A stretch of 64,000 nt of DNA. It comes from Microvirga aerophila (GTDB lineage Bacteria; Pseudomonadota; Alphaproteobacteria; Rhizobiales; Beijerinckiaceae). The position numbers and the translations under genes are program-made. The notes below the pieces were generated by a model. The model was not told the DNA's origin, searched no databases, and worked only from the letters and a program-made list of their open reading frames with translations. This document shows, piece after piece, positions 1 through 64,000 of this stretch; the first letter of the stretch is position 1, and each line of letters opens with the position of its first letter. Where the stretch lies: the NCBI RefSeq assembly GCF_003332305.1, contig NZ_QOIO01000008.1:62001-126000 (forward strand), read 5' to 3'.

Positions 1-2
1 TT

Positions 3-146
3 GCCGCGGATGACGTTCGGCCGGACGAAAATGGCCGGTAAGAGCAGGAAGTATCCGAATACTATCAACAGGGCGGTTTAGGATGGCAGGACAGCATCAA
101 TGCGGCCTTGCAGAAGGCGGCTGGCAAAGAAAGGATTGTCTCATGA
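3..146 (+). pseudogene. Possible C-terminal remnant of a BrnA/DUF4415-type antitoxin
   Basis: Frame 3 contains an in-frame stop at 39-41 and then reads EQEVSEYYQQ, followed by GWQDSINAAL, ending at a TGA at 144-146. The pattern of a short helix, GWQ, then an arginine- or asparagine-rich helix resembles the C-terminus of BrnA-like antitoxins, where it helps form the DNA-binding ribbon-helix-helix. No toxin gene is visible and the left edge is cut by the window. The upstream stop argues for decay. The match is short, so this is a tentative call. Confidence 0.25.
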
Positions 147-470
147 ACGGTTCAACTCCTCCCCCCAGCCGAGTGCCGTTGACCGCGCTGTTTCTGGTAG
201 GCGCCGCCAATGGAGCGGTGGCCCAAGATCCTAAACCTGTACATTACACCTGTGCGGATGGACAAAGCTTCAGGCCATCTTCTCTCGCCAAGCACCTCAA
301 TGGGATCAGTGAAGCTCGTCTTTACCGGGTCCTCGACCGAGACGACGCTCCCACAGGCTCTTTCTGTGGATGGAGCGCTGTACGCAAGGCTACGTCGAAT
401 TCTGGATCAAAGGGAAGGAGCAACTCTGACCCGAGTGGCAAAATCAACAACGTGCCGTACCGGCAGCTAA
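143..470 (+). pseudogene. mliC: mliC-like C-type lysozyme inhibitor, frameshifted
   Basis: The first frame gives a start (ATG 143), a hydrophobic signal-like segment ending AVAQD, and then HYTCADGQSF, the typical opening of the MliC fold. After about residue 35 the homology moves to another frame with VKLVFTGSSTETTLPQALS. It then moves again for YVEFWIKGKE and returns for ATLTRVAKSTTC. The order of these pieces follows MliC family proteins, which are periplasmic or lipoprotein inhibitors of host lysozyme. At least three frame changes within 330 bases mean it cannot be translated as one protein, so it is a decayed gene rather than an active inhibitor. Confidence 0.7.
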
Positions 471-559
471 TCGACACCTTCCGACTGGCCAGCCCAACGC
501 CTCCATGACGGCGGTGAGCCGACCATCACAAGGCCACGTTTAAAGGCTTTCCCTGACCA

Positions 560-686
560 ATGCTGTTGAAAAACTCACCTGCGAGATCCTGAGCATCTAC
601 AGGTTGTATGGAGACGCTCGTGTGACCACAGTAACAGCGATATAGCCGCTAGCGAAAATGAGGTTGCGAGAGTTTTTCAACAGCAT
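560..686. mobile_element. MITE-like element with 17-bp perfect terminal inverted repeats
   Basis: ATGCTGTTGAAAAACTC at 560-576 is repeated as its exact reverse complement GAGTTTTTCAACAGCAT at 670-686. The 127-bp unit has no open reading frame of note. Ends of the type TGTTGAAAAACTC are seen on insertion sequences, so a non-autonomous derivative mobilised in trans is likely. No convincing target-site duplication flanks it, which may reflect age. No second copy is seen in this window. Confidence 0.6.
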
Positions 687-753
687 CGACCTCTTGCGGA
701 CCTTCAGTTAGGCGGGGCCAATAATCACTTCTAGGACTGTTCTACGTCGCATA

Positions 754-782
754 TTGAACTTGCCTAGGGTCGTTGTTACATC
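754..782 (+). promoter_or_regulatory. Candidate sigma70 promoter for the LeuRS-like gene
   Basis: TTGAAC at 754-759 and TACATC at 777-782 are separated by 17 bases. The predicted transcription start falls near 789-790, which is also the first base of the candidate leader ORF, so the leader could be leaderless. The -10 match is weak. Confidence 0.3.
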
Positions 783-789
783 TAAGACC

Positions 790-870
790 ATGATCACGTT
801 CGCTCAGATTCTGCGACTTCGCCTCCCGGTCGTTCCGACGGCCGGGTCTTTCGTCGTTTTCGCGAAGTAA
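790..870 (+). promoter_or_regulatory. Candidate Leu-codon leader peptide overlapping a terminator-like hairpin
   Basis: A 26-codon ORF begins MITFAQ and continues Ile-Leu-Arg-Leu-Arg-Leu-Pro, with Leu codons CTG, CTT and CTC at 811-825. Immediately after the third Leu codon lies a 9-bp GC-rich hairpin (826-847) with a 4-nt loop, followed by a pyrimidine-rich stretch with TTTC and GTTTTC. A ribosome stalled on the Leu codons would cover the 5' arm. The gene that follows 50 bases downstream is a leucyl-tRNA synthetase homologue, which makes leucine-responsive attenuation conceivable. There is no clear Shine-Dalgarno and no obvious anti-terminator, so the evidence is positional only. Confidence 0.35.
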
Positions 871-919
871 TCCGGGCGACGCTCCTCTCTGAGTTCGCCC
901 GAACGCAGAGAGTCGAGCC

Positions 920-2236
920 ATGAAAGCCAATTTCTACTGTGCCGTGATGTTCCCATATCCGTCCGCGGCGGGTCTGCATCTGGGGCACTACTACAACTAT
1001 GCCATTATCGATTCCTATTGCCGCTGGCTGAGACACCGCGGCACGACAGTCTTCCAGCCCTTCGGCTATGACGCCTTCGGTCTGCCGGCCGAGAACTACG
1101 CCCGCAAGGTCGGACGTGACCCGACCTATGTAACCTACGAGAACATCGCGCAGTTTAGGCGACAGATGGCCCGCATGAACACCTGCTACGAGGAGCGCCT
1201 GATCACCTGTGACCCTTCTTACATGAAGTGGACGCAGTGGATCTTCACGCGCCTGCACGAGCGCGGGTTGGCCTACAAGGCCTGGGGTGAGGTGAACTGG
1301 TGCCCGTCCTGCGAGACCGTGCTGGCCAACGAGCAGGTCATCGACGGGCACTGCGAGCGCTGCGGCAGCACGGTCGAGCGACGGGACATGAACCAGTGGT
1401 ACTTCCGGATCACGGACTACCGGGACCGTCTGATCGCCGGCCTGGACCGGATCGACATGCCGGATTCCACCAAGCGGATGCAGCGGGCGTGGCTGGCGAA
1501 CCTGAGGGATTGGTGTATCTCGCGACAGCGGACATGGGGCTGCCCGATCCCGGTCGAGGGCGAGACGGACACCCTGGACACGTTCGTGGACTCGTCCTTC
1601 TACTACCTGCGCTACCTGACCGACAGCGACACCGAGTTCCTGCCGGAGGGCTGCTACCAGCCCGTCGACCTGTACGTCGGCGGGGCCGAGCACGCCTGCA
1701 TGCACCTGATCTACACCCGGTTCATCCACATGGTGCTGTTCGATATGGGCATCGTCCCGCAGGAGGAGCCGTTCAGGAAGGTGATCCACCAGGGTGTCAT
1801 CAGGAGGGACGGAGCGAAGATGTCGAAGTCGAAGGGGAATGCTGTCAGTCCCGACGACTACGATCCCGACGAGCTGCGGCTGTACCTGATGTTCATCGGT
1901 CCTTATTCAGAGGGCGGGGAGTGGTCGGACGAGCACCTCGTCGGCCAACGCAGGTTCCTGTCGCGGATGAGGCGCTGGCTGGCAGATCGAGGCTCCGACC
2001 GGATCGAGCTGTCGCCCTTCGAGGATCAAGTGGACTGTGACGTGCGGGCCTTCAAATTCAACAAGATCGTCAGCGGCTTCATGGAGTTCTACAACCGTCA
2101 CAAGAACCTGAGACCAGACGAGGAAACAGCTCGGCGAGTGGAAGAGGTGCTAGGTGTATTCGCACCCGGATTTTGTGCTCTACACTCTGAGGACGAGAGA
2201 AGCCGTACAGTCCCGGGCTTGCTCACGCCTTCATGA
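920..2236 (+). CDS. Compact leucyl-tRNA synthetase-like protein lacking the editing domain
   Basis: A 438-residue class I synthetase core, about half the length of LeuRS. It carries HLGH at residues 20-23, a zinc module CPSC (128-131) with CERC (145-148), the RQRTWGCP segment and KMSKS at 300-304, so the adenylate-forming machinery looks intact. The CP1 editing domain of about 180 residues, normally inserted before RDWxISRQ (R196), is absent. The second zinc/insert region before ETDTLDTFVDSS is also missing. The C-terminal anticodon-binding helical bundle stops after about 60 residues and the LeuRS C-terminal domain is gone. It could activate leucine without proofreading or full tRNA recognition, act on another carrier, or be a decaying paralogue. 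The start has AGAG-type spacing. A duplicate chromosomal leuS is expected but is not in this window. Confidence 0.8.
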   Translation: MKANFYCAVMFPYPSAAGLHLGHYYNYAIIDSYCRWLRHRGTTVFQPFGYDAFGLPAENYARKVGRDPTYVTYENIAQFRRQMARMNTCYEERLITCDPSYMKWTQWIFTRLHERGLAYKAWGEVNWCPSCETVLANEQVIDGHCERCGSTVERRDMNQWYFRITDYRDRLIAGLDRIDMPDSTKRMQRAWLANLRDWCISRQRTWGCPIPVEGETDTLDTFVDSSFYYLRYLTDSDTEFLPEGCYQPVDLYVGGAEHACMHLIYTRFIHMVLFDMGIVPQEEPFRKVIHQGVIRRDGAKMSKSKGNAVSPDDYDPDELRLYLMFIGPYSEGGEWSDEHLVGQRRFLSRMRRWLADRGSDRIELSPFEDQVDCDVRAFKFNKIVSGFMEFYNRHKNLRPDEETARRVEEVLGVFAPGFCALHSEDERSRTVPGLLTPS

Positions 2237-2438
2237 ATACGTCATCCGGATCAAGTCCATTCATGGACAAGGCAGCCCTCTCGATCTTGAGCATTCGATG
2301 GTCAGGGACTGATCGGAATCGAGGCGAAGGCCGCCGGCCGTGATCACATCTTAGGCAATCGAGGCGGCGGAATGCTACAGATTGATCAAGCGCTGAAACC
2401 GGAACTCGTCTCAGATTGGGCCCGCCGTGAGCATGAGG

Positions 2439-2472
2439 AGCCTGCCCCAGACAGTGCAGGCTTCTTCTTTTT
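2439..2472 (+). terminator. Rho-independent terminator after the LeuRS-like gene
   Basis: A 7-bp stem AGCCTGC/GCAGGCT with a 10-nt loop is followed by TTCTTCTTTTT. Its position about 200 bases past the stop codon of the LeuRS-like gene, on the same strand, fits termination of that transcript. Confidence 0.65.
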
Positions 2473-2492
2473 GGGCAGACAACCATCAACGA

Positions 2493-2523
2493 AAAGCCAG
2501 CCTCAGGGGTGAGGCGGGCTTTG
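2493..2523. terminator. Second hairpin, possible terminator
   Basis: The arms AAAGCCAGCCTC and GAGGCGGGCTTT pair with one mismatch around a 6-7-nt loop. The flanking A-rich and T-rich edges could serve either strand. It lies just beyond the first terminator. Confidence 0.4.
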
Positions 2524-3086
2524 GCTTCATCTGAGGCACGCTATGGGTGGATTATGGCCAACCTTTGCGAGCGTTCGCACGCTCACAGCGACAATAAACA
2601 TCCAATCTCAGTCGGTCTGCTCGTGCATCCAGCTCTGACACTTCGAGCAACTACGAATGCGCACCAAAGCTGTCTGACGCACCTGATGACCGAGATCTTA
2701 TCCTAACCCGGTATAGGTAGGCAGATATTGTGAAGGGACTCCTGAAGGGAGCTATCATTCCTAACGTCCCAAATGAGGCGTATTACACCCAAAATGGTCA
2801 GATCGCTTTAGAAGGGGAGCGAAATTGCAAATTCCGAACGTGCCAATGAAAGCAATAGTTTAAGCGCATGGGTGCGTGCAGTGGCGTTAGAGCCTTCCGT
2901 TTACCCCTATGCGACCATATTAGCGTGGGACATAGGGCATAGCCGAGGTGAACAGCGTTGACAACGCTCAACAAGACCCAGAACAGGATGATGAACTTCC
3001 GCACGACATGCCCGCTGCCACTGACTCTTGTGCTACCCACAACCCATATATGACGATGCTCGGCTTTCAACTCGCCTGCTCTTAAT

Positions 3087-4448
3087 TCATTTTAAATCCT
3101 TGTACCAAGTTGTTCCATTCGGCGTGTCTTCCAGGACCACTCCCTTAGCCCTCAGAGCGTCCCGGATGCGATCTGACTCAGCGAAGTTCCCCTCCTTACG
3201 GGCGTCCGTACGCTGCACGATCAAGGCTCTGACCTCTTCATCCACGTGTCCTCGTAGAAACTGATCATTGTTGTAGAGATCAAACCCAAGAATACTGCCG
3301 GCCTCCCGCATGGCCGCTGCGATGGCAACCCGATCTTTCGGATTACCCGTCATCAGATCGCGGGCGAGCCAATGCATCTCCGCAATCGCCAAAGGCGTGT
3401 TCAGATCGCTCGCGAGGGCCTCCAGGACAGGCGCGTGATGACCTTTCGTTACTTGATTAGCGGCAATGTCGTCGAGAGCTCTATGCCAGCCTTGAAGTGT
3501 CGTGGCAGCCTCCCGAAGCAGCTGCTGGGTCCAGTCAAGCGGGGAGCGGTAATGCGCCATCAACAGCGCTAGCCGGATCACCGCACCAGGAACCCCTTGA
3601 TTGAGCACATCCCGGACCGTGGTGAAGTTCCCGGCACTCTTGGCCATCTTCTCCCCGTCAATGAGAAGCATGCCGTTGTGGATCCAGTAGCGAGCCAGGG
3701 GATCTCCGTCATGAGCGCACTGGCTCTGGCTGATCTCGCAGTCATGGTGAGGAAAGCGCAGATCAGCTCCGCCGCCATGAATATCGATGGTATATCCCAG
3801 CACAGCCTCGATCATGGCAGAGCACTCGATGTGCCAGCCTGGACGTCCTCGGCCATAGGGACCATCCCAGCCGGGTTGGTCGACAGTGGAAGGTTTCCAC
3901 ATGACGAAGTCCGAGGGATGGCGTTTATAGGCGGCGGGATCGACACGCGCGCCTGCCTCTAGATCTTCTTGGAGATGGCGGGAGAGCAGTCCGTGGGCTG
4001 GATAGGATGGCACGTGAAAGAGCACGTGCCCTTCGGCCTCATAGGCGTGCCCTCTGTCGATCAAACGGCTGATCATGTCGAGCATCCGGTCAATGGCTCC
4101 GGTAGCGCGAGGCTCGTGGGTTGGACGCAACACACCCAATGCCTCCGTGACCTCATGGTAGTCTTGGATCGTGCGCTCCGTCAGGTCGCTGATGCGGTCG
4201 CCATCCGCCCTAGCCCGTTCCATGATCTTGTCGTCTACATCAGTGAAGTTCCGGGCGTACACAACTTGCGGGTAATGATGTTGGAGCAGACGGAAGAGCA
4301 CGTCGAAGACCACTGCTGGCCGAGCATTGCCCAAATGCGGCGTGTCATAGACTGTAGGACCACAAACGTACATGGTGATCCGGTGTGGATCCTGAGGGAC
4401 AAAAGGCTCTACCGTTTGTGTCATCGAATTGTGCAGACGAAGGTTCAT
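3087..4448 (-). CDS. cysS: Cysteinyl-tRNA synthetase
   Basis: Charges tRNA-Cys with cysteine in the cytoplasm. The 453-residue protein is full length for the family. It shows YVCGPTVYDTPHLGNAR (zinc ligand Cys and HIGH-type motif), GWHIECSAM, GGGADLRFPHHDCE (zinc ligands) and GEKMAKSAGN (KMSKS-type loop), plus the C-terminal helical domain. ATG 4448 is chosen over the more distal ATG 4484 because AGGAGG lies 7 bases upstream. The gene is 173 bases downstream of the CDC48-like ATPase on the same strand and may be co-transcribed. Whether this is the only cysS or a second copy cannot be told here. Its pairing with a LeuRS-like gene 850 bases away is notable. Confidence 0.93.
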   Translation of the reverse strand: MNLRLHNSMTQTVEPFVPQDPHRITMYVCGPTVYDTPHLGNARPAVVFDVLFRLLQHHYPQVVYARNFTDVDDKIMERARADGDRISDLTERTIQDYHEVTEALGVLRPTHEPRATGAIDRMLDMISRLIDRGHAYEAEGHVLFHVPSYPAHGLLSRHLQEDLEAGARVDPAAYKRHPSDFVMWKPSTVDQPGWDGPYGRGRPGWHIECSAMIEAVLGYTIDIHGGGADLRFPHHDCEISQSQCAHDGDPLARYWIHNGMLLIDGEKMAKSAGNFTTVRDVLNQGVPGAVIRLALLMAHYRSPLDWTQQLLREAATTLQGWHRALDDIAANQVTKGHHAPVLEALASDLNTPLAIAEMHWLARDLMTGNPKDRVAIAAAMREAGSILGFDLYNNDQFLRGHVDEEVRALIVQRTDARKEGNFAESDRIRDALRAKGVVLEDTPNGTTWYKDLK

Positions 4449-4621
4449 GAAGTTACCTCCTGTACAATCTGGAACCACCACCATTGGTACCTTGGAGATG
4501 TATAGAGAGGGAACCGAATGACCTGGCTGTTGCGCCTGGGCAGACAGAGCTAGGCTTGCGCAGCTGGACTTGGAGCGATGTGCTTGGGCCGGGCAAGGCC
4601 TCTGTTCTCCTATTCAGAAGC

Positions 4622-6886
4622 CTATCTCAAAGGCAGGAAACCAATCACCTGACGCTGCGGTCCTTGCTGCTTCAGAGTGCCCACCATGTCTTGGTATTCG
4701 CGCTCCATTTCCGGCGTGACCGAGGGCCGGGTCTCCTGCAGGGCGTGCTCAAAATGGGCCATAGTGATGGTCTGCGCATCGAGGGCTTCACGCAAGGCCA
4801 GTAGACCGGCCCGGCGTGTGAGATCCTCAAGATCGGCCCCGGTAAAGCGGCTCGTCCGTTCCGCGATGCTGTCCAGATCGACATCCGACCCCAGAGGCAT
4901 AGCCTTGGTGTGAATACCGAGGATGTGATGGCGGCCCTGGGCATCGGGAACCGGCACGTAGATCAGCTCGTCGAAGCGGCCCGGCCGGAGCAGGGCAGGA
5001 TCGATCAGGTTAGGCCTGTTCGTGGCGGCCATGACGACGACGCCCTGCAGCTCCTCCAAGCCGTCCATCTCAACCAGGATCGTGTTGACCACCCGCTCCG
5101 TCACGGCCGGTTCGCCCAGGCCGCCGCCGCGGACGGGGGCGAGGGAATCGATCTCGTCGATGAAGATCACCGTCGGGGCGACCTGGCGGGCGCGGGCGAA
5201 GAGGCGGGAGACCTGCTGCTCGGATTCTCCGTACCATTTGGACAGGAGGTCTGACGATTTGGTCGCCACGAAATTGGCCTGCGCCTCGCGGGCGACAGCC
5301 TTCGCCAGCAGGGTTTTGCCGGTTCCGGGCGGACCGAAGAGCAGGAAGCCCTTGGCAGGCCTGATCCTAAGGCGCCGGAACGACTCCGGGTTCTTGAGCG
5401 GAAGCTCCACGCCTTCGCGCAGGCGGGTTCTAGCCTCCTCCACACCGCCGATGTCGTCCCAGGTGACGTTGGGCACCTGGATCATGATCTCACGCAACGC
5501 CGAGGGCTGGACCCGCTTCATGGCGTTGAGGAAGTCCTGCCGCATGACCTGCAGGCTCTCGAGGACATCCGAGGGAATGCCGTCCCTGAGATTGATGCCC
5601 GGCAGGATGCGCCGCAGGGAGTCCATGGCCGCTTCGCGGGAGAGCGCCGCGAGATCCGCACCGACAAAGCCGTAGGTGGTGCGGGCGACCTCGTCGAGGT
5701 TCACGTCCTCGGCTAGAGGCATGCCGCGCATGTGGATCGCTAGGATCTCGCGCCGGCCGGGCTCATCTGGAACGCCGATGACGATCTCCCGGTCGAAGCG
5801 GCCCGGACGACGCAAAGCCTCGTCAATGGCCTCACGACGGTTGGTGGCGCCGATCACCACGATGTTCTGGCGCGGCTCCAGCCCGTCCATGAGGGTGAGC
5901 AACTGCGCCACGACGCGTCGCTCAACCTCGCCTGTGACTTCCTCACGCTTGGGAGCGATGCTGTCGATCTCATCGATGAAGATGATCGCGGGCGCATTCT
6001 GCTGAGCCTCCTGGAAGACCTGCCGCAAACGCTGCTCGGACTCGCCGTAGTGCCGGCCCATGATCTCGGGGCCGGCAATGTGAAAGAACCGTGCTTCCGT
6101 CTCGTTGGCGACGGCCCGGGCCAGCCGGGTTTTGCCGGTGCCAGGAGGACCGTAGAGCAGAACCCCTTTTGGCGGATCGATGCCGAGGCGCTGGAACAGC
6201 TCCGGATGGCGCAGCGGCAGTTCCACCATTTCGCGCACCTGATCCACCGTGCTGCCGAGGCCGCCGATGTCGTCATAGGTGACGTCTCCCCGTCGCACTT
6301 CCTTCGGCGCCTCGAACTGCGGACGAAGATCGACTTCTGTCTTGGCCGTGACCTGAACGATGCCGCGGGGCTCGGTCGAGACGACCACGAGACGGATCTC
6401 TTGTAGGCCGAAGGCCGGAATATTCAACATCCCGCTCAGCTCGTCGGGCAGGCGGGAGCCGGCGATGCTGGGGGTGCAGACGGAGGTGGAGATCACGTCG
6501 CCCGCCGTGAGCGGGCGCTGATGGAAGGTGCGCTTCAGGGCATCGCTGCAACCCTGCAGGCGGAATCCTTTCTGGGCGGGAGCGAGCACGACTCGCGCTG
6601 CTGGGCGAACTTCGGCCCTTTTGACCTCGACGTAATCGCCACTGCCGACCCCGGCATTGACGCGCTGGAGGCCATCGAGGCGGAGGATGTCGAGCCCTTC
6701 GTCCTCAGGATAAGGGCCGACGACCAGAGCCGTCGTGTGGCGTTTGCCGATGATTTCGATAGCCTCTCCCTCTTGAAGAGCCATCGCTGTGAGTGCCTGA
6801 TGGCTCATCCGAGCTATGCCGCGTCCTGCATCGCCAAGGGGAGCATTCGCGACCTGGAGGCGTACCGCCTGTCCAATTTCTGCCAT
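4622..6886 (-). CDS. CDC48/p97-type AAA ATPase (VAT-like)
   Basis: A 754-residue ATP-driven unfoldase. The N-terminal double-psi barrel domain (about residues 1-190) begins RLQVANAPLGDAGRGIARM. Two AAA modules follow, each with Walker A GPPGTGKT and Walker B FIDEIDS, and each with arginine-finger-type sequences (RRPGRFDRE and LRPGRFDEL). The length and order match archaeal VAT and bacterial CDC48 homologues found in Methylobacterium relatives and actinobacteria. In those it is presumed to extract or unfold proteins for degradation. No protease gene lies nearby. cysS follows on the same strand. Confidence 0.9.
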   Translation of the reverse strand: MAEIGQAVRLQVANAPLGDAGRGIARMSHQALTAMALQEGEAIEIIGKRHTTALVVGPYPEDEGLDILRLDGLQRVNAGVGSGDYVEVKRAEVRPAARVVLAPAQKGFRLQGCSDALKRTFHQRPLTAGDVISTSVCTPSIAGSRLPDELSGMLNIPAFGLQEIRLVVVSTEPRGIVQVTAKTEVDLRPQFEAPKEVRRGDVTYDDIGGLGSTVDQVREMVELPLRHPELFQRLGIDPPKGVLLYGPPGTGKTRLARAVANETEARFFHIAGPEIMGRHYGESEQRLRQVFQEAQQNAPAIIFIDEIDSIAPKREEVTGEVERRVVAQLLTLMDGLEPRQNIVVIGATNRREAIDEALRRPGRFDREIVIGVPDEPGRREILAIHMRGMPLAEDVNLDEVARTTYGFVGADLAALSREAAMDSLRRILPGINLRDGIPSDVLESLQVMRQDFLNAMKRVQPSALREIMIQVPNVTWDDIGGVEEARTRLREGVELPLKNPESFRRLRIRPAKGFLLFGPPGTGKTLLAKAVAREAQANFVATKSSDLLSKWYGESEQQVSRLFARARQVAPTVIFIDEIDSLAPVRGGGLGEPAVTERVVNTILVEMDGLEELQGVVVMAATNRPNLIDPALLRPGRFDELIYVPVPDAQGRHHILGIHTKAMPLGSDVDLDSIAERTSRFTGADLEDLTRRAGLLALREALDAQTITMAHFEHALQETRPSVTPEMEREYQDMVGTLKQQGPQRQVIGFLPLR

Positions 6887-7547
6887 TGCTGCCGTCCCAT
6901 CGGTGAGTTAAGCGAACACGCGGTGGCAAGCACCACGATGAGCGCCTTGTGCAGATTCTCTTGCGTGTTACAGGTCCGGAAGTCTGGGCTCGGCTTCGGC
7001 AAGAAATCCGCAGGTCAAACACCTCACTTTTTGCTAACTGCTTGTTCTTTGGTGGGGATATGCTCTTGGTTCGAGGGTAGCCTCAATCGCAGTCTCCAGC
7101 CACAGGTGAAGCGATATGGTCGTGTTTCATGGTGGCCTCGCTTGCTGCTATTCGCCAGTCCCACACGCCTAAACAGCACGCCAATCCGAATGGATGACTA
7201 ACTTGTTCCGGTCCAATTCGGCCATTTTTGCGGTACGCGCCCGGAAAGCACTTACCGGTAGTCTCACGCGTTATCATGAGTCGAATGCCCATTGACGCCT
7301 AGTCAGCGATTGTCTCGATATTGCGGGAGCTTGCCGGAGCTTGCGGAAATTGTGAGTGTGAATTGTGTTCTGACGGTCCGCGCTCGTCTTCACGCCTGAA
7401 GATTGGAGCTTTGAGCGCCGCTCATACAGCCGGCATGATGTCGACCATGATGACTCTAATCGAGCAGACAAAAGGGCCCGGAGCAATCCGGGCCCTTCCT
7501 TTTACGGAGATCTCCTGGGTGGAGATCAACGCTCCATGCTTGCAGAC
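6887..7547. other. Intergenic region between the CDC48 gene and msrA
   Basis: It should hold the promoter of the CDC48-type gene, transcribed leftward, and ends with the terminator at 7472-7497. Open frames here lack homology or a ribosome site, and none is called. Confidence 0.5.
7472..7497. terminator. Strong bidirectional Rho-independent terminator
   Basis: A perfect 11-bp stem AAGGGCCCGGA/TCCGGGCCCTT with a GCAA tetraloop is flanked by T-rich sequence on both strands. It lies 50 bases beyond the msrA stop, so it most likely ends the msrB-msrA transcript. Confidence 0.85.
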
Positions 7548-8069
7548 CTAGGCAGCGGTGCTGCGGCGCGGCAGCTTCCAACCCGGACGGACGAAGTGGC
7601 AGGTGTAGCCATTCGGAAGCCGCTCGAGATAGTCCTGATGCTCCGGCTCGGCTTCCCAGAAGTCGCCCGCTGGCTCAAGTTCCGTGACAACCTTCCCTGG
7701 CCACAGGCCCGAGGCATCCACATCCGCGATCGTGTCCTCGGCCACCTGGCGCTGCTCGTCCGAGGTGTAGAAGATCGCCGAGCGGTAGCTTTGACCGAGG
7801 TCATTGCCCTGCCGGTTCTTCGTGCTCGGGTCATGGATCTGGAAGAAGAACTCCAGCAGGTCGCGGAAGCTTGTCTTCTCCGGGTCGAAGATGATCTCAA
7901 TCGCTTCGGCGTGTGTGCCGTGGTTGCGGTAGGTCGCGTTCGGCACGTCCCCGCCGGAGTACCCGACGCGGGTGGAGACGACACCGGGGCGGCGACGGAT
8001 GAGATCCTGCATGCCCCAGAAGCAGCCCCCGGCCAGGATGGCCCGCTCAGTCACACCAGTCATGTTCAT
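7548..8069 (-). CDS. msrA: Peptide-methionine (S)-S-oxide reductase MsrA
   Basis: Reduces the S-epimer of methionine sulfoxide in proteins. The catalytic GGCFWG is near residue 15, with the usual [13 protein letters not shown] and GQSYRSAIF motifs. A second cysteine sits near the C-terminus (YTCHF) and may act in resolution. There is no signal peptide, so it is cytoplasmic. Two ATGs, 8069 and 8063, lie behind AAGGAG. 8069 overlaps the msrB stop as ATGA, while 8063 has better Shine-Dalgarno spacing. It is translationally coupled to msrB upstream and ends before a strong terminator. Confidence 0.95.
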
Positions 8070-8518
8070 TCTCCTTTCTCTGCAAAGAGCTTGCGAAACT
8101 CGCCGTAGCCCTCGCTCTCTAACTCATCCAGGTGGATGAAGCGCAGCGAGGCCGAATTGATGCAGTAGCGCAATCCGCCGTCCTCTTGTGGCCCATCCGG
8201 GAACACGTGTCCCAGGTGGCTGTCACCGTGGGCCGAGCGCACCTCGGTTCGCACCATGCCATGGCTCGTATCGCGGTTCTCGATGATGTTGTCGGCGTCG
8301 ATCGGTTTGACGAAGCTGGGCCAGCCGCTGCCGCTGTCGTACTTGTCAAACGAGGCAAACAGCGGCTCGCCTGAGACAACGTCAACATAGAGTCCGGGTT
8401 CGTCGTTGTCCCAGTATTCGTTGGCGAAGGGGCGCTCAGTCCCGTCCGTCTGCGTCACCCGGTACTGCTCCGGGGTGAGACAGGACAGGGCGTCGGGGTT
8501 CTTGTGATAGGTCTTCAT
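8066..8518 (-). CDS. msrB: Peptide-methionine (R)-S-oxide reductase MsrB
   Basis: Reduces the R-epimer of methionine sulfoxide. The 150-residue protein carries the signature [21 protein letters not shown] and the catalytic Cys in GLRYCINS. The two CxxC zinc pairs of many MsrB proteins are absent ([11 protein letters not shown] and SGSGWPSF instead), so this is the zinc-free form. ATG 8518 is preceded by AAGGAG at about 9 bases; the longer reading frame upstream overlaps the DUF1127 gene. Together with msrA it gives repair of both epimers in the cytosol. Confidence 0.95.
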
Positions 8519-8552
8519 TGGCTGTTCTCCTTCCGTCGTGAGGACGATGGGC

Positions 8553-8720
8553 TCAGGAAGTGGTCGACGAGACTGCGTTCTGGCGTGCGATGAGATCGAT
8601 CTCACCGCGGGAGATGCCAAGATCATCGAGCTGGCGATCGGAGAACTGCATCAGTTCGCGGACGGTCTCGCGGTAGCGCTGATAGGCGCGGATCTTCGAC
8701 AGGATGAATGTGACAAACAT
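8553..8720 (-). CDS. DUF1127 (YjiS-like) small protein
   Basis: A 55-residue basic protein starting [19 protein letters not shown], with the family signature [19 protein letters not shown]. Proteins of this family are short, and some members in alphaproteobacteria bind RNA or affect small-RNA turnover and phosphate or stress responses. TAGGAG lies 6-7 bases before the ATG. It sits just upstream of msrB on the same strand and may be the first gene of that transcript. A paralogue is at 15157-15294. Confidence 0.85.
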
Positions 8721-8793
8721 GGAAAACTCCTATTGTTGAATGGGCCGACACGGCCGGTTTGGGAATGGTGGTTGCTGCTATCGGAGTGTCAGG

Positions 8794-8818
8794 GGGCGGA
8801 GCCGAGGGAGCTCCGCCC
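8794..8818. terminator. GC-rich hairpin at the end of the ykgB-like gene
   Basis: The stem GGGCGGAGC/GCTCCGCCC is 9 bp with a 7-nt loop and sits just past the stop codon at 8830. The following tract is only weakly T-rich, so it may end or stabilise the ykgB-like transcript. Confidence 0.4.
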
Positions 8819-8829
8819 TCGTCCTTCGG

Positions 8830-9363
8830 CTAGGCACGGGCGGAACGGAGCGCCGCGAACGAGTCGACAGCGATCCAGAGGGAGACAGCGAGCAGACCGA
8901 CGTCCTTGAGCAGGAACTGCCCGGGAGCGACCGAGATCGCCGGAAAGCCCATCTCCGGTTCGAACACACCCGGTGTCGTCACCATGAAGCTGAGCGTAGT
9001 CACGAACAGCCCAGCCGAGAGCAGACCGCCGACAAGCGAGTACTTCGGGCTGCCGAGCCGGGCCGCGATCAGGGCGCCGATGCTGAGCTCAAGAATGCCG
9101 AGAAGGCCGGAAAACAGCCGCTCGCTGAAAAGAAAATAGGCCCAGCTCAGAAGCGGGCTGTTGCCGACGAGGCCGGTCAGGCCCTGCGCTTCATAGGCGG
9201 TGAACTTCATGCCGCCGAACCAAGCATACACCACGACCAGCGAGGCATAGAGGCCGGTGGTGGTGACAGCCCGGCCGTAGCGGTCGACCAGGTCAACGGG
9301 GAAAGCGGCGCGGGCCTGGAGGCGCGGATACGCCGGGGCGGTGTGGACGGGAATGTGAGACAC
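8830..9363 (-). CDS. DUF417/YkgB (RclC-like) inner-membrane protein
   Basis: A 177-residue integral membrane protein with about four hydrophobic segments, including GLYASLVVVYAWFGGMKFTAYEAQGL and LFVTTLSFMVTTPGVFEP. Both are typical of the YkgB/DUF417 family. E. coli YkgB is RclC, part of the reactive-chlorine resistance operon, so a role in hypochlorous-acid or related stress is a reasonable inference. The GTG at 9363 has AGAGGAAA upstream and removes a long implausible N-terminus. It is divergent from the TetR gene at 9601. Its promoter holds an operator between the -35 and -10 and a second one just downstream (9421-9466). Confidence 0.85.
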   Translation of the reverse strand: MSHIPVHTAPAYPRLQARAAFPVDLVDRYGRAVTTTGLYASLVVVYAWFGGMKFTAYEAQGLTGLVGNSPLLSWAYFLFSERLFSGLLGILELSIGALIAARLGSPKYSLVGGLLSAGLFVTTLSFMVTTPGVFEPEMGFPAISVAPGQFLLKDVGLLAVSLWIAVDSFAALRSARA

Positions 9364-9420
9364 GATCTTTTCCTCTGGAATGGTTGTGTCGGGCAATCCG
9401 CCGGCTTGCCGGGGACTGAC

Positions 9421-9475
9421 GATACCGATCTGTATCGGATACAAGGTAAATATACAGACCTGTATCGTTTTGCAA
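9421..9475 (-). promoter_or_regulatory. Promoter with twin TetR-type operators (locus A)
   Basis: On the minus strand TTGCAA (9470-9475) and TATTTA (9447-9452) form a promoter with a 17-base spacer. The spacer contains the inverted repeat ATACAG-N2-CTGTAT (9452-9465). A second operator-like repeat GATACCGATCTGTATC is at 9421-9436, about 33 bases away. The same arrangement recurs at 17253-17307 and 52798-52853. It would repress the ykgB-like gene. Confidence 0.7.
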
Positions 9476-9538
9476 TCTGCTTCTGTGAGCATAGCTGCAT
9501 GTACTCACTTGCAATTCTGCCGTTATGTCGCGACAGAC

Positions 9539-9585
9539 TTGTATTTATCCGAATTTGCCGCTAAATAAAGATACAGACCTGTTAC
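9539..9585 (+). promoter_or_regulatory. Promoter and autoregulatory operator of the TetR gene
   Basis: TTGTAT (9539) and TAAATA (9562) have a 17-base spacer. GATACAGACCTGTTAC at 9570-9585 covers the expected start site and matches the operators of locus A over most positions. This suggests the regulator controls itself as well as the divergent gene. Confidence 0.55.
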
Positions 9586-9600
9586 GTATGTGAGGGTGTC

Positions 9601-10236
9601 ATGCGCCGTTCTGAAATCCGGGATCACCTGCTCGAGACTGCACTCCGGCTGTTCAACCAGCACGGCTATACCGCGACGGGCGTCGACCTGATCATTGCCG
9701 AGGCCGGGGTTGCCAAGACGACCCTGTACCGGCACTTCGACACCAAGGAGGATCTGATCTTGGCGGCTCTCGAGCGGCAGGACGAGCAGGCCCGTGATGC
9801 CATGCGGGCCTTTGTCGAGCAGCGGACGAGCGATCCGGTCGGGCGCCTGCTGGCGACGTTCGACTGCCTCGAGGCCTGGTTCCGGGATGAGAGGTTCCGC
9901 GGCTGCCCGTTCGTGAGTGCGGCCGGGGAGCATAAGGACACCGCCAATCCGGTGTTCCGCGCGGCCGCGCTGCACAAGCGCCTGACGCTGGCGTATTTCG
10001 AGGAACTCGCTCACGCGGCGCGGTTTGCTGAGCCGAAGCGGATCGCAGCCGAGATCAACGTGCTGCACGAGGGAGCGACCGCCGTGGCCCAAATGACCCG
10101 CACCGCCGAGCCCGCCCGGCAGGCCAAGCGCATGGCGGCCCAGCTGCTCGCCGCGGAAGGCGAGGGCGCCGAACACTCTCCTCTCGCACCGTCAGCCCGA
10201 AGAGAAGACACCAGCCGGCGAGCCCAGGCGTCCTGA
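9601..10236 (+). CDS. TetR/AcrR family transcriptional regulator
   Basis: A 211-residue dimeric repressor. The N-terminal helix-turn-helix is typical (HLLETALRLFNQHGYTATGV, then AEAGVAKTTLYRHFDTKEDL). The ligand domain contains the conserved FRGCPFVSA, whose single cysteine could act as an electrophile or oxidant sensor, as in NemR-like proteins; that is inference. The C-terminal tail of about 25 residues is low complexity. The ATG directly follows GAGGGTGTC. It is divergent from the ykgB-like gene, shares operator sequences with it, and is the best candidate regulator for the operator family seen at three loci. Confidence 0.9.
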   Translation: MRRSEIRDHLLETALRLFNQHGYTATGVDLIIAEAGVAKTTLYRHFDTKEDLILAALERQDEQARDAMRAFVEQRTSDPVGRLLATFDCLEAWFRDERFRGCPFVSAAGEHKDTANPVFRAAALHKRLTLAYFEELAHAARFAEPKRIAAEINVLHEGATAVAQMTRTAEPARQAKRMAAQLLAAEGEGAEHSPLAPSARREDTSRRAQAS

Positions 10237-10307
10237 GGCTTGCCAGTGATCAGCCAATGCCGATCACGAGCAGTCAGATATGGGAGAGAAGGTTCCCGGA
10301 GAAGGCG

Positions 10308-10523
10308 TTACCCGCCTGCCTCGAGAGTGAACCCGGCCTTGAGCACGACCTGGTAATGGCGAACCTCACCGTTCTCAACGTGGCCTCGGGTCTGGACGAC
10401 CTCAAACCAGCGCAGGTTCCTGAGTGTCTGGTCCGCCCGTTTGATGGCCGTCTGGATGGCATCCTCGATGCTGTCGGCCGAGGAGCCTACGAGCTCAACC
10501 ACCTTGTAGACATGATCACTCAT
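10308..10523 (-). CDS. Dodecin family flavin-binding protein
   Basis: A 71-residue protein matching dodecin along its length: [42 protein letters not shown] and [10 protein letters not shown]. Dodecins form hollow dodecamers that store and buffer flavins, protecting against free-flavin photochemistry. GGGAG precedes the ATG. It stands alone and converges with the TetR gene. Confidence 0.93.
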
Positions 10524-10605
10524 CGGACACTCCCGTTGGTTCCACCCAACCGGATCTAGCGTGTCGCATCCATCTGTCGATCCGGACAGGCGACGACGGC
10601 CGACG

Positions 10606-10686
10606 TCAGTGCAGGAACACCAGCCAACCCATCAGGGCTGGAGGTGCGACGATGCCGAAGACAAACGATGCAATGCGCGAAATCAT
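10606..10686 (-). CDS. Possible 26-residue membrane miniprotein
   Basis: The reading frame [20 protein letters not shown] ends WLVFLH. It would form one hydrophobic helix. A GAGG lies about 10 bases upstream. There is no known family. It follows two other small genes on the same strand (11240 to 10830), which supports it slightly. Confidence 0.35.
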
Positions 10687-10829
10687 AACAGACTGCCTCA
10701 CTGCACGTCCTTGGTCATCGCGTGCACGCTGGTCATTACTGGGCTGTGCTTTGGCCCGCTGTGTGGTTGCGCACGAGCCCGCACGAAACCTCATCACCGG
10801 CGTCAGGTTTGGTCATCCTCAACAGGCCA

Positions 10830-10973
10830 TCAAAATAGAGGATCGATCGCCACCAGCGTTGAGGCCGTCGCGACGATGTTGAGCAGGACCACCATCGCGG
10901 CGATGAGGGACGGCATACCGTGTTGGCGGGGATGTTCGAGCTGGTTCAACAGATGCTGCTTGGCGTATGTCAT
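10830..10973 (-). CDS. 47-residue single-pass membrane miniprotein
   Basis: It reads MTYAKQHLLNQLEHPRQHG, then a hydrophobic helix of about 22 residues (LIAAMVVLLNIVATASTLVA), ending DPLF. The ATG is 3 bases beyond the stop of the exported protein gene at 10977. AGGGA precedes it at 8-9 bases, so the two are co-translated. The function is unknown. Confidence 0.6.
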   Translation of the reverse strand: MTYAKQHLLNQLEHPRQHGMPSLIAAMVVLLNIVATASTLVAIDPLF

Positions 10974-10976
10974 GAT

Positions 10977-11240
10977 CTAGTCCCTGCCACGCCAGCCAGC
11001 TACATCAGATGCCGTGTATCTGGCGGCGGGCTTGGAGATCTGGTCGTGGGTCTGTCGCAACGCCTCGAACGCCTGCCTGTTGGCACGACCTTCAGCAATG
11101 GCCCGCTCCCAGCGGCCATCGCGCATCATGGCTTCAACCTGCAGATTGACACGGTCGCGATCGGTACCACCGCCCATTTCCGCCAGGGCTACGCCTGGGA
11201 TAACGAGGAGGGGCAGGGTCAAAAGAAGCTTTCTCAACAT
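10977..11240 (-). CDS. Small exported protein of unknown function
   Basis: An 87-residue protein with a clear signal peptide (MLRKLLLTLPLLVIPGVALA, cleavage before EMGG). The mature part of about 66 residues is hydrophilic, contains NLQVEAMMRDGRWERAIAEG and has no cysteine. It is likely periplasmic. ATG 11240 has GGAG about 7-10 bases upstream. It heads a short operon with the miniprotein genes at 10830 and perhaps 10606. About 90 bases upstream lies one copy of the shared leader motif (11331-11385). It is divergent from the MocR regulator gene. Confidence 0.7.
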   Translation of the reverse strand: MLRKLLLTLPLLVIPGVALAEMGGGTDRDRVNLQVEAMMRDGRWERAIAEGRANRQAFEALRQTHDQISKPAARYTASDVAGWRGRD

Positions 11241-11330
11241 CTTGCTCTCCATAGGGCCGGGGTTGCCGGCGCCTGAGGGATGGTGCAATCGGCTCTTGCC
11301 GAGTGCGATGGGGAGGATCTTGCCGCTGGC

Positions 11331-11385
11331 CTGGGCTACAAGACAGAACCAAGACTGAGCGATAAGCGTGCACTATCGTCCCATC
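11331..11385 (-). promoter_or_regulatory. Shared upstream motif, copy R1
   Basis: Read on the minus strand the core is TATCGCTCAGTCTTGGTTCTG followed by TCTTGTAGCCCAGG and later GGCAAGATC. It is the most diverged of four copies (R2 15354, R3 22606, R4 25446), each placed 45-105 bases before a minus-strand gene. It is probably a promoter or operator for the gene at 11240. Confidence 0.45.
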
Positions 11386-11589
11386 GGACGCGCCGAGGTG
11401 GTGCGTGTGGCATGGTCCGTACAAATTTTCCTACAGCCAGAGACCTGAAAATCAGGCACAATGTTCCTGTCCTTGATTGAAGGCTGCTCGATAACGTGGC
11501 CGAGGAAACCATCGATGGCATGGATGCCCCGCCGCCTTTGCAGTCGCTGGATCTGTCGGCACTGCCCTGTGTGAAGGGAGGTGAACCCA

Positions 11590-12999
11590 ATGAGCCCACT
11601 GCCTTTCAGCATCGATCGAGACGCCAAAGCATCGCTCTCCTCCCAGATCTACACGGGCCTTCGCAACGCCATCCACCAGGGGACCCTCACCCAGGGCGCC
11701 CGGTTGCCATCCTGGCGCGACCTTGCGGTTCAAATGGGGGTGTCGCGGGGCACGGTTCGGGTCGTCTATGAGCGCCTGCTTGATGAGCAGCTTCTCGTTT
11801 CCCGCGGGGCCAGCGGCACATGGGTTTCAGAGGCTCCGATTGCCCCGCCTGCGTCACCGGCACGGTCGATCAGTCACCCCTTCCCCGACTTTTGGCCAGA
11901 CTTCAGCACTCGCCCTGCGACCTTCCAGATGGGCGTGCCCGCGCAGGATGCCTTCCCATTTAAGCTCTGGACCCGCATGATGCTCCGGAACGCCCGGACG
12001 GCGGCCCTGCAGCCGGTCAGCTACCCGGATCCGCGGGGCGCTCCCACGCTCCGGCACGAGATCGCCTCGTACCTGGCGATTGCCCGCGGCCTGCAGTGCA
12101 CGGCCGATCAGGTGCTGGTGACGGGGGGATTTTCCGTCGCCCTCGGCATCGCTGCGAGAGCCCTGAAGCTGGAGGGGGCCAACACCTGGTTTGAGGATCC
12201 CGGATTCCCCCTAACGCGGAGGGCGCTCGAGATCGCCGGTTTGACCATCGTGCCGGTGCCGGTGGATGGAGAAGGTCTTGACGTCCGGCAGGGCATGGCG
12301 ATCTCGCAGCACGCCGCACTCGCTGTTGTCACACCGGGCCAGCAGGCCCCGCTCGGAATGACCATGACGCTTCCCCGGCGCAGAGCGTTGCTCGATTGGG
12401 CCGCACGCCAGAACGCCTACATCATTGAAGATGACTATATGGGCGAACTGCAGCTGCAGGGGCGGGCCGCGCCGGCACTGGCCTCTTTCGACCGCGCCGG
12501 CCGGGTGCTGCATATCGGCACGTTCAGCAAGACGATCAGCCCGTCTCTGCGTCTGGCCTTCATGGTGGTTCCACCCGATCTGGCGCTGACATTTGCGGAA
12601 ACAGCTGCCTGCCTTGCTCCCGCACCCAATGTCGCGGCCCAGCACACCGTCGCCGAGTTTATTCGCGAAGGACACTATCTGCGTCACCTGAGAAAGATGA
12701 AGCGCCTTTATGCCGCCCGTCAGCAGAGGCTGGCCGACACGCTCCGCGAGCTGGTGCCATCAGGCTATGGTGTGGATGCCCATGGCGGCTTTGCCGTGCG
12801 TCTCATCCTTCCTGATCACTATGATGATGTCGCAGTCTCGGAACGAGCCCTGCAATATGGCATGGCGCCCGTGCCTCTATCACCCTGGTACCTGTCGGCG
12901 CCGGCGCAACGAGGTCTGCTGCTGGGGGCCACGAACTATTCCGAGCGGACGCTGCGGAAAGACTGCTGTAAGCTCCTCGAACTTGTCCAAGCAAGCTAG
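11590..12999 (+). CDS. MocR/PdxR-type GntR regulator with aminotransferase domain
   Basis: A 469-residue transcription factor. Residues 1-85 form a GntR winged helix (QIYTGLRNAIHQGTLTQGA, LAVQMGVSRGTVRVVYERL). The rest is a fold-type I aminotransferase domain with the PLP lysine in GTFSKTISPSLRLAF and the Asp of EDDYMGEL. Such proteins sense PLP or amino-acid-like ligands. GGGAGG lies 7 bases before ATG 11590, preferred over the GTG at 11581. It is divergent from the small exported protein operon, so that operon or a distant vitamin B6 or amine pathway could be the target. No pdx gene is near. Confidence 0.92.
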   Translation: MSPLPFSIDRDAKASLSSQIYTGLRNAIHQGTLTQGARLPSWRDLAVQMGVSRGTVRVVYERLLDEQLLVSRGASGTWVSEAPIAPPASPARSISHPFPDFWPDFSTRPATFQMGVPAQDAFPFKLWTRMMLRNARTAALQPVSYPDPRGAPTLRHEIASYLAIARGLQCTADQVLVTGGFSVALGIAARALKLEGANTWFEDPGFPLTRRALEIAGLTIVPVPVDGEGLDVRQGMAISQHAALAVVTPGQQAPLGMTMTLPRRRALLDWAARQNAYIIEDDYMGELQLQGRAAPALASFDRAGRVLHIGTFSKTISPSLRLAFMVVPPDLALTFAETAACLAPAPNVAAQHTVAEFIREGHYLRHLRKMKRLYAARQQRLADTLRELVPSGYGVDAHGGFAVRLILPDHYDDVAVSERALQYGMAPVPLSPWYLSAPAQRGLLLGATNYSERTLRKDCCKLLELVQAS

Positions 13000-13099
13000 A
13001 TGTACTGATGCGATGATGGCTATACGCCCTTTCGCGGATCTCAGGTCTGCTCATAGATCAATGGCTAGATCAGACATCGAGATGCCGCTTTCTATATCA

Positions 13100-14005
13100 T
13101 CAATGAAGGGTATTCGAACACTCGTCTTCCCATGTCATTTTCACGTTATTGGCGAACTCGTCCGTATTCTCAGTCATGTAAATTGCTGTAATTGGTCCAT
13201 CCAAGATCTCAAGCATGGTGGCTTGCAGGATATCGTCGCGCTCAACGCTCAGATAGCCTGGTCTTCCCTCGAACCAGATAGGCCGAATGAATATGGATGG
13301 ATGATCGGCTGATTGGCGATAGAATTCGCCTAACAGGGAGACGACGCGGTCAAGACCAGCCATAAGACCGGGAGAAGAAAGCGGCTCACCACCAACATCC
13401 ATCGTCATGGTTACATCGAATGCCAGCATTGAGCGGAGTGACTCGAGGTCACCGGCCGTTGATGCCGCGAAGAATGCCCGCGCGATGCGATCGCCGTCCT
13501 CTCGACCTGCTTGGTCATGCGAGTGGGCTCGTCGCACCTGTCGCCGGGCTCGAGATGCGAGTTCATGCACTTCTGCGGGATCACGATGAATCGTAGCCGC
13601 GACTTCCTCGACCGGAACGCCGAATACATCGTGGAGCAGGAAGGTGGTGCGTTCCAGAGCCGAGCGTTGCTCGAGAGCAAGCATGAATGACAGTGTCAAC
13701 TCATCGAGCCCCAGGCCCCCATCATACGACCCATTGATGGAGTTCGACAGCTTTGGGGCAACACCCTGCTTGGGACGAGACTTCAGCGTTTCAAGGCAAA
13801 GCGTGACCACCAAGCGGTGGAGGTAGGCTGCCGGGGCCTGGATTTCGACTGACTTAAGGCGCTGCCATCTCCGCGATACCTCGTGCACAACACTCTCGGC
13901 CTCCTTCAACGAGCCGACGATTTGGTAAGCGAGGCGTGTCAGCTGGGGCCGCAGCCTGTCGAACTGCCCTGTTGCGCCCTTACGCGATGTCATGGCCTTA
14001 CCCAT
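13100..14005 (-). CDS. ECF41-type sigma factor with C-terminal SnoaL-like domain
   Basis: A 301-residue sigma-70 family protein. Region 2 (LTRLAYQIVGSLKEAESVVHEV) and region 4 (LLHDVFGVPVEEVAATIHRD) are followed by a SnoaL/NTF2-like extension from about residue 175 (ARAFFAASTAGDLESLRSML). This is the layout of ECF41/SigJ factors, in which the extension replaces an anti-sigma factor. The end, NTDEFANNV, resembles the NPDKL-type motif of the group. It lies just downstream of trxB on the same strand (64-base gap). The start could also be ATG 13993. ECF41 factors often control carboxymuconolactone decarboxylase and oxidoreductase genes, and such an operon is present at 20634-22557. Confidence 0.85.
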   Translation of the reverse strand: MGKAMTSRKGATGQFDRLRPQLTRLAYQIVGSLKEAESVVHEVSRRWQRLKSVEIQAPAAYLHRLVVTLCLETLKSRPKQGVAPKLSNSINGSYDGGLGLDELTLSFMLALEQRSALERTTFLLHDVFGVPVEEVAATIHRDPAEVHELASRARRQVRRAHSHDQAGREDGDRIARAFFAASTAGDLESLRSMLAFDVTMTMDVGGEPLSSPGLMAGLDRVVSLLGEFYRQSADHPSIFIRPIWFEGRPGYLSVERDDILQATMLEILDGPITAIYMTENTDEFANNVKMTWEDECSNTLH

Positions 14006-14069
14006 CTCAAGCTATTGCTTCCGCTATTGCCAGAAGCCGAAACGATCAGTTGCTCATCCGTGCGCGCCC

Positions 14070-15074
14070 CTAGTCCCACGCCCCAATCATCTGCTTTTCA
14101 CGCTGTTCGATCGAGCGGACGACTGGATCAGGGGCATGCTCGGCCAGGAATTTATCGGCTTCCAGGGCCGCCATGCTCCCCATTCCGGCGGAGCTGATGG
14201 CCTGCCTGAACACCGGGTCGATCACATCGCCGGCCGCCATGCACCCGGGAATGGAGGTTTTCGTCGACCAGGAGCCAACTTTGATGTAGCCGGCCTCATC
14301 TATATCGAGCTGACCACGAAACAGCTTGGTCGCGGGATCATGGCCAATGGCGACGAAAAGACCATCCGTGGAGAGTGCTTTCGTCACGCCCGTGTTCACG
14401 TCACGGATCCGAACGCCGGTCACCGCCTTCATCGGCTCCTGTTTGCCAAGGACCTCGTCGATGACGTGATTCCAAATCACCTCGACATTCGGCTTGGCCA
14501 GGAGACGATCCTGAAGGATGGGCTCTGCCCGGAGGCGATCACGGCGATGGATGATCGTGACCTTGGACGCAAGGTTCGACAGGTAGAGCGCTTCCTCGGC
14601 GGCTGTGTTACCACCACCGACCACCACAACTTCTTTGTTGCGATAGAAGAAGCCGTCACAGGTCGCGCAAGCTGAGACTCCGTACCCGTTGAAGATCTCT
14701 TCCGAGGGCAATCTGAGCCACCGAGCTTGGGCTCCTGTTGCGATGATGAGGGCGTCAGCGATGTACGTGTCGCCGGAGTCCCCTTGGGCGTGGAACGGGC
14801 GCCTGGAGAGATCAACGGAGGTGATGGTGTCGTACACCAGAGCGGTGCCGACATTCTCCGCCTGCTGCCGCATCTGCTCCATCAGCCATGGCCCTTGAAC
14901 AGGCGCCGCGAACCCAGGGTAGTTCTCAACATCCGTCGTGATGGTGAGCTGGCCGCCCGGCTGAATGCCGGTCACAAGAAGCGGCTTGCGGTTGGCCCGA
15001 GCCGCGTAGATGGCGGCGGTGTAGCCGGCCGGTCCGGCCCCGATGATCAGGACCTCGGTGCGATGTGTGGTCAT
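14070..15074 (-). CDS. trxB: Thioredoxin-disulfide reductase
   Basis: An FAD flavoenzyme passing electrons from NADPH to thioredoxin. The 334-residue sequence has the FAD motif [16 protein letters not shown], the redox pair CATC in ACATCDGFF, the NADPH motif [14 protein letters not shown] and the C-terminal FAD motif [11 protein letters not shown]. Thioredoxin from this route would recharge the cytosolic MsrA and MsrB. It is followed by the ECF41-like sigma gene. The region upstream to 15157 contains no obvious operator. Confidence 0.93.
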
Positions 15075-15156
15075 AGAGTGATCTCAACAATCATAAAATG
15101 AGGTCAGATAAATGCACCCGTTGGAAGGCACGGGAGCCGCTGCTGCATGCGAGACT

Positions 15157-15294
15157 CTACGCCGCGGTATCGATCTCGTATCGGGAGATCCCGAGGTCAT
15201 CTAGCTCACGGTCGGAGAAATGCGACAGATCACGGACGGACGCACGGTACTGCTGATAGGCATGGATCCTGGAAAGAAGAAAAGCGACGAGCAT
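15157..15294 (-). CDS. DUF1127 (YjiS-like) small protein
   Basis: A 45-residue protein, MLVAFLLSRIHAYQQYRAS then [20 protein letters not shown]. It is paralogous to the product of 8553-8720. ATG 15294 has TTAGGAGAATTCCC in front. The leader motif copy R2 (15354-15401) lies 60 bases upstream, so it is probably part of the same regulon as the cupin and OYE operons. Confidence 0.85.
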   Translation of the reverse strand: MLVAFLLSRIHAYQQYRASVRDLSHFSDRELDDLGISRYEIDTAA

Positions 15295-15353
15295 GGGAAT
15301 TCTCCTAAAACGGAAGCAATGATTGCTTCTGATGGTGGCGATCCTGCCATCGC

Positions 15354-15401
15354 GCTGGACCACAAAACAGGCCTAAGACTGAGCGAAAGAACTGTACCAT
15401 C
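15354..15401 (-). promoter_or_regulatory. Shared upstream motif, copy R2
   Basis: The minus strand reads ATGGTACAGTTCTTTCGCTC, AGTCTTAGGCCTGTTTTG and TGGTCCAGC, then GGCAGGATCGCC. It lies 60 bases before the DUF1127 gene. The core is nearly identical to copy R4, although the downstream genes are unrelated. Confidence 0.6.
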
Positions 15402-15461
15402 GCCTGCTTAATCGCAGCGTATCCGCCTCGTGCTCAACCTCGGTGTCCTCGCGCCATGGCA

Positions 15462-16688
15462 TCAGGAATTGGAGGTTCTGACCTTCGTCACGATATGTGA
15501 GCGAGCCTCAAGCGTCCGATGGACTGGGCACTTGTCGGCGATCTCCGCGATCTTCTCCGTCACCGCAGGCCCGGGATCCGTCTCGAAGGTGATCCGGCGC
15601 TCGAACTGATCGATCTTGCCGTTGCGTCCTTCTCCGCAGTTGACACAGTCTTCAGCATGAACCTTGGCGTGCCGCACCTCGACCGTGAACGGCGGAAGCT
15701 GCCAGCCCTTGCGCTCGGCATACAGCTGAAGCGTCATCGAGGTGCAGGCGCCGAGCCCCGCCGCCACGAAGTCGTAAGGACTGGGGCCACTGTCCAACCC
15801 GCCATAGCTCTCCGGCTCATCGGCCAGCAGGCGGTGACGCCCGGCCTCAACGACCTGCTGAAAGCGGCCTTCACCCGACGCACGGACAAGGACGCCGTCG
15901 TGATCGGCAGCCGGCTCTGCACGCGACGGCTTGGGCAGATATTTGCCGAACCAGGCGCTGACGACCTCGGCGACGAAGGTCGCATCCTCGTGCCGGGTCA
16001 GGAGATGGTCGGCGCCGTCCAGGGAGAGAAAGCTCTTCGGGTGCCGGGCGGCCGCAAAGATTTGCCTTGCATTCTCGATCCCAACGATCTCGTCGCCAGG
16101 AGTGTGCAGGACGAGCAGGGGCCGGCCGAGATTGTGGATCTTGGCTTCGAGATGCTGCCCCCGTACGTCGTCGAGGAACTGCCGTTGGATCGTGAAGCGA
16201 CGTCCGGCGAGCTCCACCTCGGCCTCGCCGTGGCTTTCGATAGCGGGCACATGCGTGCGGAAGTTGTGGATCACGTGCTCCGTATCAGCTGGAGCCCCGA
16301 TCGTCACCACCGCCCGCACCTCAGGCAGGTCCGCAGCCACCGCCAGGACAGCAGCGCCTCCGAGAGAGTGGCCGATCAGGAGTTCGGCGGGACCGAAATG
16401 GCTGGCGAGGTACTGGGCGGCCCGCCGGAGGTCCTCCACATTCGACGAGAAGTTGCTGTTGGCGAACTCGCCGCCCGACGCCCCAAGGCCGGTGAAGTCA
16501 AACCGCAGTACCGCGATACCCCGCATGGCGAGTTCGGACGCGATCCGCCGGGAGGCGAAGAGGTCTTTCGAGCAGGTGAAGCAATGGGCGAAGATCGCGT
16601 AGGACCGGATCAGGCCAAGCGGGAGTTCGAGCCGGGCGGCAAGCGGATCACCGCTTGAGCCGGGAAATTCTACCTTAACGCTTTGCAT
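15462..16688 (-). CDS. Alpha/beta hydrolase-OsmC fusion protein
   Basis: A 408-residue fusion. Residues 1-255 are an alpha/beta hydrolase with nucleophile elbow GHSLGG and the acid/His region (HTPGDEIVG, GADHLL). Residues 270-408 are an OsmC domain with peroxidatic cysteines in GLGACTSMTLQ and DKCPVHRTLE. Such fusions are known; OsmC domains reduce organic hydroperoxides, and the hydrolase may release or detoxify the linked substrate. ATG 16688 is preceded by AGGAGATCAAA. It is the last gene of a three-gene unit (17180, 16871, 16688) behind TetR-type operators, which points to peroxide or electrophile stress. Confidence 0.9.
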   Translation of the reverse strand: MQSVKVEFPGSSGDPLAARLELPLGLIRSYAIFAHCFTCSKDLFASRRIASELAMRGIAVLRFDFTGLGASGGEFANSNFSSNVEDLRRAAQYLASHFGPAELLIGHSLGGAAVLAVAADLPEVRAVVTIGAPADTEHVIHNFRTHVPAIESHGEAEVELAGRRFTIQRQFLDDVRGQHLEAKIHNLGRPLLVLHTPGDEIVGIENARQIFAAARHPKSFLSLDGADHLLTRHEDATFVAEVVSAWFGKYLPKPSRAEPAADHDGVLVRASGEGRFQQVVEAGRHRLLADEPESYGGLDSGPSPYDFVAAGLGACTSMTLQLYAERKGWQLPPFTVEVRHAKVHAEDCVNCGEGRNGKIDQFERRITFETDPGPAVTEKIAEIADKCPVHRTLEARSHIVTKVRTSNS

Positions 16689-16766
16689 TTTGATCTCCTG
16701 GCGCCGGCTGTGACTCCAGCCCATACCCCGGCGTCGGTGTTGAACGGGGCCGCTGTCCAGAACGCA

Positions 16767-16871
16767 TCAGCGCAGAAACAACGGTAGATAAAGCAGGATG
16801 ATTGCAGCGATCAGCGTGAGCACAGCGGCAATCGTTGCGCTCAGGGAGCTTTGGACACTGTAATGATCCAT
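16767..16871 (-). CDS. 34-residue membrane miniprotein, paralogue of the 50894 gene
   Basis: It starts MDHYSVQSSLSATIAAVLTL and ends in a hydrophobic run finishing LLYLPLFLR, so one transmembrane helix is predicted. The product of 50894-50995 has the same design: MD start, polar N-terminus, TAVLTL core and LYLPLFL end. Both are in operons behind the same type of operator pair. The gene starts 13 bases after the exported protein gene. No function is known; the Shine-Dalgarno is weak. Confidence 0.6.
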   Translation of the reverse strand: MDHYSVQSSLSATIAAVLTLIAAIILLYLPLFLR

Positions 16872-16883
16872 CGCTCGTCTGAC

Positions 16884-17180
16884 CTACAGACACCCGATGC
16901 AAATCGTTCGGATAGCCTTGGCGCTTAGTGTCTGGGCCTGTCGTTCGATCTCGGATTGAGGACCGATTTTCGCGGTGCCTGGATTGGGAACGGTCGCGCC
17001 AGTCCGAGCGAAACTGCGGCCGCTTCGATCCGCCTCTATCGACTGGGTGGATGGCGGCATGCGCTGGCTGTAGGCCAGAGACTGCGCCTGAGCCGTTGCG
17101 GCAAAGCCCGTCACGGCGGCGGCGACACTGGCGGCGCGAAGACTCCGGTTCAGACGATCGAGCGTAACAATTGACTTCAT
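16884..17180 (-). CDS. Small exported protein of unknown function
   Basis: A 98-residue protein with a signal peptide (hydrophobic stretch SVAAAVTGFAATAQA, cleavage before QSLAY). The mature part of about 65 residues is rich in Ser, Thr and Arg and has two cysteines near the end (CIGCL). GGGAGAG precedes the ATG. It is the first gene behind the locus B promoter and operators. Confidence 0.65.
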   Translation of the reverse strand: MKSIVTLDRLNRSLRAASVAAAVTGFAATAQAQSLAYSQRMPPSTQSIEADRSGRSFARTGATVPNPGTAKIGPQSEIERQAQTLSAKAIRTICIGCL

Positions 17181-17252
17181 GATGAGCTCTCCCGCTTTCG
17201 ACAGAGAGGTGACCGATCATCGGTATGTTCCGTGCTTTAGTTGCACCCAATC

Positions 17253-17307
17253 GATACCGATTTGTATTGATAGAAAAGTAAGTATACAGATCTGTATCGT
17301 TTTGCAA
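17253..17307 (-). promoter_or_regulatory. Promoter with twin TetR-type operators (locus B)
   Basis: On the minus strand TTGCAA (17302-17307) and TACTTA have a 17-base spacer that contains the perfect palindrome ATACAGATCTGTAT (17284-17297). A second repeat, GATACCGATTTGTATTG, is at 17253-17269. The distance between the two operators (33 bases) and the promoter position equal those of locus A. Confidence 0.75.
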
Positions 17308-17769
17308 GACTCAGGCATTAAACTTTTCGTGAACGAGAGGATGGAGCCATGAAGGAACTTCTATAAACTAGCCGCACTGAGCTGGAGAGAGGTAGTTCCA
17401 GCCGGAAGCATAGGCATATCGATACAGAGCTGTTCCGCATGAGGATGTCACCCCCTGTCTTGCCGGAAGGCGTCATGCTCTGGTTCGTCACTGTGAGGGG
17501 CTGCGCTCGCAGGGGCTGAACCCGTCGGGGGAAGAACTTGCTCCGATGAGCCACTCCGACCCAGTGAATTGAACACACAACGGCGCGGCGGTTCAGGTGG
17601 ATCACCGTCTGGCACAGCTCATGGCTGTGCCGGAATTCCTGAGACATCACGTATAATCAGGAACGGATCTTGCGCTGGCCTGGAGAGCCGGCGATTACGG
17701 TCGAATTCCGATGCCAGATCGTCGATCATAGCGGGTGTCCGGCACCCTCCCGAACGAAAGGCACTCAAC
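17308..17769. other. Intergenic region with remnant of a divergent tetR promoter
   Basis: No gene is supported. At 17421-17450 the + strand reads GATACAGAGCTGTTCC and then CATGAGGATGTCA, which parallels the sequence just before and at the start of the TetR gene at 9570-9603. This looks like the leftover 5' end of a divergent regulator gene once paired with locus B. Confidence 0.4.
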
Positions 17770-17859
17770 ATGAGTAGCCCGCCCAAGCCGATCGGTTCCT
17801 CGCTCGACCGCGTGGCGATACCCTGCGCAATGCCGATTGCATCGGCGGATGCCGCCTGA
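17770..17859 (+). CDS. Possible 29-residue upstream ORF of the yeeE/yedE gene
   Basis: MSSPPKPIGSSLDRVAIPCA, ending PIASADAA, with AAAGG 9 bases before its ATG. It ends 10 bases before the transporter start. It has no known family. It could be a leader coupling translation, or the eroded end of a longer gene. Confidence 0.3.
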   Translation: MSSPPKPIGSSLDRVAIPCAMPIASADAA

Positions 17860-17869
17860 CGGTCGACCG

Positions 17870-18805
17870 ATGGCAACCCTCTCCATCCTGACCGCCTTAG
17901 CTGCGATCGGCCTCATGGGATTCGCGATCCAGCGCGGCGGGACCTGCACCGTCGCTGCGATAGAAGAAATTGTCGCTGAGCGGCGGTTCGGGCGCCTAGG
18001 CGCATTGATCGAGGCATCGCTCTGGGTCGGCGGCGGCCTCGTGCTGCTGAATACGGCCGGCCTACTCCCGGTGATGCCGGCCGGTTATGCAGCCGGCTTC
18101 GCCACCGTTGCCGGCGGCATGCTGCTCGGCATCGGTGCCTTCGTCAACCGCACCTGCGCGATTGGCACGATCGCGAGGCTCGGCTCGGGCGAGTGGGCCT
18201 ATCTCGCCACGCCGGTCGGCTTCTTTCTCGGTAGCCTGGCGGTTCTCCACCTGCCTGCCCCTGCGCCATTGGCTGAAACGTCGAGCGTGCTGGAGGCATC
18301 CGCCTGGCTCGCGATCCTCTGCCTTGTGCTTATCGCCGTTCGGCTGTTCACCCATGGCCGGGCGATCCGGCGCAAGGGCATCACGCCGCTCGGCCATATC
18401 TGGTCACCGCATGTTGCGACAACGATCATCGGAATCACCTTTCTCACGGCGTCCCTGACAGTGGGGAGTTGGACCTATACCGAGACGCTCGCCGGGATGG
18501 CACACGGCATGACAGCCGACCTGGCACCCAGACTGCTGCTGTTTGCCGCGCTGCTGGCAGGCGCGCTGCTCGGTGGCTGGACGGGAGGACGGGTCAGGCA
18601 CGTCATGCCGAACGCAGCAAGCGTCGGGCGTTGCCTTGCGGGTGGTACGCTGATGGGGGCCGGCGGTGCCCTGGTCCCCGGCGGCAACGACGCGCTGATC
18701 CTGGTCGGCATGCCGCTGCTCTGGCCCTATGCCTGGCTCGCATTTGCCAGCATGTGCTGCGCGATCTATCTCGCGATCCGGCTTGCACGCCTAGCAATGC
18801 GGTGA
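17870..18805 (+). CDS. YeeE/YedE family sulfur-compound transporter
   Basis: A 311-residue membrane protein with about nine helices. It has the repeated family signatures: IQRGGTCTVAAIEEIV near the N-terminus, GAFVNRTCAIGTIARLGSGEW at about 100-120 and GAGGALVPGGND near the C-terminus. The cysteines in the first two motifs are typical of thiosulfate or sulfur-group carriers of this family. ATG 17870 is chosen as the family-typical start (MATLSILTA), although its ribosome site is poor. No TusA partner is adjacent. Confidence 0.82.
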   Translation: MATLSILTALAAIGLMGFAIQRGGTCTVAAIEEIVAERRFGRLGALIEASLWVGGGLVLLNTAGLLPVMPAGYAAGFATVAGGMLLGIGAFVNRTCAIGTIARLGSGEWAYLATPVGFFLGSLAVLHLPAPAPLAETSSVLEASAWLAILCLVLIAVRLFTHGRAIRRKGITPLGHIWSPHVATTIIGITFLTASLTVGSWTYTETLAGMAHGMTADLAPRLLLFAALLAGALLGGWTGGRVRHVMPNAASVGRCLAGGTLMGAGGALVPGGNDALILVGMPLLWPYAWLAFASMCCAIYLAIRLARLAMR

Positions 18806-18908
18806 CCACCATCCCCTCCATGTCAGACGGGAATTCCGTGAGTGGGTATGATACCTGCAATAGGCTCCCGTGGCTCTAAGTCCAGGATCCCGATCAGTCC
18901 AAATGAAT

Positions 18909-19628
18909 TCAAGTCACCTCATATCCACTGAGGTCGATCGACACGAGTGTGCGTGAGTGGTCCGGCTGGCGGTTTGCGAGGCGCGGGTGAGCGCGTCTTC
19001 GGGTGGGGAACATGAACCCCCCGAGCTCCCTGACATCGTAGATGTACTGCGCAGCAAGGAGGCCGCCGGAAACGTCCACCTGATAGTCGTGACGGCGGAG
19101 CAGAAAATCGGGGCCGACATAGAAGTCCTGCACGCGGCAGTGGCTGGCGATCTCGGAGGGAAACGTCGCGCGCAGGACCCGCCAGGTTTCATCTTCCTCC
19201 TGCCAGGGCTCGGCTTCCTCAACCTGAAAGCCGGGCATCGCCAGAAGGAATGGAGTCGTGAGATACGTCCAAAGGGCATAGCCGTTGAAATAGGCCAGGT
19301 GTAATGGGTCCCATGGGGTCTCAAGCCCATGACCCGCAAATGCCGACTTAGGATCGTCTCTCTCAGCAACAATCGATTTGTCCCTGGCCTCAATCACAAC
19401 CCGGTTGGGGCGGAATGTCATTTGCCAGTCCGGATTGCCAAACGGCGCAAGGGTTGCCCATTCCCGCTGTATCCCGGCTGTTGCCCGGCGACGAATGTCG
19501 TCGGTGGTGATACCCTTCGTCGCCCAGAAGTCACCTCCTGTCACCACTGTTGTGCTGACCTCGTTGAAGGTGCTCCACCGATCCGATCCGCCGTGTGCGG
19601 CGAGGACACGCTCGAGTAAGTCATGCAT
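18909..19628 (-). CDS. Conserved hypothetical protein
   Basis: A 239-residue soluble protein starting MHDLLERVLAAHGGSDRW. Repeated beta-rich segments (VVTGGDFWATKGI, WQMTFRPNRVVIEARD, DFYVGPDFLLRRHDYQVDVSGG, FMFPTRRRAHP) resemble the lipid-carrier beta folds seen in LolA-like proteins, but I cannot assign a family. There is no signal peptide. GGAGAG precedes the ATG. It stands alone, converging with the YeeE-type gene. Confidence 0.65.
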   Translation of the reverse strand: MHDLLERVLAAHGGSDRWSTFNEVSTTVVTGGDFWATKGITTDDIRRRATAGIQREWATLAPFGNPDWQMTFRPNRVVIEARDKSIVAERDDPKSAFAGHGLETPWDPLHLAYFNGYALWTYLTTPFLLAMPGFQVEEAEPWQEEDETWRVLRATFPSEIASHCRVQDFYVGPDFLLRRHDYQVDVSGGLLAAQYIYDVRELGGFMFPTRRRAHPRLANRQPDHSRTLVSIDLSGYEVT

Positions 19629-19997
19629 CCCATCTCTCCTTCCAGCGTTCTCGCTCCCAAGTGAGAGGGACCACGGGCCACATTATGAAAGATGAGCTGC
19701 CGAGTTGATCCCTGCGTCGCTGTTGCTAGCTGAGGTCGTGTCTCCAACTATTCGCAACGATCGCAGTTTATCGGCGGATAAAGGCAGCAACGGGACTTGT
19801 TCCCGTTGGGGTACTGGCACATCAAGCGACTAGAGGCAGCTTTGGCCGAGAAAGACAGCGGGTCAGGTCATCGAACCCGCATAATCAGCCCTCCAAGCGG
19901 CCGTAAGGATACTTGAAGCTTGTTGATGTGATCTTGCTGTCTTGAGGACATCGAAGCAACGACACAGAGGCTGGATGATACGGGGAGGACAGGCGAG
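19629..19997. other. Intergenic region
   Basis: No gene is supported here. It should carry the promoter of the gene at 19628 and the 3' end of the zeta-like gene. No convincing hairpin with a T tract was found. Confidence 0.5.
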
Positions 19998-20342
19998 TTA
20001 CACTTGGAACTCGATATCCTGTCTGTGTGATAGTGCCCCCATTTCGTGGCGTGCCTGCTCCTGCACCTCCGCGAGTTTGGCACGGAGATCCGCCTCACTG
20101 ATCATCTTGCCAAACGCTAGCAGATCTCCGTGGACCTTTCGGAGAATATCCAGATCACTGGGCTCCTCCAGGTCGGCATGCACGACACTGGCGATATAAT
20201 CGAGCATCTCGCAGCTGAGCATGCCGAGTTGCTCCCCAGCCCAGAAGCCGAAAAGCCGGTTTCGCCGGAGGACGACTTTGTACCTCTGAACCCTGTCGGG
20301 ATCGAACCTGAAGATGTCTTTGACTTGCTCGTCGCTATTCAT
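19998..20342 (-). CDS. F1-ATPase zeta-subunit (DUF1476) paralogue with altered N-terminus
   Basis: A 114-residue protein. From about residue 20 it follows the alphaproteobacterial ATPase inhibitor zeta: RNRLFGFWAGEQLGM, then a helix ending VVHADLEEPSDLDILRKVHGDL, then ISEADLRAKLAEVQEQA. The N-terminal segment that inserts into F1 in zeta (a DDREKAFE-like stretch) is replaced by NSDEQVKDIFRFDPDRVQRY. It may have lost or changed inhibitory activity. It lies far from any atp operon. The start may be GTG 20345 or ATG 20342. Confidence 0.8.
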   Translation of the reverse strand: MNSDEQVKDIFRFDPDRVQRYKVVLRRNRLFGFWAGEQLGMLSCEMLDYIASVVHADLEEPSDLDILRKVHGDLLAFGKMISEADLRAKLAEVQEQARHEMGALSHRQDIEFQV

Positions 20343-20633
20343 CACGGCACCTGTTTCATTTTCTAAGGCATGGGCTCAATATGAAGGTGACATTTGACAA
20401 AGCGACAACTTCATCAGGTTTTGTCAGTATGCCCTGCTTGTAGGCGCTGCACGTCCTGTCATGAGTCCTGCAGCTCGCAACCCGAGTAGCGAGCGCAATG
20501 AGATCGTCGCATCGCCACCATCATGGCGCCGCCCCATTTGCGGACCTTGATTTTTGTATTCCACTCGGGTGTGGCGCGACCGTCTGCTCTCGCAATTAGC
20601 GTTTCAGTCACGTGGTCCGTCGGCCTTGATTGT

Positions 20634-21623
20634 TCACCGGGTGTCCGCGGCCAGAACGATCTTTCCCTTCGGCACCGATCGTATGCCGTCCAACATGAGA
20701 TGAGCCTCATGGGCATCCGCAAGAGGGATGACTGCTCCCACCCGCGTCCTCAGCTCGCCGCTGTCAATCAGGCCTGCGATCTCCGTCAGGTGCTTGGTCG
20801 TGACATTGACCAGGAAGAAGGCCGCATCAACGCCGTGGCTCTTGGCCAAGTCCTGATCCGGCTGGGACACGGCCGAAATCAGCTTGCCGCCCTGCCGCAG
20901 GACCTGGAACGAGCGCTGTTGCGTGTCACCACCGACGAGATCGAGGGCGGCGTCGACATTCAAAGCCACGTCCTCGAAGCGCTGGGTCTGGTAGTCGACC
21001 ACCGCGTCTGCGCCGAGCTCACGAATATAGGCGAGATCCTCCGTGGCTGCCGTCGCGATGATCCGGATGCCAGCACGCCTGGCAATCTGCACCGCATAGG
21101 CGCCGACGTTCCCGGCGGCCCCATGGATCAGAACGGTCTGGCCGGCCTCGAGCTGAGCCTGGTCGAACAGTCCCTGCCAAGCCGTCACAGCGATGACCGG
21201 TACGGAGGCTGCTTCGACGTAAGCAATCGAGGTCGGTTTCCTCGCAATCATCGCCGCGGAGGCCAGGGCATATTCGGCATAGGCGCCGATGAACCGCGGG
21301 TGCGTGACGCCATAGACTTGATCGCCGACACGCCAATCAGCGACATCTGGCCCGACGGCCTGGACTTCACCTGACAGATCAGAGCCCAAGGTAAGGGGGA
21401 GGGGCTGCGGCAGGGCGCTCCTCCCCGCCCGGATCCAACTGTCCCATGGGCCGACCCCGGCGGCGCGGCCTTTCACAAGGACCTCGCCTGGGCCGGGAAT
21501 GGGCACAGGAACGCGCTCAAACTGCATGGTCTCTGGAGGCCCGAACTCATGCACACGCCAGGCCATCATGGATGACGGTGTTGGGTCCTGACGGGCGTCA
21601 TGGCTGATGCTGTTGGTGCTCAT
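20634..21623 (-). CDS. NADP-dependent quinone oxidoreductase-like MDR protein
   Basis: A 329-residue zinc-independent medium-chain dehydrogenase. It has the GroES-like part (LPLTLGSDLSGEVQAVG, VGDQVYG) and the nucleotide site HGAAGNVGAYAVQIARRAG. Relatives reduce quinones or enones with NADPH. GGAGATTCCG precedes the ATG. It is the last gene of the cupin-CMD-MDR unit, with a 36-base gap to CMD. The set resembles targets of ECF41 sigma factors. Confidence 0.88.
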   Translation of the reverse strand: MSTNSISHDARQDPTPSSMMAWRVHEFGPPETMQFERVPVPIPGPGEVLVKGRAAGVGPWDSWIRAGRSALPQPLPLTLGSDLSGEVQAVGPDVADWRVGDQVYGVTHPRFIGAYAEYALASAAMIARKPTSIAYVEAASVPVIAVTAWQGLFDQAQLEAGQTVLIHGAAGNVGAYAVQIARRAGIRIIATAATEDLAYIRELGADAVVDYQTQRFEDVALNVDAALDLVGGDTQQRSFQVLRQGGKLISAVSQPDQDLAKSHGVDAAFFLVNVTTKHLTEIAGLIDSGELRTRVGAVIPLADAHEAHLMLDGIRSVPKGKIVLAADTR

Positions 21624-21659
21624 CGGAATCTCCTTGCATCGGGCGCGTTCCTGCAGGGC

Positions 21660-22124
21660 TCACGCGGCTGCAGCTGTGGTTGCGGCGAGGGGTGGCACAC
21701 GGAAGCTGATCGCCAGGCGGTTGAAGGCGTTCATCAGGCCGATGGCGATCGTCAGGTCGGCCAGCTGCTTTTCGCCGAATGTGGCCCGGGCCGCGGCATA
21801 AGCCTCCTCGGGCACATGCGTGTCGCTCACCCGGGTGACCACCTCGGCCCACTTGAGCGCTGCCTTTTCCTGGTCGCTGAACAGGGACCCGGCTTCGTCA
21901 GAGGCCGAGACGAGCACAAGCTTCTCCACCGGCACCTCCGCCTTGAGCAGGTCGCGGCTGTGCATGTCGATGCAATAGGCACAGCCGTTGATCTGCGAGA
22001 CCCGCAGGTAGACAAGCTCGATCAGGATGGCCGGCAAGCCGCTCTGGGCCACATAGCTGTAGACGGAGCCGAGGGCCTTCATGCCGCCCGGGGCAGCGGC
22101 CGCGTAGTTCATGCGCTGGGTCAT
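21660..22124 (-). CDS. Carboxymuconolactone decarboxylase / AhpD-like protein
   Basis: A 154-residue protein with the AhpD-like redox motif CAYCIDMHS, in which the CxxC and the His relay are conserved. The family includes alkylhydroperoxidase-type thiol reductases. ATG 22124 has AAGGAG upstream; the longer frame overlaps the cupin gene. It is co-transcribed with the cupin (10-base gap) and the MDR gene. Confidence 0.9.
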   Translation of the reverse strand: MTQRMNYAAAAPGGMKALGSVYSYVAQSGLPAILIELVYLRVSQINGCAYCIDMHSRDLLKAEVPVEKLVLVSASDEAGSLFSDQEKAALKWAEVVTRVSDTHVPEEAYAAARATFGEKQLADLTIAIGLMNAFNRLAISFRVPPLAATTAAAA

Positions 22125-22134
22125 GGTCGGCTCC

Positions 22135-22557
22135 TTACTTATGCTCTGGTGTGACCAGGGTTTCTCCGGGATCGCCAACGAAGACGGCGAGCAGCTTTGC
22201 CGGTTCGGTAGCGCTGGCGTTCTCGCTGATCTTGTGGTGCGAGCCCGGATTCTCGTACCAGCCCTCGCCGGCCTGGTAGACCTTGGCGGGCTCATCACCC
22301 ACCTGGCTGCGGATGGCGCCGGAGAGCACATGCGCATAGATGAAAGCGGACTTGGGATGGAAGTGCGACGGCGACTTGCCGCCCGGAGCATAGGTCACCT
22401 CAAGGGCGGTCAGGGTCTTGCCCGGAATGTTCGGGATGGCCCGCTCGAAGACGGGATTTACCGTCTCGCCTGGCCCGTGGGCGGACACGGTCGTACTGGC
22501 GAGGGCAATTGCGATACCGGTTGCGCCGATGACACAGGTTAGCTTGATCATTCTCAT
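22135..22557 (-). CDS. Exported cupin-domain protein
   Basis: A 140-residue protein. A signal peptide (IKLTCVIGATGIAIALAS, cleavage near VSAHG) precedes a single cupin barrel with metal-binding histidines in SHFHPKSAFIYAH and later PGSHHKIS. It is likely a periplasmic metal enzyme or binding protein. It is first in the operon with CMD and MDR. Motif copy R3 ends 49 bases upstream. Its 5' end is duplicated in front of the OYE gene at 25341. Confidence 0.85.
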   Translation of the reverse strand: MRMIKLTCVIGATGIAIALASTTVSAHGPGETVNPVFERAIPNIPGKTLTALEVTYAPGGKSPSHFHPKSAFIYAHVLSGAIRSQVGDEPAKVYQAGEGWYENPGSHHKISENASATEPAKLLAVFVGDPGETLVTPEHK

Positions 22558-22605
22558 GGTCTTGTCCTCAGGTTGGGATCAGGAATGCAGCGATCTTGCC
22601 GCCGT

Positions 22606-22653
22606 CATGGGTTGCAAAACAGGCCCAAGAACGAGCGAAAAGACTGCACCATC
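22606..22653 (-). promoter_or_regulatory. Shared upstream motif, copy R3
   Basis: The minus strand reads GATGGTGCAGTCTTTTCGCT, CGTTCTTGGGCCTGTTTTG and CAACCCATG, then GGCGGCAAGATCGCTGC. It precedes the cupin operon by 49 bases. Similarity to copy R4 continues on through the start codon region. Confidence 0.6.
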
Positions 22654-23037
22654 GGCCGACAACTGGATCGGTGGCACGGCGGAGGGATCACAATGAACAT
22701 GTGGTATGCCTCCCGCAGGGAATGACGGAAGCTTTTCTCGCAAAGCTCCGGTTGGGTATTGTGATGAGTCTCCGGACGTTGCGGAGGCGTTCACCACTCC
22801 CGTCGGCACTGGGTTCGGCAACCCGACAACCCGAACCGTGGCCGTGCTGTTTGGGATGCCCCAAGCGGAAGCCATGACAGAGCGCTTGCCGTGGAACGGT
22901 GCCAAAGCCTTGGGTCATTGACGCAGTGCATCGTCAAGAACATCATCTCTGACCCGAAAACAACAAACCCAATATTCTCCCGCCTTGAATGGGAAATTTG
23001 GAAGACATCGACCAGGAGGCTGGAGAGGGGGGTTCCC
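22654..23037. other. Intergenic region between divergent cupin operon and SDR
   Basis: No gene is supported. It should carry the SDR promoter, and GAGAGGGG directly before 23038 is the ribosome site. Confidence 0.45.
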
Positions 23038-23745
23038 ATGGGCAGCGGCAGGAACGAACGGGCGATCGTCTTCGGCGTTGGGTCAGGCCTGGGTCTGGCG
23101 CTCGTGCGACGGCTCGCGGGCGAGGGCATGGCAGTCGCCATGGCGGCACGTGACGTCGCGAAGCTGGAGGGCCTGCGCGACGCGGCGGGGCTGCAGGGCG
23201 TGACCGCCCATGCCTGCGACGTGACCAAGGGGGACGAGGTCACCGCCGTATTCGACGCCGTGGGTGCCGCGCCGGATCTCGTCGTGTTCAACGCCAGCAC
23301 GTTCGAGCCAGGCAGCATCCTCGACATTGATCCCGCCGTTTTCGAGCGGTGCTGGCGCACCGACTGCTTGGGCGGCTTCCATGTCGGCCAACAGGCGGCC
23401 CGGCGCATGGTGCCGGAAGGGCGGGGCACGATCCTTTTCACCGGCGCGACCGCAAGTCGGCGCGCCAGCGCGGGCTTTGCCGCTTTCGCAGTCCCGAAAT
23501 TCGGCCTCCGGGCGCTTGCCCAGAGCATGGCGCGAGAGCTGGGGGCGCAGGGCATCCATGTTGGCCATGTGGTGATCGACGGCCAGATCGCGACGCCCAC
23601 CGCGCGTGAACGCCAGCCGGACCGCGATCCAAACACGATGCTTGACCCCGACGGGCTTGCGGAGACTTATCTGCACCTTCACCGCCAGCCGCGCACCGTC
23701 TGGACTCTGGAGCTCGACGTCCGGCCTGCGGTCGAGAAATTCTGA
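23038..23745 (+). CDS. Short-chain dehydrogenase-like protein lacking the catalytic Tyr
   Basis: A 235-residue Rossmann protein. The N-terminal nucleotide motif is GVGSGLGLALVRRLAGEG and the NAG-type motif is FNASTFEPG. The segment that should hold YxxxK reads FAAFAVPKFGLRAL, so the usual tyrosine is phenylalanine while the lysine remains. This is seen in a subset of SDRs whose chemistry is unclear. GGGGGG-rich ribosome site before ATG 23038. It stands alone between two minus-strand units. Confidence 0.85.
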   Translation: MGSGRNERAIVFGVGSGLGLALVRRLAGEGMAVAMAARDVAKLEGLRDAAGLQGVTAHACDVTKGDEVTAVFDAVGAAPDLVVFNASTFEPGSILDIDPAVFERCWRTDCLGGFHVGQQAARRMVPEGRGTILFTGATASRRASAGFAAFAVPKFGLRALAQSMARELGAQGIHVGHVVIDGQIATPTARERQPDRDPNTMLDPDGLAETYLHLHRQPRTVWTLELDVRPAVEKF

Positions 23746-23835
23746 TCATTTTGAAGAATCCGGCAGGCTAGCGAAAACGAAGGTTCAGTCCACCTTGTCT
23801 AACCCGTGCAAGCTTGGCCTTGTTTATCCCGAACT

Positions 23836-24225
23836 TCAGCCAGCCTCGGGAATGCGTGCGATGACCTCGATCTCGAAATCGAAGCCCGCGAGCCAAGTGG
23901 CGCCGACCGCGGTCCAGTTCGGATAGGGCGCATCGCCGATCACCTTGGCGCGAACGGCCTTGACCATTTCGAACTGCTTTGCCTGGTAGGTGGTGACGTC
24001 CACCACATCGTCGAACGTGCAGCCGGCTGCCGCCAGGACCACGTTCAGATTGTCGAAAGCAAGTTGGACCTGGCGTTCGAAATCCGGCTCGGGCGACCCG
24101 TCCTCGCGGCTGCCGGCCTGGCCCGAGACGAACAGCAGGTCGCCCGAGCGGATCGCTGCAGAATAGCGGTTCATGTCGTACAGCGCCTGCCCGCCGGCAG
24201 GGAAAATGGCATCACGCTTGGCCAT
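23836..24225 (-). CDS. RidA/YjgF-YER057c-UK114 family protein
   Basis: A 129-residue protein. The family features are SAAIRSGDLLFVSGQAG, AFDNLNVVLAAAGCTFDDVVDVT and a C-terminal FEIEVIARIP. Many members deaminate reactive enamines or imines. The conserved Arg of canonical RidA near the end is not obvious, so substrate use may differ. AGAGGAG precedes ATG 24225. It is 39 bases after the OYE gene and probably co-transcribed. Confidence 0.85.
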   Translation of the reverse strand: MAKRDAIFPAGGQALYDMNRYSAAIRSGDLLFVSGQAGSREDGSPEPDFERQVQLAFDNLNVVLAAAGCTFDDVVDVTTYQAKQFEMVKAVRAKVIGDAPYPNWTAVGATWLAGFDFEIEVIARIPEAG

Positions 24226-24264
24226 CGTCTTCACTCCTCTCATGGCATTCTGCCGTGGCACGGC

Positions 24265-25341
24265 TCAGGCCGCGGCGGCTGTTTTGTCGAGGGTTGGATA
24301 GTCGGTATAGCCGCGGGCGTCGCCGCCATAGAACGTCGTCGGATCGGGCTCGTTCAACGGCACACCGAGCCGGTACCGCTCGATGAAATCCGGATTGGCC
24401 AATGCCCAGCGTGCCACCGCCGCGACGTCGGCACGTCCGGCCTCGACATCGTCCGCTGCCTTCGCGAGCGGGCGATTGTCCCGCGTGACCAGCAAAGGGT
24501 TCGGCCAGAGCCGCCGGATCTCGGCGAGCAGGTCCTCGTCCCCGCTATGGGCGACATGGAGGTAGGCGAGGTTTAGCTCGGCCAAGGCTGGCACCAGATA
24601 GCGGTAGAGAGCGGCGCTGTCCGGCCCTTCGTCGATTCCGCCAAACATCGATCCCGGCGAGAGACGAATGCCGGTGCGCTCCGGCCCGATCGCTTCCGCT
24701 ACCGCTCGCGCCACCTCGATCGCGAAACGCGCCCGGTTTTCGATCCCGCCACCGTAGTGATCCGTTCTGACATTGGCATTGGGGGCAAAGAACTGCTGAA
24801 CCAGGTAGCCGTTGGCGCCGTGGATTTCGACGCCGTCCGCGCCCGCGGCGATCGCCTGCCTTGCGGCATGGGCGAAGTCGCGCACCGTCGCGGCGATCTC
24901 CTCCGTGGAGAGCGCTCGCGGTTCGGGCATGTCGAGCATGCCGGCTGCCGTGAACATCTTCTGTCCCGACGCGACCGCCGAGGGGGCGACCGGCTGGCGG
25001 TGATGTGGCGTGTTGTCGGGATGCGACATCCGGCCGGTGTGCATTAGCTGAATGAAGAGGTGGCCGCCCTTGGCGTGCACCGCCTCGGTGACGCGGCGCC
25101 AGCCGGCGACATGCGCGTCGGTGTAGATGCCGGGCGTGGTCAGATAGCCCTGCCCATCATCCGACGGCTGCGTGGCTTCGGCGATCAGCAGGCCGAAGGC
25201 GGCGCGCTGGGCATAGTACTCGGCCGCGAGGTCGCCTGGCGTGCCATCCGGCCTGGCGCGGCTGCGGGTCATAGGCGCCATCGCGAAGCGGTGCTTGAGC
25301 GTCATGTTGCCGATGCGGATCGGGTCCCAGATGCTTGTCAT
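24265..25341 (-). CDS. Old Yellow Enzyme family alkene/ene reductase
   Basis: A 358-residue FMN enzyme reducing electrophilic alkenes (enones, maleimides, nitro compounds) with NADPH. It shows the TIM-barrel start KHRFAMAPMTRSRA, the substrate-binding pair HxxN in DGVEIHGANGYLVQQFFAPN, and the FMN phosphate-binding part near the end. AAGGAG precedes ATG 25341, which overlaps the stop of a 20-codon leader ORF (25338-25400). Electrophile or reactive-chlorine induction through a NemR-like route is plausible but not shown. Confidence 0.92.
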   Translation of the reverse strand: MTSIWDPIRIGNMTLKHRFAMAPMTRSRARPDGTPGDLAAEYYAQRAAFGLLIAEATQPSDDGQGYLTTPGIYTDAHVAGWRRVTEAVHAKGGHLFIQLMHTGRMSHPDNTPHHRQPVAPSAVASGQKMFTAAGMLDMPEPRALSTEEIAATVRDFAHAARQAIAAGADGVEIHGANGYLVQQFFAPNANVRTDHYGGGIENRARFAIEVARAVAEAIGPERTGIRLSPGSMFGGIDEGPDSAALYRYLVPALAELNLAYLHVAHSGDEDLLAEIRRLWPNPLLVTRDNRPLAKAADDVEAGRADVAAVARWALANPDFIERYRLGVPLNEPDPTTFYGGDARGYTDYPTLDKTAAAA

Positions 25342-25400
25342 GAATCGTCTCCTTGCGTACCGGCGGGGCCGATGACGCTCGTGGGCTTGATCATCCTCAT
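25338..25400 (-). pseudogene. Duplicated 5' end of the cupin gene, now a 20-codon leader ORF
   Basis: It reads MRMIKPTSVIGPAGTQGDDS and its TGA overlaps the OYE start codon. The first 11 codons match those of the cupin gene at 22557 (MRMIKLTCVIG). Together with motif R4 this shows that the cupin promoter and start were copied or recombined in front of the OYE gene. It may now couple translation. Confidence 0.7.
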
Positions 25401-25445
25401 GGTCCGGTCCTCATCGTGGGATCCGGGAATGAGGCAATCATGCCG

Positions 25446-25500
25446 CTGGGCTGGACCACAAAACAGGCCTAAGAACGAGCGAATAGACTGTACCGTCGGC
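25446..25500 (-). promoter_or_regulatory. Shared upstream motif, copy R4
   Basis: The minus strand reads CGGTACAGTCTATTCGCTCG, TTCTTAGGCCTGTTTTG and TGGTCCAGCC, then CGGCATGATTGCC. It precedes the leader ORF by 46 bases and the OYE gene by 105. It is closest to R3 over its whole length and to R2 in the core. Confidence 0.6.
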
Positions 25501-25549
25501 CGGCTCGGCGCTGCCGGACCCAGCGCCCACCCCGTGCAGAGTGTCGTCG

Positions 25550-26230
25550 TCACGGCTGCCCAGCGGTGCCGCCGGTCGTCTCGGTTGAGTTCTGCATCTC
25601 GAGCGGAACAGGCCCACGCTCCCCGGCACCGTGCTCCAGCCGTCCTGCGATCTCGGCCACATGCCGGCCCTGGAAGCGGGCGCCGTCGAGCTCGTTCTGG
25701 CTCGGCTGGCGGGAGCCGTCGCCGCCGGCGATCGTGGTAGCGCCATACGGGGAGCCGCCGGTGATCTCGTCCATCCTGGTCTGGCCGGCAAAGGAGTAGG
25801 GCAGGCCGACGATGATCATGCCGTGGTGTAGGAGCGTGGTGTGGAACGACGTGATGGTGGTTTCCTGCCCGCCGTGCTGGGTACCCGTGGAGGCGAAGAC
25901 GCTGCCGACCTTGCCGACCAGAGCGCCCTTCACCCAGAGCCCGCCGGTCTGGTCGAGGAAGTTGCGCATCTGCGCCGCCATGCCGCCATAGCGGGTCGGC
26001 GTGCCGAAGATGACAGCGTCATAGTCCCCAAGCTCGTTGGGGCTGGCGATCGGCGCCTCCTGATCGAGCTTTATGCCGGACTTGCGGGCGACGTCCTCGG
26101 GAACCAGCTCCGCAACCCGTTTGATGACGACGTCCGTTCCGGCAACGGAGCGGACGCCCTCCGCAACGGCTTGGGCCATCTGCTCGATATGTCCGTAGGA
26201 GGAGTAGTAAACAACCAGTATCTTGGCCAT
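25550..26230 (-). CDS. wrbA: NAD(P)H:quinone oxidoreductase WrbA type
   Basis: A 226-residue flavodoxin-like FMN enzyme giving two-electron quinone reduction. It has the FMN loop [33 protein letters not shown] and [14 protein letters not shown]. An extra C-terminal tail of about 27 residues (from about 200 on) goes beyond usual WrbA. ATG 26230 has AAGGAAG upstream. It lies upstream of the OYE-Rid unit on the same strand, with motif R4 between them. Confidence 0.93.
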
Positions 26231-26368
26231 GGGAGACTTCCTTATCTGACCGGTTTGTTTCCTGGTCCATGAAGCGAGGACGGAACGCATTCGACACACC
26301 TGTAACATCCAAAGTTCGATGACGCGGACGGCCGCGAGCCGGGAGGGAATTCGTCCGCGTTCCCTCGC

Positions 26369-27715
26369 TTAGCGGAGCGACCGGAAGGCCACCTGCAGTT
26401 CCTGAACGAAGGTCATCGGCTGCTCCCAGGCGGCGAAGTGGCCGCCTTTGTCGAGTTTGTTGTAGTGAATCAGTTTGGGAAACGCCTTCTCGGCCCAACT
26501 CCGCGGGGCGGCGTAGATCTCATCGGGAAAGACGCTCACGGCCACCGGGATAGTGATGCCCTTCGGGGCGAAGAAGGCGAGCTTATTCTCCCAATACAGA
26601 CGAGCCGAAGAGACCGCCGTGTTCGTCAACCAGTAGAGCGTGACATTGTCGAGGATGTCATCCCGGGTCAGCCCTTCGGATTGACCGTCAAAGACGCGGG
26701 CGATTAGCTCGTAACTGCGGATGTCGTGATCGAGCATCCACGCGGCGAGACCAATGGGAGAGTCCTCGATCCCGTACAGCGTCTGGGGACGATTGCTCAT
26801 CTCCTGGGCGTAGGCCAGGCCATGCTTGTAGAAATAATCAAGCTGGTCGTAGGCCTTCTTCTCATCCACCGAGAGCCCCGACGGTGCCGGCTCGCCGAAC
26901 TGGAGGGCCTTGGCAATGTCATCCGGAACAGTGGCTGGCATGTTGGTATGAACACCGAGCAATTCCGGAGGAGCCTGCAAGGCCATCTGCTCCGAGACGG
27001 CATCGCCCCAATCGCCGCCTTGCGCCACAAATCGCGTGTATCCGAGGCGCCTCATGAGCTCGACCCAGGCGCGGGCGATGTGCTGTGGGTCCCAGCCTGT
27101 GGTGGTCGGTTGCCCTGATAACCCGTAGCCCGGCAGCGACGGGATTACGACATCGAAAGCGTCCTCCGCCTGGCCTCCATGCGCGGTCGGATCCGCGAGT
27201 GGATCAATGATCTTCAACTGCTCAATGATTGAGCCGGGCCACCCATGCGTGATGATCACCGGCAACGCGTTCGGGTGTTTCGAACGAACGTGTATGAAAT
27301 GAATATCGATTCCATCGATGCTAGTCGTGAATTGCGGCAAGGCGTTCAGCCTCGCTTCGACCTTGCGCCAGTCGTATTCAGTGTGCCAATAGCGCGCGAG
27401 TTTCTGCATCGTCGCGAGCTGCACCCCTTGCGATGCGTCCGTGACCGTTTCCCGTTGAGGCCACTTTGTCGTGGCGAGCCGCCGGCGGAGGTCCGCGAGA
27501 GCCTCGTCGGACACTTGGATCCGGAACGGGCGGATCGACGTGTCGCCGAGGTTCGAACTCACGGATGCCTGAGCGACGGTCCCGATGCCAGTTGGTGCGG
27601 GGGACATCGTTTCAGCACGGGCCGCGGCCGTGGAAAGGACCATTGCGACCGCTCCGGCCAATGCGGCGGGTGCATGGCGATGGCGCCTGCCGATCTTCGA
27701 GTCGAGTCCGGACAT
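26369..27715 (-). CDS. Exported epoxide hydrolase-type alpha/beta hydrolase
   Basis: A 448-residue protein. After an N-terminal signal region (GAVAMVLSTAAARA) the epoxide hydrolase N-terminal domain (PFRIQVSDEALADLRRRL) leads into the catalytic domain with oxyanion HGWPGS, nucleophile Asp in GGDWG and the terminal His in KGGHFAAWEQP. Members open epoxides or act on juvenile-hormone-like substrates. ATG 27715 has GGAGAATGATC upstream. It is a tandem paralogue of the next gene (about two thirds identical by eye). Confidence 0.88.
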   Translation of the reverse strand: MSGLDSKIGRRHRHAPAALAGAVAMVLSTAAARAETMSPAPTGIGTVAQASVSSNLGDTSIRPFRIQVSDEALADLRRRLATTKWPQRETVTDASQGVQLATMQKLARYWHTEYDWRKVEARLNALPQFTTSIDGIDIHFIHVRSKHPNALPVIITHGWPGSIIEQLKIIDPLADPTAHGGQAEDAFDVVIPSLPGYGLSGQPTTTGWDPQHIARAWVELMRRLGYTRFVAQGGDWGDAVSEQMALQAPPELLGVHTNMPATVPDDIAKALQFGEPAPSGLSVDEKKAYDQLDYFYKHGLAYAQEMSNRPQTLYGIEDSPIGLAAWMLDHDIRSYELIARVFDGQSEGLTRDDILDNVTLYWLTNTAVSSARLYWENKLAFFAPKGITIPVAVSVFPDEIYAAPRSWAEKAFPKLIHYNKLDKGGHFAAWEQPMTFVQELQVAFRSLR

Positions 27716-27827
27716 GATCATTCTCCATGTCTGAAGAGGGGGGCAGAATGCTGCTGACATACCTGAGAACCTCGAGGAGGTGAGGACGCGGACGGCAGAA
27801 AGACGGGAACCGCCCGCGTCCCCTTGC

Positions 27828-29123
27828 TCACCGGAGCGACCGGAAGGCCGCCCGCAGTTCCTGAACGAAGATCATCGGCTGCTCCCAGGCGGCGAAGTGG
27901 CCGCCCTTTTCGACCCGGTTATAGTGGATGAGCTTAGGGTAGGCCCGTTCGGTCCAACTCCGCGGCGCCTCGTATTGCTCGCCAGGGAAGACCGTTACCG
28001 CAACCGGTATCTTGACGCCCTTGGCGTTGAAGAAGCCACCTTTGTATTCCCAGTAGAGACGCGATGCTGAGACACCTGTGTTCGTCAGCCAGTAGAGCGT
28101 GATGTTGTCGAGGATCTCATCCCGCGTCAGTTCACCCGTGGCGCTTGCAGTCCGGTTCAGAGCCGTAGCGACCGCCGCCGCCGGCTGGCCATCCGCGTCG
28201 TTGTGGTCGAGAAGCCAGGCGGCGAGGCCGACAGGAGAGTCTGCAATGCCGTACAAGGTTTGCGGCCGCGATGCCATCAGCCGGGCGTAGTCGACCTGCT
28301 TGAAGGTTCGAACCAATTGCTCATAAGCACGCTGTTCCTCAGCGGAGAGGCCCGATGGCGCCGGGCTGCCAGCCAGGAGGGCCTTGTCGACGTCAGTTGG
28401 AACAGTAGCCGGCATGTTGGTGTGGATGGCGAGCAGTCCTGCCGGTGCCTGCAAACCCATCTGATCGACAACGAACGCACCCCAATCGCCGCCCTGGGCG
28501 ACGTAGCGGGTGTAGCCGAGGCGCTTCATCAGTTCTGGCCAAGCGCGGGCCATGCGTTCGGGGCCCCAGCCGGGGCTCGTCGGCTTGCCGGAGAACCCGT
28601 AGCCCGGCATCGACGGGATGACGACATCGAACGCATCTTCAGCCTTCCCGCCGTGCGCAGTCGGATCGGTGAGCGGGCCGATGAGCTTGATCTGCTCGAG
28701 GATCGAGCCCGGCCAGCCATGTGTGATGACCAGCGGAAGTGCGTTCGGATGCTTCGACCGGACGTGGATGAAGTGAATGTCCAGCCCATCAAGCACGGTG
28801 ATGAATTGCGGTAACGCGTTGAGTTTCGCTTCCGCCTTATGCCAATCGTAATCGGTCGCCCAATAGCGTGCGAGTTCCTGCATCGTGGCGAGTGGCACAC
28901 CCTGCGACGAATCTGCGACGGTCTCCTTTTCGGGCCAGCGCGTGGCGGCAATGCGCCGACGGAGCTCATCGATCGCGGTTTGGGATGCGTGGAAGGTAAA
29001 AGGGCGGATCGCATCGCCTTCGGCCGCATTAGCCAAGCCCGCGGGAAGCAAACTCAACGCACCCGCGGCAGCTGTGGCGGCAAGAAGTTGGCGCCGATTC
29101 GGAAGTGATGATAGTTCTCGCAT
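27828..29123 (-). CDS. Tat-exported epoxide hydrolase-type alpha/beta hydrolase
   Basis: A 431-residue paralogue of the preceding gene. The N-terminus MRELSSLPNRRQLLAATAAA resembles a twin-arginine signal, with cleavage near LANAAEG. The same catalytic set is present: HGWPGS, GGDWG and KGGHFAAWEQP. It lies 112 bases upstream of its paralogue and 13 bases after the RND pump gene, so all could be read as one unit. Compared with its neighbour it has an insertion around residue 320. Confidence 0.88.
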   Translation of the reverse strand: MRELSSLPNRRQLLAATAAAGALSLLPAGLANAAEGDAIRPFTFHASQTAIDELRRRIAATRWPEKETVADSSQGVPLATMQELARYWATDYDWHKAEAKLNALPQFITVLDGLDIHFIHVRSKHPNALPLVITHGWPGSILEQIKLIGPLTDPTAHGGKAEDAFDVVIPSMPGYGFSGKPTSPGWGPERMARAWPELMKRLGYTRYVAQGGDWGAFVVDQMGLQAPAGLLAIHTNMPATVPTDVDKALLAGSPAPSGLSAEEQRAYEQLVRTFKQVDYARLMASRPQTLYGIADSPVGLAAWLLDHNDADGQPAAAVATALNRTASATGELTRDEILDNITLYWLTNTGVSASRLYWEYKGGFFNAKGVKIPVAVTVFPGEQYEAPRSWTERAYPKLIHYNRVEKGGHFAAWEQPMIFVQELRAAFRSLR

Positions 29124-29136
29124 TGATCTTTTCCCT

Positions 29137-32100
29137 TTATTCGGCCGGAGTTGAACCAGGAACCGCAGACCGGACAGGTCTGGAGCGGCGCTTCCTGCCC
29201 ATCCATAGGACCACGAGCCTCGCCGTCACGTAGAAGACAGGTGTCAGGAACAAGCCGAACACGGTCACGCCGAGCATGCCGGCGAACACCGCCGTACCCA
29301 GGGCCTGCCGCATCTCGGCCCCGGGACCGGTGGCGATCGCCAGCGGCAACACGCCGAGGATGAAGGCAAAGGCTGTCATCAGGATCGGGCGCAGGCGCAG
29401 CCGGCACGCCTCGATGACCGCCTCCACCGGAGTCATACCGTCGACTTCCGCCTGTTTCGCGAATTCAACGATCAGGATCGCGTTCTTGGCGGCCAACCCG
29501 ACCAGAACCACAAGGCCGATCTGGGTCAGGATATTGTTGTCCTGCCCCCTCAGCAGCACGCCGACGAGTGCGGAGAGCACCGCCATGGGGACGATCAGGA
29601 TGATGGCGATCGGCAGCGACCAGCTTTCATACTGAGCCGCGAGCACGAGGAACACGAAGAGCACGGACAAGGCAAAGATGAACACCGCCGTGTTGCCGGT
29701 CTGCCGCTCCTGGAAAGCCAGCTCCGTCCACTCGAAGCCCATCCCGGGCGAGAGGTTCTCCCGAACCAAAGCCTCCATGGTATTGAGCGCATCGGCTGAG
29801 GACACGCCCGGAGCCGCATTGCCCTGCAGCGCGACCGAAGTGAACATGTTGTAGCGCTGGACCAGGTCGGGGCCGGACATCTCCCGCATCTCCACGAGGG
29901 TGCCCATAGGCACGAGGGCGCCGGTGGACGAGCGAACCCGCAGCCGGTTGATATCCTCCTGATCGATCCGGAAGCGCTGGTCGGCCTGGGCCCGCACCTG
30001 ATAGACGCGCCCGAAGGCGTTGAAGTCGTTGACATAGGCAGTGCCGAGATTGATCCGCAGCGTCTCGAAGATGTTCGGGATCGGCACGTTGAGGATGCTG
30101 GCCTTCTGGCGGTCGATCTCCAAGTAGACCTGGGGTGAGTTGGCCGAGAACGTCGTGAAGACCCCCGACAGATTGGGATTCTGCCGAGCCTGTGTTGTCA
30201 GCTGGTAGGCAACAGCAAGAATGCCACGCACGTCATCGCCGGTCCTGTTCTGCAGCTGCACCTTGAACCCGCCGGAATTGCCGAGGCCGCGCACGGGAGG
30301 TGGCGGGATGGCGATGATGAACGCCTCCTCGATCGGCTGCATGCGGGCGAAGAGATCGGCGATGATCTTGGGCCCGGAATCGCCAGTCTTGATGCGCTCC
30401 TCGAACGGCTTGAACCCGGCAAAGATCGCCGCAGCGTTGGTCGCATTGGTGAAGGTGGCGCCCGAGAACCCTGGAAAGGCTACCGCGTTCCGAACACCCG
30501 GCGTCTCCTGAATGATCTTGGAGGCCCTTTGCACGACCGCGTCGGTGCGGGACAGGGAGGAGCCATCCGGCAGCTTGATGACGACGATCGCATAGCCCTG
30601 ATCGAGCGTCGGGATGAAGCCGCGTGGCACGTGATCGGCGATCCACACGGTCCCAGCGAGCAGGCCGACATAAATTGACAGCACGATCAGCTTATGCCGT
30701 ACGACCGCCCCAACCGCTCTGGCATAGCCGTTGGAGGTCGCATCGAAGCCCCGGTTAAAGCCGGTTGCCAGTGTTCGCCCAACCCGGGCAATCGGATTCC
30801 TGGAGTGCTCGTGGCTGTGCGGCTTCAAGAGCCGTGCGGCGAGAGCTGGCGACAGGGTCAGGGAATTGAAGGCCGAGATCAGCGTGGACACCGCAATGGT
30901 CAACGCGAACTGCCGGTAAAACTGGCCGGTGATGCCGGGAATGAAGGCTGTCGGCACGAAGACGGCGGCGAGAACCAGCGCGATGGCCACGACAGCCGTG
31001 CCCACCTCGTCCATGGTGACATGGGCTGCATCCCGTGGCGTCATGCCGAGCGCGATGTTGCGCTCCACATTCTCGACCACCACGATCGCGTCATCGACCA
31101 CGATGCCGATGGCCAGAACCATGCCAAAGAGGGTGAGGGTGTTGATCGAGAACCCAAGGGCCGCCATGAAGGCGAACGTGCCGATCAGCGAGATCGGGAT
31201 GGCCACGATGGGGATGATCGCTGAGCGCCAGCTCTGCAGGAAGACGATGACAACGAGCACGACAAGGGCCGTGGCCTCGAACAGGGTCTTGTAGACCTCG
31301 CTGATGCTCTCGGCGATGAACTCGGTGGGATTGTAGACGATCTGGTACGCGATCCCTGGCGGGAAATTGGCTTTGAGCTCCTCCATGCTCTGGATGATCT
31401 GCTCCGAACTAGCCAATGCGTTAGTGCCGGGCCGCTGGAAGATCGCGAGGGCCACAGCCGGCTTTCCATTCAGGTAGGAATTCGTCACGTAATCCTGGGC
31501 GCCGAGTTCGATGCGGGCGATGTCCTGCAGCCGCACAAGGTGCCCCTGGCGGGTGGCCTGGACGATGATCGACCGGAACTGGCGCGGATCCTCGAAACGG
31601 CCTTGGGTGGTGACCGTGAGCTGGAAGGCAGCATCCGTGGGGGTCGGCTCTTGCCCCAAGGCGCCACCGGAGACCTGAACGTTCTGCTCCTGGATGGCGC
31701 GGACCACGTCACCCGAGGTCATACCGTAGGAGGCGAGTTTCTCCGGATCGAGCCAGATGCGGATGGAGTATTGCCGCTCGCCGAAGATGGTAAGGTCACC
31801 CACGCCCTGGAGACGCAACAGGATGTCGCGGACGTAGTTGCGGGCATAGTTCGAGATATAGAGCTGGTCGTAGGATCCGTCCGGCGAGAGCATGTGCACA
31901 ACCATCATCAGGTCAGGCGAGCTCTTGAGAGTTGTGACCCCCAGACGCCGCACCTCCTCCGGCAGCCGCGGCGTTGCGATGGCCACCCGATTTTGGACGA
32001 GCACCTGCGCCTTATCAAGATCGGCGCCCAGCCTGAACGTGATCGTCAGCGCCATGGCGCCGTCGCTGGTGGAGTAAGAGGACATGTACAGCATGTCCTC

Positions 32101-32322
32101 GACGCCATTGATTTGCTGCTCCAACGGTGTCGCCACCGTGGCTGCCACCGTCTGTGCATCGGCGCCCGGATAGCTCGCCCGGACGACCACGGTAGGCGGC
32201 GCTACCTCCGGATACTGCGCCACCGGCAAGGTCGTGTAGGCGATGCCACCGACGATAAGGAAAATCGCCGACAGGACGGTGGCGAAGATGGGACGATCGA
32301 CGAAAAAGTGAGCCATTCGCAT
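29137..32322 (-). CDS. RND multidrug efflux permease, HAE1/AcrB type
   Basis: A 1061-residue proton-driven inner-membrane pump. It has the family start FFVDRPIFATVLSAIFLIVGG, the proton relay pair in GIVVDDAIVVVENVER, two large periplasmic loops and the second helix set with QIGLVVLVGLAAKNAILIVEFA. It is full length. The adaptor lies upstream (33583) with an 82-base gap. No TolC/OprM-type outer-membrane gene is in the window, so the pump must use one encoded elsewhere. Short C-terminal tail. The start may be MRM or the MAHFF two codons later. Confidence 0.93.
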   Translation of the reverse strand: MRMAHFFVDRPIFATVLSAIFLIVGGIAYTTLPVAQYPEVAPPTVVVRASYPGADAQTVAATVATPLEQQINGVEDMLYMSSYSTSDGAMALTITFRLGADLDKAQVLVQNRVAIATPRLPEEVRRLGVTTLKSSPDLMMVVHMLSPDGSYDQLYISNYARNYVRDILLRLQGVGDLTIFGERQYSIRIWLDPEKLASYGMTSGDVVRAIQEQNVQVSGGALGQEPTPTDAAFQLTVTTQGRFEDPRQFRSIIVQATRQGHLVRLQDIARIELGAQDYVTNSYLNGKPAVALAIFQRPGTNALASSEQIIQSMEELKANFPPGIAYQIVYNPTEFIAESISEVYKTLFEATALVVLVVIVFLQSWRSAIIPIVAIPISLIGTFAFMAALGFSINTLTLFGMVLAIGIVVDDAIVVVENVERNIALGMTPRDAAHVTMDEVGTAVVAIALVLAAVFVPTAFIPGITGQFYRQFALTIAVSTLISAFNSLTLSPALAARLLKPHSHEHSRNPIARVGRTLATGFNRGFDATSNGYARAVGAVVRHKLIVLSIYVGLLAGTVWIADHVPRGFIPTLDQGYAIVVIKLPDGSSLSRTDAVVQRASKIIQETPGVRNAVAFPGFSGATFTNATNAAAIFAGFKPFEERIKTGDSGPKIIADLFARMQPIEEAFIIAIPPPPVRGLGNSGGFKVQLQNRTGDDVRGILAVAYQLTTQARQNPNLSGVFTTFSANSPQVYLEIDRQKASILNVPIPNIFETLRINLGTAYVNDFNAFGRVYQVRAQADQRFRIDQEDINRLRVRSSTGALVPMGTLVEMREMSGPDLVQRYNMFTSVALQGNAAPGVSSADALNTMEALVRENLSPGMGFEWTELAFQERQTGNTAVFIFALSVLFVFLVLAAQYESWSLPIAIILIVPMAVLSALVGVLLRGQDNNILTQIGLVVLVGLAAKNAILIVEFAKQAEVDGMTPVEAVIEACRLRLRPILMTAFAFILGVLPLAIATGPGAEMRQALGTAVFAGMLGVTVFGLFLTPVFYVTARLVVLWMGRKRRSRPVRSAVPGSTPAE

Positions 32323-32404
32323 GGAGGCGTCCTCATGAGCGAGGTCAGGTGCCGTTTCGCTCTCGGGTTAGCGGCAGCGTCGTCATCTGCGGCGTGATCG
32401 GCGC

Positions 32405-33583
32405 TCAGTGCCGAACCCGGACAAGACCGTTCACGACCACGGTCTCGTTCCCGGTCAACCCATCGCGGATGACTCTGTAGCCGTCGATCCGCGGACCGAT
32501 GCGCACGGGCTTGAGATGGACGACATTCTTCTCATCGACCGCATAGACCACACGCCGGTCCTGATCGCTGCCGATGGCTTCATCGGGCAGGAGGATGCCT
32601 TTATAGGGATCGGAAGCCCCGATCGTCACGCGGCCGAACAAGCCGGGCGTCAGCAACATATCCTTGTTGTCGAAGACCGCACGCACCCGGATCGTGCCAC
32701 TGGCCTCATCCAACCGGTTGTCAACGAAATCGAGCTGTCCCTTGCGCTGCCCCAGGCGCTCGTCCGTCAGCGTGAGCAGAGCCTCGTTCGCCGATCCGTT
32801 TGCGGATGTTCGCGTCCCTCCCTGGGTCTGACGCGAGAAGGCCAAGTAGGAACGCTCGTCGACATCGAAGTAGAACTGAATCGGGTGGAGCGAGACGATA
32901 TTCGTCAGGACAGTCTCGTTGGCGTTGACCAGGTTACCCTCGGACACGAGCTTGCGCGAGATCCGGCCGGTCAGAGGCGCCTTGATTTCCGTAAACCCGA
33001 CGTCGAGCTCGGCTTGGCGTAGGGCCGCCTGGGCTCGGTCGAGATCAGCCTTGCCGGTCAGGAAGGCCTGCCGGCGCTGATCGAAGATCTGGTCGGGGAT
33101 GTTGCCGGTCATCCGCAGCTGCTCGGCCCGAGCCAGATCGCTCTGGGCAAATTCCAAGCGGACCTGCGAAGACGTGACGGCCGCTTTCGCCTGCTCAAGC
33201 GAATTTCGGTACGGACGTGGATCGATGGTGAAGAGAAGATTTCCTGCCCTGACGAGGGATCCGTCCTTAAAATGAACCTTGTCGAGATAACCTGAGACCC
33301 GGGCGCGGATGTCGACCTGATCGACCGCCTCGAAGCGGCCGATGAAGTCGGTCTGCTCGATAATGTCCTTCACCACAGGCTTGGCGACCGTTACGGGGGG
33401 CGGCGGAGCCGGGCCGCCTTGGGCAAAGGCCAGACCTCCTGCCGCAAGCCATAAGCCAAGCGCGATAAGCACCCACCGGGACCGGAGTGCCGCTGGGGCG
33501 TGGCATGCGCGAGCGTGGCCCAGCCGCTGCCACGGCAGGCATCCTCTCTGATGAACATGCCCTGGTGTCTGGGAGATCGTCAT
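32405..33583 (-). CDS. RND efflux periplasmic adaptor (membrane fusion protein)
   Basis: A 392-residue adaptor linking the pump to an outer-membrane channel. A hydrophobic N-terminal anchor or signal (LIALGLWLAAGGLAFAQ) precedes the lipoyl half motif GRFEAVDQVDIRARVSGYLDKV, the hairpin region and the second lipoyl half GFTEIKAPLTGRIS, then beta-barrel domains. There is no lipobox. ATG 33583 lies 11 bases after GGAGG; the alternative GTG 33601 would add six residues. Confidence 0.9.
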   Translation of the reverse strand: MTISQTPGHVHQRGCLPWQRLGHARACHAPAALRSRWVLIALGLWLAAGGLAFAQGGPAPPPPVTVAKPVVKDIIEQTDFIGRFEAVDQVDIRARVSGYLDKVHFKDGSLVRAGNLLFTIDPRPYRNSLEQAKAAVTSSQVRLEFAQSDLARAEQLRMTGNIPDQIFDQRRQAFLTGKADLDRAQAALRQAELDVGFTEIKAPLTGRISRKLVSEGNLVNANETVLTNIVSLHPIQFYFDVDERSYLAFSRQTQGGTRTSANGSANEALLTLTDERLGQRKGQLDFVDNRLDEASGTIRVRAVFDNKDMLLTPGLFGRVTIGASDPYKGILLPDEAIGSDQDRRVVYAVDEKNVVHLKPVRIGPRIDGYRVIRDGLTGNETVVVNGLVRVRH

Positions 33584-33881
33584 GGGCTCTATTGCCTCCA
33601 CCAGATGGGAGCTTCCGGTGTCTGCGCCATCACGCAGGGGGCATGCCTCGGCAAGAGATGCGTCGGCATCCCACCTACGTCTTTGGTGCAGGAAACATTA
33701 CGCAATCTTGAAGTATTTTACCGCCCGCGAGGAGCAACGACAGTTCAAGAATTGCGCCGAGTTATCGGAAATTGCGGCAATCCGGAGCGCCCGGCATGAA
33801 CCCCGACCCTGATTGTGGTAGGGAGTGGAAACGCCTGCTCCGTTCTCATGGTGACTTCGGACGACACGAGGAGAACTGATC

Positions 33882-35177
33882 ATGCTCAACGACAGGGACC
33901 GGATCTTCACGAACCTCTATGGCTTCCACGACTGGCGGCTTGCCGGCGCCCGCATGCGTGGAGACTGGGACGGGACCTCCGAGCTGCTGGCGCGGGGACG
34001 GGACTGGATCATCAATGAAACCAAGGCATCGGGGCTCCGCGGGCGGGGCGGCGCGGGATTTGCCACGGGACTGAAATGGTCGTTCATGCCCAAGGGATCC
34101 GGCCCTCTGCCCAGCTACCTTGTGGTCAATGCCGACGAGTCCGAGCCGGGAACCTGCAAGGACCGTGAAATTCTGCGCAATGATCCTCACAAACTGGTGG
34201 AAGGCTGCCTGCTCACGTCGTTCGCCATCGGTGCCCATGCTTGCTACATCTACATCCGCGGCGAGTTTATCCAGGAAGCCGCTCATCTGCAGCAGGCCAT
34301 TGACGAGGCCTACGGTGCTGGCTTGATCGGCCGCGATGCCTGTGGCTCCGGGTGGGACTTTGATCTTTACCTTCATCGTGGGGCCGGCGCCTACATCGCT
34401 GGGGAAGAGACAGCCCTCCTTGAGAGCCTCGAAGGCAAGAAGGCGATGCCCCGGATGAAGCCGCCGTTCCCGGCGGCGATCGGCCTGTACGGCTGCCCGA
34501 CCACGGTGAACAACGTCGAGACCATTGCCGTCGTGCCGACGATTTTGCGGCGTGGGGCGACCTGGTTTGCGGGCTTTGGCCGACCGAACAACTCCGGCAC
34601 CAAGATCTATTCGATCTCCGGCCATGTGAACAGGCCGTGCAATGTCGAGGAAGCCATGAGCATCCCGCTGCGTGAATTGATCGACACCCATGCAGGCGGC
34701 GTGCGGGGAGGGTGGGATAACCTTCTGGCGGTCATCCCAGGCGGTGGATCCATGCCGCTGGTGCCGAAGCATCTCTGTGATACCTTGTTGATGGACTTCG
34801 ACAGCCTGCGCGACCTCAAAAGCGGGCTCGGCACCGCTGCGATCGTAGTGATGGATCAGTCGACGGACCTGATTGCGGCCATTGCTCGCCTGAGCGCGTT
34901 CTTCAAGCACGAAAGCTGCGGCCAGTGCACCCCCTGCCGCGAGGGGACCGGGTGGGTGATGCGGGTGATGTACCGGATGGTCGAAGGCCGCGCCGATCCG
35001 CATGAGATCGACCTGGTGGAGCAGGTCACGCAGCAGATGGAAGGCCATACGATCTGTGCGTTCGGCGATGCCGCCGCCTGGCCCGTGCAGGGACTGATCC
35101 GCCACTTCCGCCCGATGCTGCTGGAGCGGATCGCCCCGTACCAACATGAGCACCAGCCAGCTCTCGCAGCGGAGTGA
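33882..35177 (+). CDS. nuoF: Orphan NADH-quinone oxidoreductase subunit F (NuoF-like)
   Basis: A 431-residue NADH-binding flavoprotein. It shows the FMN/NADH motif [27 protein letters not shown], and the [4Fe-4S] ligands [12 protein letters not shown] with the distal Cys in [10 protein letters not shown]. In complex I it oxidises NADH with NuoE. Here no nuoE or any other nuo gene is adjacent; instead a pyruvate dehydrogenase E1-alpha gene follows 48 bases later. AGGAGAACTGATC precedes the ATG. It may serve as a second copy for an alternative complex, or replace the main one under stress. Confidence 0.9.
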
Positions 35178-35225
35178 CACGTGGGTGAAGCACACTGGAC
35201 TGACACCAGGCGTCGGGAGAGCACC

Positions 35226-36224
35226 ATGGCACCTAAATCCAATAAGGATCAGCAGAAATTTACTAAGGATCAGGAGGCGCACGCGTACCGCGAGATGCTG
35301 CTGATCCGACGCTTCGAGGAGAAGACTGGCCAGATGTACGGCATGGGTCTCATCCGCGGCTTCTGCCACCTCTATATCGGTCAGGAAGCCATCGTCGTCG
35401 GCATGGGAATGGCGACCAAAGACGGTGACCAGATGATCACCGGCTATCGTGATCACGGTCACATGCTGGCCTGCGGCATGGATCCGAAGGGCGTGATGGC
35501 CGAACTCACGGGCCGCCGCGGCGGTCTGTCAAAAGGCAAAGGCGGCTCCATGCACATGTTCTCGAAGGAGAAGCATTTTTATGGCGGCCACGGTATTGTC
35601 GGCTCGCAGGTGTCGCTTGGCACCGGCATCGCGTTCGCGAACTACTACCGCGAGAATGGCAATGTCTGCCTGACCTACTTTGGCGAGGGTGCGGCCAACC
35701 AGGGTCAGGTTTCTGAGAGCTTCAACATGGCAGCGGTCTGGAAGCTGCCGGTGGTCTACGTAATCGAGAACAACCGCTACGCCATGGGCACGGAGATGAG
35801 CCGTTCCTCGGCCCAGACCGACTTCTCGAAACGCGGCGTGTCCTTCGGCATTCCGGGCGAGAAGGTGGACGGCATGGATGTCCGTGCGGTCTACGCCGCC
35901 GGCCAGAAGGCGATCGAGCATGCCCGCTCCGGCCAGGGCCCCTACATCCTTGAGATGCTATCCTACCGCTATCGCGGCCACTCGATGTCGGATCCAGCCA
36001 AGTACCGCACGAGGGAGGAAGTGGACCAGGTGCGGGAGGAGCGTGACCCCATCGAGCAATCCCGCCGCCGTCTGCTGGAGCGCTGGAAGCTGTCGGAAGA
36101 CGAGCTCAAGACGATCGACAGCCGCGTGCGCGAGATCGTCAACGAGGCGGCCGAGTTCGCCACGCACGATCCGGAGCCCGACGCGTCCGAACTCTACACG
36201 GACATCCTGCTCCAGACACCCTGA
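35226..36224 (+). CDS. pdhA: Pyruvate dehydrogenase E1 component, alpha subunit
   Basis: A 332-residue thiamine-diphosphate enzyme subunit. It has the TPP motif FGEGAANQGQVSESFN, the GHGIVGSQ segment, and the C-terminal loop YRYRGHSMSDPAKYRT. It normally needs the beta subunit, E2 and E3, none of which are here. ATG 35226 is chosen, with GGGAGAG upstream. It is co-linear with the orphan nuoF. Confidence 0.92.
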   Translation: MAPKSNKDQQKFTKDQEAHAYREMLLIRRFEEKTGQMYGMGLIRGFCHLYIGQEAIVVGMGMATKDGDQMITGYRDHGHMLACGMDPKGVMAELTGRRGGLSKGKGGSMHMFSKEKHFYGGHGIVGSQVSLGTGIAFANYYRENGNVCLTYFGEGAANQGQVSESFNMAAVWKLPVVYVIENNRYAMGTEMSRSSAQTDFSKRGVSFGIPGEKVDGMDVRAVYAAGQKAIEHARSGQGPYILEMLSYRYRGHSMSDPAKYRTREEVDQVREERDPIEQSRRRLLERWKLSEDELKTIDSRVREIVNEAAEFATHDPEPDASELYTDILLQTP

Positions 36225-36594
36225 GAGGCCCTGTCAGATTGGTAGCAGCGCAGGCTTGGGCCAGGATGTCGGGCATGAGCACGCCATCCGACCCTGACCG
36301 GGCTTCCATTCCCAGCGGAGATCTTCAAAGCGTCCGACTGGCCGAATTTCCAACCTCCACGGTATGCTCCCGGCCGGTGCAGGCGAAACGTTCGAAGAAC
36401 GGATGGGATTGTCCTAGAGCATCGTCGATAGCGGAAGACCGAATCCACTTTTCCGCACGATGCGCTAGAGCATCGGACCGTTAAGTGGACGCGCCACCGG
36501 CGGCTTCGGCATGGCTCCAGGATGGCTGAGATGCAGACTTCATCGGATCCGACTTCTCGTCCGATGCTCTAGAATGCGACCCAATTGACCGAGG
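36225..36594. other. Intergenic region with palindromic repeat unit
   Basis: It contains no gene. Most of it is the repeat listed at 36414-36572, which lies between two convergent genes and may act as a shared transcription end. Confidence 0.55.
36414..36572. repeat. CTAGAGCATCG palindromic repeat (REP-like)
   Basis: The core CTAGAGCATCG occurs at 36414 and 36465 and inverted at 36562-36572. The longest inverted pair, CTAGAGCATCGGAC (36465-36478) and GTCCGATGCTCTAG (36559-36572), is perfect. Internal arms around TCCACTTTTCCGCACGATGC form smaller hairpins. Elements of this type are widespread in Hyphomicrobiales intergenic regions; only one unit is seen here. Confidence 0.65.
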
Positions 36595-37860
36595 TCAGTT
36601 CCAGCGACGGAAGATGACGCTCGCGTTGACGCCACCGAACCCGAACCCGTTCGAGATCGCATGTTCGATCTCCATGCGACGGGCCGAGCCGCGCACGAGG
36701 TTGATCCCCTCCGCAGTGGGATCGGGATTGTCCAAATTGAGCGTTGCGGGCGCGATCTGATCGCGCAAGGCCAGCACCGTGAAAATCGCTTCCAGCCCGC
36801 CCGCCGCACCGAGCAGGTGACCCGTCGCCGACTTCGTGGCGCTCACGGCGATCCCGCCGTCCCGACCGAAGACGGACCTGATGGCGGCAATCTCTCCTCT
36901 GTCACCAACCGGCGTCGAGGTCGAATGAGCGTTCAGATGCTGGACATCCGTAGCTTGCAGCCCTGCACGCTTGAGGGCGAGGCTCATGGCCCGTGCAGCG
37001 CCGCTGCCATCCTCGGGACCAGCCGTCATGTGATAGGCATCGGCCGTCGTGCCGTACCCGACGAGCTCGGCAATCGGTGTGGCGCCGCGGGCGAGGGCAT
37101 GGTCAAGAGCCTCGATCACCAGAATGCCGGCTCCCTCACCCATGACGAAGCCGTCACGCTCCATATCGAACGGGCGGGAGGCCTTTTCCGGCGCGTCGTT
37201 GAAGCCGGTCGAGAGCGCCCGTGCCGCCGCGAAGCCGCCAAGGCTGACCTTGTCGATGCACGCCTCCGCCCCGCCGCAGATGGCGATATCCGCCTCATCC
37301 ATCCAGACCATTCGCGCTGCGTCCCCTAAGGCCTGCACGCTGGCTGCGCAGGCTGTGACAGGGGTGCCGATCGGACCGTTGAACCCATGCGTGATGGTGA
37401 TATGGCCCGCCGCGAGGTTGGCGAGGAAGGACGGAACAGTGAACGGCGAAAGCCTGCGGACACCACGGGTGTCGGTAGTTCGTACAGCATCTGCAATGGC
37501 TGGGAATCCTCCAATGCCCGAGGCGATCACCGTTGCGGTCCGATCCCGTTCTTCGGCTGTTGTCGGGCGCCATCCTGCCATAGCAATCGCCTCCTGTGCG
37601 GCCGCGAGAGCGAACAGGATGAACCGATCCATCTTGCGCTGGTCCTTTGGCGAAACAATCGCATCCGGATTGAAGCCTGCCCCCGCGTCTTCGGTATAAT
37701 CGGGAACGAGGCCGCCGATCTTGGCCGGGAGGTCATCGACCAATCCGGCCGGGAGCAGACGGATCCCGGATTTCCTCTCGAGGAGCCGTGCCCAGCTGGT
37801 CTCGACCCCGCACCCGAGCGGCGAAACCACCCCCATGCCGGTCACAACGATCCGTCGCAT
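36595..37860 (-). CDS. fabF: Beta-ketoacyl-ACP synthase II-like (FabF)
   Basis: A 421-residue condensing enzyme extending acyl chains with malonyl-ACP. The catalytic Cys is in PVTACAASVQ and the two histidines are in NAHSTSTP and KSATGHLLGA, with the FGFGGVNAS C-terminal motif. It is full length. GGGAGG precedes the ATG. It is the second gene of a tetR-fabF pair, so it is probably a regulated accessory copy rather than the housekeeping fabF, which usually follows acpP. Confidence 0.92.
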   Translation of the reverse strand: MRRIVVTGMGVVSPLGCGVETSWARLLERKSGIRLLPAGLVDDLPAKIGGLVPDYTEDAGAGFNPDAIVSPKDQRKMDRFILFALAAAQEAIAMAGWRPTTAEERDRTATVIASGIGGFPAIADAVRTTDTRGVRRLSPFTVPSFLANLAAGHITITHGFNGPIGTPVTACAASVQALGDAARMVWMDEADIAICGGAEACIDKVSLGGFAAARALSTGFNDAPEKASRPFDMERDGFVMGEGAGILVIEALDHALARGATPIAELVGYGTTADAYHMTAGPEDGSGAARAMSLALKRAGLQATDVQHLNAHSTSTPVGDRGEIAAIRSVFGRDGGIAVSATKSATGHLLGAAGGLEAIFTVLALRDQIAPATLNLDNPDPTAEGINLVRGSARRMEIEHAISNGFGFGGVNASVIFRRWN

Positions 37861-37909
37861 GCTGTATCCTCCCTTGTTTTCTGCAGACGCTTGCGTCCGA
37901 GCCGATTTG

Positions 37910-38506
37910 TCAGAACTCCTGCCGAGCCAGCCGAAGGGCTGCGTCTTGTCCCGATTTGAGGATCGCCTCAGAGAGCGCCCGGTCTGTTGTGACCCGTGCC
38001 AGCTGCAGCGTTCCGATCATCAGGGCGAAGATCGCATAGGCAGTTTCCCGTGCCTGTTCCTCGGGGAATGCTGACGGCAACTCGGACGCGATGATCACAG
38101 CCATCTCGTCCGCGGCCCGGGCCATGATGTCCCGGGTCTTAGGATCATTGCGGGCGACCTCCGGCGCTAGCGCCGCCACGGAGCAGCCTGCCTGCGGCCG
38201 GTCCCGGTGTGCCGTCTGCAGGTACGATCGCACTAACGCTTCAAGCCCGTCCTCGTGTCGGTCTCGCGCAGCCTCGATCGCAGCGATCCATTTCTCGCGA
38301 TTGCGGGCATGGGAGGTGGCCAGAGCCTCGCGGACGAGGTCGTCCTTCGACTTGAAGTGTGCGTAGAAGCCGCCGTGGGTGAGCCCCGCGTCTGCCATGA
38401 GGCCGGCCACGCCGGTACCCTCAATGCCCTTCGCCCGGAACCGAGCCGCGGCGACCTCGACGACACGTTTCCGCGTCTGCTCCTTGTGGCCTTTCTCGTA
38501 GCGCAT
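37910..38506 (-). CDS. TetR family regulator (second)
   Basis: A 198-residue repressor. The helix-turn-helix reads VVEVAAARFRAKGIEGTGVA, then ADAGLTHGGFYAHFKSKDDL. The C-terminal part (QAGCSVAALAPEVARN) is typical of the TetR_C group near fatty-acid genes. GGGAGG fits ATG 38506 better than ATG 38512. It is followed by fabF and is divergent from the thiolase; the operator lies between (38535-38571). Fatty-acid or acyl-CoA sensing is an inference. Confidence 0.9.
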   Translation of the reverse strand: MRYEKGHKEQTRKRVVEVAAARFRAKGIEGTGVAGLMADAGLTHGGFYAHFKSKDDLVREALATSHARNREKWIAAIEAARDRHEDGLEALVRSYLQTAHRDRPQAGCSVAALAPEVARNDPKTRDIMARAADEMAVIIASELPSAFPEEQARETAYAIFALMIGTLQLARVTTDRALSEAILKSGQDAALRLARQEF

Positions 38507-38534
38507 GCTCATGCCTCCCATCCAGACGCTATTT

Positions 38535-38571
38535 ACATGATGATCGTCATATCGTATGTCAAGCATCATGT
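38535..38571. promoter_or_regulatory. Operator region of the second TetR
   Basis: ATGATGATCGTCAT (38537-38550) is an inverted repeat with one mismatched pair. A second pair, ACATGATG (38535) and CATCATGT (38564), spans it. It lies between the divergent tetR and thiolase starts, so it can control both. Confidence 0.6.
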
Positions 38572-38584
38572 GAAGGAGTGCTCA

Positions 38585-39604
38585 ATGTCGTCACCCGATC
38601 CCGTTGTCATTGTTTCCGCTGTGCGAAGCCCGCTGGGGCGGTTCCAGGGCAGCCTCTCCGGACTCAGCGCTCCTGCTCTTGGCAGCCACGTTATCCGGGC
38701 TGCCCTCGACCGGGCCGGGCTCGCGGGCGAGAGAGTGGACGAGATCCTGATGGGCTGCGTGTTGCCTGCTGGTCAGGGGCAGGCCCCGGCTCGCCAGGCG
38801 GCCCGTGGGGCCGGTCTGCCCGATGGTACGGGCGCAACGACGGTCAACAAGGTGTGCGGGTCCGGGATGAAAGCGACCATGCTCGCTCACGACATTATCC
38901 TGGCCGGCTCAGCCGAAATCGTGGTCTCCGGTGGCATGGAGTCGATGTCAAACGCTCCGTATCTCCTGGCCAAGGCCCGTGGCGGCTACCGGGTCGGTCA
39001 TGACCGATTGATCGACCACATGATGATGGACGGTCTGGAAGACGCCTACGAGGGCGGCCGCCCCATGGGTGACTTCGGAGAGGCGACCGCTCAGGCCTAC
39101 CAGTTCAGCCGAGCGGACCAGGATGGCTATGCGATTGAGACTCTGACCCGCGCCCGTACCGCAGTGGAAGAGGGCGCTTTCGCCGCCGAGATCGCACCTG
39201 TGGTGATCCAGAGCAAAGCGGGCGACACGGTCATCGCCTCGGACGAGAACCCGCTCAGGGTCTCGCCGGAGAAGATCCCCGCGCTGAAGCCCGCCTTCCG
39301 CCCCCACGGGACCATTACTGCGGCGAGTTCATCCGCGAATGCCGATGGTGCAGCGGCGCTCGTACTGATGCGGCGCTCCTTGGCCGAACGCGACGGTCTA
39401 CCAGTTCTTGCTCAGATCAGGGCGCACGCAACCCATTCCCAGGATCCTGCCTGGTTCACCACGGCGCCGATCCCGGCCATTCGCAAGGTCCTTGACAAGA
39501 CCGGCTGGGGCATCGGGGACGTGAATCTGGGGTCCGCAGCCGATGTGCTTCGGCCAGCGGGTCGATGCCCTTTGCCGCGAGCCGCCGCAGCCACTCACGC
39601 ATGA
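38585..39604 (+). pseudogene. Acetyl-CoA acetyltransferase (thiolase), C-terminally truncated
   Basis: Thiolases join or cleave acyl-CoA chains. The start (ATG 38585 after AAGGAG) and the N-terminal half are intact, with the catalytic Cys in NKVCGSGMKA. Homology stops at GIGDVNL (ctg 39527-39529). The expected following part, FEINEAFA and the GGACALGHPIGASG and CASGGG-type motifs carrying the catalytic His and second Cys, is missing. The last 25 codons run into the 3' end of the oppositely directed FAD dehydrogenase gene. It should be inactive. Confidence 0.85.
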
Positions 39605-41426
39605 GCTGGGCGCGACCCTTCGGGGAATGCCGGCGCTCGCGTGTGCCCTTCCAGGAGGGGCACATGGCGTCGTCCGGGTCCCAGTTGAAGCAGGCGCCGT
39701 TGCCGTTGCAGTGCAGCGCCTCGTCGTAGCCGGCCCGCACGGCGGCCGGGATGGTGCGGTCGTGCTGGCCCTTGGTCGGCACGCCGTCGACTTTCAGGAG
39801 CGTCCCCCTGTGCGGGACCGCGATCTTGCCCGGGTTGAACTGGTTGCAGGGATCGAAGGCCGCCTTCACGGCCTGAAGGACCGGGTAGAGCAGACCGAAG
39901 AAGCGGGGCGAGAACTCGGAGCGCAGGCCCTTGCCATGCTCGCCCCAGAGGAGCCCACCGTAGCGCTGCGTCAGCGCCACGACCTCTTCCGTGACATCGC
40001 GGATCAGCGCCTCGGCGCCCGGCACCTTCATGTCGATGGCCGGACGGACATGGAGCACGCCGGCATCCACGTGCCCGAACATCCCGTAATCGAGCCCGCG
40101 TCGGTCGAGCGCCGCCCTGAACTCGGCGATGAAGTCGGCCAGGTTCTCCGGCGGCACGGCCGTGTCCTCCACGAACGGAACCGGCCGCTTGTCGCCCTTC
40201 ATGTTGCCAAGGAGCCCGACGGCCTTCTTCCGCATGTCCCAGATACGGGCGACATCGGTGGTGCCGCGGGCGATCGTGTAGCCGCGCCGTCCCGCAACAG
40301 GGCCGGCAGTATCGAGCGCGGCCGTCAGTCGGGCTAGTGCCTCCTCCACATCCTCGGCGCTGTGCCCGACGAACTCGATGAGGTTGACCCCACGCGCCGG
40401 TTCGCCGGCATCCTCGGGGAAGAACGCCGAAACGCCCGTCCAGATTGGGTCACCCTGGGCGAGCGCCAACACTTTTGAATCGACAGTTTCAATAGAGGCC
40501 GCCCCGAAGGCGACGAGCGCCTGGGCGTCCCGGAGCGCGGCATCGAAGCTGCCGTAGCGCAGGTTCACCAGCCCGGCGTGGCTTGGCAGCGGCAGGACGT
40601 TGAGCGTGGCTTCCACCAGGAAGCCGAGCGTCCCTTCCGATCCGCACAGGATGGCATTGAGGTCGAAGCGGCCGTCCGGGCGCCGGATATGTGCAAGATC
40701 GTAGCCGGTGAGGCAGCGATTGAGCTTGGGGAAGCGCTCGGCGATGAGCGCCGCGTTCTCGCGCTCGAGATCGTCGACGGTGCGGTGGATGGCACCGGCC
40801 CGGTCCGGGCGGGCCTTGGCAGCCGCGAGCGCCTCCTCGTCCAGGGGCACCGAGTGCCAGACCGTCCCATCGGACAGGACGGTGGTCAGTTCCAGGACGT
40901 GATCGCGGGTCTTGCCGTAGAGGCAGGATCCCTGCCCGCAGGCATCGGTCGAGATCAAGCCGCCGATCGTGGCACGGTTCGAGGTCGACAGCTCGGGCGC
41001 GAAGAACAGCCCGTGCGGCTGTAAGGCCGCGTTGAGCTGGTCCTTCACAACGCCCGCCTCCACCCGCACAGTCCGGCGCACGGGGTCTATCGCGAGGATT
41101 CGGTTCATGTGACGCGACAGATCGACGACGAGCCCATCCGTCAGCGATTGGCCGTTGGTGCCGGTCCCGCCGCCGCGCGGCGCCACCCGAACGGCCGAGA
41201 ACCGATCCTCCGCGAGCAGCCTCGCAATCCGGACAAGGTCATCGCGGTTGCGCGGGAAGGCGATCGCCTGCGGCGTCAGCTGATAAATCGAGTTGTCGGT
41301 CGCCATGACCGTCCTGTCGCCGGCCGCCACCGACAGATCGCCCACAAAGCCGTGCGCCCGCAGTTCGGCACAGAAGGCCTGGTAAAGCCAAAGCGTGATA
41401 GATGCGGACGGGAGGCTCGGGATCAT
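39456..41426 (-). pseudogene. FAD-linked 2-hydroxyacid dehydrogenase (YdiJ-like), C-terminally truncated
   Basis: A 656-residue flavoprotein with the PCMH-type FAD domain (APRGGGTGTNGQSLTDG, IGGLISTDACGQGS) and the FAD-oxidase C domain (FGHVDAGVLHVRP, WGEHGKGLRSEF, FDPCNQFNPGK). The first part of the iron-sulfur region remains (CNGNGACFNWDPDDAMCPSW). Homology ends after GIDPLAEA near 39545. Full YdiJ-like proteins are about 1000 residues, with further FeS and heterodisulfide-reductase-like cysteines. It may retain the flavin part only. The ribosome site for ATG 41426 is weak. Confidence 0.8.
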
Positions 41427-41493
41427 GATGTTCACGGAGGCCGGGCGCGACCCTGCTCTGCCAGGGCCGCACAGGTTCAAGAAGCGGAACGGG

Positions 41494-42474
41494 TCACATA
41501 GTATTCCCGCGAATTCCGCAGTCGATGTTCTCGATCATGTAGCGGAAGACAACGTTCTCGGCGCTCAACTGCTGGCCATGCTCCATACCGGCGATCAGCA
41601 GCGGAGCCTTGGTTTTCTGCCCGGGATAGACCTGGTGCAGCCGCACCGATTCCTCGGGCATGTGCAGGGTGTTCTCCGCCCCATGGATGATCAGCGCCGG
41701 CGGGAAGCGGCCGGATGCGCCGGCGAGCTGAGCCTCCGGATCGAACGCCAGGCACTCCTTGTACGACTTCGCGGTCACGGCGCTGCACCCCGGCCAGCGC
41801 TCGACACCGTCGGCATCCGTATAGCTGCCGAGCTGCTCATCGACGTAGGCTTGCGTCGCCGGATCGAGGGGATAGTAACCTAGCTTCGTCGCCTCGGTCC
41901 CCGTGTCGAACGGTGGCACCGGTTCGTCGTCGGAGAGACCCATCAACGCCGCATGTGCGGCTTCCTTGTCGGCGCGAAGGTTCTGCAACGCGCTCATGCG
42001 GGTGTAGCTCATCGGCACGTAGTACGGCACCTGATCGCCGCCCGCGCGGGCCAGCTCGGCGACAGCGGCCAGGCTGGCGACCGAGCCCATTGCCCACGAG
42101 GCAACGACCGGCATGCGACCAAAGCGTTCCTTGGTCCAGGAGATCGCAGCGAGCACCTCGTCCTTCTGGTCCTCAAGGCTGACGTTCGTCACCGTGAGGT
42201 CGCCGCGTCTGACGGTGTTGCGTACGTCCTTGTTTTTGAAGAAACCGGCAACATCATAGGTCATCACACGGTAGCCGCGCTCGGCGAGGGCCTTGCCCAT
42301 CAACTGGCCGTACATGCTGGCGCCGCCGGTAAAGCCCGAGTTGAAGACGACCGGAGGCAGCTTTTCCTGCTCGACGCTCAGGCTCACCGGGAGGAAGACC
42401 CGCCCACGCAGCTGATGGGTGCCATCGTGATAGGGCGCGGGGAAGATGATTTCTTCTTCAATCAAGTTCGTCAT
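41494..42474 (-). CDS. Alpha/beta hydrolase family protein
   Basis: A 326-residue hydrolase. It begins MTNLIEEEIIFPAPYHDGTH and contains VVFNSGFTGGASMYG, then the elbow region VVASWAMGSVASL, where the usual GxSxG glycine is replaced, and a C-terminal acid/His part (LIIHGAENTLHMPEES, GMEHGQQLSAE). AAAGGGAAA precedes ATG 42474. It lies between the amidohydrolase and the FAD dehydrogenase in one unit. Substrate unknown; the grouping suggests breakdown of a small lactone or organic acid. Confidence 0.8.
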   Translation of the reverse strand: MTNLIEEEIIFPAPYHDGTHQLRGRVFLPVSLSVEQEKLPPVVFNSGFTGGASMYGQLMGKALAERGYRVMTYDVAGFFKNKDVRNTVRRGDLTVTNVSLEDQKDEVLAAISWTKERFGRMPVVASWAMGSVASLAAVAELARAGGDQVPYYVPMSYTRMSALQNLRADKEAAHAALMGLSDDEPVPPFDTGTEATKLGYYPLDPATQAYVDEQLGSYTDADGVERWPGCSAVTAKSYKECLAFDPEAQLAGASGRFPPALIIHGAENTLHMPEESVRLHQVYPGQKTKAPLLIAGMEHGQQLSAENVVFRYMIENIDCGIRGNTM

Positions 42475-42485
42475 GGATTTCCCTT

Positions 42486-43377
42486 TCAAGAGGAGGTCGG
42501 AAAGATCTCGGCGGATGCGCCGCGAAGCAGGGCATCGGCTGTGGTGCCTGTCTGTGCGGCGGTGGCGCGGGCAAGCCGCGCGGCGAAGTCGAACGCGGCC
42601 AGAGGGGTGAAGTGATCGGCGTAGGCCCGGCCCTCGCGGTCGCCGCCGACATGGGGGGGCGTCGCTGGCCTCCAGCAGCAGCCTGTGGGCGCCCACCCGC
42701 TCGGCGATCCGCACGGCGAAGGGCAATGCGGCCGCCGCGTCGATCGCCGTACGGTATCCGGGTCCCTTGAAGTACACGTTTCCACGTTCTCTGGCTTCGC
42801 GGAGCAAGGCGGCGAAGGCAGGTTCGTCAACGCCGCGCTCGGGACGGCACGTGCCAAGGTGATCGATCAGGACGGGAACCCGTTCGGGCAGTTGCCGCAA
42901 CACCTTGAGGTTGACCGCGGCCTCCTGCGCATACACATGCACATGCTGGTCAGGCCGCAGCCGCGTGAAAAGCTGCTGCCAGTCCGCACCGGTAAAGGCA
43001 TCGTCGCCGACCGCCTCGGGACCGGCGTCGTGAAGCACGATGCGAATCCCCTGAATCTGCGGATGCGCCAAGCGTTCGGCGTTGGCATAGAGGGGATCGG
43101 CTAGGATCGTTCCGACCAGCCGGACACTCCCGTAGCGGAACGGGTCGCGTTCCTGCAAGCCTGCCAGCTCGGCAAAAGACGCGAATACGTTCTGGGAGTC
43201 GGGCAGGATGCTCAGGTGAACATTGTTGAGCAGGGTAGGGGTCACCCCGGCATCGATCAGGGCGTTAAGATAAGCGCTGAGAGGATGCGGAGCAGGCAGT
43301 GCGTACGGGAGCCCGCCCGCGACTCGGGCCAGATCTCTGGCTGTGTCGAAGTGCACATGGGCATCAATCCGTGGCAT
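42486..43377 (-). pseudogene. Amidohydrolase/PDC-lactonase-like TIM-barrel hydrolase, frameshifted
   Basis: It begins MPRIDAHVHFDTARDLARVA, with the metal-binding HxH, and continues through VPVLIDHLGTCRP and YFKGPGYR to LLLEASDAPP. The homology then moves by one frame at a run of seven Gs on the + strand (42653-42659) and goes on HVGGDREGRAYADHF to the stop at 42486. The run could be a sequencing error, a slippage site or a disabling mutation. The family includes 2-pyrone-4,6-dicarboxylate lactonase and related hydrolases. The start may also be ATG 43392. Confidence 0.75.
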
Positions 43378-44527
43378 TGTCAGCAGCATCATCGGTCGCT
43401 CAGTAGAACGACACGAAGATATCGACCCCGGCCCCGTTCGCCTCCCGACGGTTCGACGGATCATATCAAATAATCGCCATTTACAGGTCCGCCGGAGTGC
43501 TGGTCGGGTGCCGCCAACGAGCTGCGCCTCCTGAAACTTAAAGGCTCAGGGTCGCTGCTGCTGCGAGCGAAGTGACACGAGACCTTCCCCAGGGGCGACA
43601 GGCCCTATCACGGGATCGACAGCGCCTATATCAGCGATGCGACCAAAGACGGATTCTGCTCAAGGATCCTCGTGACTCGGCCGGCATGCTACGCAAACCA
43701 AGATGTGCGCACGCGTGTTCCTGAAGGGCTACCGCCTCAATCCTGGCCCTGCAGCAGATTGGACGGGCACCCGCACTTCTTCCGGAAGTTGCTCCGGTGA
43801 TGCGAGCCCACGGTTTATTCGGTCTTTTGTCGCTCTCGTTCTGGTTGGATAACGACTCAGGTTCTTATGTGACGCTCACGTCTCAAGTTCGTCGACAACA
43901 GAGACACGCGGGGGAGGTGCCAGGTGTCTCGCCATAGTTTCAGGGCCGGTTAAGGCAACGAACCCTCCCAAAAACATGCGACCTCCCAAGAGCAGGGAGC
44001 CACGCTGCGGCAAGCACGATCAGAAGCGCAAGGAGGACCGGAACCTCTCCCGATCCAACCCAGGTCCGCCAGCGTTCCACCAATGATCATAGCAGGGATG
44101 CTTGTCCTCAGCCCCGTTCGTCACCAGACGCGTAGCCCCTGCCAGATCACCGATCGCCAGAAGAGCCGGTATGCCCGCTCGACGCTCATGAGAGCGTGAT
44201 GCTTTGAGTCGTCGCGGTAGGCAAGATGCTTCCCGTCACTTGGACAAGCCTAGATAAAGATCCTCAGCCAAAATCGCGGGCGGAGACTTCGCCCCGGGCT
44301 CAAAGGCCGATTTGGCATTCGGTTGCGAGAAGCGGTTTCAGTGCCGCCGATTTGGAAGGGGCACCTTGGTAGGTTCCGTGCGCTCAAGGTGCTCGGAGGA
44401 TATCAATACACCCCGCGCCCAGGTGTGCCCTTGGCTTTTGGCTCGAGGGCGGTTCGCCCCGTATTTGACAACTAGGAATTTAAGCTATGAAATAGGACTA
44501 TGATGGGGGTAATCTCAAGAGCTCAGA
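43378..44527. other. Long intergenic region with a possible membrane-transporter remnant
   Basis: No intact gene is supported. On the minus strand between about 44110 and 43960 two frames together read PAMIIGGTLADLGWIG and SGEVPVLLALLIVLAAAWLP, which looks like a decayed piece of an MFS-type transporter. The last 60 bases before 44528 are AT-richer and probably hold the luxR promoter. Confidence 0.35.
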
Positions 44528-45262
44528 ATGGCCCCAAACTGCGGCTCTATCGATCAAGTCTTCGAGTTTGTCGAGGTCTGCGAGACCCTGACCAGCTTTG
44601 AGGAATGCATGCATGCGATCAGACCGATCGTGGCAGACCTCGGCTTCTCTTCGTTCATCCTCACCGGGCTCCCGCTCCTGAACCGACCTCTGGAGCCCCT
44701 TGTTCTTCTCGACTCCTGGCCCGGCGGCTGGATGGAGCGCTACTCATCACAGAACTACTTCGAGGTTGATCCTGTCGGACAAAACGTCCTTGCGACGAGC
44801 TCTCCGTTCCTGTGGGGTGATGCGCCCAACCAGAGGGACGAGAGCCTTTCCAGGCCGATGCTGGGAGAGGCCGCCGAGTTCGGCCTCAGGGATGGCTTCT
44901 GCGTGCCGATTCACGGCGCGACAGGGTGGCAGTCGGCCTTCAGTTTCGCCCATGACCGCAAAATCGACGCCAGTCCCAGGGAGTTGGCGGCCGCTCACCT
45001 TCTCGCTCTCACGGTTTACGGAAGGCTCCGGATCCTCCATAGCGAAGAGCCCCATGCGAGAACTAGGCTGACTCCGCGCGAGCGCGAAGTTCTGACCTGG
45101 GCGGCTGCCGGCAAGAGCGCCTGGGAAACATCCGCTTTGCTTGGCATCTCCGAGGCCACGGTTATCACCCACCTGGATAACACCCGGCGCAAGCTCAACG
45201 CCGCCAACACCACGCACGCCGTGGTGGTGGCCCTGCAGACCGGGGAACTGCAACTCTACTGA
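44528..45262 (+). CDS. LuxR-type regulator with autoinducer-binding domain (LuxR solo)
   Basis: A 244-residue regulator. The N-terminal part is an autoinducer-binding-type domain (WMERYSSQNYFEVDPVGQNV, GFCVPIHGATGWQSAFSF). The C-terminal helix-turn-helix is typical (LTPREREVLTWAAAGKSAWE, ISEATVITHLDNTRRKL). No luxI-type synthase is in the window, so it is a solo that may sense an exogenous or internal signal. The start is followed by MAPNCGSID; the ribosome site is weak. Confidence 0.88.
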   Translation: MAPNCGSIDQVFEFVEVCETLTSFEECMHAIRPIVADLGFSSFILTGLPLLNRPLEPLVLLDSWPGGWMERYSSQNYFEVDPVGQNVLATSSPFLWGDAPNQRDESLSRPMLGEAAEFGLRDGFCVPIHGATGWQSAFSFAHDRKIDASPRELAAAHLLALTVYGRLRILHSEEPHARTRLTPREREVLTWAAAGKSAWETSALLGISEATVITHLDNTRRKLNAANTTHAVVVALQTGELQLY

Positions 45263-45449
45263 GCCTCCTAAGATCTTGGGATACCGGCCTCCCTCAGGTA
45301 AGATGATAATCACGCCCGGCTGACACGGCAGCAGGGCGGCACCGGGCGGGAGCTCCCAACGTGCAGGATTGCAACCAGGAGCCCCAGCCTGAGCTCCATG
45401 CTCGGCTATTTGACAGGTGATCTCAACGGTACGTCGAACGGACATTCCG

Positions 45450-45653
45450 ATGCCCAAGGTGAAAGGTCCTGACGGGAACGAGTTGACCCGGGAGGAAATG
45501 GTTGATGCCTTGCTGCGGAGAATTGCGGCTTACACGGTCGTCCTAAAAGGTCAGCTCATAGAGGAGGACTTCAAGGCCTTGAAGACCCTCCGTCCCTTCC
45601 TGAAGGCGGCCGACAGGCTGATGGCGGAAATCGGCTACCAGGATGAACAGTAG
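45450..45653 (+). CDS. Small helical protein of unknown function
   Basis: A 67-residue protein, MPKVKGPDGNELTREEMVDA, followed by long amphipathic helices (YTVVLKGQLIEEDFKALKTL, FLKAADRLMAEIGYQ). It is acidic, with no signal or cysteine. The alternative start at 45417 would add 11 residues. It lies 190 bases after luxR on the same strand. No family recognised. Confidence 0.55.
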   Translation: MPKVKGPDGNELTREEMVDALLRRIAAYTVVLKGQLIEEDFKALKTLRPFLKAADRLMAEIGYQDEQ

Positions 45654-45867
45654 CTCATTCTGGTCGCTTACCGAAAGTTACAGAACTCCGGAGTCGTGGC
45701 TCGGTGCAACGCCGAAGCAAGCTAGTTTTCGGCCTCTCGCTCAGCCCCGAAAACCGCGCCGGAACAGCCCTAATATACTGGAGACATCCGGATTATGTGC
45801 TCTCAACGTTCTAGTCAGTGTCCGCATGAGGTCTGAACGTGAGCCGTGTCTCGCCACAGCCGGATGA

Positions 45868-46161
45868 TCAACGGCTACCTTGGCGCTGAAACCCTTGGCG
45901 GCACTGATAACCGACAAAGCACTGGGGATTGTCGACTGTCGGAACCCACGCAGCTTCGGCGGTTTCACCTCGTGCGCAGAAGTTCGGACCATTGACGTAT
46001 CGATCATAAGTGTAAACTCCTGTGCCAAGGACAATTGCCCCTTGCGAGGCCACAAGGCTGGCGGCGCGAGAGCAGGTCAGGGTGGTGCTCACAGGTCTGA
46101 CCTGGGACCACGCCTCGTTCCCCATCAGAAGCAGGAGAGACGTCAAAGCAAACTTCAACAT
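45868..46161 (-). CDS. Small exported cysteine-containing protein
   Basis: A 97-residue protein with a signal peptide (MLKFALTSLLLLMGNEAWS). The mature region TCSRAASLVASQGAIVLGTG, YTYDRYV, NFCARGE and PQCFVGYQC has four or five cysteines and matches a family of small periplasmic proteins known from Hyphomicrobiales, function unknown. The ribosome site is weak. It follows gapN by 17 bases, so it may be the second gene of that unit. Confidence 0.7.
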   Translation of the reverse strand: MLKFALTSLLLLMGNEAWSQVRPVSTTLTCSRAASLVASQGAIVLGTGVYTYDRYVNGPNFCARGETAEAAWVPTVDNPQCFVGYQCRQGFQRQGSR

Positions 46162-46178
46162 GAGGTCAGACCCATTTG

Positions 46179-47807
46179 TCAGAAGATGAACCGCGTGTTG
46201 ATGAAGTTGGACGTCTGCTCGGTGATGATCGCATCCAGCAGGTCCTTGTTGGCGGGCGTTTCCTTGGTCGCTATCATCGAGCGGATCGAAAACGAGCGTA
46301 ACGCATCCGTCACCGACAGCGTGCCCTCGGCCGAGTCCTTGCGCCCGGTGAAGGGAAAGACGTCGGGGCCGCGTTGGCACTGGCAGTTGATGTTGACCCG
46401 GCACACTTGATTGACGAGCGGATCGACAAGCCGGCCGACCTGATCCGGATTGGAGCTGAAGATGCTCACCTGCTGGCCATGCTCGGACGTGGTGACGTAC
46501 TCAAGCGCCATCTCAAGCTCCTCAAATGGCATCACCGGCACGACAGGCCCAAACTGCTCCTCGCGATAGAGCTTCATGCCTTCCTCGATAGGATAGACCA
46601 CCGCCGGATAGAACAGGGTGCCGGCGACACTGCCACCATCCTTGTTCACAACCCGAGCCCCTTTGGCCTTGGCGTCCTCCACCAGAGCTGTCATGTGGTT
46701 GGTCTTGCCCGCCTCAGGCAGGGGCGTGATGTTGACGCCTTTCTCCCACGGCATGCCGACCTTGAGTTTGCCCACCTCCTCGCTGAACCGGCGTAGGAAC
46801 GGCTCGACGATGGACCGGTGGACGATCAGCATCTTCAGCGCCGTGCAGCGTTGGCCGTTGAAGGTCAGGGTTCCGATCAGGCACTCCTTGACCGCGAGCT
46901 CGACGTCGGCGTCCGGCAGGATGATGGCAGCGTTCTTGGCGTCGAGGCCGAGAATGGCCCGCAGGCGGTTCACCTTCGGGTGCAGCTTCTTGAGATGATC
47001 TGCGACCTTGCTCGAGCCGATCAGGGCCAGCACGTTGACTTTGCCGGTGTCGAGCAGACGGGGCACAACCACCGAGCCGCGTCCGTACACCATGTTGACC
47101 ACGCCTTTGGGGAAGGCGCTTTGGAAGGCCTCAATCAGCGGGTAGAACAACAGTGCACCGAACCGCGGCGGCTTGAACACCACGGTGTTGCCCATGAGGA
47201 GGGCCGGGATCAGCGTGGCGAAGGTCTCATTGAGGGGATAGTTGTACGGCCCCATGCACAGGACGACCCCGAGCGGGGTGCGCCGGATCTGGCCAATGGT
47301 GCCTTCGACGATGGTGAACCGGGAGTTGCTGTTGTCGAGATCCTTCAGGGCGGTGATCGTCGCTCGGATGTAATCGACGGTCCGGTCGAACTCCTTCTCG
47401 GAATCCGCTTTCGGCTTGCCGATCTCCCACACAATCAGATCGACAACCTCCTGCCGCCGGCTGATCATCTGGTTTGTGAAGTCCTGCAGGCAGCCAATCC
47501 GCTCGGCCACCGTCATGGTCGGCCACAGGCCGCGACCGTCATCGTAGGCAGCCACGGCGGCCTCAAGGGCTTCTTCCGCCTCCTGTTCTGCGCCAGAGGG
47601 CACACTCCCGAGCTCGATCTGCTCAAGACGGCCATCCGCCGTGCGGACGCAGACTGGCGACCGCACGGAGTCGACGGGTCCGTCCCAAGCCTTGAGTTCG
47701 CCGTTGACCAAATAAGCGCGCTGGTGAAGGGGCGGGGGAGGGCGGTGGTCAGCCGGGAGCTCGCCGTCCTTGGGGAAGAGCTGCCTCAGCGCATCGGAGT
47801 TGGCCAT
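46179..47807 (-). CDS. gapN: GapN-type NADP-dependent glyceraldehyde-3-phosphate/aldehyde dehydrogenase
   Basis: A 542-residue aldehyde dehydrogenase (ALDH11-like). The catalytic Cys is in TFNGQRCTALKM, the Asn in GPYNYPLNE. NADP is bound near VVFKPPR. The glutamate of the usual LELGGK motif is not present: the stretch reads ILGLDAKNAAI. It has an N-terminal extension of about 60 residues compared with typical ALDH. GGGAGG precedes ATG 47807; the longer frame is not supported. Non-phosphorylating oxidation to 3-phosphoglycerate with NADPH output would support reductive stress defence. Confidence 0.85.
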   Translation of the reverse strand: MANSDALRQLFPKDGELPADHRPPPPLHQRAYLVNGELKAWDGPVDSVRSPVCVRTADGRLEQIELGSVPSGAEQEAEEALEAAVAAYDDGRGLWPTMTVAERIGCLQDFTNQMISRRQEVVDLIVWEIGKPKADSEKEFDRTVDYIRATITALKDLDNSNSRFTIVEGTIGQIRRTPLGVVLCMGPYNYPLNETFATLIPALLMGNTVVFKPPRFGALLFYPLIEAFQSAFPKGVVNMVYGRGSVVVPRLLDTGKVNVLALIGSSKVADHLKKLHPKVNRLRAILGLDAKNAAIILPDADVELAVKECLIGTLTFNGQRCTALKMLIVHRSIVEPFLRRFSEEVGKLKVGMPWEKGVNITPLPEAGKTNHMTALVEDAKAKGARVVNKDGGSVAGTLFYPAVVYPIEEGMKLYREEQFGPVVPVMPFEELEMALEYVTTSEHGQQVSIFSSNPDQVGRLVDPLVNQVCRVNINCQCQRGPDVFPFTGRKDSAEGTLSVTDALRSFSIRSMIATKETPANKDLLDAIITEQTSNFINTRFIF

Positions 47808-48175
47808 GTACTGCCTCCCGTGCTGCCCGTCAATGGATCCTGTCAGCAGGCATCGGTGTTGATGGTACGTCATCCGGTCGCCCCTGCGCAGACCTGATTC
47901 AGCTCTGGATTGCGTGTCTTCGCCCAGAATTGCGGCAATCAGAGCTCTCTCAGCACGTTCCTGCGAGACAAGGCTCGATACTCCGCTAACCTCTTTGCCT
48001 GTACACGGCTCATTTCCTCTGGGGTCTTTGGTGTACTTCTTCCTCAACCTGGCGGCGATCCTGTAGGACCGCCGTCCCTTTCCAGAGGAAACCTTGTGGC
48101 GAGATGAGGCGGCTCTACTCCATTACCAGTTTTTGTTCGTCGCTAAACGGAACATCGTCATCCAGGAATATGAAC
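47808..48175. other. Divergent promoter region between gapN and the sulfite-oxidase-like gene
   Basis: No gene is supported. Reading frames extending the flanking genes upstream lack ribosome sites. No clear promoter or operator was recognised. Confidence 0.4.
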
Positions 48176-48781
48176 ATGGCGACACGTGGTTTCACCAGGA
48201 AGACGTCACCCGCAGATTACGCGGATCGTATCCCGCCTGGACAATCCCGCACCGAGGGCTTCCCCGTCCTCTCAGCCGGTCCGACGCCGCGAGTTTCGCT
48301 GGGTGACTGGTCGTTCACCCTCAAGATCGGTCCACGCCCGATGATGCGCTGGACCTGGGAGGAGTTTACTGCCCTGCCGCAGACCAAGATGACTCGTGAC
48401 ATCCACTGCGTGACCAAGTGGTCGAAACTGAACACGCCGTGGAGAGGTGTCCTGATCGACGATATTCTTGCCGAAGCCGGGCTTGCGTTACCACCCGACT
48501 ACACGCTGGCCCATTCCTTTGACGGCTACTCGACAAATGTGCCCACGGCCGACCTCATCGGCGGCAAGGCCATGGTCGCCACGCACTACGAAGGCAAGCC
48601 TCTGACGCCCGAGCACGGCGGGCCGGCAAGGCTCCTCGTGCCGCATCTCTACTTCTGGAAATCGGCGAAGTGGATCAATGCGCTTCAATTTCTCGAACGC
48701 GATGAGGCCGGTTTCTGGGAGCTGCGGGGCTATCACATCTACGGTGATCCCTGGCGCGAGCAGCGCTACAGGGGCGACTGA
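48176..48781 (+). CDS. Sulfite-oxidase-like molybdopterin oxidoreductase
   Basis: A 201-residue protein with the molybdopterin-binding fold of the sulfite oxidase/YedY family. The Mo-ligand cysteine is in IHCVTKWSK, followed by WRGVLIDDILAEAG, AHSFDGYSTNVP and GGPARLLVPHLYFWKSAKW. There is no signal peptide, so it is cytoplasmic. ATG 48176 has AGGA at 8-9 bases. The next gene, 3 bases later, is a ferredoxin-reductase-like flavoprotein and is likely its electron partner. Confidence 0.9.
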   Translation: MATRGFTRKTSPADYADRIPPGQSRTEGFPVLSAGPTPRVSLGDWSFTLKIGPRPMMRWTWEEFTALPQTKMTRDIHCVTKWSKLNTPWRGVLIDDILAEAGLALPPDYTLAHSFDGYSTNVPTADLIGGKAMVATHYEGKPLTPEHGGPARLLVPHLYFWKSAKWINALQFLERDEAGFWELRGYHIYGDPWREQRYRGD

Positions 48782-48783
48782 CC

Positions 48784-49536
48784 ATGACAGACGCGACCCT
48801 ACAGGCAGGTCACGTACAATGGCAGGAGGCTGTGATCGAACGGATCGAGCGTCAAACAGAGGGGGTGAAGAGTTTTCTCCTTCGTCCCCAGACCTGGCGC
48901 TCCTTCCGGGCGGGCCAGCACCTCGATCTCCGGCTCACCACACCGGATGGCTACCAGACCCAGCGAAGCTACTCGGTTGCGTCTGCCCCCGGATTTAAGG
49001 GGCTCTACGAACTCGTCGTCGAGCGCCTTGATGACGGCGAGGTCTCGCCCTTCTTCCATGATGTGGCCGAGGTCGGCGACGCAATCAAGATCCGCGGCCC
49101 GATCGGTGGTCACTTCGCGTGGGGTCCTGAGGACGGCGGACCTCTCCTGCTCATTGGGGGCGGGTCCGGGGTTGCACCGCTGATGTCGATCGTGCGCCAT
49201 CGCGCGGCAGTTGGCCGTGACGTCACTGTCGTACTTCTTCACGCCGCCCGAACCTGGGATGACGTGATTTTCCGTGAGGAATTGATCGCACGGGATGCAA
49301 CTGAGGCCAACTTCACGCTTCTGTTGAGCCTGTCCAGGGACACCGCGCGTCGTCCGCAGGATTTTGGTCGCAGGATCGATGCATCCCTGCTCAACATGAC
49401 CCTGGCAAGGCTGGGCACCGCGCCGCGACTGACCTTCGCGTGCGGCTCGAACGCTTTCGTTGAAGCCGTCACCGGTCATCTCCTGGATATTGGGTTGGAC
49501 CCGAGGACCATCCGAACCGAGCGGTTTGGCGGTTAG
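48784..49536 (+). CDS. Ferredoxin-NADP reductase-like flavoprotein
   Basis: A 250-residue FAD/NAD(P) module. It has the FAD motif RSYSVASAPG, the pyridine-nucleotide motif LIGGGSGVAPLMSIVRH and the end FACGSNAFVEAVTGHL. No iron-sulfur domain is fused. It directly follows the sulfite-oxidase-like gene, and the pair probably moves electrons between NAD(P)H and the Mo site. The real substrate is unknown. Confidence 0.9.
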   Translation: MTDATLQAGHVQWQEAVIERIERQTEGVKSFLLRPQTWRSFRAGQHLDLRLTTPDGYQTQRSYSVASAPGFKGLYELVVERLDDGEVSPFFHDVAEVGDAIKIRGPIGGHFAWGPEDGGPLLLIGGGSGVAPLMSIVRHRAAVGRDVTVVLLHAARTWDDVIFREELIARDATEANFTLLLSLSRDTARRPQDFGRRIDASLLNMTLARLGTAPRLTFACGSNAFVEAVTGHLLDIGLDPRTIRTERFGG

Positions 49537-49587
49537 CCGTGCCGGCGGCAGCCTTAGGCACTGAAATGTTCGTTTTTGGAGGCGGTC

Positions 49588-49995
49588 ATGGAAAGAATAG
49601 GTGCAGTCTTCTCAACTCACCCTCAGCGGCCTCCCAACCCGTCCCTGATCGAGGCGTGCACGACAGCGTGCTATGAGTGCTGTAGCCTGTGCGCCAGCTG
49701 TTCCGATGCATGCCTGGGCGAGGCTCACGTGGCTGACCTCGTCTGCTGCATTCGAACCTGCCTCGACTGCTCGGACGTCTGCCTTGCCACGGCCCGTATC
49801 GTCGCACGTCTGACACGCCCGAGCCCGATGCTGGTGGAGGCGCAGCTGATGGCCTGCGCTGAGGCCTGCCGGGTTTGTGCGGAGGAATGTGAGGACCGTG
49901 CCGCGAGGCATGAATACTGCCGTGTCTGTGCCGAGGCGTGCCGCAGCTGCGAGCAGGCGTGCCGGGCACTGCTTCATGGCGCATCCTTGATGTGA
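49588..49995 (+). CDS. Cysteine-rich four-helix-bundle copper storage-type protein (DUF326/Csp-like)
   Basis: A 135-residue protein with 21 cysteines spaced along four helices (ACTTACYECCSLCASCSDAC, LVCCIRTCLDCSDVC, ACAEACRVCAEEC and the last, YCRVCAEACRSCEQAC). This is the pattern of Csp proteins, which bind many Cu(I) ions inside the bundle. There is no signal peptide, so it would be the cytosolic Csp3-like form. GGAGGCGGTC precedes ATG 49588. It follows the redox pair by 52 bases and may be co-transcribed. Confidence 0.9.
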   Translation: MERIGAVFSTHPQRPPNPSLIEACTTACYECCSLCASCSDACLGEAHVADLVCCIRTCLDCSDVCLATARIVARLTRPSPMLVEAQLMACAEACRVCAEECEDRAARHEYCRVCAEACRSCEQACRALLHGASLM

Positions 49996-50428
49996 AAGAC
50001 GAAGGCTCGTCGCCCTTGGCAGGCAACCGGCTGTCGTCAAGCCGGTGCCTCGATCGAGACCAGCCTTGGTTGCGCTACGGTGACACCGCGCCTGAGAGTG
50101 GCCGCAGGTCGGCTTACATCTCCGGCCTTCCTGCAGTTGCTTCAGGTCCGGATTGCGGATTTCGCCCGAAGTTGCGACAATCTGAGTCTTCAGGCCATGG
50201 TCCTGCAGGAAAGGGCTGGGGACTTCGCTAAGATCCCGCGTTGTACACCGCCCAATCCCTCGTGGGTTCAGTGTACATCCTTCCGAAACTTGGCGGCGGC
50301 TCCACAGGTCCGCCGCCTCTTTCCCACGAGGCAGCTTTGTTGGCAACGAGATGATGTCGCTCTACCGTTTTGCTGCCTTCATCTCGTGTTTGACTGGACC
50401 TGGTCATGCGGTAATGCCTGGAGGAACC
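49996..50428. other. Intergenic region with a terminator-like hairpin
   Basis: No gene is supported. A GC hairpin near 50292-50317 divides it. The last 50 bases hold the ribosome site of the next gene. Confidence 0.4.
50292..50322 (+). terminator. GGCGGCGG hairpin with short T tract
   Basis: The arms GGCGGCGG and CCGCCGCC pair perfectly around a 10-nt loop and are followed by TCTTT. It could end the transcript of the copper-storage gene. Confidence 0.5.
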
Positions 50429-50776
50429 ATGGGCAAATGGGACACTGTCATCAACGACGAGTTCGATGGGCACCTGGTCGTGGTCGAGGTTCGCAGGCCC
50501 AACGATCCGCCGGATATCGGTCAGGATGGACAACCCGGCCTCCGCGTCACGATCACGTGCCTGCGCGACTGCGATGATGAGCCCGGGATGGCTGCGAGCC
50601 GGCAGGCAAGTGTGGCAACCGACGATCCGGCCAGTGCTCTGATTACCCTGGAGCCTGACACCCTGGATGAACTGGAGGGGGACCTGATCGAGGTCGGCTT
50701 CAGCACCGAAGCTGCCGCCCGGATCTCCAGCAAGGTCTCCCATCGGAATGAGCCCTGGCCCGCGACCCCGAACTGA
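50429..50776 (+). CDS. Hypothetical acidic protein
   Basis: A 115-residue acidic protein, MGKWDTVINDEFDGHLVVVE, then GLRVTITCLRDCDDEPG and LDELEGDLIEVGFSTEAAAR. It has no signal or membrane segment. GGAGGAACC precedes ATG 50429, which supports translation. No family is recognised. It converges with the small gene at 50894. Confidence 0.6.
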   Translation: MGKWDTVINDEFDGHLVVVEVRRPNDPPDIGQDGQPGLRVTITCLRDCDDEPGMAASRQASVATDDPASALITLEPDTLDELEGDLIEVGFSTEAAARISSKVSHRNEPWPATPN

Positions 50777-50893
50777 GCCCAACAGGGCATGACTGATCTC
50801 TGGCTCAAGCAAGTGCTGCCGCTTCTTGCAATTGGATCGCCGCCACTGAGATCAACGATTTCATCGGCTCACCAGAAGCGGCATCCGTCTGGC

Positions 50894-50995
50894 TTATAGG
50901 AACAGGGGAAGATAAAGTGTGCCAATCACCAGCGTCAGTGTGAGCACTGCAGTGACGGACGCCCAGAAAGATCCTTGGTCATTGTTGCTGTCCAT
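50894..50995 (-). CDS. 33-residue membrane miniprotein, paralogue of the 16767 gene
   Basis: It begins MDSNNDQGSFWASVTAVLTL and ends GTLYLPLFL, with one predicted transmembrane helix. Design and end match the product of 16767-16871 (MD start, AVLTL, LYLPLFL). It is 54 bases downstream of the gene at 51050, at the end of the locus C operon. The ribosome site is weak. Confidence 0.6.
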   Translation of the reverse strand: MDSNNDQGSFWASVTAVLTLTLVIGTLYLPLFL

Positions 50996-51049
50996 GGCTC
51001 AACCCCGCTTTGGGGCACGACATTTCAGCCGTGCCATCCAGGTTAGTGG

Positions 51050-51448
51050 TCAGTGTGGGGGCAGATTCTTCCGACGCCGGGTGTCCTGCGCGGTGCTCAC
51101 GATCATCTCGACAGCAGCAACCAGTTCGTCCTCGTCGAACTCGTAGCATCCGACGCTGTCGATGGATGCCTGCTGCGGCCAGTCGAACACCTCGATCCAG
51201 AAGGGCGGTACGCCAGGAGTGGTGTCTTCCGGATGTATTTCGGTCAGGTGAACTTCAAGTGGCCCGAGCCGCATCACGACAACGGATCGCCGGTTGGCCG
51301 TGTCCACCGCCTGGTACACCAGCCCGACATAGGACCGGATGATGCGCTGTTCGATCTCGTCGGCGCAGAGATCGGACACGAGAGGGTAGTCGACACACGC
51401 TTGCTCTGCGGGTCTGTCGGCGAATCTCAAGGCTGCATTGCTGGACAT
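51050..51448 (-). CDS. Hypothetical protein in the locus C operon
   Basis: A 132-residue acidic protein starting MSSNAALRFADRPAEQACVD. A C-terminal stretch with FDEDELVAAVEMIVSTAQDT suggests a helix. There is no signal or known domain. GGAAGG lies before the ATG, 3 bases after the stop of the receiver-like gene, so translation is coupled. Confidence 0.6.
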   Translation of the reverse strand: MSSNAALRFADRPAEQACVDYPLVSDLCADEIEQRIIRSYVGLVYQAVDTANRRSVVVMRLGPLEVHLTEIHPEDTTPGVPPFWIEVFDWPQQASIDSVGCYEFDEDELVAAVEMIVSTAQDTRRRKNLPPH

Positions 51449-51450
51449 CG

Positions 51451-52047
51451 TTAAAACCTTCCATTGTGGGATGAGTGCCTTCCTGCAGGACCGGGACGAA
51501 GATCCCGGTTAAGCAGCGAGGCGTTGTAGATCGGGGCCGGGGCCGCCGGGCGAGGCGCCACCGCACTTGCAGAGGCGACGGTTTGGAGAGCATCCAAGAC
51601 TGCTGCCAGGGATGGCTCGCTCAGGACCACATGGGCTTGGGCGGAGACACGCTCGCGGGCCGCGGCAATCACCGCGGCACGGTCGGGATGGCTGTCATGG
51701 TATTCGTCCGCCAGGATCCATCCGTCGATCAGGCCCGGCAGGTCGGCCGAAACGTAAAGCCAGCCAATGGGGTGATGCCAGTCGCGGAGAAGGTAGAACG
51801 CCTCCTCGCCGGTGGCAGCCGTGACCACCTCAAAGTCGCTCGCCCGCAGGTGCTGCGCGAGGCTCTCTCGGAAGGCCGGGTTGGTGTCCACGATGAGGAT
51901 GCGCTCGTGGGTTCCTTCAAGTGATCGTGACACATGAGCCTCTGTCGCTCGTGACGTCTGGGATAGCTCCACGCTCGACCTAACGGTGTCGAAAGCGCCG
52001 GACGCTTCTGTTGCAGAATTCAGTGGATCGTCTGTCGCTCTTGGCAT
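51451..52047 (-). CDS. Degenerate response-regulator receiver-like protein
   Basis: A 198-residue protein. Residues 48-130 follow a receiver fold (ERILIVDTNPAFRESLAQHL, VVTAATGEEAFYLL, VSADLPGLIDGW). The first acidic residue is present, but the phosphoacceptor position reads Ser-Ala before DLPG and the conserved Lys and Thr are not obvious, so it is probably a pseudo-receiver. Flanking N- and C-terminal tails are low complexity. It lies 4 bases after the protease gene and 2 before the next. Role unknown, perhaps protein-protein interaction. Confidence 0.65.
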   Translation of the reverse strand: MPRATDDPLNSATEASGAFDTVRSSVELSQTSRATEAHVSRSLEGTHERILIVDTNPAFRESLAQHLRASDFEVVTAATGEEAFYLLRDWHHPIGWLYVSADLPGLIDGWILADEYHDSHPDRAAVIAAARERVSAQAHVVLSEPSLAAVLDALQTVASASAVAPRPAAPAPIYNASLLNRDLRPGPAGRHSSHNGRF

Positions 52048-52051
52048 CCGA

Positions 52052-52750
52052 TTACCGGCTGATCGCTGACGTTACGGTGGCCTGGTTTCTCAGCCAGATC
52101 CAAGCGTGAGTCCGGTCACCCTCGCTCTTGATGTAGACGTAGCCAGTCTGGTGCCACGGCAGGACGGCATCGCGCTTGTTGTCGAGGATGAAGTCGCCTT
52201 GATCGGTCCGGACAGCCATCACGGCATGGCCTGCGCCGAGCTCGTCCAGCACCACGACCATGCGCAGGGCCCGCCGCGGCAATCCAGCTTCGACCAGCAG
52301 GCGGCGCTTGAGGATCTGATAGTCTTCACAGTCGCCATACCCGTCGTCCGGGTAGTCCCAGCGGTCGATCACGCCCCAGTGGGCGATGTCTTCCTGCGGC
52401 GCCACGGCAGCGTTGACGTGCTTGTTGATCGCCACGATCGCATTCCACACACTCTCATCGAGCTTGATCGTGGCAGGCTCGGCTGGGTTGATCGCGCACT
52501 CGCCCGGGCTCCGCTCGCAGAACTCACTCCACGCGGCGGTCGGCTGAGCATTCCCGTCCGCGACCGGGATCCATGCTGTATCGAACTGACGGGTCTCACT
52601 TGCTTGAACACGAGGCGCATGAATGGCCGAGAGAACCGAAAGGACGGCGATCAGGATTGTGATCAGAAGCCTCGCGCGGCTTCTCATGGGCATGAGGTCA
52701 GTTGGCCAAACAGAGTAACACTCGTGTCTACGTTTGGTTGTCCAAGGCAT
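52052..52750 (-). CDS. Bacterial transglutaminase-like cysteine proteinase (BTLCP)
   Basis: A 232-residue exported protein. A long N-terminus with hydrophobic segment ITILIAVLSVLSAIHA and cleavage near VQASE precedes the BTLCP core. The catalytic triad is visible as Cys in GYGDCEDYQILKRRLL, His in GAGHAVMAVRT and Asp in FILDNKRD. GGAGG lies 6 bases before ATG 52750, so that start is preferred over internal ATGs at 52693 and 52687. It is first in an operon behind the locus C twin operators. Confidence 0.85.
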   Translation of the reverse strand: MPWTTKRRHECYSVWPTDLMPMRSRARLLITILIAVLSVLSAIHAPRVQASETRQFDTAWIPVADGNAQPTAAWSEFCERSPGECAINPAEPATIKLDESVWNAIVAINKHVNAAVAPQEDIAHWGVIDRWDYPDDGYGDCEDYQILKRRLLVEAGLPRRALRMVVVLDELGAGHAVMAVRTDQGDFILDNKRDAVLPWHQTGYVYIKSEGDRTHAWIWLRNQATVTSAISR

Positions 52751-53226
52751 GTGAGCCTCCGTGGCGGATGATGGCCGGGCTCACCGATCATCAATACGAT
52801 ACCTATCTGTATCGTATTGAGATAGAAGTAGACCGATCTGTAGCTTTTAACAAGCCGCAGGCGACGGCAAAAACAAGAGGATCTCCTTGCATATCTGCGG
52901 CCGGGATCGCGGTTGTCGCACCAATAAGCTTCGGATAAAGGCGTACTCAAGATAACACGGGTGAGTATCGTTACGGCCGAGTCGCAGGTGCGGCCCGCCA
53001 AACATTGTGTGTTTGGCCTGATTCACGGGAGCGCGCGTCCTCGCCCACGCTCGCGCGGGGTTCGATCGGAGAGAAGTGCCCTAACGTGGGCTGTTGCGGC
53101 CGCCTGTGCCTGAACCGGCGATGACGGTCTGCAGGCCTCCGAGTGCGTGCGGCCGATTGTTGATTGCCGCAGGACTGGCATCAACAGCGCGAGGCTCGGC
53201 CAATTGCTCTGCTCTTCCTGCAACCC
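52751..53226. other. Intergenic region holding the locus C promoter
   Basis: It contains the twin operators at 52798-52853 and a perfect 8-bp hairpin (arms GCCAAACA/TGTTTGGC, 52997-53017) without a T tract. Frames in the rest have no support. Confidence 0.5.
52798..52853 (-). promoter_or_regulatory. Promoter with twin TetR-type operators (locus C)
   Basis: On the minus strand TTGTTA, then a 17-base spacer containing the diverged operator TACAGATCGGTC, and TACTTC as the -10. The perfect repeat GATACCTATCTGTATC is at 52798-52813, 34 bases from the spacer operator. Same layout as loci A and B, with the spacer operator more degenerate. Confidence 0.6.
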
Positions 53227-53880
53227 TCAGGCTGCGACCCAGGAGCCCAACTCGTCCAGTTCCGCGTTCATCATCGCCATGGCGCGGGCGCGACAGGCGA
53301 CCTCCATAGCCGAGCCCAGGTCGGGATGAAGGAGCTTGGCGAGGCGCCGGCGGATCCGGTTGATGTCGGATCGAGATGTCGGGTGCTCCGCACGGATGAT
53401 AGATCGCGCCGCGGCATAGTACTGCTGAACGCAGGAAGAGATCGCGGCAGCATTGTCGTCGGAGAATGCGACTGCGTCAGGAAGCATACCGGTTATCGCG
53501 ATCCTGCGGGACCAGGGCTTCATCTGGAATTCCAGGCCGGGGTCTCTTGTGTCGCCGACAAAGACGATCAGGCACTGGCCACCGTCCGTGATAAACCGGG
53601 CGGAATAGGCGGTGGAGGTCTGATCAATGACTGTTGCACCATAGACCCATGTGTCATGCGAAAAGGAGGGATGCGGCATCAGATACAATCCCAGGGACAG
53701 GGTCTCGCCCGAGTTCGGGATCGTGATGTCGAGCGTCAGAAATCTCTTTGCACGTAGGGGAATGTTGCCGCCGGCCACTTGAGAACTTTGGCGATGCAGC
53801 AACCACGACACCACGCCTGTCACACCGTGGTGACGTTTAAGTCGTGCGATGCCCGTCAGAATGGAACCAACCAAGAGCAT
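53227..53880 (-). CDS. Protein with a C-terminal J-domain-like segment
   Basis: A 217-residue protein. The N-terminus (MLLVGSILTGIARLKRHHGV) is hydrophobic. The middle is a beta-rich domain of unknown type. Near the end, INRIRRRLAKLLHPDLGSAM with ARAMAMMNAELDEL has the HPD tripeptide and helix pattern of DnaJ-type domains, though the rest of the signature is degenerate. It may recruit DnaK to a specific substrate. ATG 53880 has GAGGA upstream; the longer frame from 53934 is possible. Confidence 0.65.
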   Translation of the reverse strand: MLLVGSILTGIARLKRHHGVTGVVSWLLHRQSSQVAGGNIPLRAKRFLTLDITIPNSGETLSLGLYLMPHPSFSHDTWVYGATVIDQTSTAYSARFITDGGQCLIVFVGDTRDPGLEFQMKPWSRRIAITGMLPDAVAFSDDNAAAISSCVQQYYAAARSIIRAEHPTSRSDINRIRRRLAKLLHPDLGSAMEVACRARAMAMMNAELDELGSWVAA

Positions 53881-54070
53881 GATACTGTCCTCGAATCCGC
53901 TTCCTGAAAGCCAGTTTGTTCGGAGCACAAACAATCTGGTGCTCGACGATTGATGTTACGTGTTGGCAGTGCATGCTTCGTGTCTCCCGGTTAGATCTGG
54001 CAGCCGTTCGTCCTTAATCGACATCGCAAACGATGGAAGATCCAACCTTTGCCTGACTAGCAGGAGCCTG

Positions 54071-54409
54071 TTAACCGGGCGTTCGAAGCTCTCTGCTGGC
54101 CGCGGCTAAGCCGGATCGATATTTATCCCGCAGGAGGGCCATCACACCATCCGCGCTCTCCCGCCCGACCTCCGCGACCAGAAAGCGCCTCAGCCTGTCC
54201 TCCGTTGCATGGCGTCGGTCGAAGGCTTCGTTGGCCAGCATATCCGGCGTCTCTGCTGATCGGAGCCGACGTCTGACGAAGGAGGCGGCGCACACCTGCC
54301 ATTCCTCATTGAGAGGCCTCGCCTCGCTATAGACTGTTAGTATGTCGAATTCGTCGGCGTGGACCGGCTGGTAGGCGAAGAACAGGCAGGCGACAAGTCC
54401 AGCGAGCAT
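54071..54409 (-). CDS. Small exported protein of unknown function
   Basis: A 112-residue protein with a short signal (MLAGLVACLFFAYQPVHA, cleavage before DEFD). The mature part is helical (NEEWQVCAASFVRRRLRSAE, RRFLVAEVGRESADGVMALL) with one cysteine. No clear ribosome site is seen. It may be read together with the gene at 53880. Confidence 0.55.
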   Translation of the reverse strand: MLAGLVACLFFAYQPVHADEFDILTVYSEARPLNEEWQVCAASFVRRRLRSAETPDMLANEAFDRRHATEDRLRRFLVAEVGRESADGVMALLRDKYRSGLAAASRELRTPG

Positions 54410-54796
54410 GGCGTGGCGCCAGTCCGCCTCGAGAGACTTGAGCCATGAGATCGCCCAGCGGCCCGGTAGGTTGGATCGTCCTGTTTAGGTCGTCACCGTA
54501 CCCTCTGCGGAAGACTGGGTCGGTGTTGCTCAGACCACATGAAGATCCGCCGAAGGGGGACGGATGCAGCGTGGGGAAGGCCTCCAACCAAAACGGGGAC
54601 CAGCTAAGATCCGACCTGTTAGTAATTCGATCGTGTCGCCGTTGCTTCGTGCATCGGAGATTGCCCGCCCCTTGTTTGGCTCACAGCCGTTGGGAGAGGT
54701 CTTCCCCAGCTAAGGGGCTACTCAGATCTCGCGTCGCCCGAACTGGTATAAGCATCTTCCATCCTCTATTTCTCCGCGCGAGCCTGATGCTTGATC

Positions 54797-54842
54797 GTAT
54801 CCCGGGTGTGTCCAGATTCCGTGGAACTGTATTGTCATGTAG
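54797..54842 (-). promoter_or_regulatory. P motif copy 2
   Basis: On the minus strand CTACATGACAATACAG contains the 10-bp direct repeat YTACA-N5-RTACA; 31 bases from its start comes ACACA, and GGGATAC ends the 46-nt motif. It lies almost 390 bases upstream of the gene at 54409, so its target is uncertain. Confidence 0.5.
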
Positions 54843-55227
54843 GAATATGGCCGCTTCTCCCGCATTTGCTCGCGAAGGTTGCTGAGACGGTTCTAGTTCT
54901 CGATTGCTAGATCGGGAATTCGGCCCTGCTTTTGCTCAAAAACCATCTGACATTCGCGGGATATACCGTCCGCCTCAAATGAACCACGTCCCTGTACAGC
55001 AGGAGCACCCGTACAGGGCCGTGCTATCGCGCACAAAAGCGGCTGGCTTTGTGGTCTGCCCCTACGGCTTTTTGTTCCAACCGCGATGTGCACTCGACGT
55101 ACATGCGGTCGGGGCGTGGCGGCGGCCGTAGTCTCGACGGCTCGGAACTGCTTTCACGAAAGCACCCTCCCGTCGCGATCGGACGCACAGACACAGGGGA
55201 CCGGTACTGTATCTCGGAGCTTGAAAG

Positions 55228-55273
55228 CTACATCAGCATGCAATGGCAGCGGTTTCGGACACAATGGAGATAC
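55228..55273 (+). promoter_or_regulatory. P motif copy 3
   Basis: CTACATCAGCATGCAATGG is the more degenerate direct repeat; ACACA and GAGATAC follow with exactly the same spacing as the other copies. It lies 46 bases before the gene at 55319. Confidence 0.5.
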
Positions 55274-55318
55274 TTAGGATGATTATTTCTTGCAGGGCTT
55301 AACCTAACGGAGAGTCAA

Positions 55319-55651
55319 ATGTCCGACCAGACCAATCATTGCCGCAGCCGCCTCCTAGACACTGCCTCCATATCAATTGCCGGCGCTGACCCGTCGTCGG
55401 TCACACACGTGGATGCACTCTCTTCCCCAGCCGTCGAGGTCCATCTGACGCCTAACGATGGTATGAACCGAGTGCTCAAGACCGACAAAAAAATTTACCC
55501 AGCAGCCGTATTGGCGGAGTTGAGCATTCTGGTGCGCAATGTACGAGCGGGTTCACCGGATAGTGTTCTTGCCGCTATCGCTGACGCTAAGATAGGAAGA
55601 AGCATTGCACTCGGTGGCAATGACAATACCTTGATGCAAGGGGCCTCCTGA
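55319..55651 (+). CDS. Hypothetical protein behind a P motif
   Basis: A 110-residue protein, MSDQTNHCRSRLLDTASISI, then AVEVHLTPNDGMNRVLKTDK and YPAAVLAELSILVRN. There is no signal. GGAG lies 8 bases before the ATG, and the P motif is 46 bases upstream, so expression is likely. No family is recognised. Confidence 0.6.
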   Translation: MSDQTNHCRSRLLDTASISIAGADPSSVTHVDALSSPAVEVHLTPNDGMNRVLKTDKKIYPAAVLAELSILVRNVRAGSPDSVLAAIADAKIGRSIALGGNDNTLMQGAS

Positions 55652-55898
55652 GGCGGGCGGTAAAGGATCTGCGGCCCTGTTGCAAGATACCGCTCCCGGA
55701 TCCCCTAGGCCAACTAAGCCTTCCGCCAACTCAGTCGATAGCCTGGGGATCAGAAACGAGGGAATCAGAATTTCATTAGACCGTGCTACATGATCTTTGA
55801 GTTGGTGCGCCGGTGCCCATCCCTTCGGAAGAGACGAGCAGAGTCACCTAGGCACCGGCGTGTCCGGCTGCAGGAGTATTGGAGCTGCGGTCCGCGTG

Positions 55899-56951
55899 TC
55901 AGGCGCGATCGACATCCACCACGGCTTGAGCGAAGGCTTGCGGCGCCTCTTGCGGCAGGTTGTGGCCGATCCCGCCGGTGATCAGCCTATGCTCATACTT
56001 GCCCGAGAACTTCTTGGCATAAGCGGCCGGGTCCGGGTGGGGTGCGCCATTGGCATCGCCTTCCAGAGTGATCGTCGGGACACCAATCACCGGGAACGCG
56101 GCGAGCCGCGTCTCGAGATCATCGTATTTGGCCTCGCCTTCCGCCAGTCCGAGCCGCCAGCGGTAATTGTGGACCGCGATCGCGACGTGATCCGGGTTGT
56201 CGAAGGCCGCGGCGCTGCGATTGAAGGTGGCATCATCGAACTTCCACTTCGGCGAGGCGAGCTCCCAGATCAGCCTGGCGAAATCGCGGCGGTATTTCTC
56301 GTACCCGACGCGACCGCGTTCCGTCGCGAAGTAGTACTGATACCACCACTGCAGCTCCGCCTTGGGCGGGAGCGGCATCTTGTTGAGCTCTTGGCTGCCG
56401 ATCAGGTACCCGCTCACGGAGACCATGGCCTTGACGCGTTCCGGCCAGAGCGCAGCCAGGATGTTGGCGGTCCGGGCGCCCCAGTCGCAGCCGGCGATGA
56501 CGGCTTTCTCGATCCTGAGAGCATCCATCAGAGCGATGACATCGGCAGCGATCGCCGACTGCTGGCCGTTCCGGGGTGTATCGTCCGACAGGAATCGGGT
56601 TGTCCCGTACCCACGCAGATAGGGCACGATCACCCGATAGCCGGCTTGGGCGAGCAGCGGTGCCACATCCACATAGGTATGGATGTCATAGGGCCAGCCG
56701 TGCAGGAGGATAATCGGTTTGCCATCAGCGGGACCAGCCTCGGCATAGCCAACATTCAGGGGGCCTGCGTTGACCTGCTTGAGCAAGGCAAATGATGTAT
56801 GGGTGCCCGGTGAGACCGCCGGAAGGCGCGACGGCGCCTGGTTGCCCAATTGGGCCTGTGCAGCACCCATCACCCGGAGTTGGGTCGCCGCTACGGACAG
56901 TGCGGCCGCACCCACCAAGCGCCGTCGGAGATGATTGATATCCTCTGTCAT
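55899..56951 (-). CDS. Tat-exported epoxide-hydrolase-like alpha/beta hydrolase (third copy)
   Basis: A 350-residue hydrolase. The signal has HLRRRLVGAAALSVAATQLR (twin-arginine type, cleavage near AQAQ). The catalytic set is HGWPYD for the oxyanion hole, nucleophile Asp in GCDWGARTA and the His in GGIGHNLPQEAP. It lacks the N-terminal EHN domain of the pair at 26369 and 27828, so it belongs to a different branch. AGGGAAAAATCG precedes ATG 56951. It is divergent from the OsmC gene. Confidence 0.87.
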   Translation of the reverse strand: MTEDINHLRRRLVGAAALSVAATQLRVMGAAQAQLGNQAPSRLPAVSPGTHTSFALLKQVNAGPLNVGYAEAGPADGKPIILLHGWPYDIHTYVDVAPLLAQAGYRVIVPYLRGYGTTRFLSDDTPRNGQQSAIAADVIALMDALRIEKAVIAGCDWGARTANILAALWPERVKAMVSVSGYLIGSQELNKMPLPPKAELQWWYQYYFATERGRVGYEKYRRDFARLIWELASPKWKFDDATFNRSAAAFDNPDHVAIAVHNYRWRLGLAEGEAKYDDLETRLAAFPVIGVPTITLEGDANGAPHPDPAAYAKKFSGKYEHRLITGGIGHNLPQEAPQAFAQAVVDVDRA

Positions 56952-57300
56952 CGATTTTTCCCTCACCGAATAGTCACAGTTGCAGGATCCGACATTCATG
57001 TATCTCCAATGTGTTCCCGCGGGGACAATTTCGAAAGGCTGTGTAGGAACGAGCCGGGGAGACACACTGCTATACAGATATGACCGTTGCGACTCTGCTC
57101 GCCGGAACATGGCTAAGACCGACGGGCTTCAGTGTTGCCTTCGCGAGCCGGACGTTTTGTACGATATTGTATCAGGCATCCAGAAAACGGCTTTGGCTTA
57201 CACTTCTCCACGATCTGAAAACATGTCGGATACTCGGCTAGGGCATCCCAGGGCTCTGCTGGTCGACAGAGTGGTCAGCCTCAACAAGGGATACTCTACC
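56952..57300. other. Divergent intergenic region between hydrolase and OsmC genes
   Basis: No gene is supported. It contains the promoters of both flanking genes. I did not find a copy of the operators or motifs described elsewhere, apart from a short CTATACAGATATG at about 57070. Confidence 0.4.
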
Positions 57301-57717
57301 ATGCCGAACATCGAAAAGATCCTCTATACGGGCAAGACCCGCACGTCCGGTGGCCGCGATGGTGCGTCCCGAAGCGACGACGGTCGTCTTGATATCAAGC
57401 TGTCCCACTTCGGGAGCACAGGGAGCGGCACCAATCCGGAGCAACTCTTTGCAGCCGGGTGGTCGGCCTGCTTTCTCAGCGCGATTGGCATCGCAGCTAG
57501 CAAAAGGAAGATTGCTCTTCCCGAGGACCACGCGGTCGATGCGGAGGTCGACGTTGGACACACTGGCGACGCCTATTTCCTCCAGGCCCGTCTCAACGTG
57601 AGCCTGCCGGGCATCGATGCCGCAACTGCTCGAGCGCTAGTCGACGAAGCCCACCAGACGTGCCCTTACTCCAAGGCCACACGTGGGAACATCGACGTTA
57701 CGATCGCGCTCGCCTAA
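57301..57717 (+). CDS. ohr: Organic hydroperoxide resistance protein (OsmC/Ohr family)
   Basis: A 138-residue thiol peroxidase. It has PNIEKILYTGKTRTSGGRDG, the peroxidatic Cys in AGWSACFLSAIG and the resolving Cys in CPYSKATRGN, the Ohr arrangement. No OhrR regulator is adjacent. AAGGG lies before the ATG. It is reduced by lipoylated proteins in known Ohr systems. Confidence 0.92.
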   Translation: MPNIEKILYTGKTRTSGGRDGASRSDDGRLDIKLSHFGSTGSGTNPEQLFAAGWSACFLSAIGIAASKRKIALPEDHAVDAEVDVGHTGDAYFLQARLNVSLPGIDAATARALVDEAHQTCPYSKATRGNIDVTIALA

Positions 57718-57805
57718 GGGACGCCGCCTCTTGGAACCGCCGAAGGCTGATGCCGAGGGCGGCCCCTCATCCGCCGAGGACGAGCCACAGAATAGGGGAT
57801 GCTCA

Positions 57806-57916
57806 ATGCGTATCTTCATAGCGGCCATAGCCGCGCTTGCAATCGCCGCGGCGCCTTGTGCCTGGGATAGCGACCCGCGGGAATTGCCCGCAATAGTTGC
57901 TCTGTTCGCCAATTAA
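57806..57916 (+). CDS. Possible 36-residue exported peptide
   Basis: MRIFIAAIAALAIAAAPCAW is signal-like and the remainder is DSDPRELPAIVALFAN. AGGGGA lies before the ATG. It follows ohr by 88 bases. Unknown; it could be a short secreted peptide. Confidence 0.45.
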   Translation: MRIFIAAIAALAIAAAPCAWDSDPRELPAIVALFAN

Positions 57917-58037
57917 TCTCCTCTGACCACCGTTTACTTTCTAAGGTACTTTTGAGGCGGCGAACACCTCCTGAAAATTGCGTTCGAGAACTAGTCGTTG
58001 ACTCATCTTCACATCCTTAAGACGAAAGGACCTCCCT

Positions 58038-58460
58038 ATGAAAACGCCTCGACTTATTGCAGCAGCGATGCTGATCGTCGGCAGCGGATTGTCGTTGCCA
58101 TCGGCGCACGCGCAGCAGCCGACTAATCAAGTCATGCAGTCCTCAGGCATTGGTCGCACCGATGTCCTGAAGAACGACCTCAGCCAACCCGGACGAGAGG
58201 TCATCCAGACGCGCGTCGATTTCCCCCCGGGAGTGACGGCCGCCGCTCACACGCATCCAGGCGAAGAGGTCGCCTACATCCTCGAAGGGACGCTGGAATA
58301 CAACCTTGAGGGCAGGCCTCCGATTACGCTCAAGGCTGGTGAGGCCCTGTTCATCCCGGCAGGAACGGCCCACTGGGTCAGGAACGTCGGCCCGGGTAAG
58401 GCGTCGGAGCTCGCCACGTATCTGGTCGAGAAAGAAAAGCCACTCGTAACATTCAAATGA
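58038..58460 (+). CDS. Exported cupin-domain protein (second)
   Basis: A 140-residue protein with a signal peptide (LIAAAMLIVGSGLSLPSAHA). The cupin core has HTHPGEEVAYILEG and the second His-containing strand PAGTAHWVRNVG. It differs from the cupin at 22135 in its core sequence. It may be a periplasmic metal protein; substrate unknown. It is followed by a truncated SDR. Confidence 0.85.
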   Translation: MKTPRLIAAAMLIVGSGLSLPSAHAQQPTNQVMQSSGIGRTDVLKNDLSQPGREVIQTRVDFPPGVTAAAHTHPGEEVAYILEGTLEYNLEGRPPITLKAGEALFIPAGTAHWVRNVGPGKASELATYLVEKEKPLVTFK

Positions 58461-58504
58461 GCGATGCGGCCTCCACGGGTCGTGGCTTTGCAGAGGAGAC
58501 AATC

Positions 58505-58915
58505 ATGGGTGTTCCAATTTGGTTACGGATCGGTGATGCCAGCGGCATTCCTTCTGCGACGAAGAAGCGAAATGGTCCGGTGTGGGTCATTGCCGAGAGT
58601 TCCAGTGGTCTCGGCTTAACCCTGGCCAAAGCTGTTCTCCGACAGGGTCATCGGGTGGTCCTCGCCGCCCTCAACACGGCGGCGGTGCAGGATCTGGCAG
58701 ATCCCTTTCCACATACGGCAATCGTCGCGGCTCTCGATAGCACAAAGCCGGACGACATTGCTTGCATCATTCAGGAAGCCAAGAAACGGTTCGGTTCTGT
58801 GGATGTCCTCGTGAACACTGCTGGTGTTGGCTACATCCCAGCGGTAGGGAAGGGTGACGAGAAAGCCACCGGCCGACAGATCGATTTGAATTTCTCTGAC
58901 CTTACTACGACCTGA
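58505..58915 (+). pseudogene. Short-chain dehydrogenase, truncated
   Basis: 136 residues: VWVIAESSSGLGLTLAKAVL (nucleotide motif), VLVNTAGVGYIPAV (NAG motif) and then RQIDLNF, where homology stops. The YxxxK catalytic part and the C-terminal half are missing. GAGGAGACAATC precedes ATG 58505, so the start looks real. The next 230 bases contain no remaining SDR part, so the truncation is a deletion. It should be inactive. Confidence 0.8.
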
Positions 58916-59151
58916 CCGCGGCGGTGCCCGCCCGGATCCTCGATAAGTGGTTGGCTAGTCCGCGTCTGAGTGCTCTCACAATGGAGGGGCCAGTCGGCAC
59001 GTATGGTATTCGTATTGGGCGAGGGTAGGGAAAACTGCTTGAAGACTCGCCACCATCGCCTGTTCAACAATTGGTGAAATGGGCGCCTTCAGTCTTGGCC
59101 TCGGGCTGGGGAGGTGCTTACCCGTGAGGCTCACGTGCAGGGAGTTTCCTG

Positions 59152-60171
59152 ATGTCATTTCGCAAGCCCGCCCACCTTGCCGCGGCTGCCCTTTCACTCG
59201 CACTTGCCGCCGCATCGCCGGCCTCTGCCGACGATCCCGTGAAAGTAAAGGTCTTCATCGGTTCGATGTTTGAGATCGGCCAGAACACCGGCGACCGGGC
59301 CGGCGAGTTCCAGCACTGGTACGAGCGCTACTTCAGCCAGAGCAAGCCAATCACCGTCAAGGGTGCCCCCAACCCGGTGTACTGCAACGACGATGGCGTC
59401 TGTGGATCCGTCTTCGGCATGGGCAAGGTTGCCTCATCCGCATCGGTGCAGGCGATCATCCTGAACCCGCAGTTCGACATGTCGGATGCCTACTTCATCG
59501 TCAGCGGGGTTGCCGGCACGCCGCCCGAGCGCGGGACTATCGCCGACGTCAGCTGGGCCACCTGGCTGGTCGACTATGATCTCGGCCATCGCTGGGCGCC
59601 GGAGGAGGGGGAGCCGGGCGCCCCAACCTTCATGCCGCGAAAAGGTTATGAGAAGGTCCGGCTGTTCCAGCTCAATCCCGATCTCGTCGGCTGGGCGATG
59701 CAACTGACGGGTAAGGCCAACCTGAAGGACTCGGAGTCGGCGCGGTCCTATCGCATGCGCTACCCGCAGGAGTCCGCCCGGCGTGCACCGGCGGTGAAAA
59801 CCGGCACCCACATGACTGGGGACACTTTCTTCCATGGTCCGGGAATGTCAGCTCAAGCACAGTACATCGCTAAGCTCTACGGGGCCGACGACTACATCAT
59901 CACCGAGATGGAGGTGGCTGGGATAGCCCAAGTGGTTCAGCGCACGCTGGGACACCAAAGGCTTATGAGCCTACGTGGCGCGGTGAACTTCGACCAGGGC
60001 AATCCCAACGAGACCACCCTCCAACATCTCGACCCCGCCCCGGGGCAGACGGCAGGCGGGTTTGCTGAGACAGTCGACAACATCGCAGCTGTCGGCAGCC
60101 GGATGGTGGATCACATCATATCCCACTGGTCGGAGTGGAAGAATGGGGTTCCGCCACTGCCCCGGCAATAG
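59152..60171 (+). CDS. Purine nucleoside permease (NUP) family protein
   Basis: A 339-residue protein with a signal peptide (AAAALSLALAAASPASA). The mature part matches the NUP family: VKVFIGSMFEIGQNTGDRAG, MSDAYFIVSGVAGTPPERGT, TGDTFFHGPGMS, ITEMEVAGIAQVV. The family was first named for nucleoside uptake in yeasts; bacterial members are exported and their role is less certain. GGGAGTTTCCTG precedes the ATG. Stands alone. Confidence 0.85.
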   Translation: MSFRKPAHLAAAALSLALAAASPASADDPVKVKVFIGSMFEIGQNTGDRAGEFQHWYERYFSQSKPITVKGAPNPVYCNDDGVCGSVFGMGKVASSASVQAIILNPQFDMSDAYFIVSGVAGTPPERGTIADVSWATWLVDYDLGHRWAPEEGEPGAPTFMPRKGYEKVRLFQLNPDLVGWAMQLTGKANLKDSESARSYRMRYPQESARRAPAVKTGTHMTGDTFFHGPGMSAQAQYIAKLYGADDYIITEMEVAGIAQVVQRTLGHQRLMSLRGAVNFDQGNPNETTLQHLDPAPGQTAGGFAETVDNIAAVGSRMVDHIISHWSEWKNGVPPLPRQ

Positions 60172-60310
60172 GGCATAAGCCTCGGAGCCTGCCCTCGTCG
60201 GCTGGCCAAGAAGGCCAGGACGCGAAGGGGGAAGCAGGAATGCTCTCTTGGTGTGAGAGTCTCCTCGGAGGCCCTGACACCAAGGCGTTCGTGCAGCGTG
60301 TTCGCAGCCT

Positions 60311-60769
60311 TCAGTGCTTGTGAGATCCGGTCTCGGGCACGGTGAACGTCACCGTCTGTCCGGTGAAGACCTGGTGCTCGGGGCTGGCCAGCTCGAGCTT
60401 CACCTTATGCTCGCCCGGCGGCAGCCCGACCACGACGATGGTATTGGTCCCACCACCCGTGTCTGCCCATCGCCAGGGCGCATCGTCGACGGTGACGTGC
60501 AAATGCCCGACCCGTGGAGAGACCCGGCTGGCAACTTCCCCGAACAACGGCAGAATGCGGAAGTTCTCCGTCCGGTACGGGATCAGGACGGCGCCTCGGG
60601 CCAGCGGTCCGGGAAGTGGAGCGTCCACGATCAGCTTGGGGGCGGGCTCGTTCTCGATGGGGAAGAACACAGGGGGATTGCCGGGTTGGTTTGCGCCCTG
60701 GGCGAGGGCGCCCGTGGTGAGCACAGTGGCCGCCGCAGCTGCGGCGAGCATCTTGATGAGCATGGTCAT
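60311..60769 (-). CDS. Exported DUF6130-like protein behind a P motif
   Basis: A 152-residue protein with a signal peptide (AAAAAATVLTTGALAQ). The mature part is beta-rich: VGHLHVTVDDAPWRWADT, TNTIVVVGLPPGEHKVKLEL and GQTVTFTVPE. This is typical of small periplasmic Ig-like proteins of Hyphomicrobiales. GGAGACAATGCG precedes ATG 60769. P motif copy 1 lies 148 bases upstream, and the dipZ-msrA unit follows the same motif. Confidence 0.75.
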   Translation of the reverse strand: MTMLIKMLAAAAAATVLTTGALAQGANQPGNPPVFFPIENEPAPKLIVDAPLPGPLARGAVLIPYRTENFRILPLFGEVASRVSPRVGHLHVTVDDAPWRWADTGGGTNTIVVVGLPPGEHKVKLELASPEHQVFTGQTVTFTVPETGSHKH

Positions 60770-61096
60770 CGCATTGTCTCCTTTAGATCAGATAGGGCGC
60801 CTAAACCCTCATGGACCAGCCGATGATGGAAATGCCCATCGACACAATCGGAGGGAACTGAATAGCCGCGGCTCACAGTTGCCCTCGGATTGTCAGGTTG
60901 ATCCTAACCCCGCTTCGTATCCCGAATGTGTTCGGATGCTCGCAAACTGTATCGCCATGTAGACGAGAGGCCGTCCGCATTCACACGGCAGACGGCGCCG
61001 CACCAAGATGCAGCGACGCTCTCCGGAATATCATGCATGTCCCATGCCTATGGCGGGGAGGAGGCCATGATCGTCAATCCCTCAAGCGCATCCAGC
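60770..61096. other. Intergenic region with P motif copy 1
   Basis: No gene is supported. The P motif at 60917-60962 is the only recognised feature. Confidence 0.5.
60917..60962 (-). promoter_or_regulatory. P motif copy 1
   Basis: On the minus strand CTACATGGCGATACAGTTTG carries the direct repeat; GAACACATTCGGGATAC ends the motif. Spacing is identical to copies 2-4. It lies 148 bases before the gene at 60769. Confidence 0.55.
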
Positions 61097-61834
61097 TCAG
61101 CCTGCTGTTTTGGCAACTAGAACGGGTTGGGCCCGGTAGATGGTGGGGAAGAAACGCCTCAGGGCTTCGATCTTCGGCCGCTCAAGGACGGCGATGTACG
61201 GCTGCCCGGGATTGTTGTACATGTAGTCCTGGTGGTAGCCCTCTGCCTCGTAGAAGGGCCTCCCGAGTTCAACTGTCGTCGCGATCGCTGAGTTGAACGC
61301 TTTGGCTTCGTCCAGTTGTTGGATGTAACGGTTTGCGACTTTCGCCTGCTGCTCGTTGACAGGAAAGATCGCAGAGCGATACTGCGGACCAATGTCGGGT
61401 CCCTGGCGATCGAGTTGCGTCGGATCATGGGCCGCCGAGAAGAAGATGCGAAGCAGCGTCCCGTAGCTGATCTTCTGAGGATCGAACACGATACGAACCG
61501 CTTCGGCGTGGCCTGTCAGGCCGGTTTCCGTCTGCTCGTAGGTGGCAGTCTCTGCACTGCCTCCAGCATATCCGGACGTCGCGCTGACAACGCCTTCGAC
61601 ATGCTGAAACACGCCCTGAATGCCCCAGAAGCAGCCTCCGGCGAGAACGGCTGTCTGCAAGCCGTCCTCGTTGGGGACGTCGACCAGGGCAGCTGGCACC
61701 AGCCGCGGAGCCTCCGCGGCCGAAGGTACTTGGCCGATGATGGCAAAGCCGAGAAGTCCGAGCATTGCGCCAAAAACAATCGCTTTGCTCGATTTCCGGC
61801 GAGATCTAATAGGATGCCGATCGTCAGTAAGCAT
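61097..61834 (-). CDS. msrA: Exported single-cysteine MsrA
   Basis: A 245-residue methionine sulfoxide reductase with an N-terminal membrane or signal segment (AIVFGAMLGLLGFAIIGQVP) and the catalytic motif GGCFWGIQGV, plus GHAEAVRIVFDP, GPQYRSAIF and EGYHQDYMYNNP. The catalytic Cys is the only cysteine, so no internal resolving disulfide can form and an outside thiol must reduce it. ATG 61834 has AAGGAG upstream and lies 12 bases after dipZ, which encodes a periplasmic thioredoxin-like domain. Confidence 0.9.
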   Translation of the reverse strand: MLTDDRHPIRSRRKSSKAIVFGAMLGLLGFAIIGQVPSAAEAPRLVPAALVDVPNEDGLQTAVLAGGCFWGIQGVFQHVEGVVSATSGYAGGSAETATYEQTETGLTGHAEAVRIVFDPQKISYGTLLRIFFSAAHDPTQLDRQGPDIGPQYRSAIFPVNEQQAKVANRYIQQLDEAKAFNSAIATTVELGRPFYEAEGYHQDYMYNNPGQPYIAVLERPKIEALRRFFPTIYRAQPVLVAKTAG

Positions 61835-61846
61835 GACGTTTACTCC

Positions 61847-63616
61847 TTAGCCGAACGTGAACACATAGGCCTCGACGCCGGCATCCAAGAAGCGGATCTC
61901 GAACGTCCGTTCCTGCACGTCACCCTCTTGTCGGATTAGCTGGTAGAGCCGGGTTCCCGAAACGGAGCCATTGCCGGCCGCGTCGACGTCGGCGCCCCGG
62001 TTCGTACTGGGAGCCTTGCCGTCGACGGTTACCTGGAACCGCACCGGTTTGCCCCTCGGGCCAGGGCCGAGAACAAGATGCAAGTCCCTCGCCCGGAACC
62101 TGTAGGAGATTGCCCCTCCGGCCTGGTTGAGCTGAGCTTGCTCGGCTCCAACCGTCCAGTTCCCAGCGAGACCCCACTGGTTGAGCCGCAACCGGCCCAC
62201 CGTGTAGGCGCGTGCCTCATCGGCTCCCATCGCCTCAGGCGAGGCAAAGCTGGAGGCTCGCTGGTAGCCGACATAGGTCTCACCGGATCTCGCTCGGGCA
62301 AGATCCGGGGCGGCTTCAGCACCCTGCGCGTCCGGGGCCACGAAGCCGACGGCGGTTCTCCGGCCACCTTTTGCTTCAGCCAGCAGCTCCTGAATGACCT
62401 GCTCTGACCCCTCGTAATCACCTTCACCAAAGTGATGATGCCTGATCTGCCCCTCTGCATCGATGAAGTAGTGAGCGGGCCAGTAGCTGTTCCCGAACGC
62501 GCGCCAGATCTTGAAGTCGTTGTCGACCGCCACCGGATAAGAGATCCCGAAGTTCTGGATCGCGCGCTTTACATTGTCGATCTTCTTTTCGAACGCGAAC
62601 TCCGGAGCATGTACGCCGATCACGACCAGGCCCTGATCCTTGTATTTCTCGGCCCAGGCCCGCACGTAGGGGACCGTGCGAATGCAGTTGATGCAGGAGT
62701 ACGTCCAGAAGTCGACGAGAACGACCTTTCCGCGTAGCTGTTCAGCCGTCAGCGGCTCGGAATTCAGCCACTGCACGGCACCATCGAGGGATGGAAACGT
62801 GCCCTCGATCGGCAGGCTGCTGCGGTAGCTTTGGCGAGCATCGTTTGCGGCCAGCCGCATGCTCGGCCCGGTGGAGCCTGTCGAGGCTGCCTCGGAGTTC
62901 TCATGAACCCGATCCAGCAAGGTCTGTTCGATCCCGGCTGTGCTCGCATAGGACAGGCGCGTCAAAAGGCCGGTGTCGAGGCCGAGGGTGATGGCCGCAA
63001 CGCCCGCGAGAACTGCGGCGCCCAAGCCCTGGCGGATGCGGTGCCCAACACCGAGCGAGCGCTTCATCGCTGCGAATACCCGTCCTCCTGCTAGGACGGC
63101 TAGGGCCAAGGATGTTGCCGCGCCGGCGGCATAGGTCCCCAACAGCAACGATGTCTGCGGATTGGCTCCCTGGAGAGCGGCTCCTGTCAGGACCAAGCCC
63201 AGAACCGGTCCAGCGCAGGGGGCCCACAGCAGGCCCGTCGCCGCACCGAGCAGCAGTGATCCGCCGACGCTCGGCTTGTCTGAAGCTCCTGTACCAGAGA
63301 GCCGATCACCGAGGGCAACGATCGGGCGGGTCAGGACGGCTGCAGCGCGGGACGAGATCAGGGTGATGCCAAACACCGCCAGCAGGGCGATGGCAGCAAA
63401 GCGTCCGATCTCGTTCGCGTGCACTGCCCAACTTCCGCCCACGGCAGCGAGCGTCGCGACCGCGGCGAAGGTGGCCGCCATGCCGACCAGCATCGGCAAA
63501 ACGCTGCGGGCGAAGGGCTGGCCGGCCCGGGAAAAGACAAACGGTAGGATGGGCAGAATACAGGGGCTGACGATGGTCAGCACCCCCGCCAGATAAGAAG
63601 CGACGAACAGGGTCAT
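61847..63616 (-). CDS. dipZ: DipZ-like fusion of CcdA/DsbD membrane part and thioredoxin-like domain
   Basis: A 589-residue membrane protein. The N-terminal half is a CcdA-type electron-transfer domain with redox cysteines in IVSPCILPILP and LLWAPCAGPVLG and about seven helices. After a linker (about residues 250-270) a periplasmic redoxin domain follows, with DFWTYSCINCIRTVPYVRAW (CxxC) and YWPAHYFID. A C-terminal beta domain (from about 450) ends the protein. It passes cytosolic electrons from thioredoxin to the periplasm. msrA follows directly, so it is the likely reductant of that enzyme. P motif copy 4 lies 80 bases before the ATG. Confidence 0.92.
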   Translation of the reverse strand: MTLFVASYLAGVLTIVSPCILPILPFVFSRAGQPFARSVLPMLVGMAATFAAVATLAAVGGSWAVHANEIGRFAAIALLAVFGITLISSRAAAVLTRPIVALGDRLSGTGASDKPSVGGSLLLGAATGLLWAPCAGPVLGLVLTGAALQGANPQTSLLLGTYAAGAATSLALAVLAGGRVFAAMKRSLGVGHRIRQGLGAAVLAGVAAITLGLDTGLLTRLSYASTAGIEQTLLDRVHENSEAASTGSTGPSMRLAANDARQSYRSSLPIEGTFPSLDGAVQWLNSEPLTAEQLRGKVVLVDFWTYSCINCIRTVPYVRAWAEKYKDQGLVVIGVHAPEFAFEKKIDNVKRAIQNFGISYPVAVDNDFKIWRAFGNSYWPAHYFIDAEGQIRHHHFGEGDYEGSEQVIQELLAEAKGGRRTAVGFVAPDAQGAEAAPDLARARSGETYVGYQRASSFASPEAMGADEARAYTVGRLRLNQWGLAGNWTVGAEQAQLNQAGGAISYRFRARDLHLVLGPGPRGKPVRFQVTVDGKAPSTNRGADVDAAGNGSVSGTRLYQLIRQEGDVQERTFEIRFLDAGVEAYVFTFG

Positions 63617-63695
63617 GGCTGGTCCTCTGAGACGCGGCCAATGCAGGATGAGGTTTGGCCGGTGTTGAGCTCGCTTCAGAGTTGATCAGCGCGAA

Positions 63696-63741
63696 GTATC
63701 CCGCATGTTTCCTGGAAGGGCAGAATTGTAACAGAGTGTAG
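63696..63741 (-). promoter_or_regulatory. P motif copy 4, promoter of dipZ-msrA
   Basis: On the minus strand CTACACTCTGTTACAATTC is the direct repeat; AAACATGCGGGATACT follows. No -35 box is at the right distance from GATACT, which fits activation by a response regulator. Confidence 0.6.
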
Positions 63742-63868
63742 GAGGAGCACCTCATCCGCAAGCCGGGCAAATATGGGTGCCGGCCAGTCGACATGATCGA
63801 TCAATACAAAATGCCCAGAGCTCCGCGCTCGCGTGCTGTGCCGGCGAACACACCACGCGCAGGTGGCG

Positions 63869-64000
63869 TCACCCGATAACGATCTCGGCAACGAGCCCCC
63901 CTTCAGACCTGTTCCTGAGATGAAGCGAGCCACCAATGGCCAAGGCCAGCTGGTGTGCTATGGCCAATCCGAGGCCGGTTCCGCCCGTATTGCGGTTGCG
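63869..64000 (-). CDS. Sensor histidine kinase, C-terminal end (partial)
   Basis: The last 43 residues before the stop at 63869 read RNTGGTGLGLAIAHQLALAI and GGSLHLRNRSEGGLVAEIVI, the G2 box and final strand of a HATPase domain. The gene continues beyond the window. It is directly upstream of dipZ on the same strand and could control the P motif with a partner regulator lying outside. Confidence 0.85.
   Translation of the reverse strand, partial: RNRNTGGTGLGLAIAHQLALAIGGSLHLRNRSEGGLVAEIVIG

Follow-up and report, generated by a model that had tools for sequence, protein, structure and literature searches.

Leucyl-tRNA synthetase (LeuRS) is the textbook case of a synthetase whose editing and C-terminal domains are said to be needed for its long-armed tRNA. 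In the window, by which we mean the whole stretch of 64,000 nucleotides analysed here, the gene at 920..2236 on the + strand encodes a LeuRS-like protein without either domain (mini-LeuRS). Is this a broken gene or a working enzyme, and what does a bacterium gain by keeping such a copy beside a normal LeuRS? The most likely answer from our analysis is that the gene is not broken but encodes a genuine, compact enzyme of translation acquired from a phage, which makes it a more interesting finding than a truncated gene. A phage clade that has kept no more than the catalytic core, zinc module and helical bundle allows a direct test of how little of a LeuRS suffices, bears on how huge phages serve the tRNA sets that they encode, and provides a compact starting point for engineering synthetases.

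Architecture and predicted structure

Starting with ATG, the gene runs for 438 codons (438 aa) without interruption. Its best NCBIfam match was TIGR00396 leuS_bact (E 1e-125), with a score of 420.9 bits that lies under the equivalog cut-off of 548.4 bits, in line with the missing domains. The metG model scored 130.9 bits, far below leuS, and we rejected an identity as methionyl-tRNA synthetase. We also rejected an identity as a SerRS-like amino acid:carrier protein ligase; such ligases presumably have a class II catalytic core, whereas the mini-LeuRS is a class I enzyme. No Pfam anticodon domain was found in the protein up to E 1.

Within 920..2236 (+), the protein consists of a Rossmann core, split at the CP1 position at about aa 193/197, a zinc module, KMSKS and a shortened helical bundle. 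It thus has the class I core with HIGH and KMSKS of a bacterial LeuRS and lacks the CP1 and C-terminal tRNA-binding domains of one. The class I signature HLGH (aa 20-23, 977..988, +) has H20, G22 and H23 invariant in 33/33 rows of the family alignment, as are C128, C131, C145 and C148 of the Cys4 zinc module (1301..1363, +). The KMSKS loop (aa 300-304, 1817..1831, +) was placed by alignment, and the junction that stands in place of the CP1 editing domain (aa 193-197, 1496..1510, +) by alignment and structure superposition. The preliminary description had reported HLGH, KMSKS and a zinc module from the sequence, and their conservation across the 33 rows confirms them. It had also reported the loss of the CP1 domain and the second insert, and a pairwise alignment with Thermus thermophilus (Tth) LeuRS, made in pieces, bears this out with three gaps: Tth 226->418, which is the CP1 editing domain; Tth 436->487, about 50 further residues; and Tth 577->636, the leucine-specific (LS) second insert.

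We built an AlphaFold2 model of the mini-LeuRS from the 33-row alignment (mean pLDDT 88.9, pTM 0.88), in which residues 423-438 form the sole longer stretch below 50. Its best PDB match by Foldseek was Mycoplasma mobile LeuRS (3ziu, E 2.6e-36, TM 0.88 by query length). VIA-align matched 419 residues of the predicted structure to Thermus LeuRS (Z 37, 1.9 A), residues 1-423 lying on Tth 28-793, and the alignment stopped at Tth 793 of 878. According to the model, the helical bundle is therefore kept though shortened, and the C-terminal domain is absent; the earlier claim that most of the tRNA-binding C-terminus is missing stands for the C-terminal domain and falls for the bundle. The predicted LeuRS core shares with Thermus LeuRS (1h3n/2v0c) the fold, leucine pocket, HIGH, KMSKS and zinc module, and differs in lacking CP1, the LS insert and the C-terminal domain.

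The synthetic site is intact. Across the 33 rows, 18 of the 21 positions examined never vary, and the other three vary little: the same residue stands in 31 rows at M10 and at S304, and in 29 at S302. As the leucine site of the Thermus enzyme we take M40, F41, Y43, D80, F501, S504, Y507, H541 and H545. Eight of the nine leucine-binding residues of the mini-LeuRS are invariant (M10, in 31/33 rows, is the ninth), and F11, Y13, D51, F222, S225, Y228, H258 and H262, together with the H, G and H of HIGH, occur in 33/33 rows. Roles in leucine binding have been described for Y43, D80 and F41 in another LeuRS (PMC9424281).

A zinc-sparing backup role was considered and rejected: the mini-LeuRS keeps all four zinc cysteines, and the corresponding stretch of the housekeeping LeuRS in the window's genome is free of cysteine. 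The gene has a GC3 of 0.83, and its two neighbours have 0.63 and 0.79. The terminator noted previously has a candidate by eye, a stem at about 2440-2461 followed by a T-rich stretch, which was not among the sites reported by a terminator scan restricted to loops of at most 8.

Phage relatives and their tRNA genes

A tblastn search of phage records gave a single close match, LR745206.1, an uncultured phage of 634,780 bases, whose protein is 60.9% identical over residues 6-418 in one piece. Scanning viral contigs twice yielded 28 loci and then 7, of which three lie on contigs already found; the total is 32 contigs of 13-508 kb, four of which (L087, L089, L091 and L097) are near-identical to another. 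With LR745206.1 these make 33 phage contigs or records with a mini-LeuRS; 8 exceed 200 kb (up to 635 kb), and the 25 under 200 kb may be fragments. In 33/33 the reading frame is uninterrupted throughout the match and stops at a shared end, with 408-487 codons and the same architecture and boundaries, namely no CP1, no LS insert and an end at ..PGF or an equivalent. The window's protein and the other Microvirga copies have the same boundaries, and the 29 aligned phage proteins are 54-68% identical to the window's. What had been read as an abrupt end after FAPGF turns out to be the normal end of the family, followed in Microvirga by a variable tail of 2-21 residues.

We searched 14 phage records whole (13 with minis, and LR756501) and found a T4-type Gp23 capsid gene in 8 and a terminase over the Pfam cut-off in 7, with neither Gp23 nor terminase at E 0.01 in L073, L098, L099 and L100. 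In PHROGs, the three matching families are all annotated as of unknown function. In a tree of 36 rows, which left out the truncated L013 and the near-identical L087, L089, L091 and L097, the six Microvirga proteins formed one clade (100/100) inside the phage rows, next to L095 (96/90) and then L098 (89/80). The contig of L095, the sister of the Microvirga clade, carries a Gp23 gene (E 6.5e-88).

We also built an outgroup tree on shared columns with 24 full-length LeuRS rows, after 19 of 61 rows that were redundant or fragmentary had been removed. The 14 minis formed one clade (SH-aLRT 100) with Microvirga inside it, grouping with L095 (91) and with L095 and L098 (99), and three cyanobacterial CP1-less LeuRSs were sister to the mini clade (94). 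The CP1-less LeuRS of the 735-kb phage LR756501 also lacks the editing domain, has 508 aa, and grouped apart from the minis, on a long branch beside the normal LeuRS of the window's genome (99), which suggests that CP1 was probably lost more than once and that compact CP1-less LeuRSs probably arose more than once. The nearest kin of the Microvirga mini-LeuRS are viral, its clade nesting among phage proteins. A transfer from phage to bacterium is likely rather than proved, because the mini clade is rooted through long branches. The Microvirga gene has a GC3 of 0.83, compared with 0.23-0.48 in five of six phage relatives examined and 0.82 in L098; the bacterial copy may thus have adapted to its host or come from a GC-rich phage. 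The GC-rich viral contig L098 also has an RNA 2'-phosphotransferase gene (Tpt1/KptA; 5079-5687), a possible tRNA-repair gene, about 3 kb from its mini-LeuRS. In LR756501.1, the CP1-less LeuRS of separate origin (L065 7986-9512) also ends in APGF, and five tRNA-Leu genes and a GIY-YIG gene (L065 6620-7164) lie just upstream.

To survey the neighbourhood of the phage genes, we ran ARAGORN on 30 phage loci, comprising 29 minis (the four near-copies L087, L089, L091 and L097 dropped) and LR756501 (L065). A total of 152 tRNA genes were found in 16 of the 30 loci, and 14 showed none in the stretch examined. tRNA-Leu accounted for 34 of the 76 tRNA genes within 2 kb of the synthetase gene versus 5 of the 76 farther away (Fisher 6e-8, pooled over related loci), and when labels were shuffled within loci the mean was 25.3 and 0 of 20,000 shuffles reached 34. 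At least one tRNA-Leu lay within 2 kb in 8 of the 16 tRNA-bearing loci, one of them (L065) outside the mini clade, and three or more in 7 of the 16, LR756501 among them; L077, for instance, has seven and L086 has five. The distance from the end of a tRNA-Leu to the mini-LeuRS gene is 16 bases in L092 and 22 in L086. Six of the 16 loci had no tRNA called Leu and 2 had a single one more than 5 kb away; the single nearest tRNA was Leu in 7 of the 16, which is not significant (P 0.095). The simplest reading of this clustering is that the phage mini-LeuRS charges tRNA-Leu. Huge phages have been suggested to charge their own tRNAs with their own synthetases, and carry up to 15 synthetases and, in complete genomes, up to 67 tRNAs (Al-Shayeb et al. 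2020, PMC7162821). The main text of that paper does not contain the word 'leucyl', and its passages on phage synthetases and tRNAs do not mention a stripped LeuRS family or its capture by a bacterium.

Some of the tRNA genes are of interest in themselves. Leucine-anticodon tRNA genes of only 74-78 nt with a short variable loop occur in L065, L071, L075, L077, L086, L100 and L104, loci that also hold normal long-armed ones. Such tRNAs would suit a synthetase that has no C-terminal domain, but we rejected a tie between the mini-LeuRS and short-armed tRNA-Leu: a control search with one short tRNA (L086 6129-6203) matched 360 phage records, including 131 from Mycobacterium phages, and 19 of 20 were annotated tRNA-Leu among the best 20 of the 360 matches, so that similar 75-nt genes are also present in ordinary phages. 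In phage LR745206, three tRNA-Gln genes lie directly before a GlnRS gene (L064 10909-12904), a parallel to the Leu pairing, and a 508-kb phage contig has a tRNA with a CTA anticodon (L072 1525-1597; Pyl according to ARAGORN), pointing to possible amber recoding.

Microvirga copies and their leader

At E 1e-60, 7 of the 48 Microvirga genomes contained the mini-LeuRS gene, namely the window's genome, Microvirga sp. 3-52, M. soli, M. lupini, M. rosea, M. lotononidis and M. sesbaniae. The proteins are 88-91% identical to the window's. All seven genomes also have a normal LeuRS. In the window's genome it is an 876-codon frame, to which the DNA of the other six is 86-89% identical over about 2.1 kb. 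The mini-LeuRS genes themselves are 87-90% identical in DNA, about as much as the normal LeuRS, suggesting that the mini has been in these species for about as long as they have been diverging. In all 15 pairs of six copies, dN/dS was 0.07-0.16 (Nei-Gojobori, 409 codons), indicating purifying selection. Two copies are damaged: that of M. sesbaniae is N-terminally truncated and begins only at about aa 144, and that of M. lupini lacks the leader and its own first codons.

Beyond the genus, we found no mini-LeuRS in the family, order or phylum, whose genome samples overlap and were searched at E limits that would miss distant minis. In the family, 6 of 298 genomes matched at E 1e-60: the window's genome, two further Microvirga minis, and three genomes of another genus, whose matches cover aa 3-194 of frames of 859-916 aa and are not minis. 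In the order (1/397) and the phylum (1/398), only the window's own genome matched at E 1e-80. A scan of genome contigs with six 8-residue patterns from the mini-LeuRS, which a distant bacterial mini could escape, gave 46 loci, comprising five Microvirga copies and 41 more distant ones mostly aligned over part of the query. Among plasmids, 150 records matched, one being a close copy (M. lotononidis) and 149 being below 60% identity; the best 40 of the 150 were listed.

The DNA shared between the Microvirga copies is essentially the leader and the gene. The flanks differ between genomes, with the exception of a common downstream flank in M. sp. 3-52 and M. sesbaniae. We scanned ten flanking ORFs at five other copies; six had a Pfam family, none of which recurred, and among the ten there was neither a carrier protein nor an antibiotic or inhibitor biosynthesis cluster. 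The neighbours thus do not point to a carrier protein or pathway. No tRNA genes were found in the 64,000-nt window or near the six other Microvirga copies, which therefore do not share the neighbouring tRNA-Leu of the phage loci. In the window, a CysRS gene and a gene for a CDC48-type double AAA ATPase lie downstream of the mini-LeuRS (3087-6886, -) and are not common to the other copies within the stretches compared. The M. lotononidis gene sits on a 1.18-Mb plasmid, and a predicted AAC(3)-like gene (69.9% identity) follows it by about 1.7 kb (L069 18019-18852, plasmid record). Upstream, at 560-686 of the window, a perfect 17-nt inverted repeat surrounds 93 nt in a MITE-like element about 70 bases before the putative promoter; a counterpart of this stretch with 74% identity is present on contig C109.

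About 130 nt before the gene form a conserved leader, with 88-94% identity between the window and each of the four other copies that keep upstream DNA; between the same copies, four-fold sites of the gene are only 62-72% identical. The block occurred once in each of these five genomes and nowhere else in the 48 genus genomes (E 0.01), and had no Rfam match. It contains a 26-codon leader ORF, MITFAQILRLRLPVVPTAGSFVVFAK (790..870, +), whose frame, length and stop are kept in 5/5 copies retaining upstream DNA and in which RLRLPVV and the stop are invariant. We take its RLRL to resemble macrolide-stalling leaders; leucine codons are not enriched in the window's ORF (3/26). Inside the ORF lies a terminator-like 9-bp hairpin (825..846, +), whose pairs are invariant and show no covariation, and terminator-like sites by scan numbered 3 in 2.2 kb versus 1.5 expected. 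A second hairpin (885..912, +) pairs the probable Shine-Dalgarno AGAGAG (907-912) with CTCTC. A possible promoter, TTGAAC-17-TACATC (754..782, +), was recognised by eye and corresponds in the four other copies to TTGACC-17-TACATT, TACGTT or TACTTT; a consensus promoter scan reported none, this candidate included.

The leader holds parts of an attenuator. Its fold is more stable than that of shuffled sequences (z -3.4), and RNAalifold found 0 of 45 pairs with a compensatory change, by which the fold is neither proved nor refuted. We imitated a stalled ribosome by masking the RLRL codons or the stop codon while folding the five leaders. The unpaired probability of the Shine-Dalgarno was 0.02-0.19 unmasked versus 0.004-0.17 masked; it stayed mostly paired in all five, with a slight rise in two (L009 and L069). 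Masking did not open the start site, and its release by translational attenuation of the ErmC type is thus not supported. Expression of the mini-LeuRS in Microvirga may nevertheless be conditional.

Role of the compact enzyme

We regard it as probable that the gene encodes an editing-less compact LeuRS of phages that charges tRNA-Leu, was captured by Microvirga and has been kept as an accessory second LeuRS. The enzyme would activate leucine with ATP and load it on tRNA-Leu without editing. It belongs to a distinct clade of compact LeuRSs, about 410-430 aa long, carried mainly by large tailed phages, which would use it to charge tRNA-Leu, often encoded beside the gene. An ancestor or relative within Microvirga may have captured one such gene, and some species would have kept it behind its own leader, presumably expressing it under particular conditions. 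Activity on tRNA-Leu is the most likely function. The enzyme may be of low fidelity, and error-prone Leu-tRNA, suggested previously, is a fair inference since no editing domain is present. The C-terminal domain missing here has been described to bind the variable loop of tRNA-Leu and to take part in aminoacylation (PMC3834818), which counts against this reading. The short variable arm of an Agrobacterium tRNA-Leu makes one contact only with the C-terminal domain of AgnB2 (PMC5059758), and with a contact so minimal, loss of the domain may be tolerable. A bolder version, which we consider unlikely, is that the smallest natural LeuRSs arose in huge phages, probably on more than one occasion, dispensing with editing, the LS insert and the variable-arm-reading domain and also loading short-armed, class-I-like tRNAs with leucine anticodons. 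Microvirga would then have domesticated an inducible, low-fidelity one, switched on by ribosome stalling at the RLRL leader, to cope with a lack of leucine or with an inhibitor of LeuRS, the price being errors such as norvaline incorporation.

Other readings start from the same observations. The decaying copy raised in the preliminary description, a truncated LeuRS without function, would fit the damaged genes of M. sesbaniae and M. lupini and the lack of a copy at E 1e-60 in 41 of the 48 genus genomes; it is nonetheless very improbable, as selection in 15/15 pairs refutes it for the intact copies, and 33/33 phage homologues have the same boundaries, the catalytic residues are kept and the leader is conserved. 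The same description had suggested a purpose other than translation, with leucyl-adenylate made for a carrier protein, small molecule or signalling. That the domain binding the variable arm of tRNA-Leu is lost and that no tRNA gene lies near the Microvirga copies would suit such an enzyme, and there is precedent in the divergent extra LeuRSs of archaea, one of which, Sulfolobaceae LeuRS-I, makes Leu-AMP without charging tRNA (PMC9437257). We hold this to be unlikely given the carriage by phages with tRNA-Leu beside the gene in 8 of 16 tRNA-bearing loci (L065 being outside the clade), the retention of the tRNA-facing catalytic core, helical bundle and zinc module, and flanks that differ save in one pair, where the six ORFs with a Pfam family out of ten include no carrier protein.

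A resistance or self-immunity LeuRS, induced through the leader and working when an inhibitor hits the housekeeping enzyme, is quite unlikely. The inhibitor could be agrocin/TM84-like or a benzoxaborole-like compound acting on the CP1 site, and CP1 is absent from the mini-LeuRS. The plasmid location in M. lotononidis and the RLRL codons and strong hairpins of the leader also agree with such a role, as does AgnB2 of Agrobacterium K84, a plasmid-borne second LeuRS in a soil alphaproteobacterium that likewise lacks the LS domain and confers self-immunity to TM84 (PMC5059758). AgnB2 is otherwise larger, however, and keeps its editing and C-terminal domains. Several bacteria also have a LeuRS without the LS domain (PMC5059758). 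Like AgnB2, the mini-LeuRS is an accessory copy, but the ten flanking ORFs scanned at five copies contain no antibiotic or inhibitor cluster, and the phage family argues for a role in translation first. For the captured translation enzyme that we favour, Anabaena ThrRS T2, a stress-induced second synthetase weak in editing, offers a model of a conditional, less accurate copy; it differs in its amino acid, in an editing domain that is degenerate but present, and in its zinc/Zur control (PMC4787780).

Among the matches listed in a search of open-access titles and abstract openings, none describes a LeuRS from which CP1, the LS insert and the C-terminal domain are all absent, and none a mini-LeuRS in phages, Microvirga or cyanobacteria. 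M. mobile LeuRS is likewise a natural LeuRS without CP1 (PMC3834818) and without the LS domain (PMC5059758). It has 637 aa, making the mini-LeuRS about 200 aa shorter, and its C-terminus continues for about 80 residues beyond the part aligning with the mini. We take this extension to be the usual C-terminal domain, and CP1-less enzymes of the M. mobile type to keep the C-terminal part and to be the cell's own LeuRS. The mini-LeuRS has no C-terminal domain and is an extra copy beside a normal LeuRS; it groups with phage proteins in trees that did not include M. mobile LeuRS. The LeuRSs on cyanobacterial plasmids of Nostoc, Aulosira and Kovacikia are CP1-less like the mini, but have 588-606 aa and continue past the core, and that of Nostoc, unlike the mini, matches the Pfam anticodon domain. 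They are encoded at L066 15010-16776, L067 15010-16776 and L068 14965-16785, and on the Kovacikia plasmid the gene lies head-to-head with an ilvD-like dehydratase gene.
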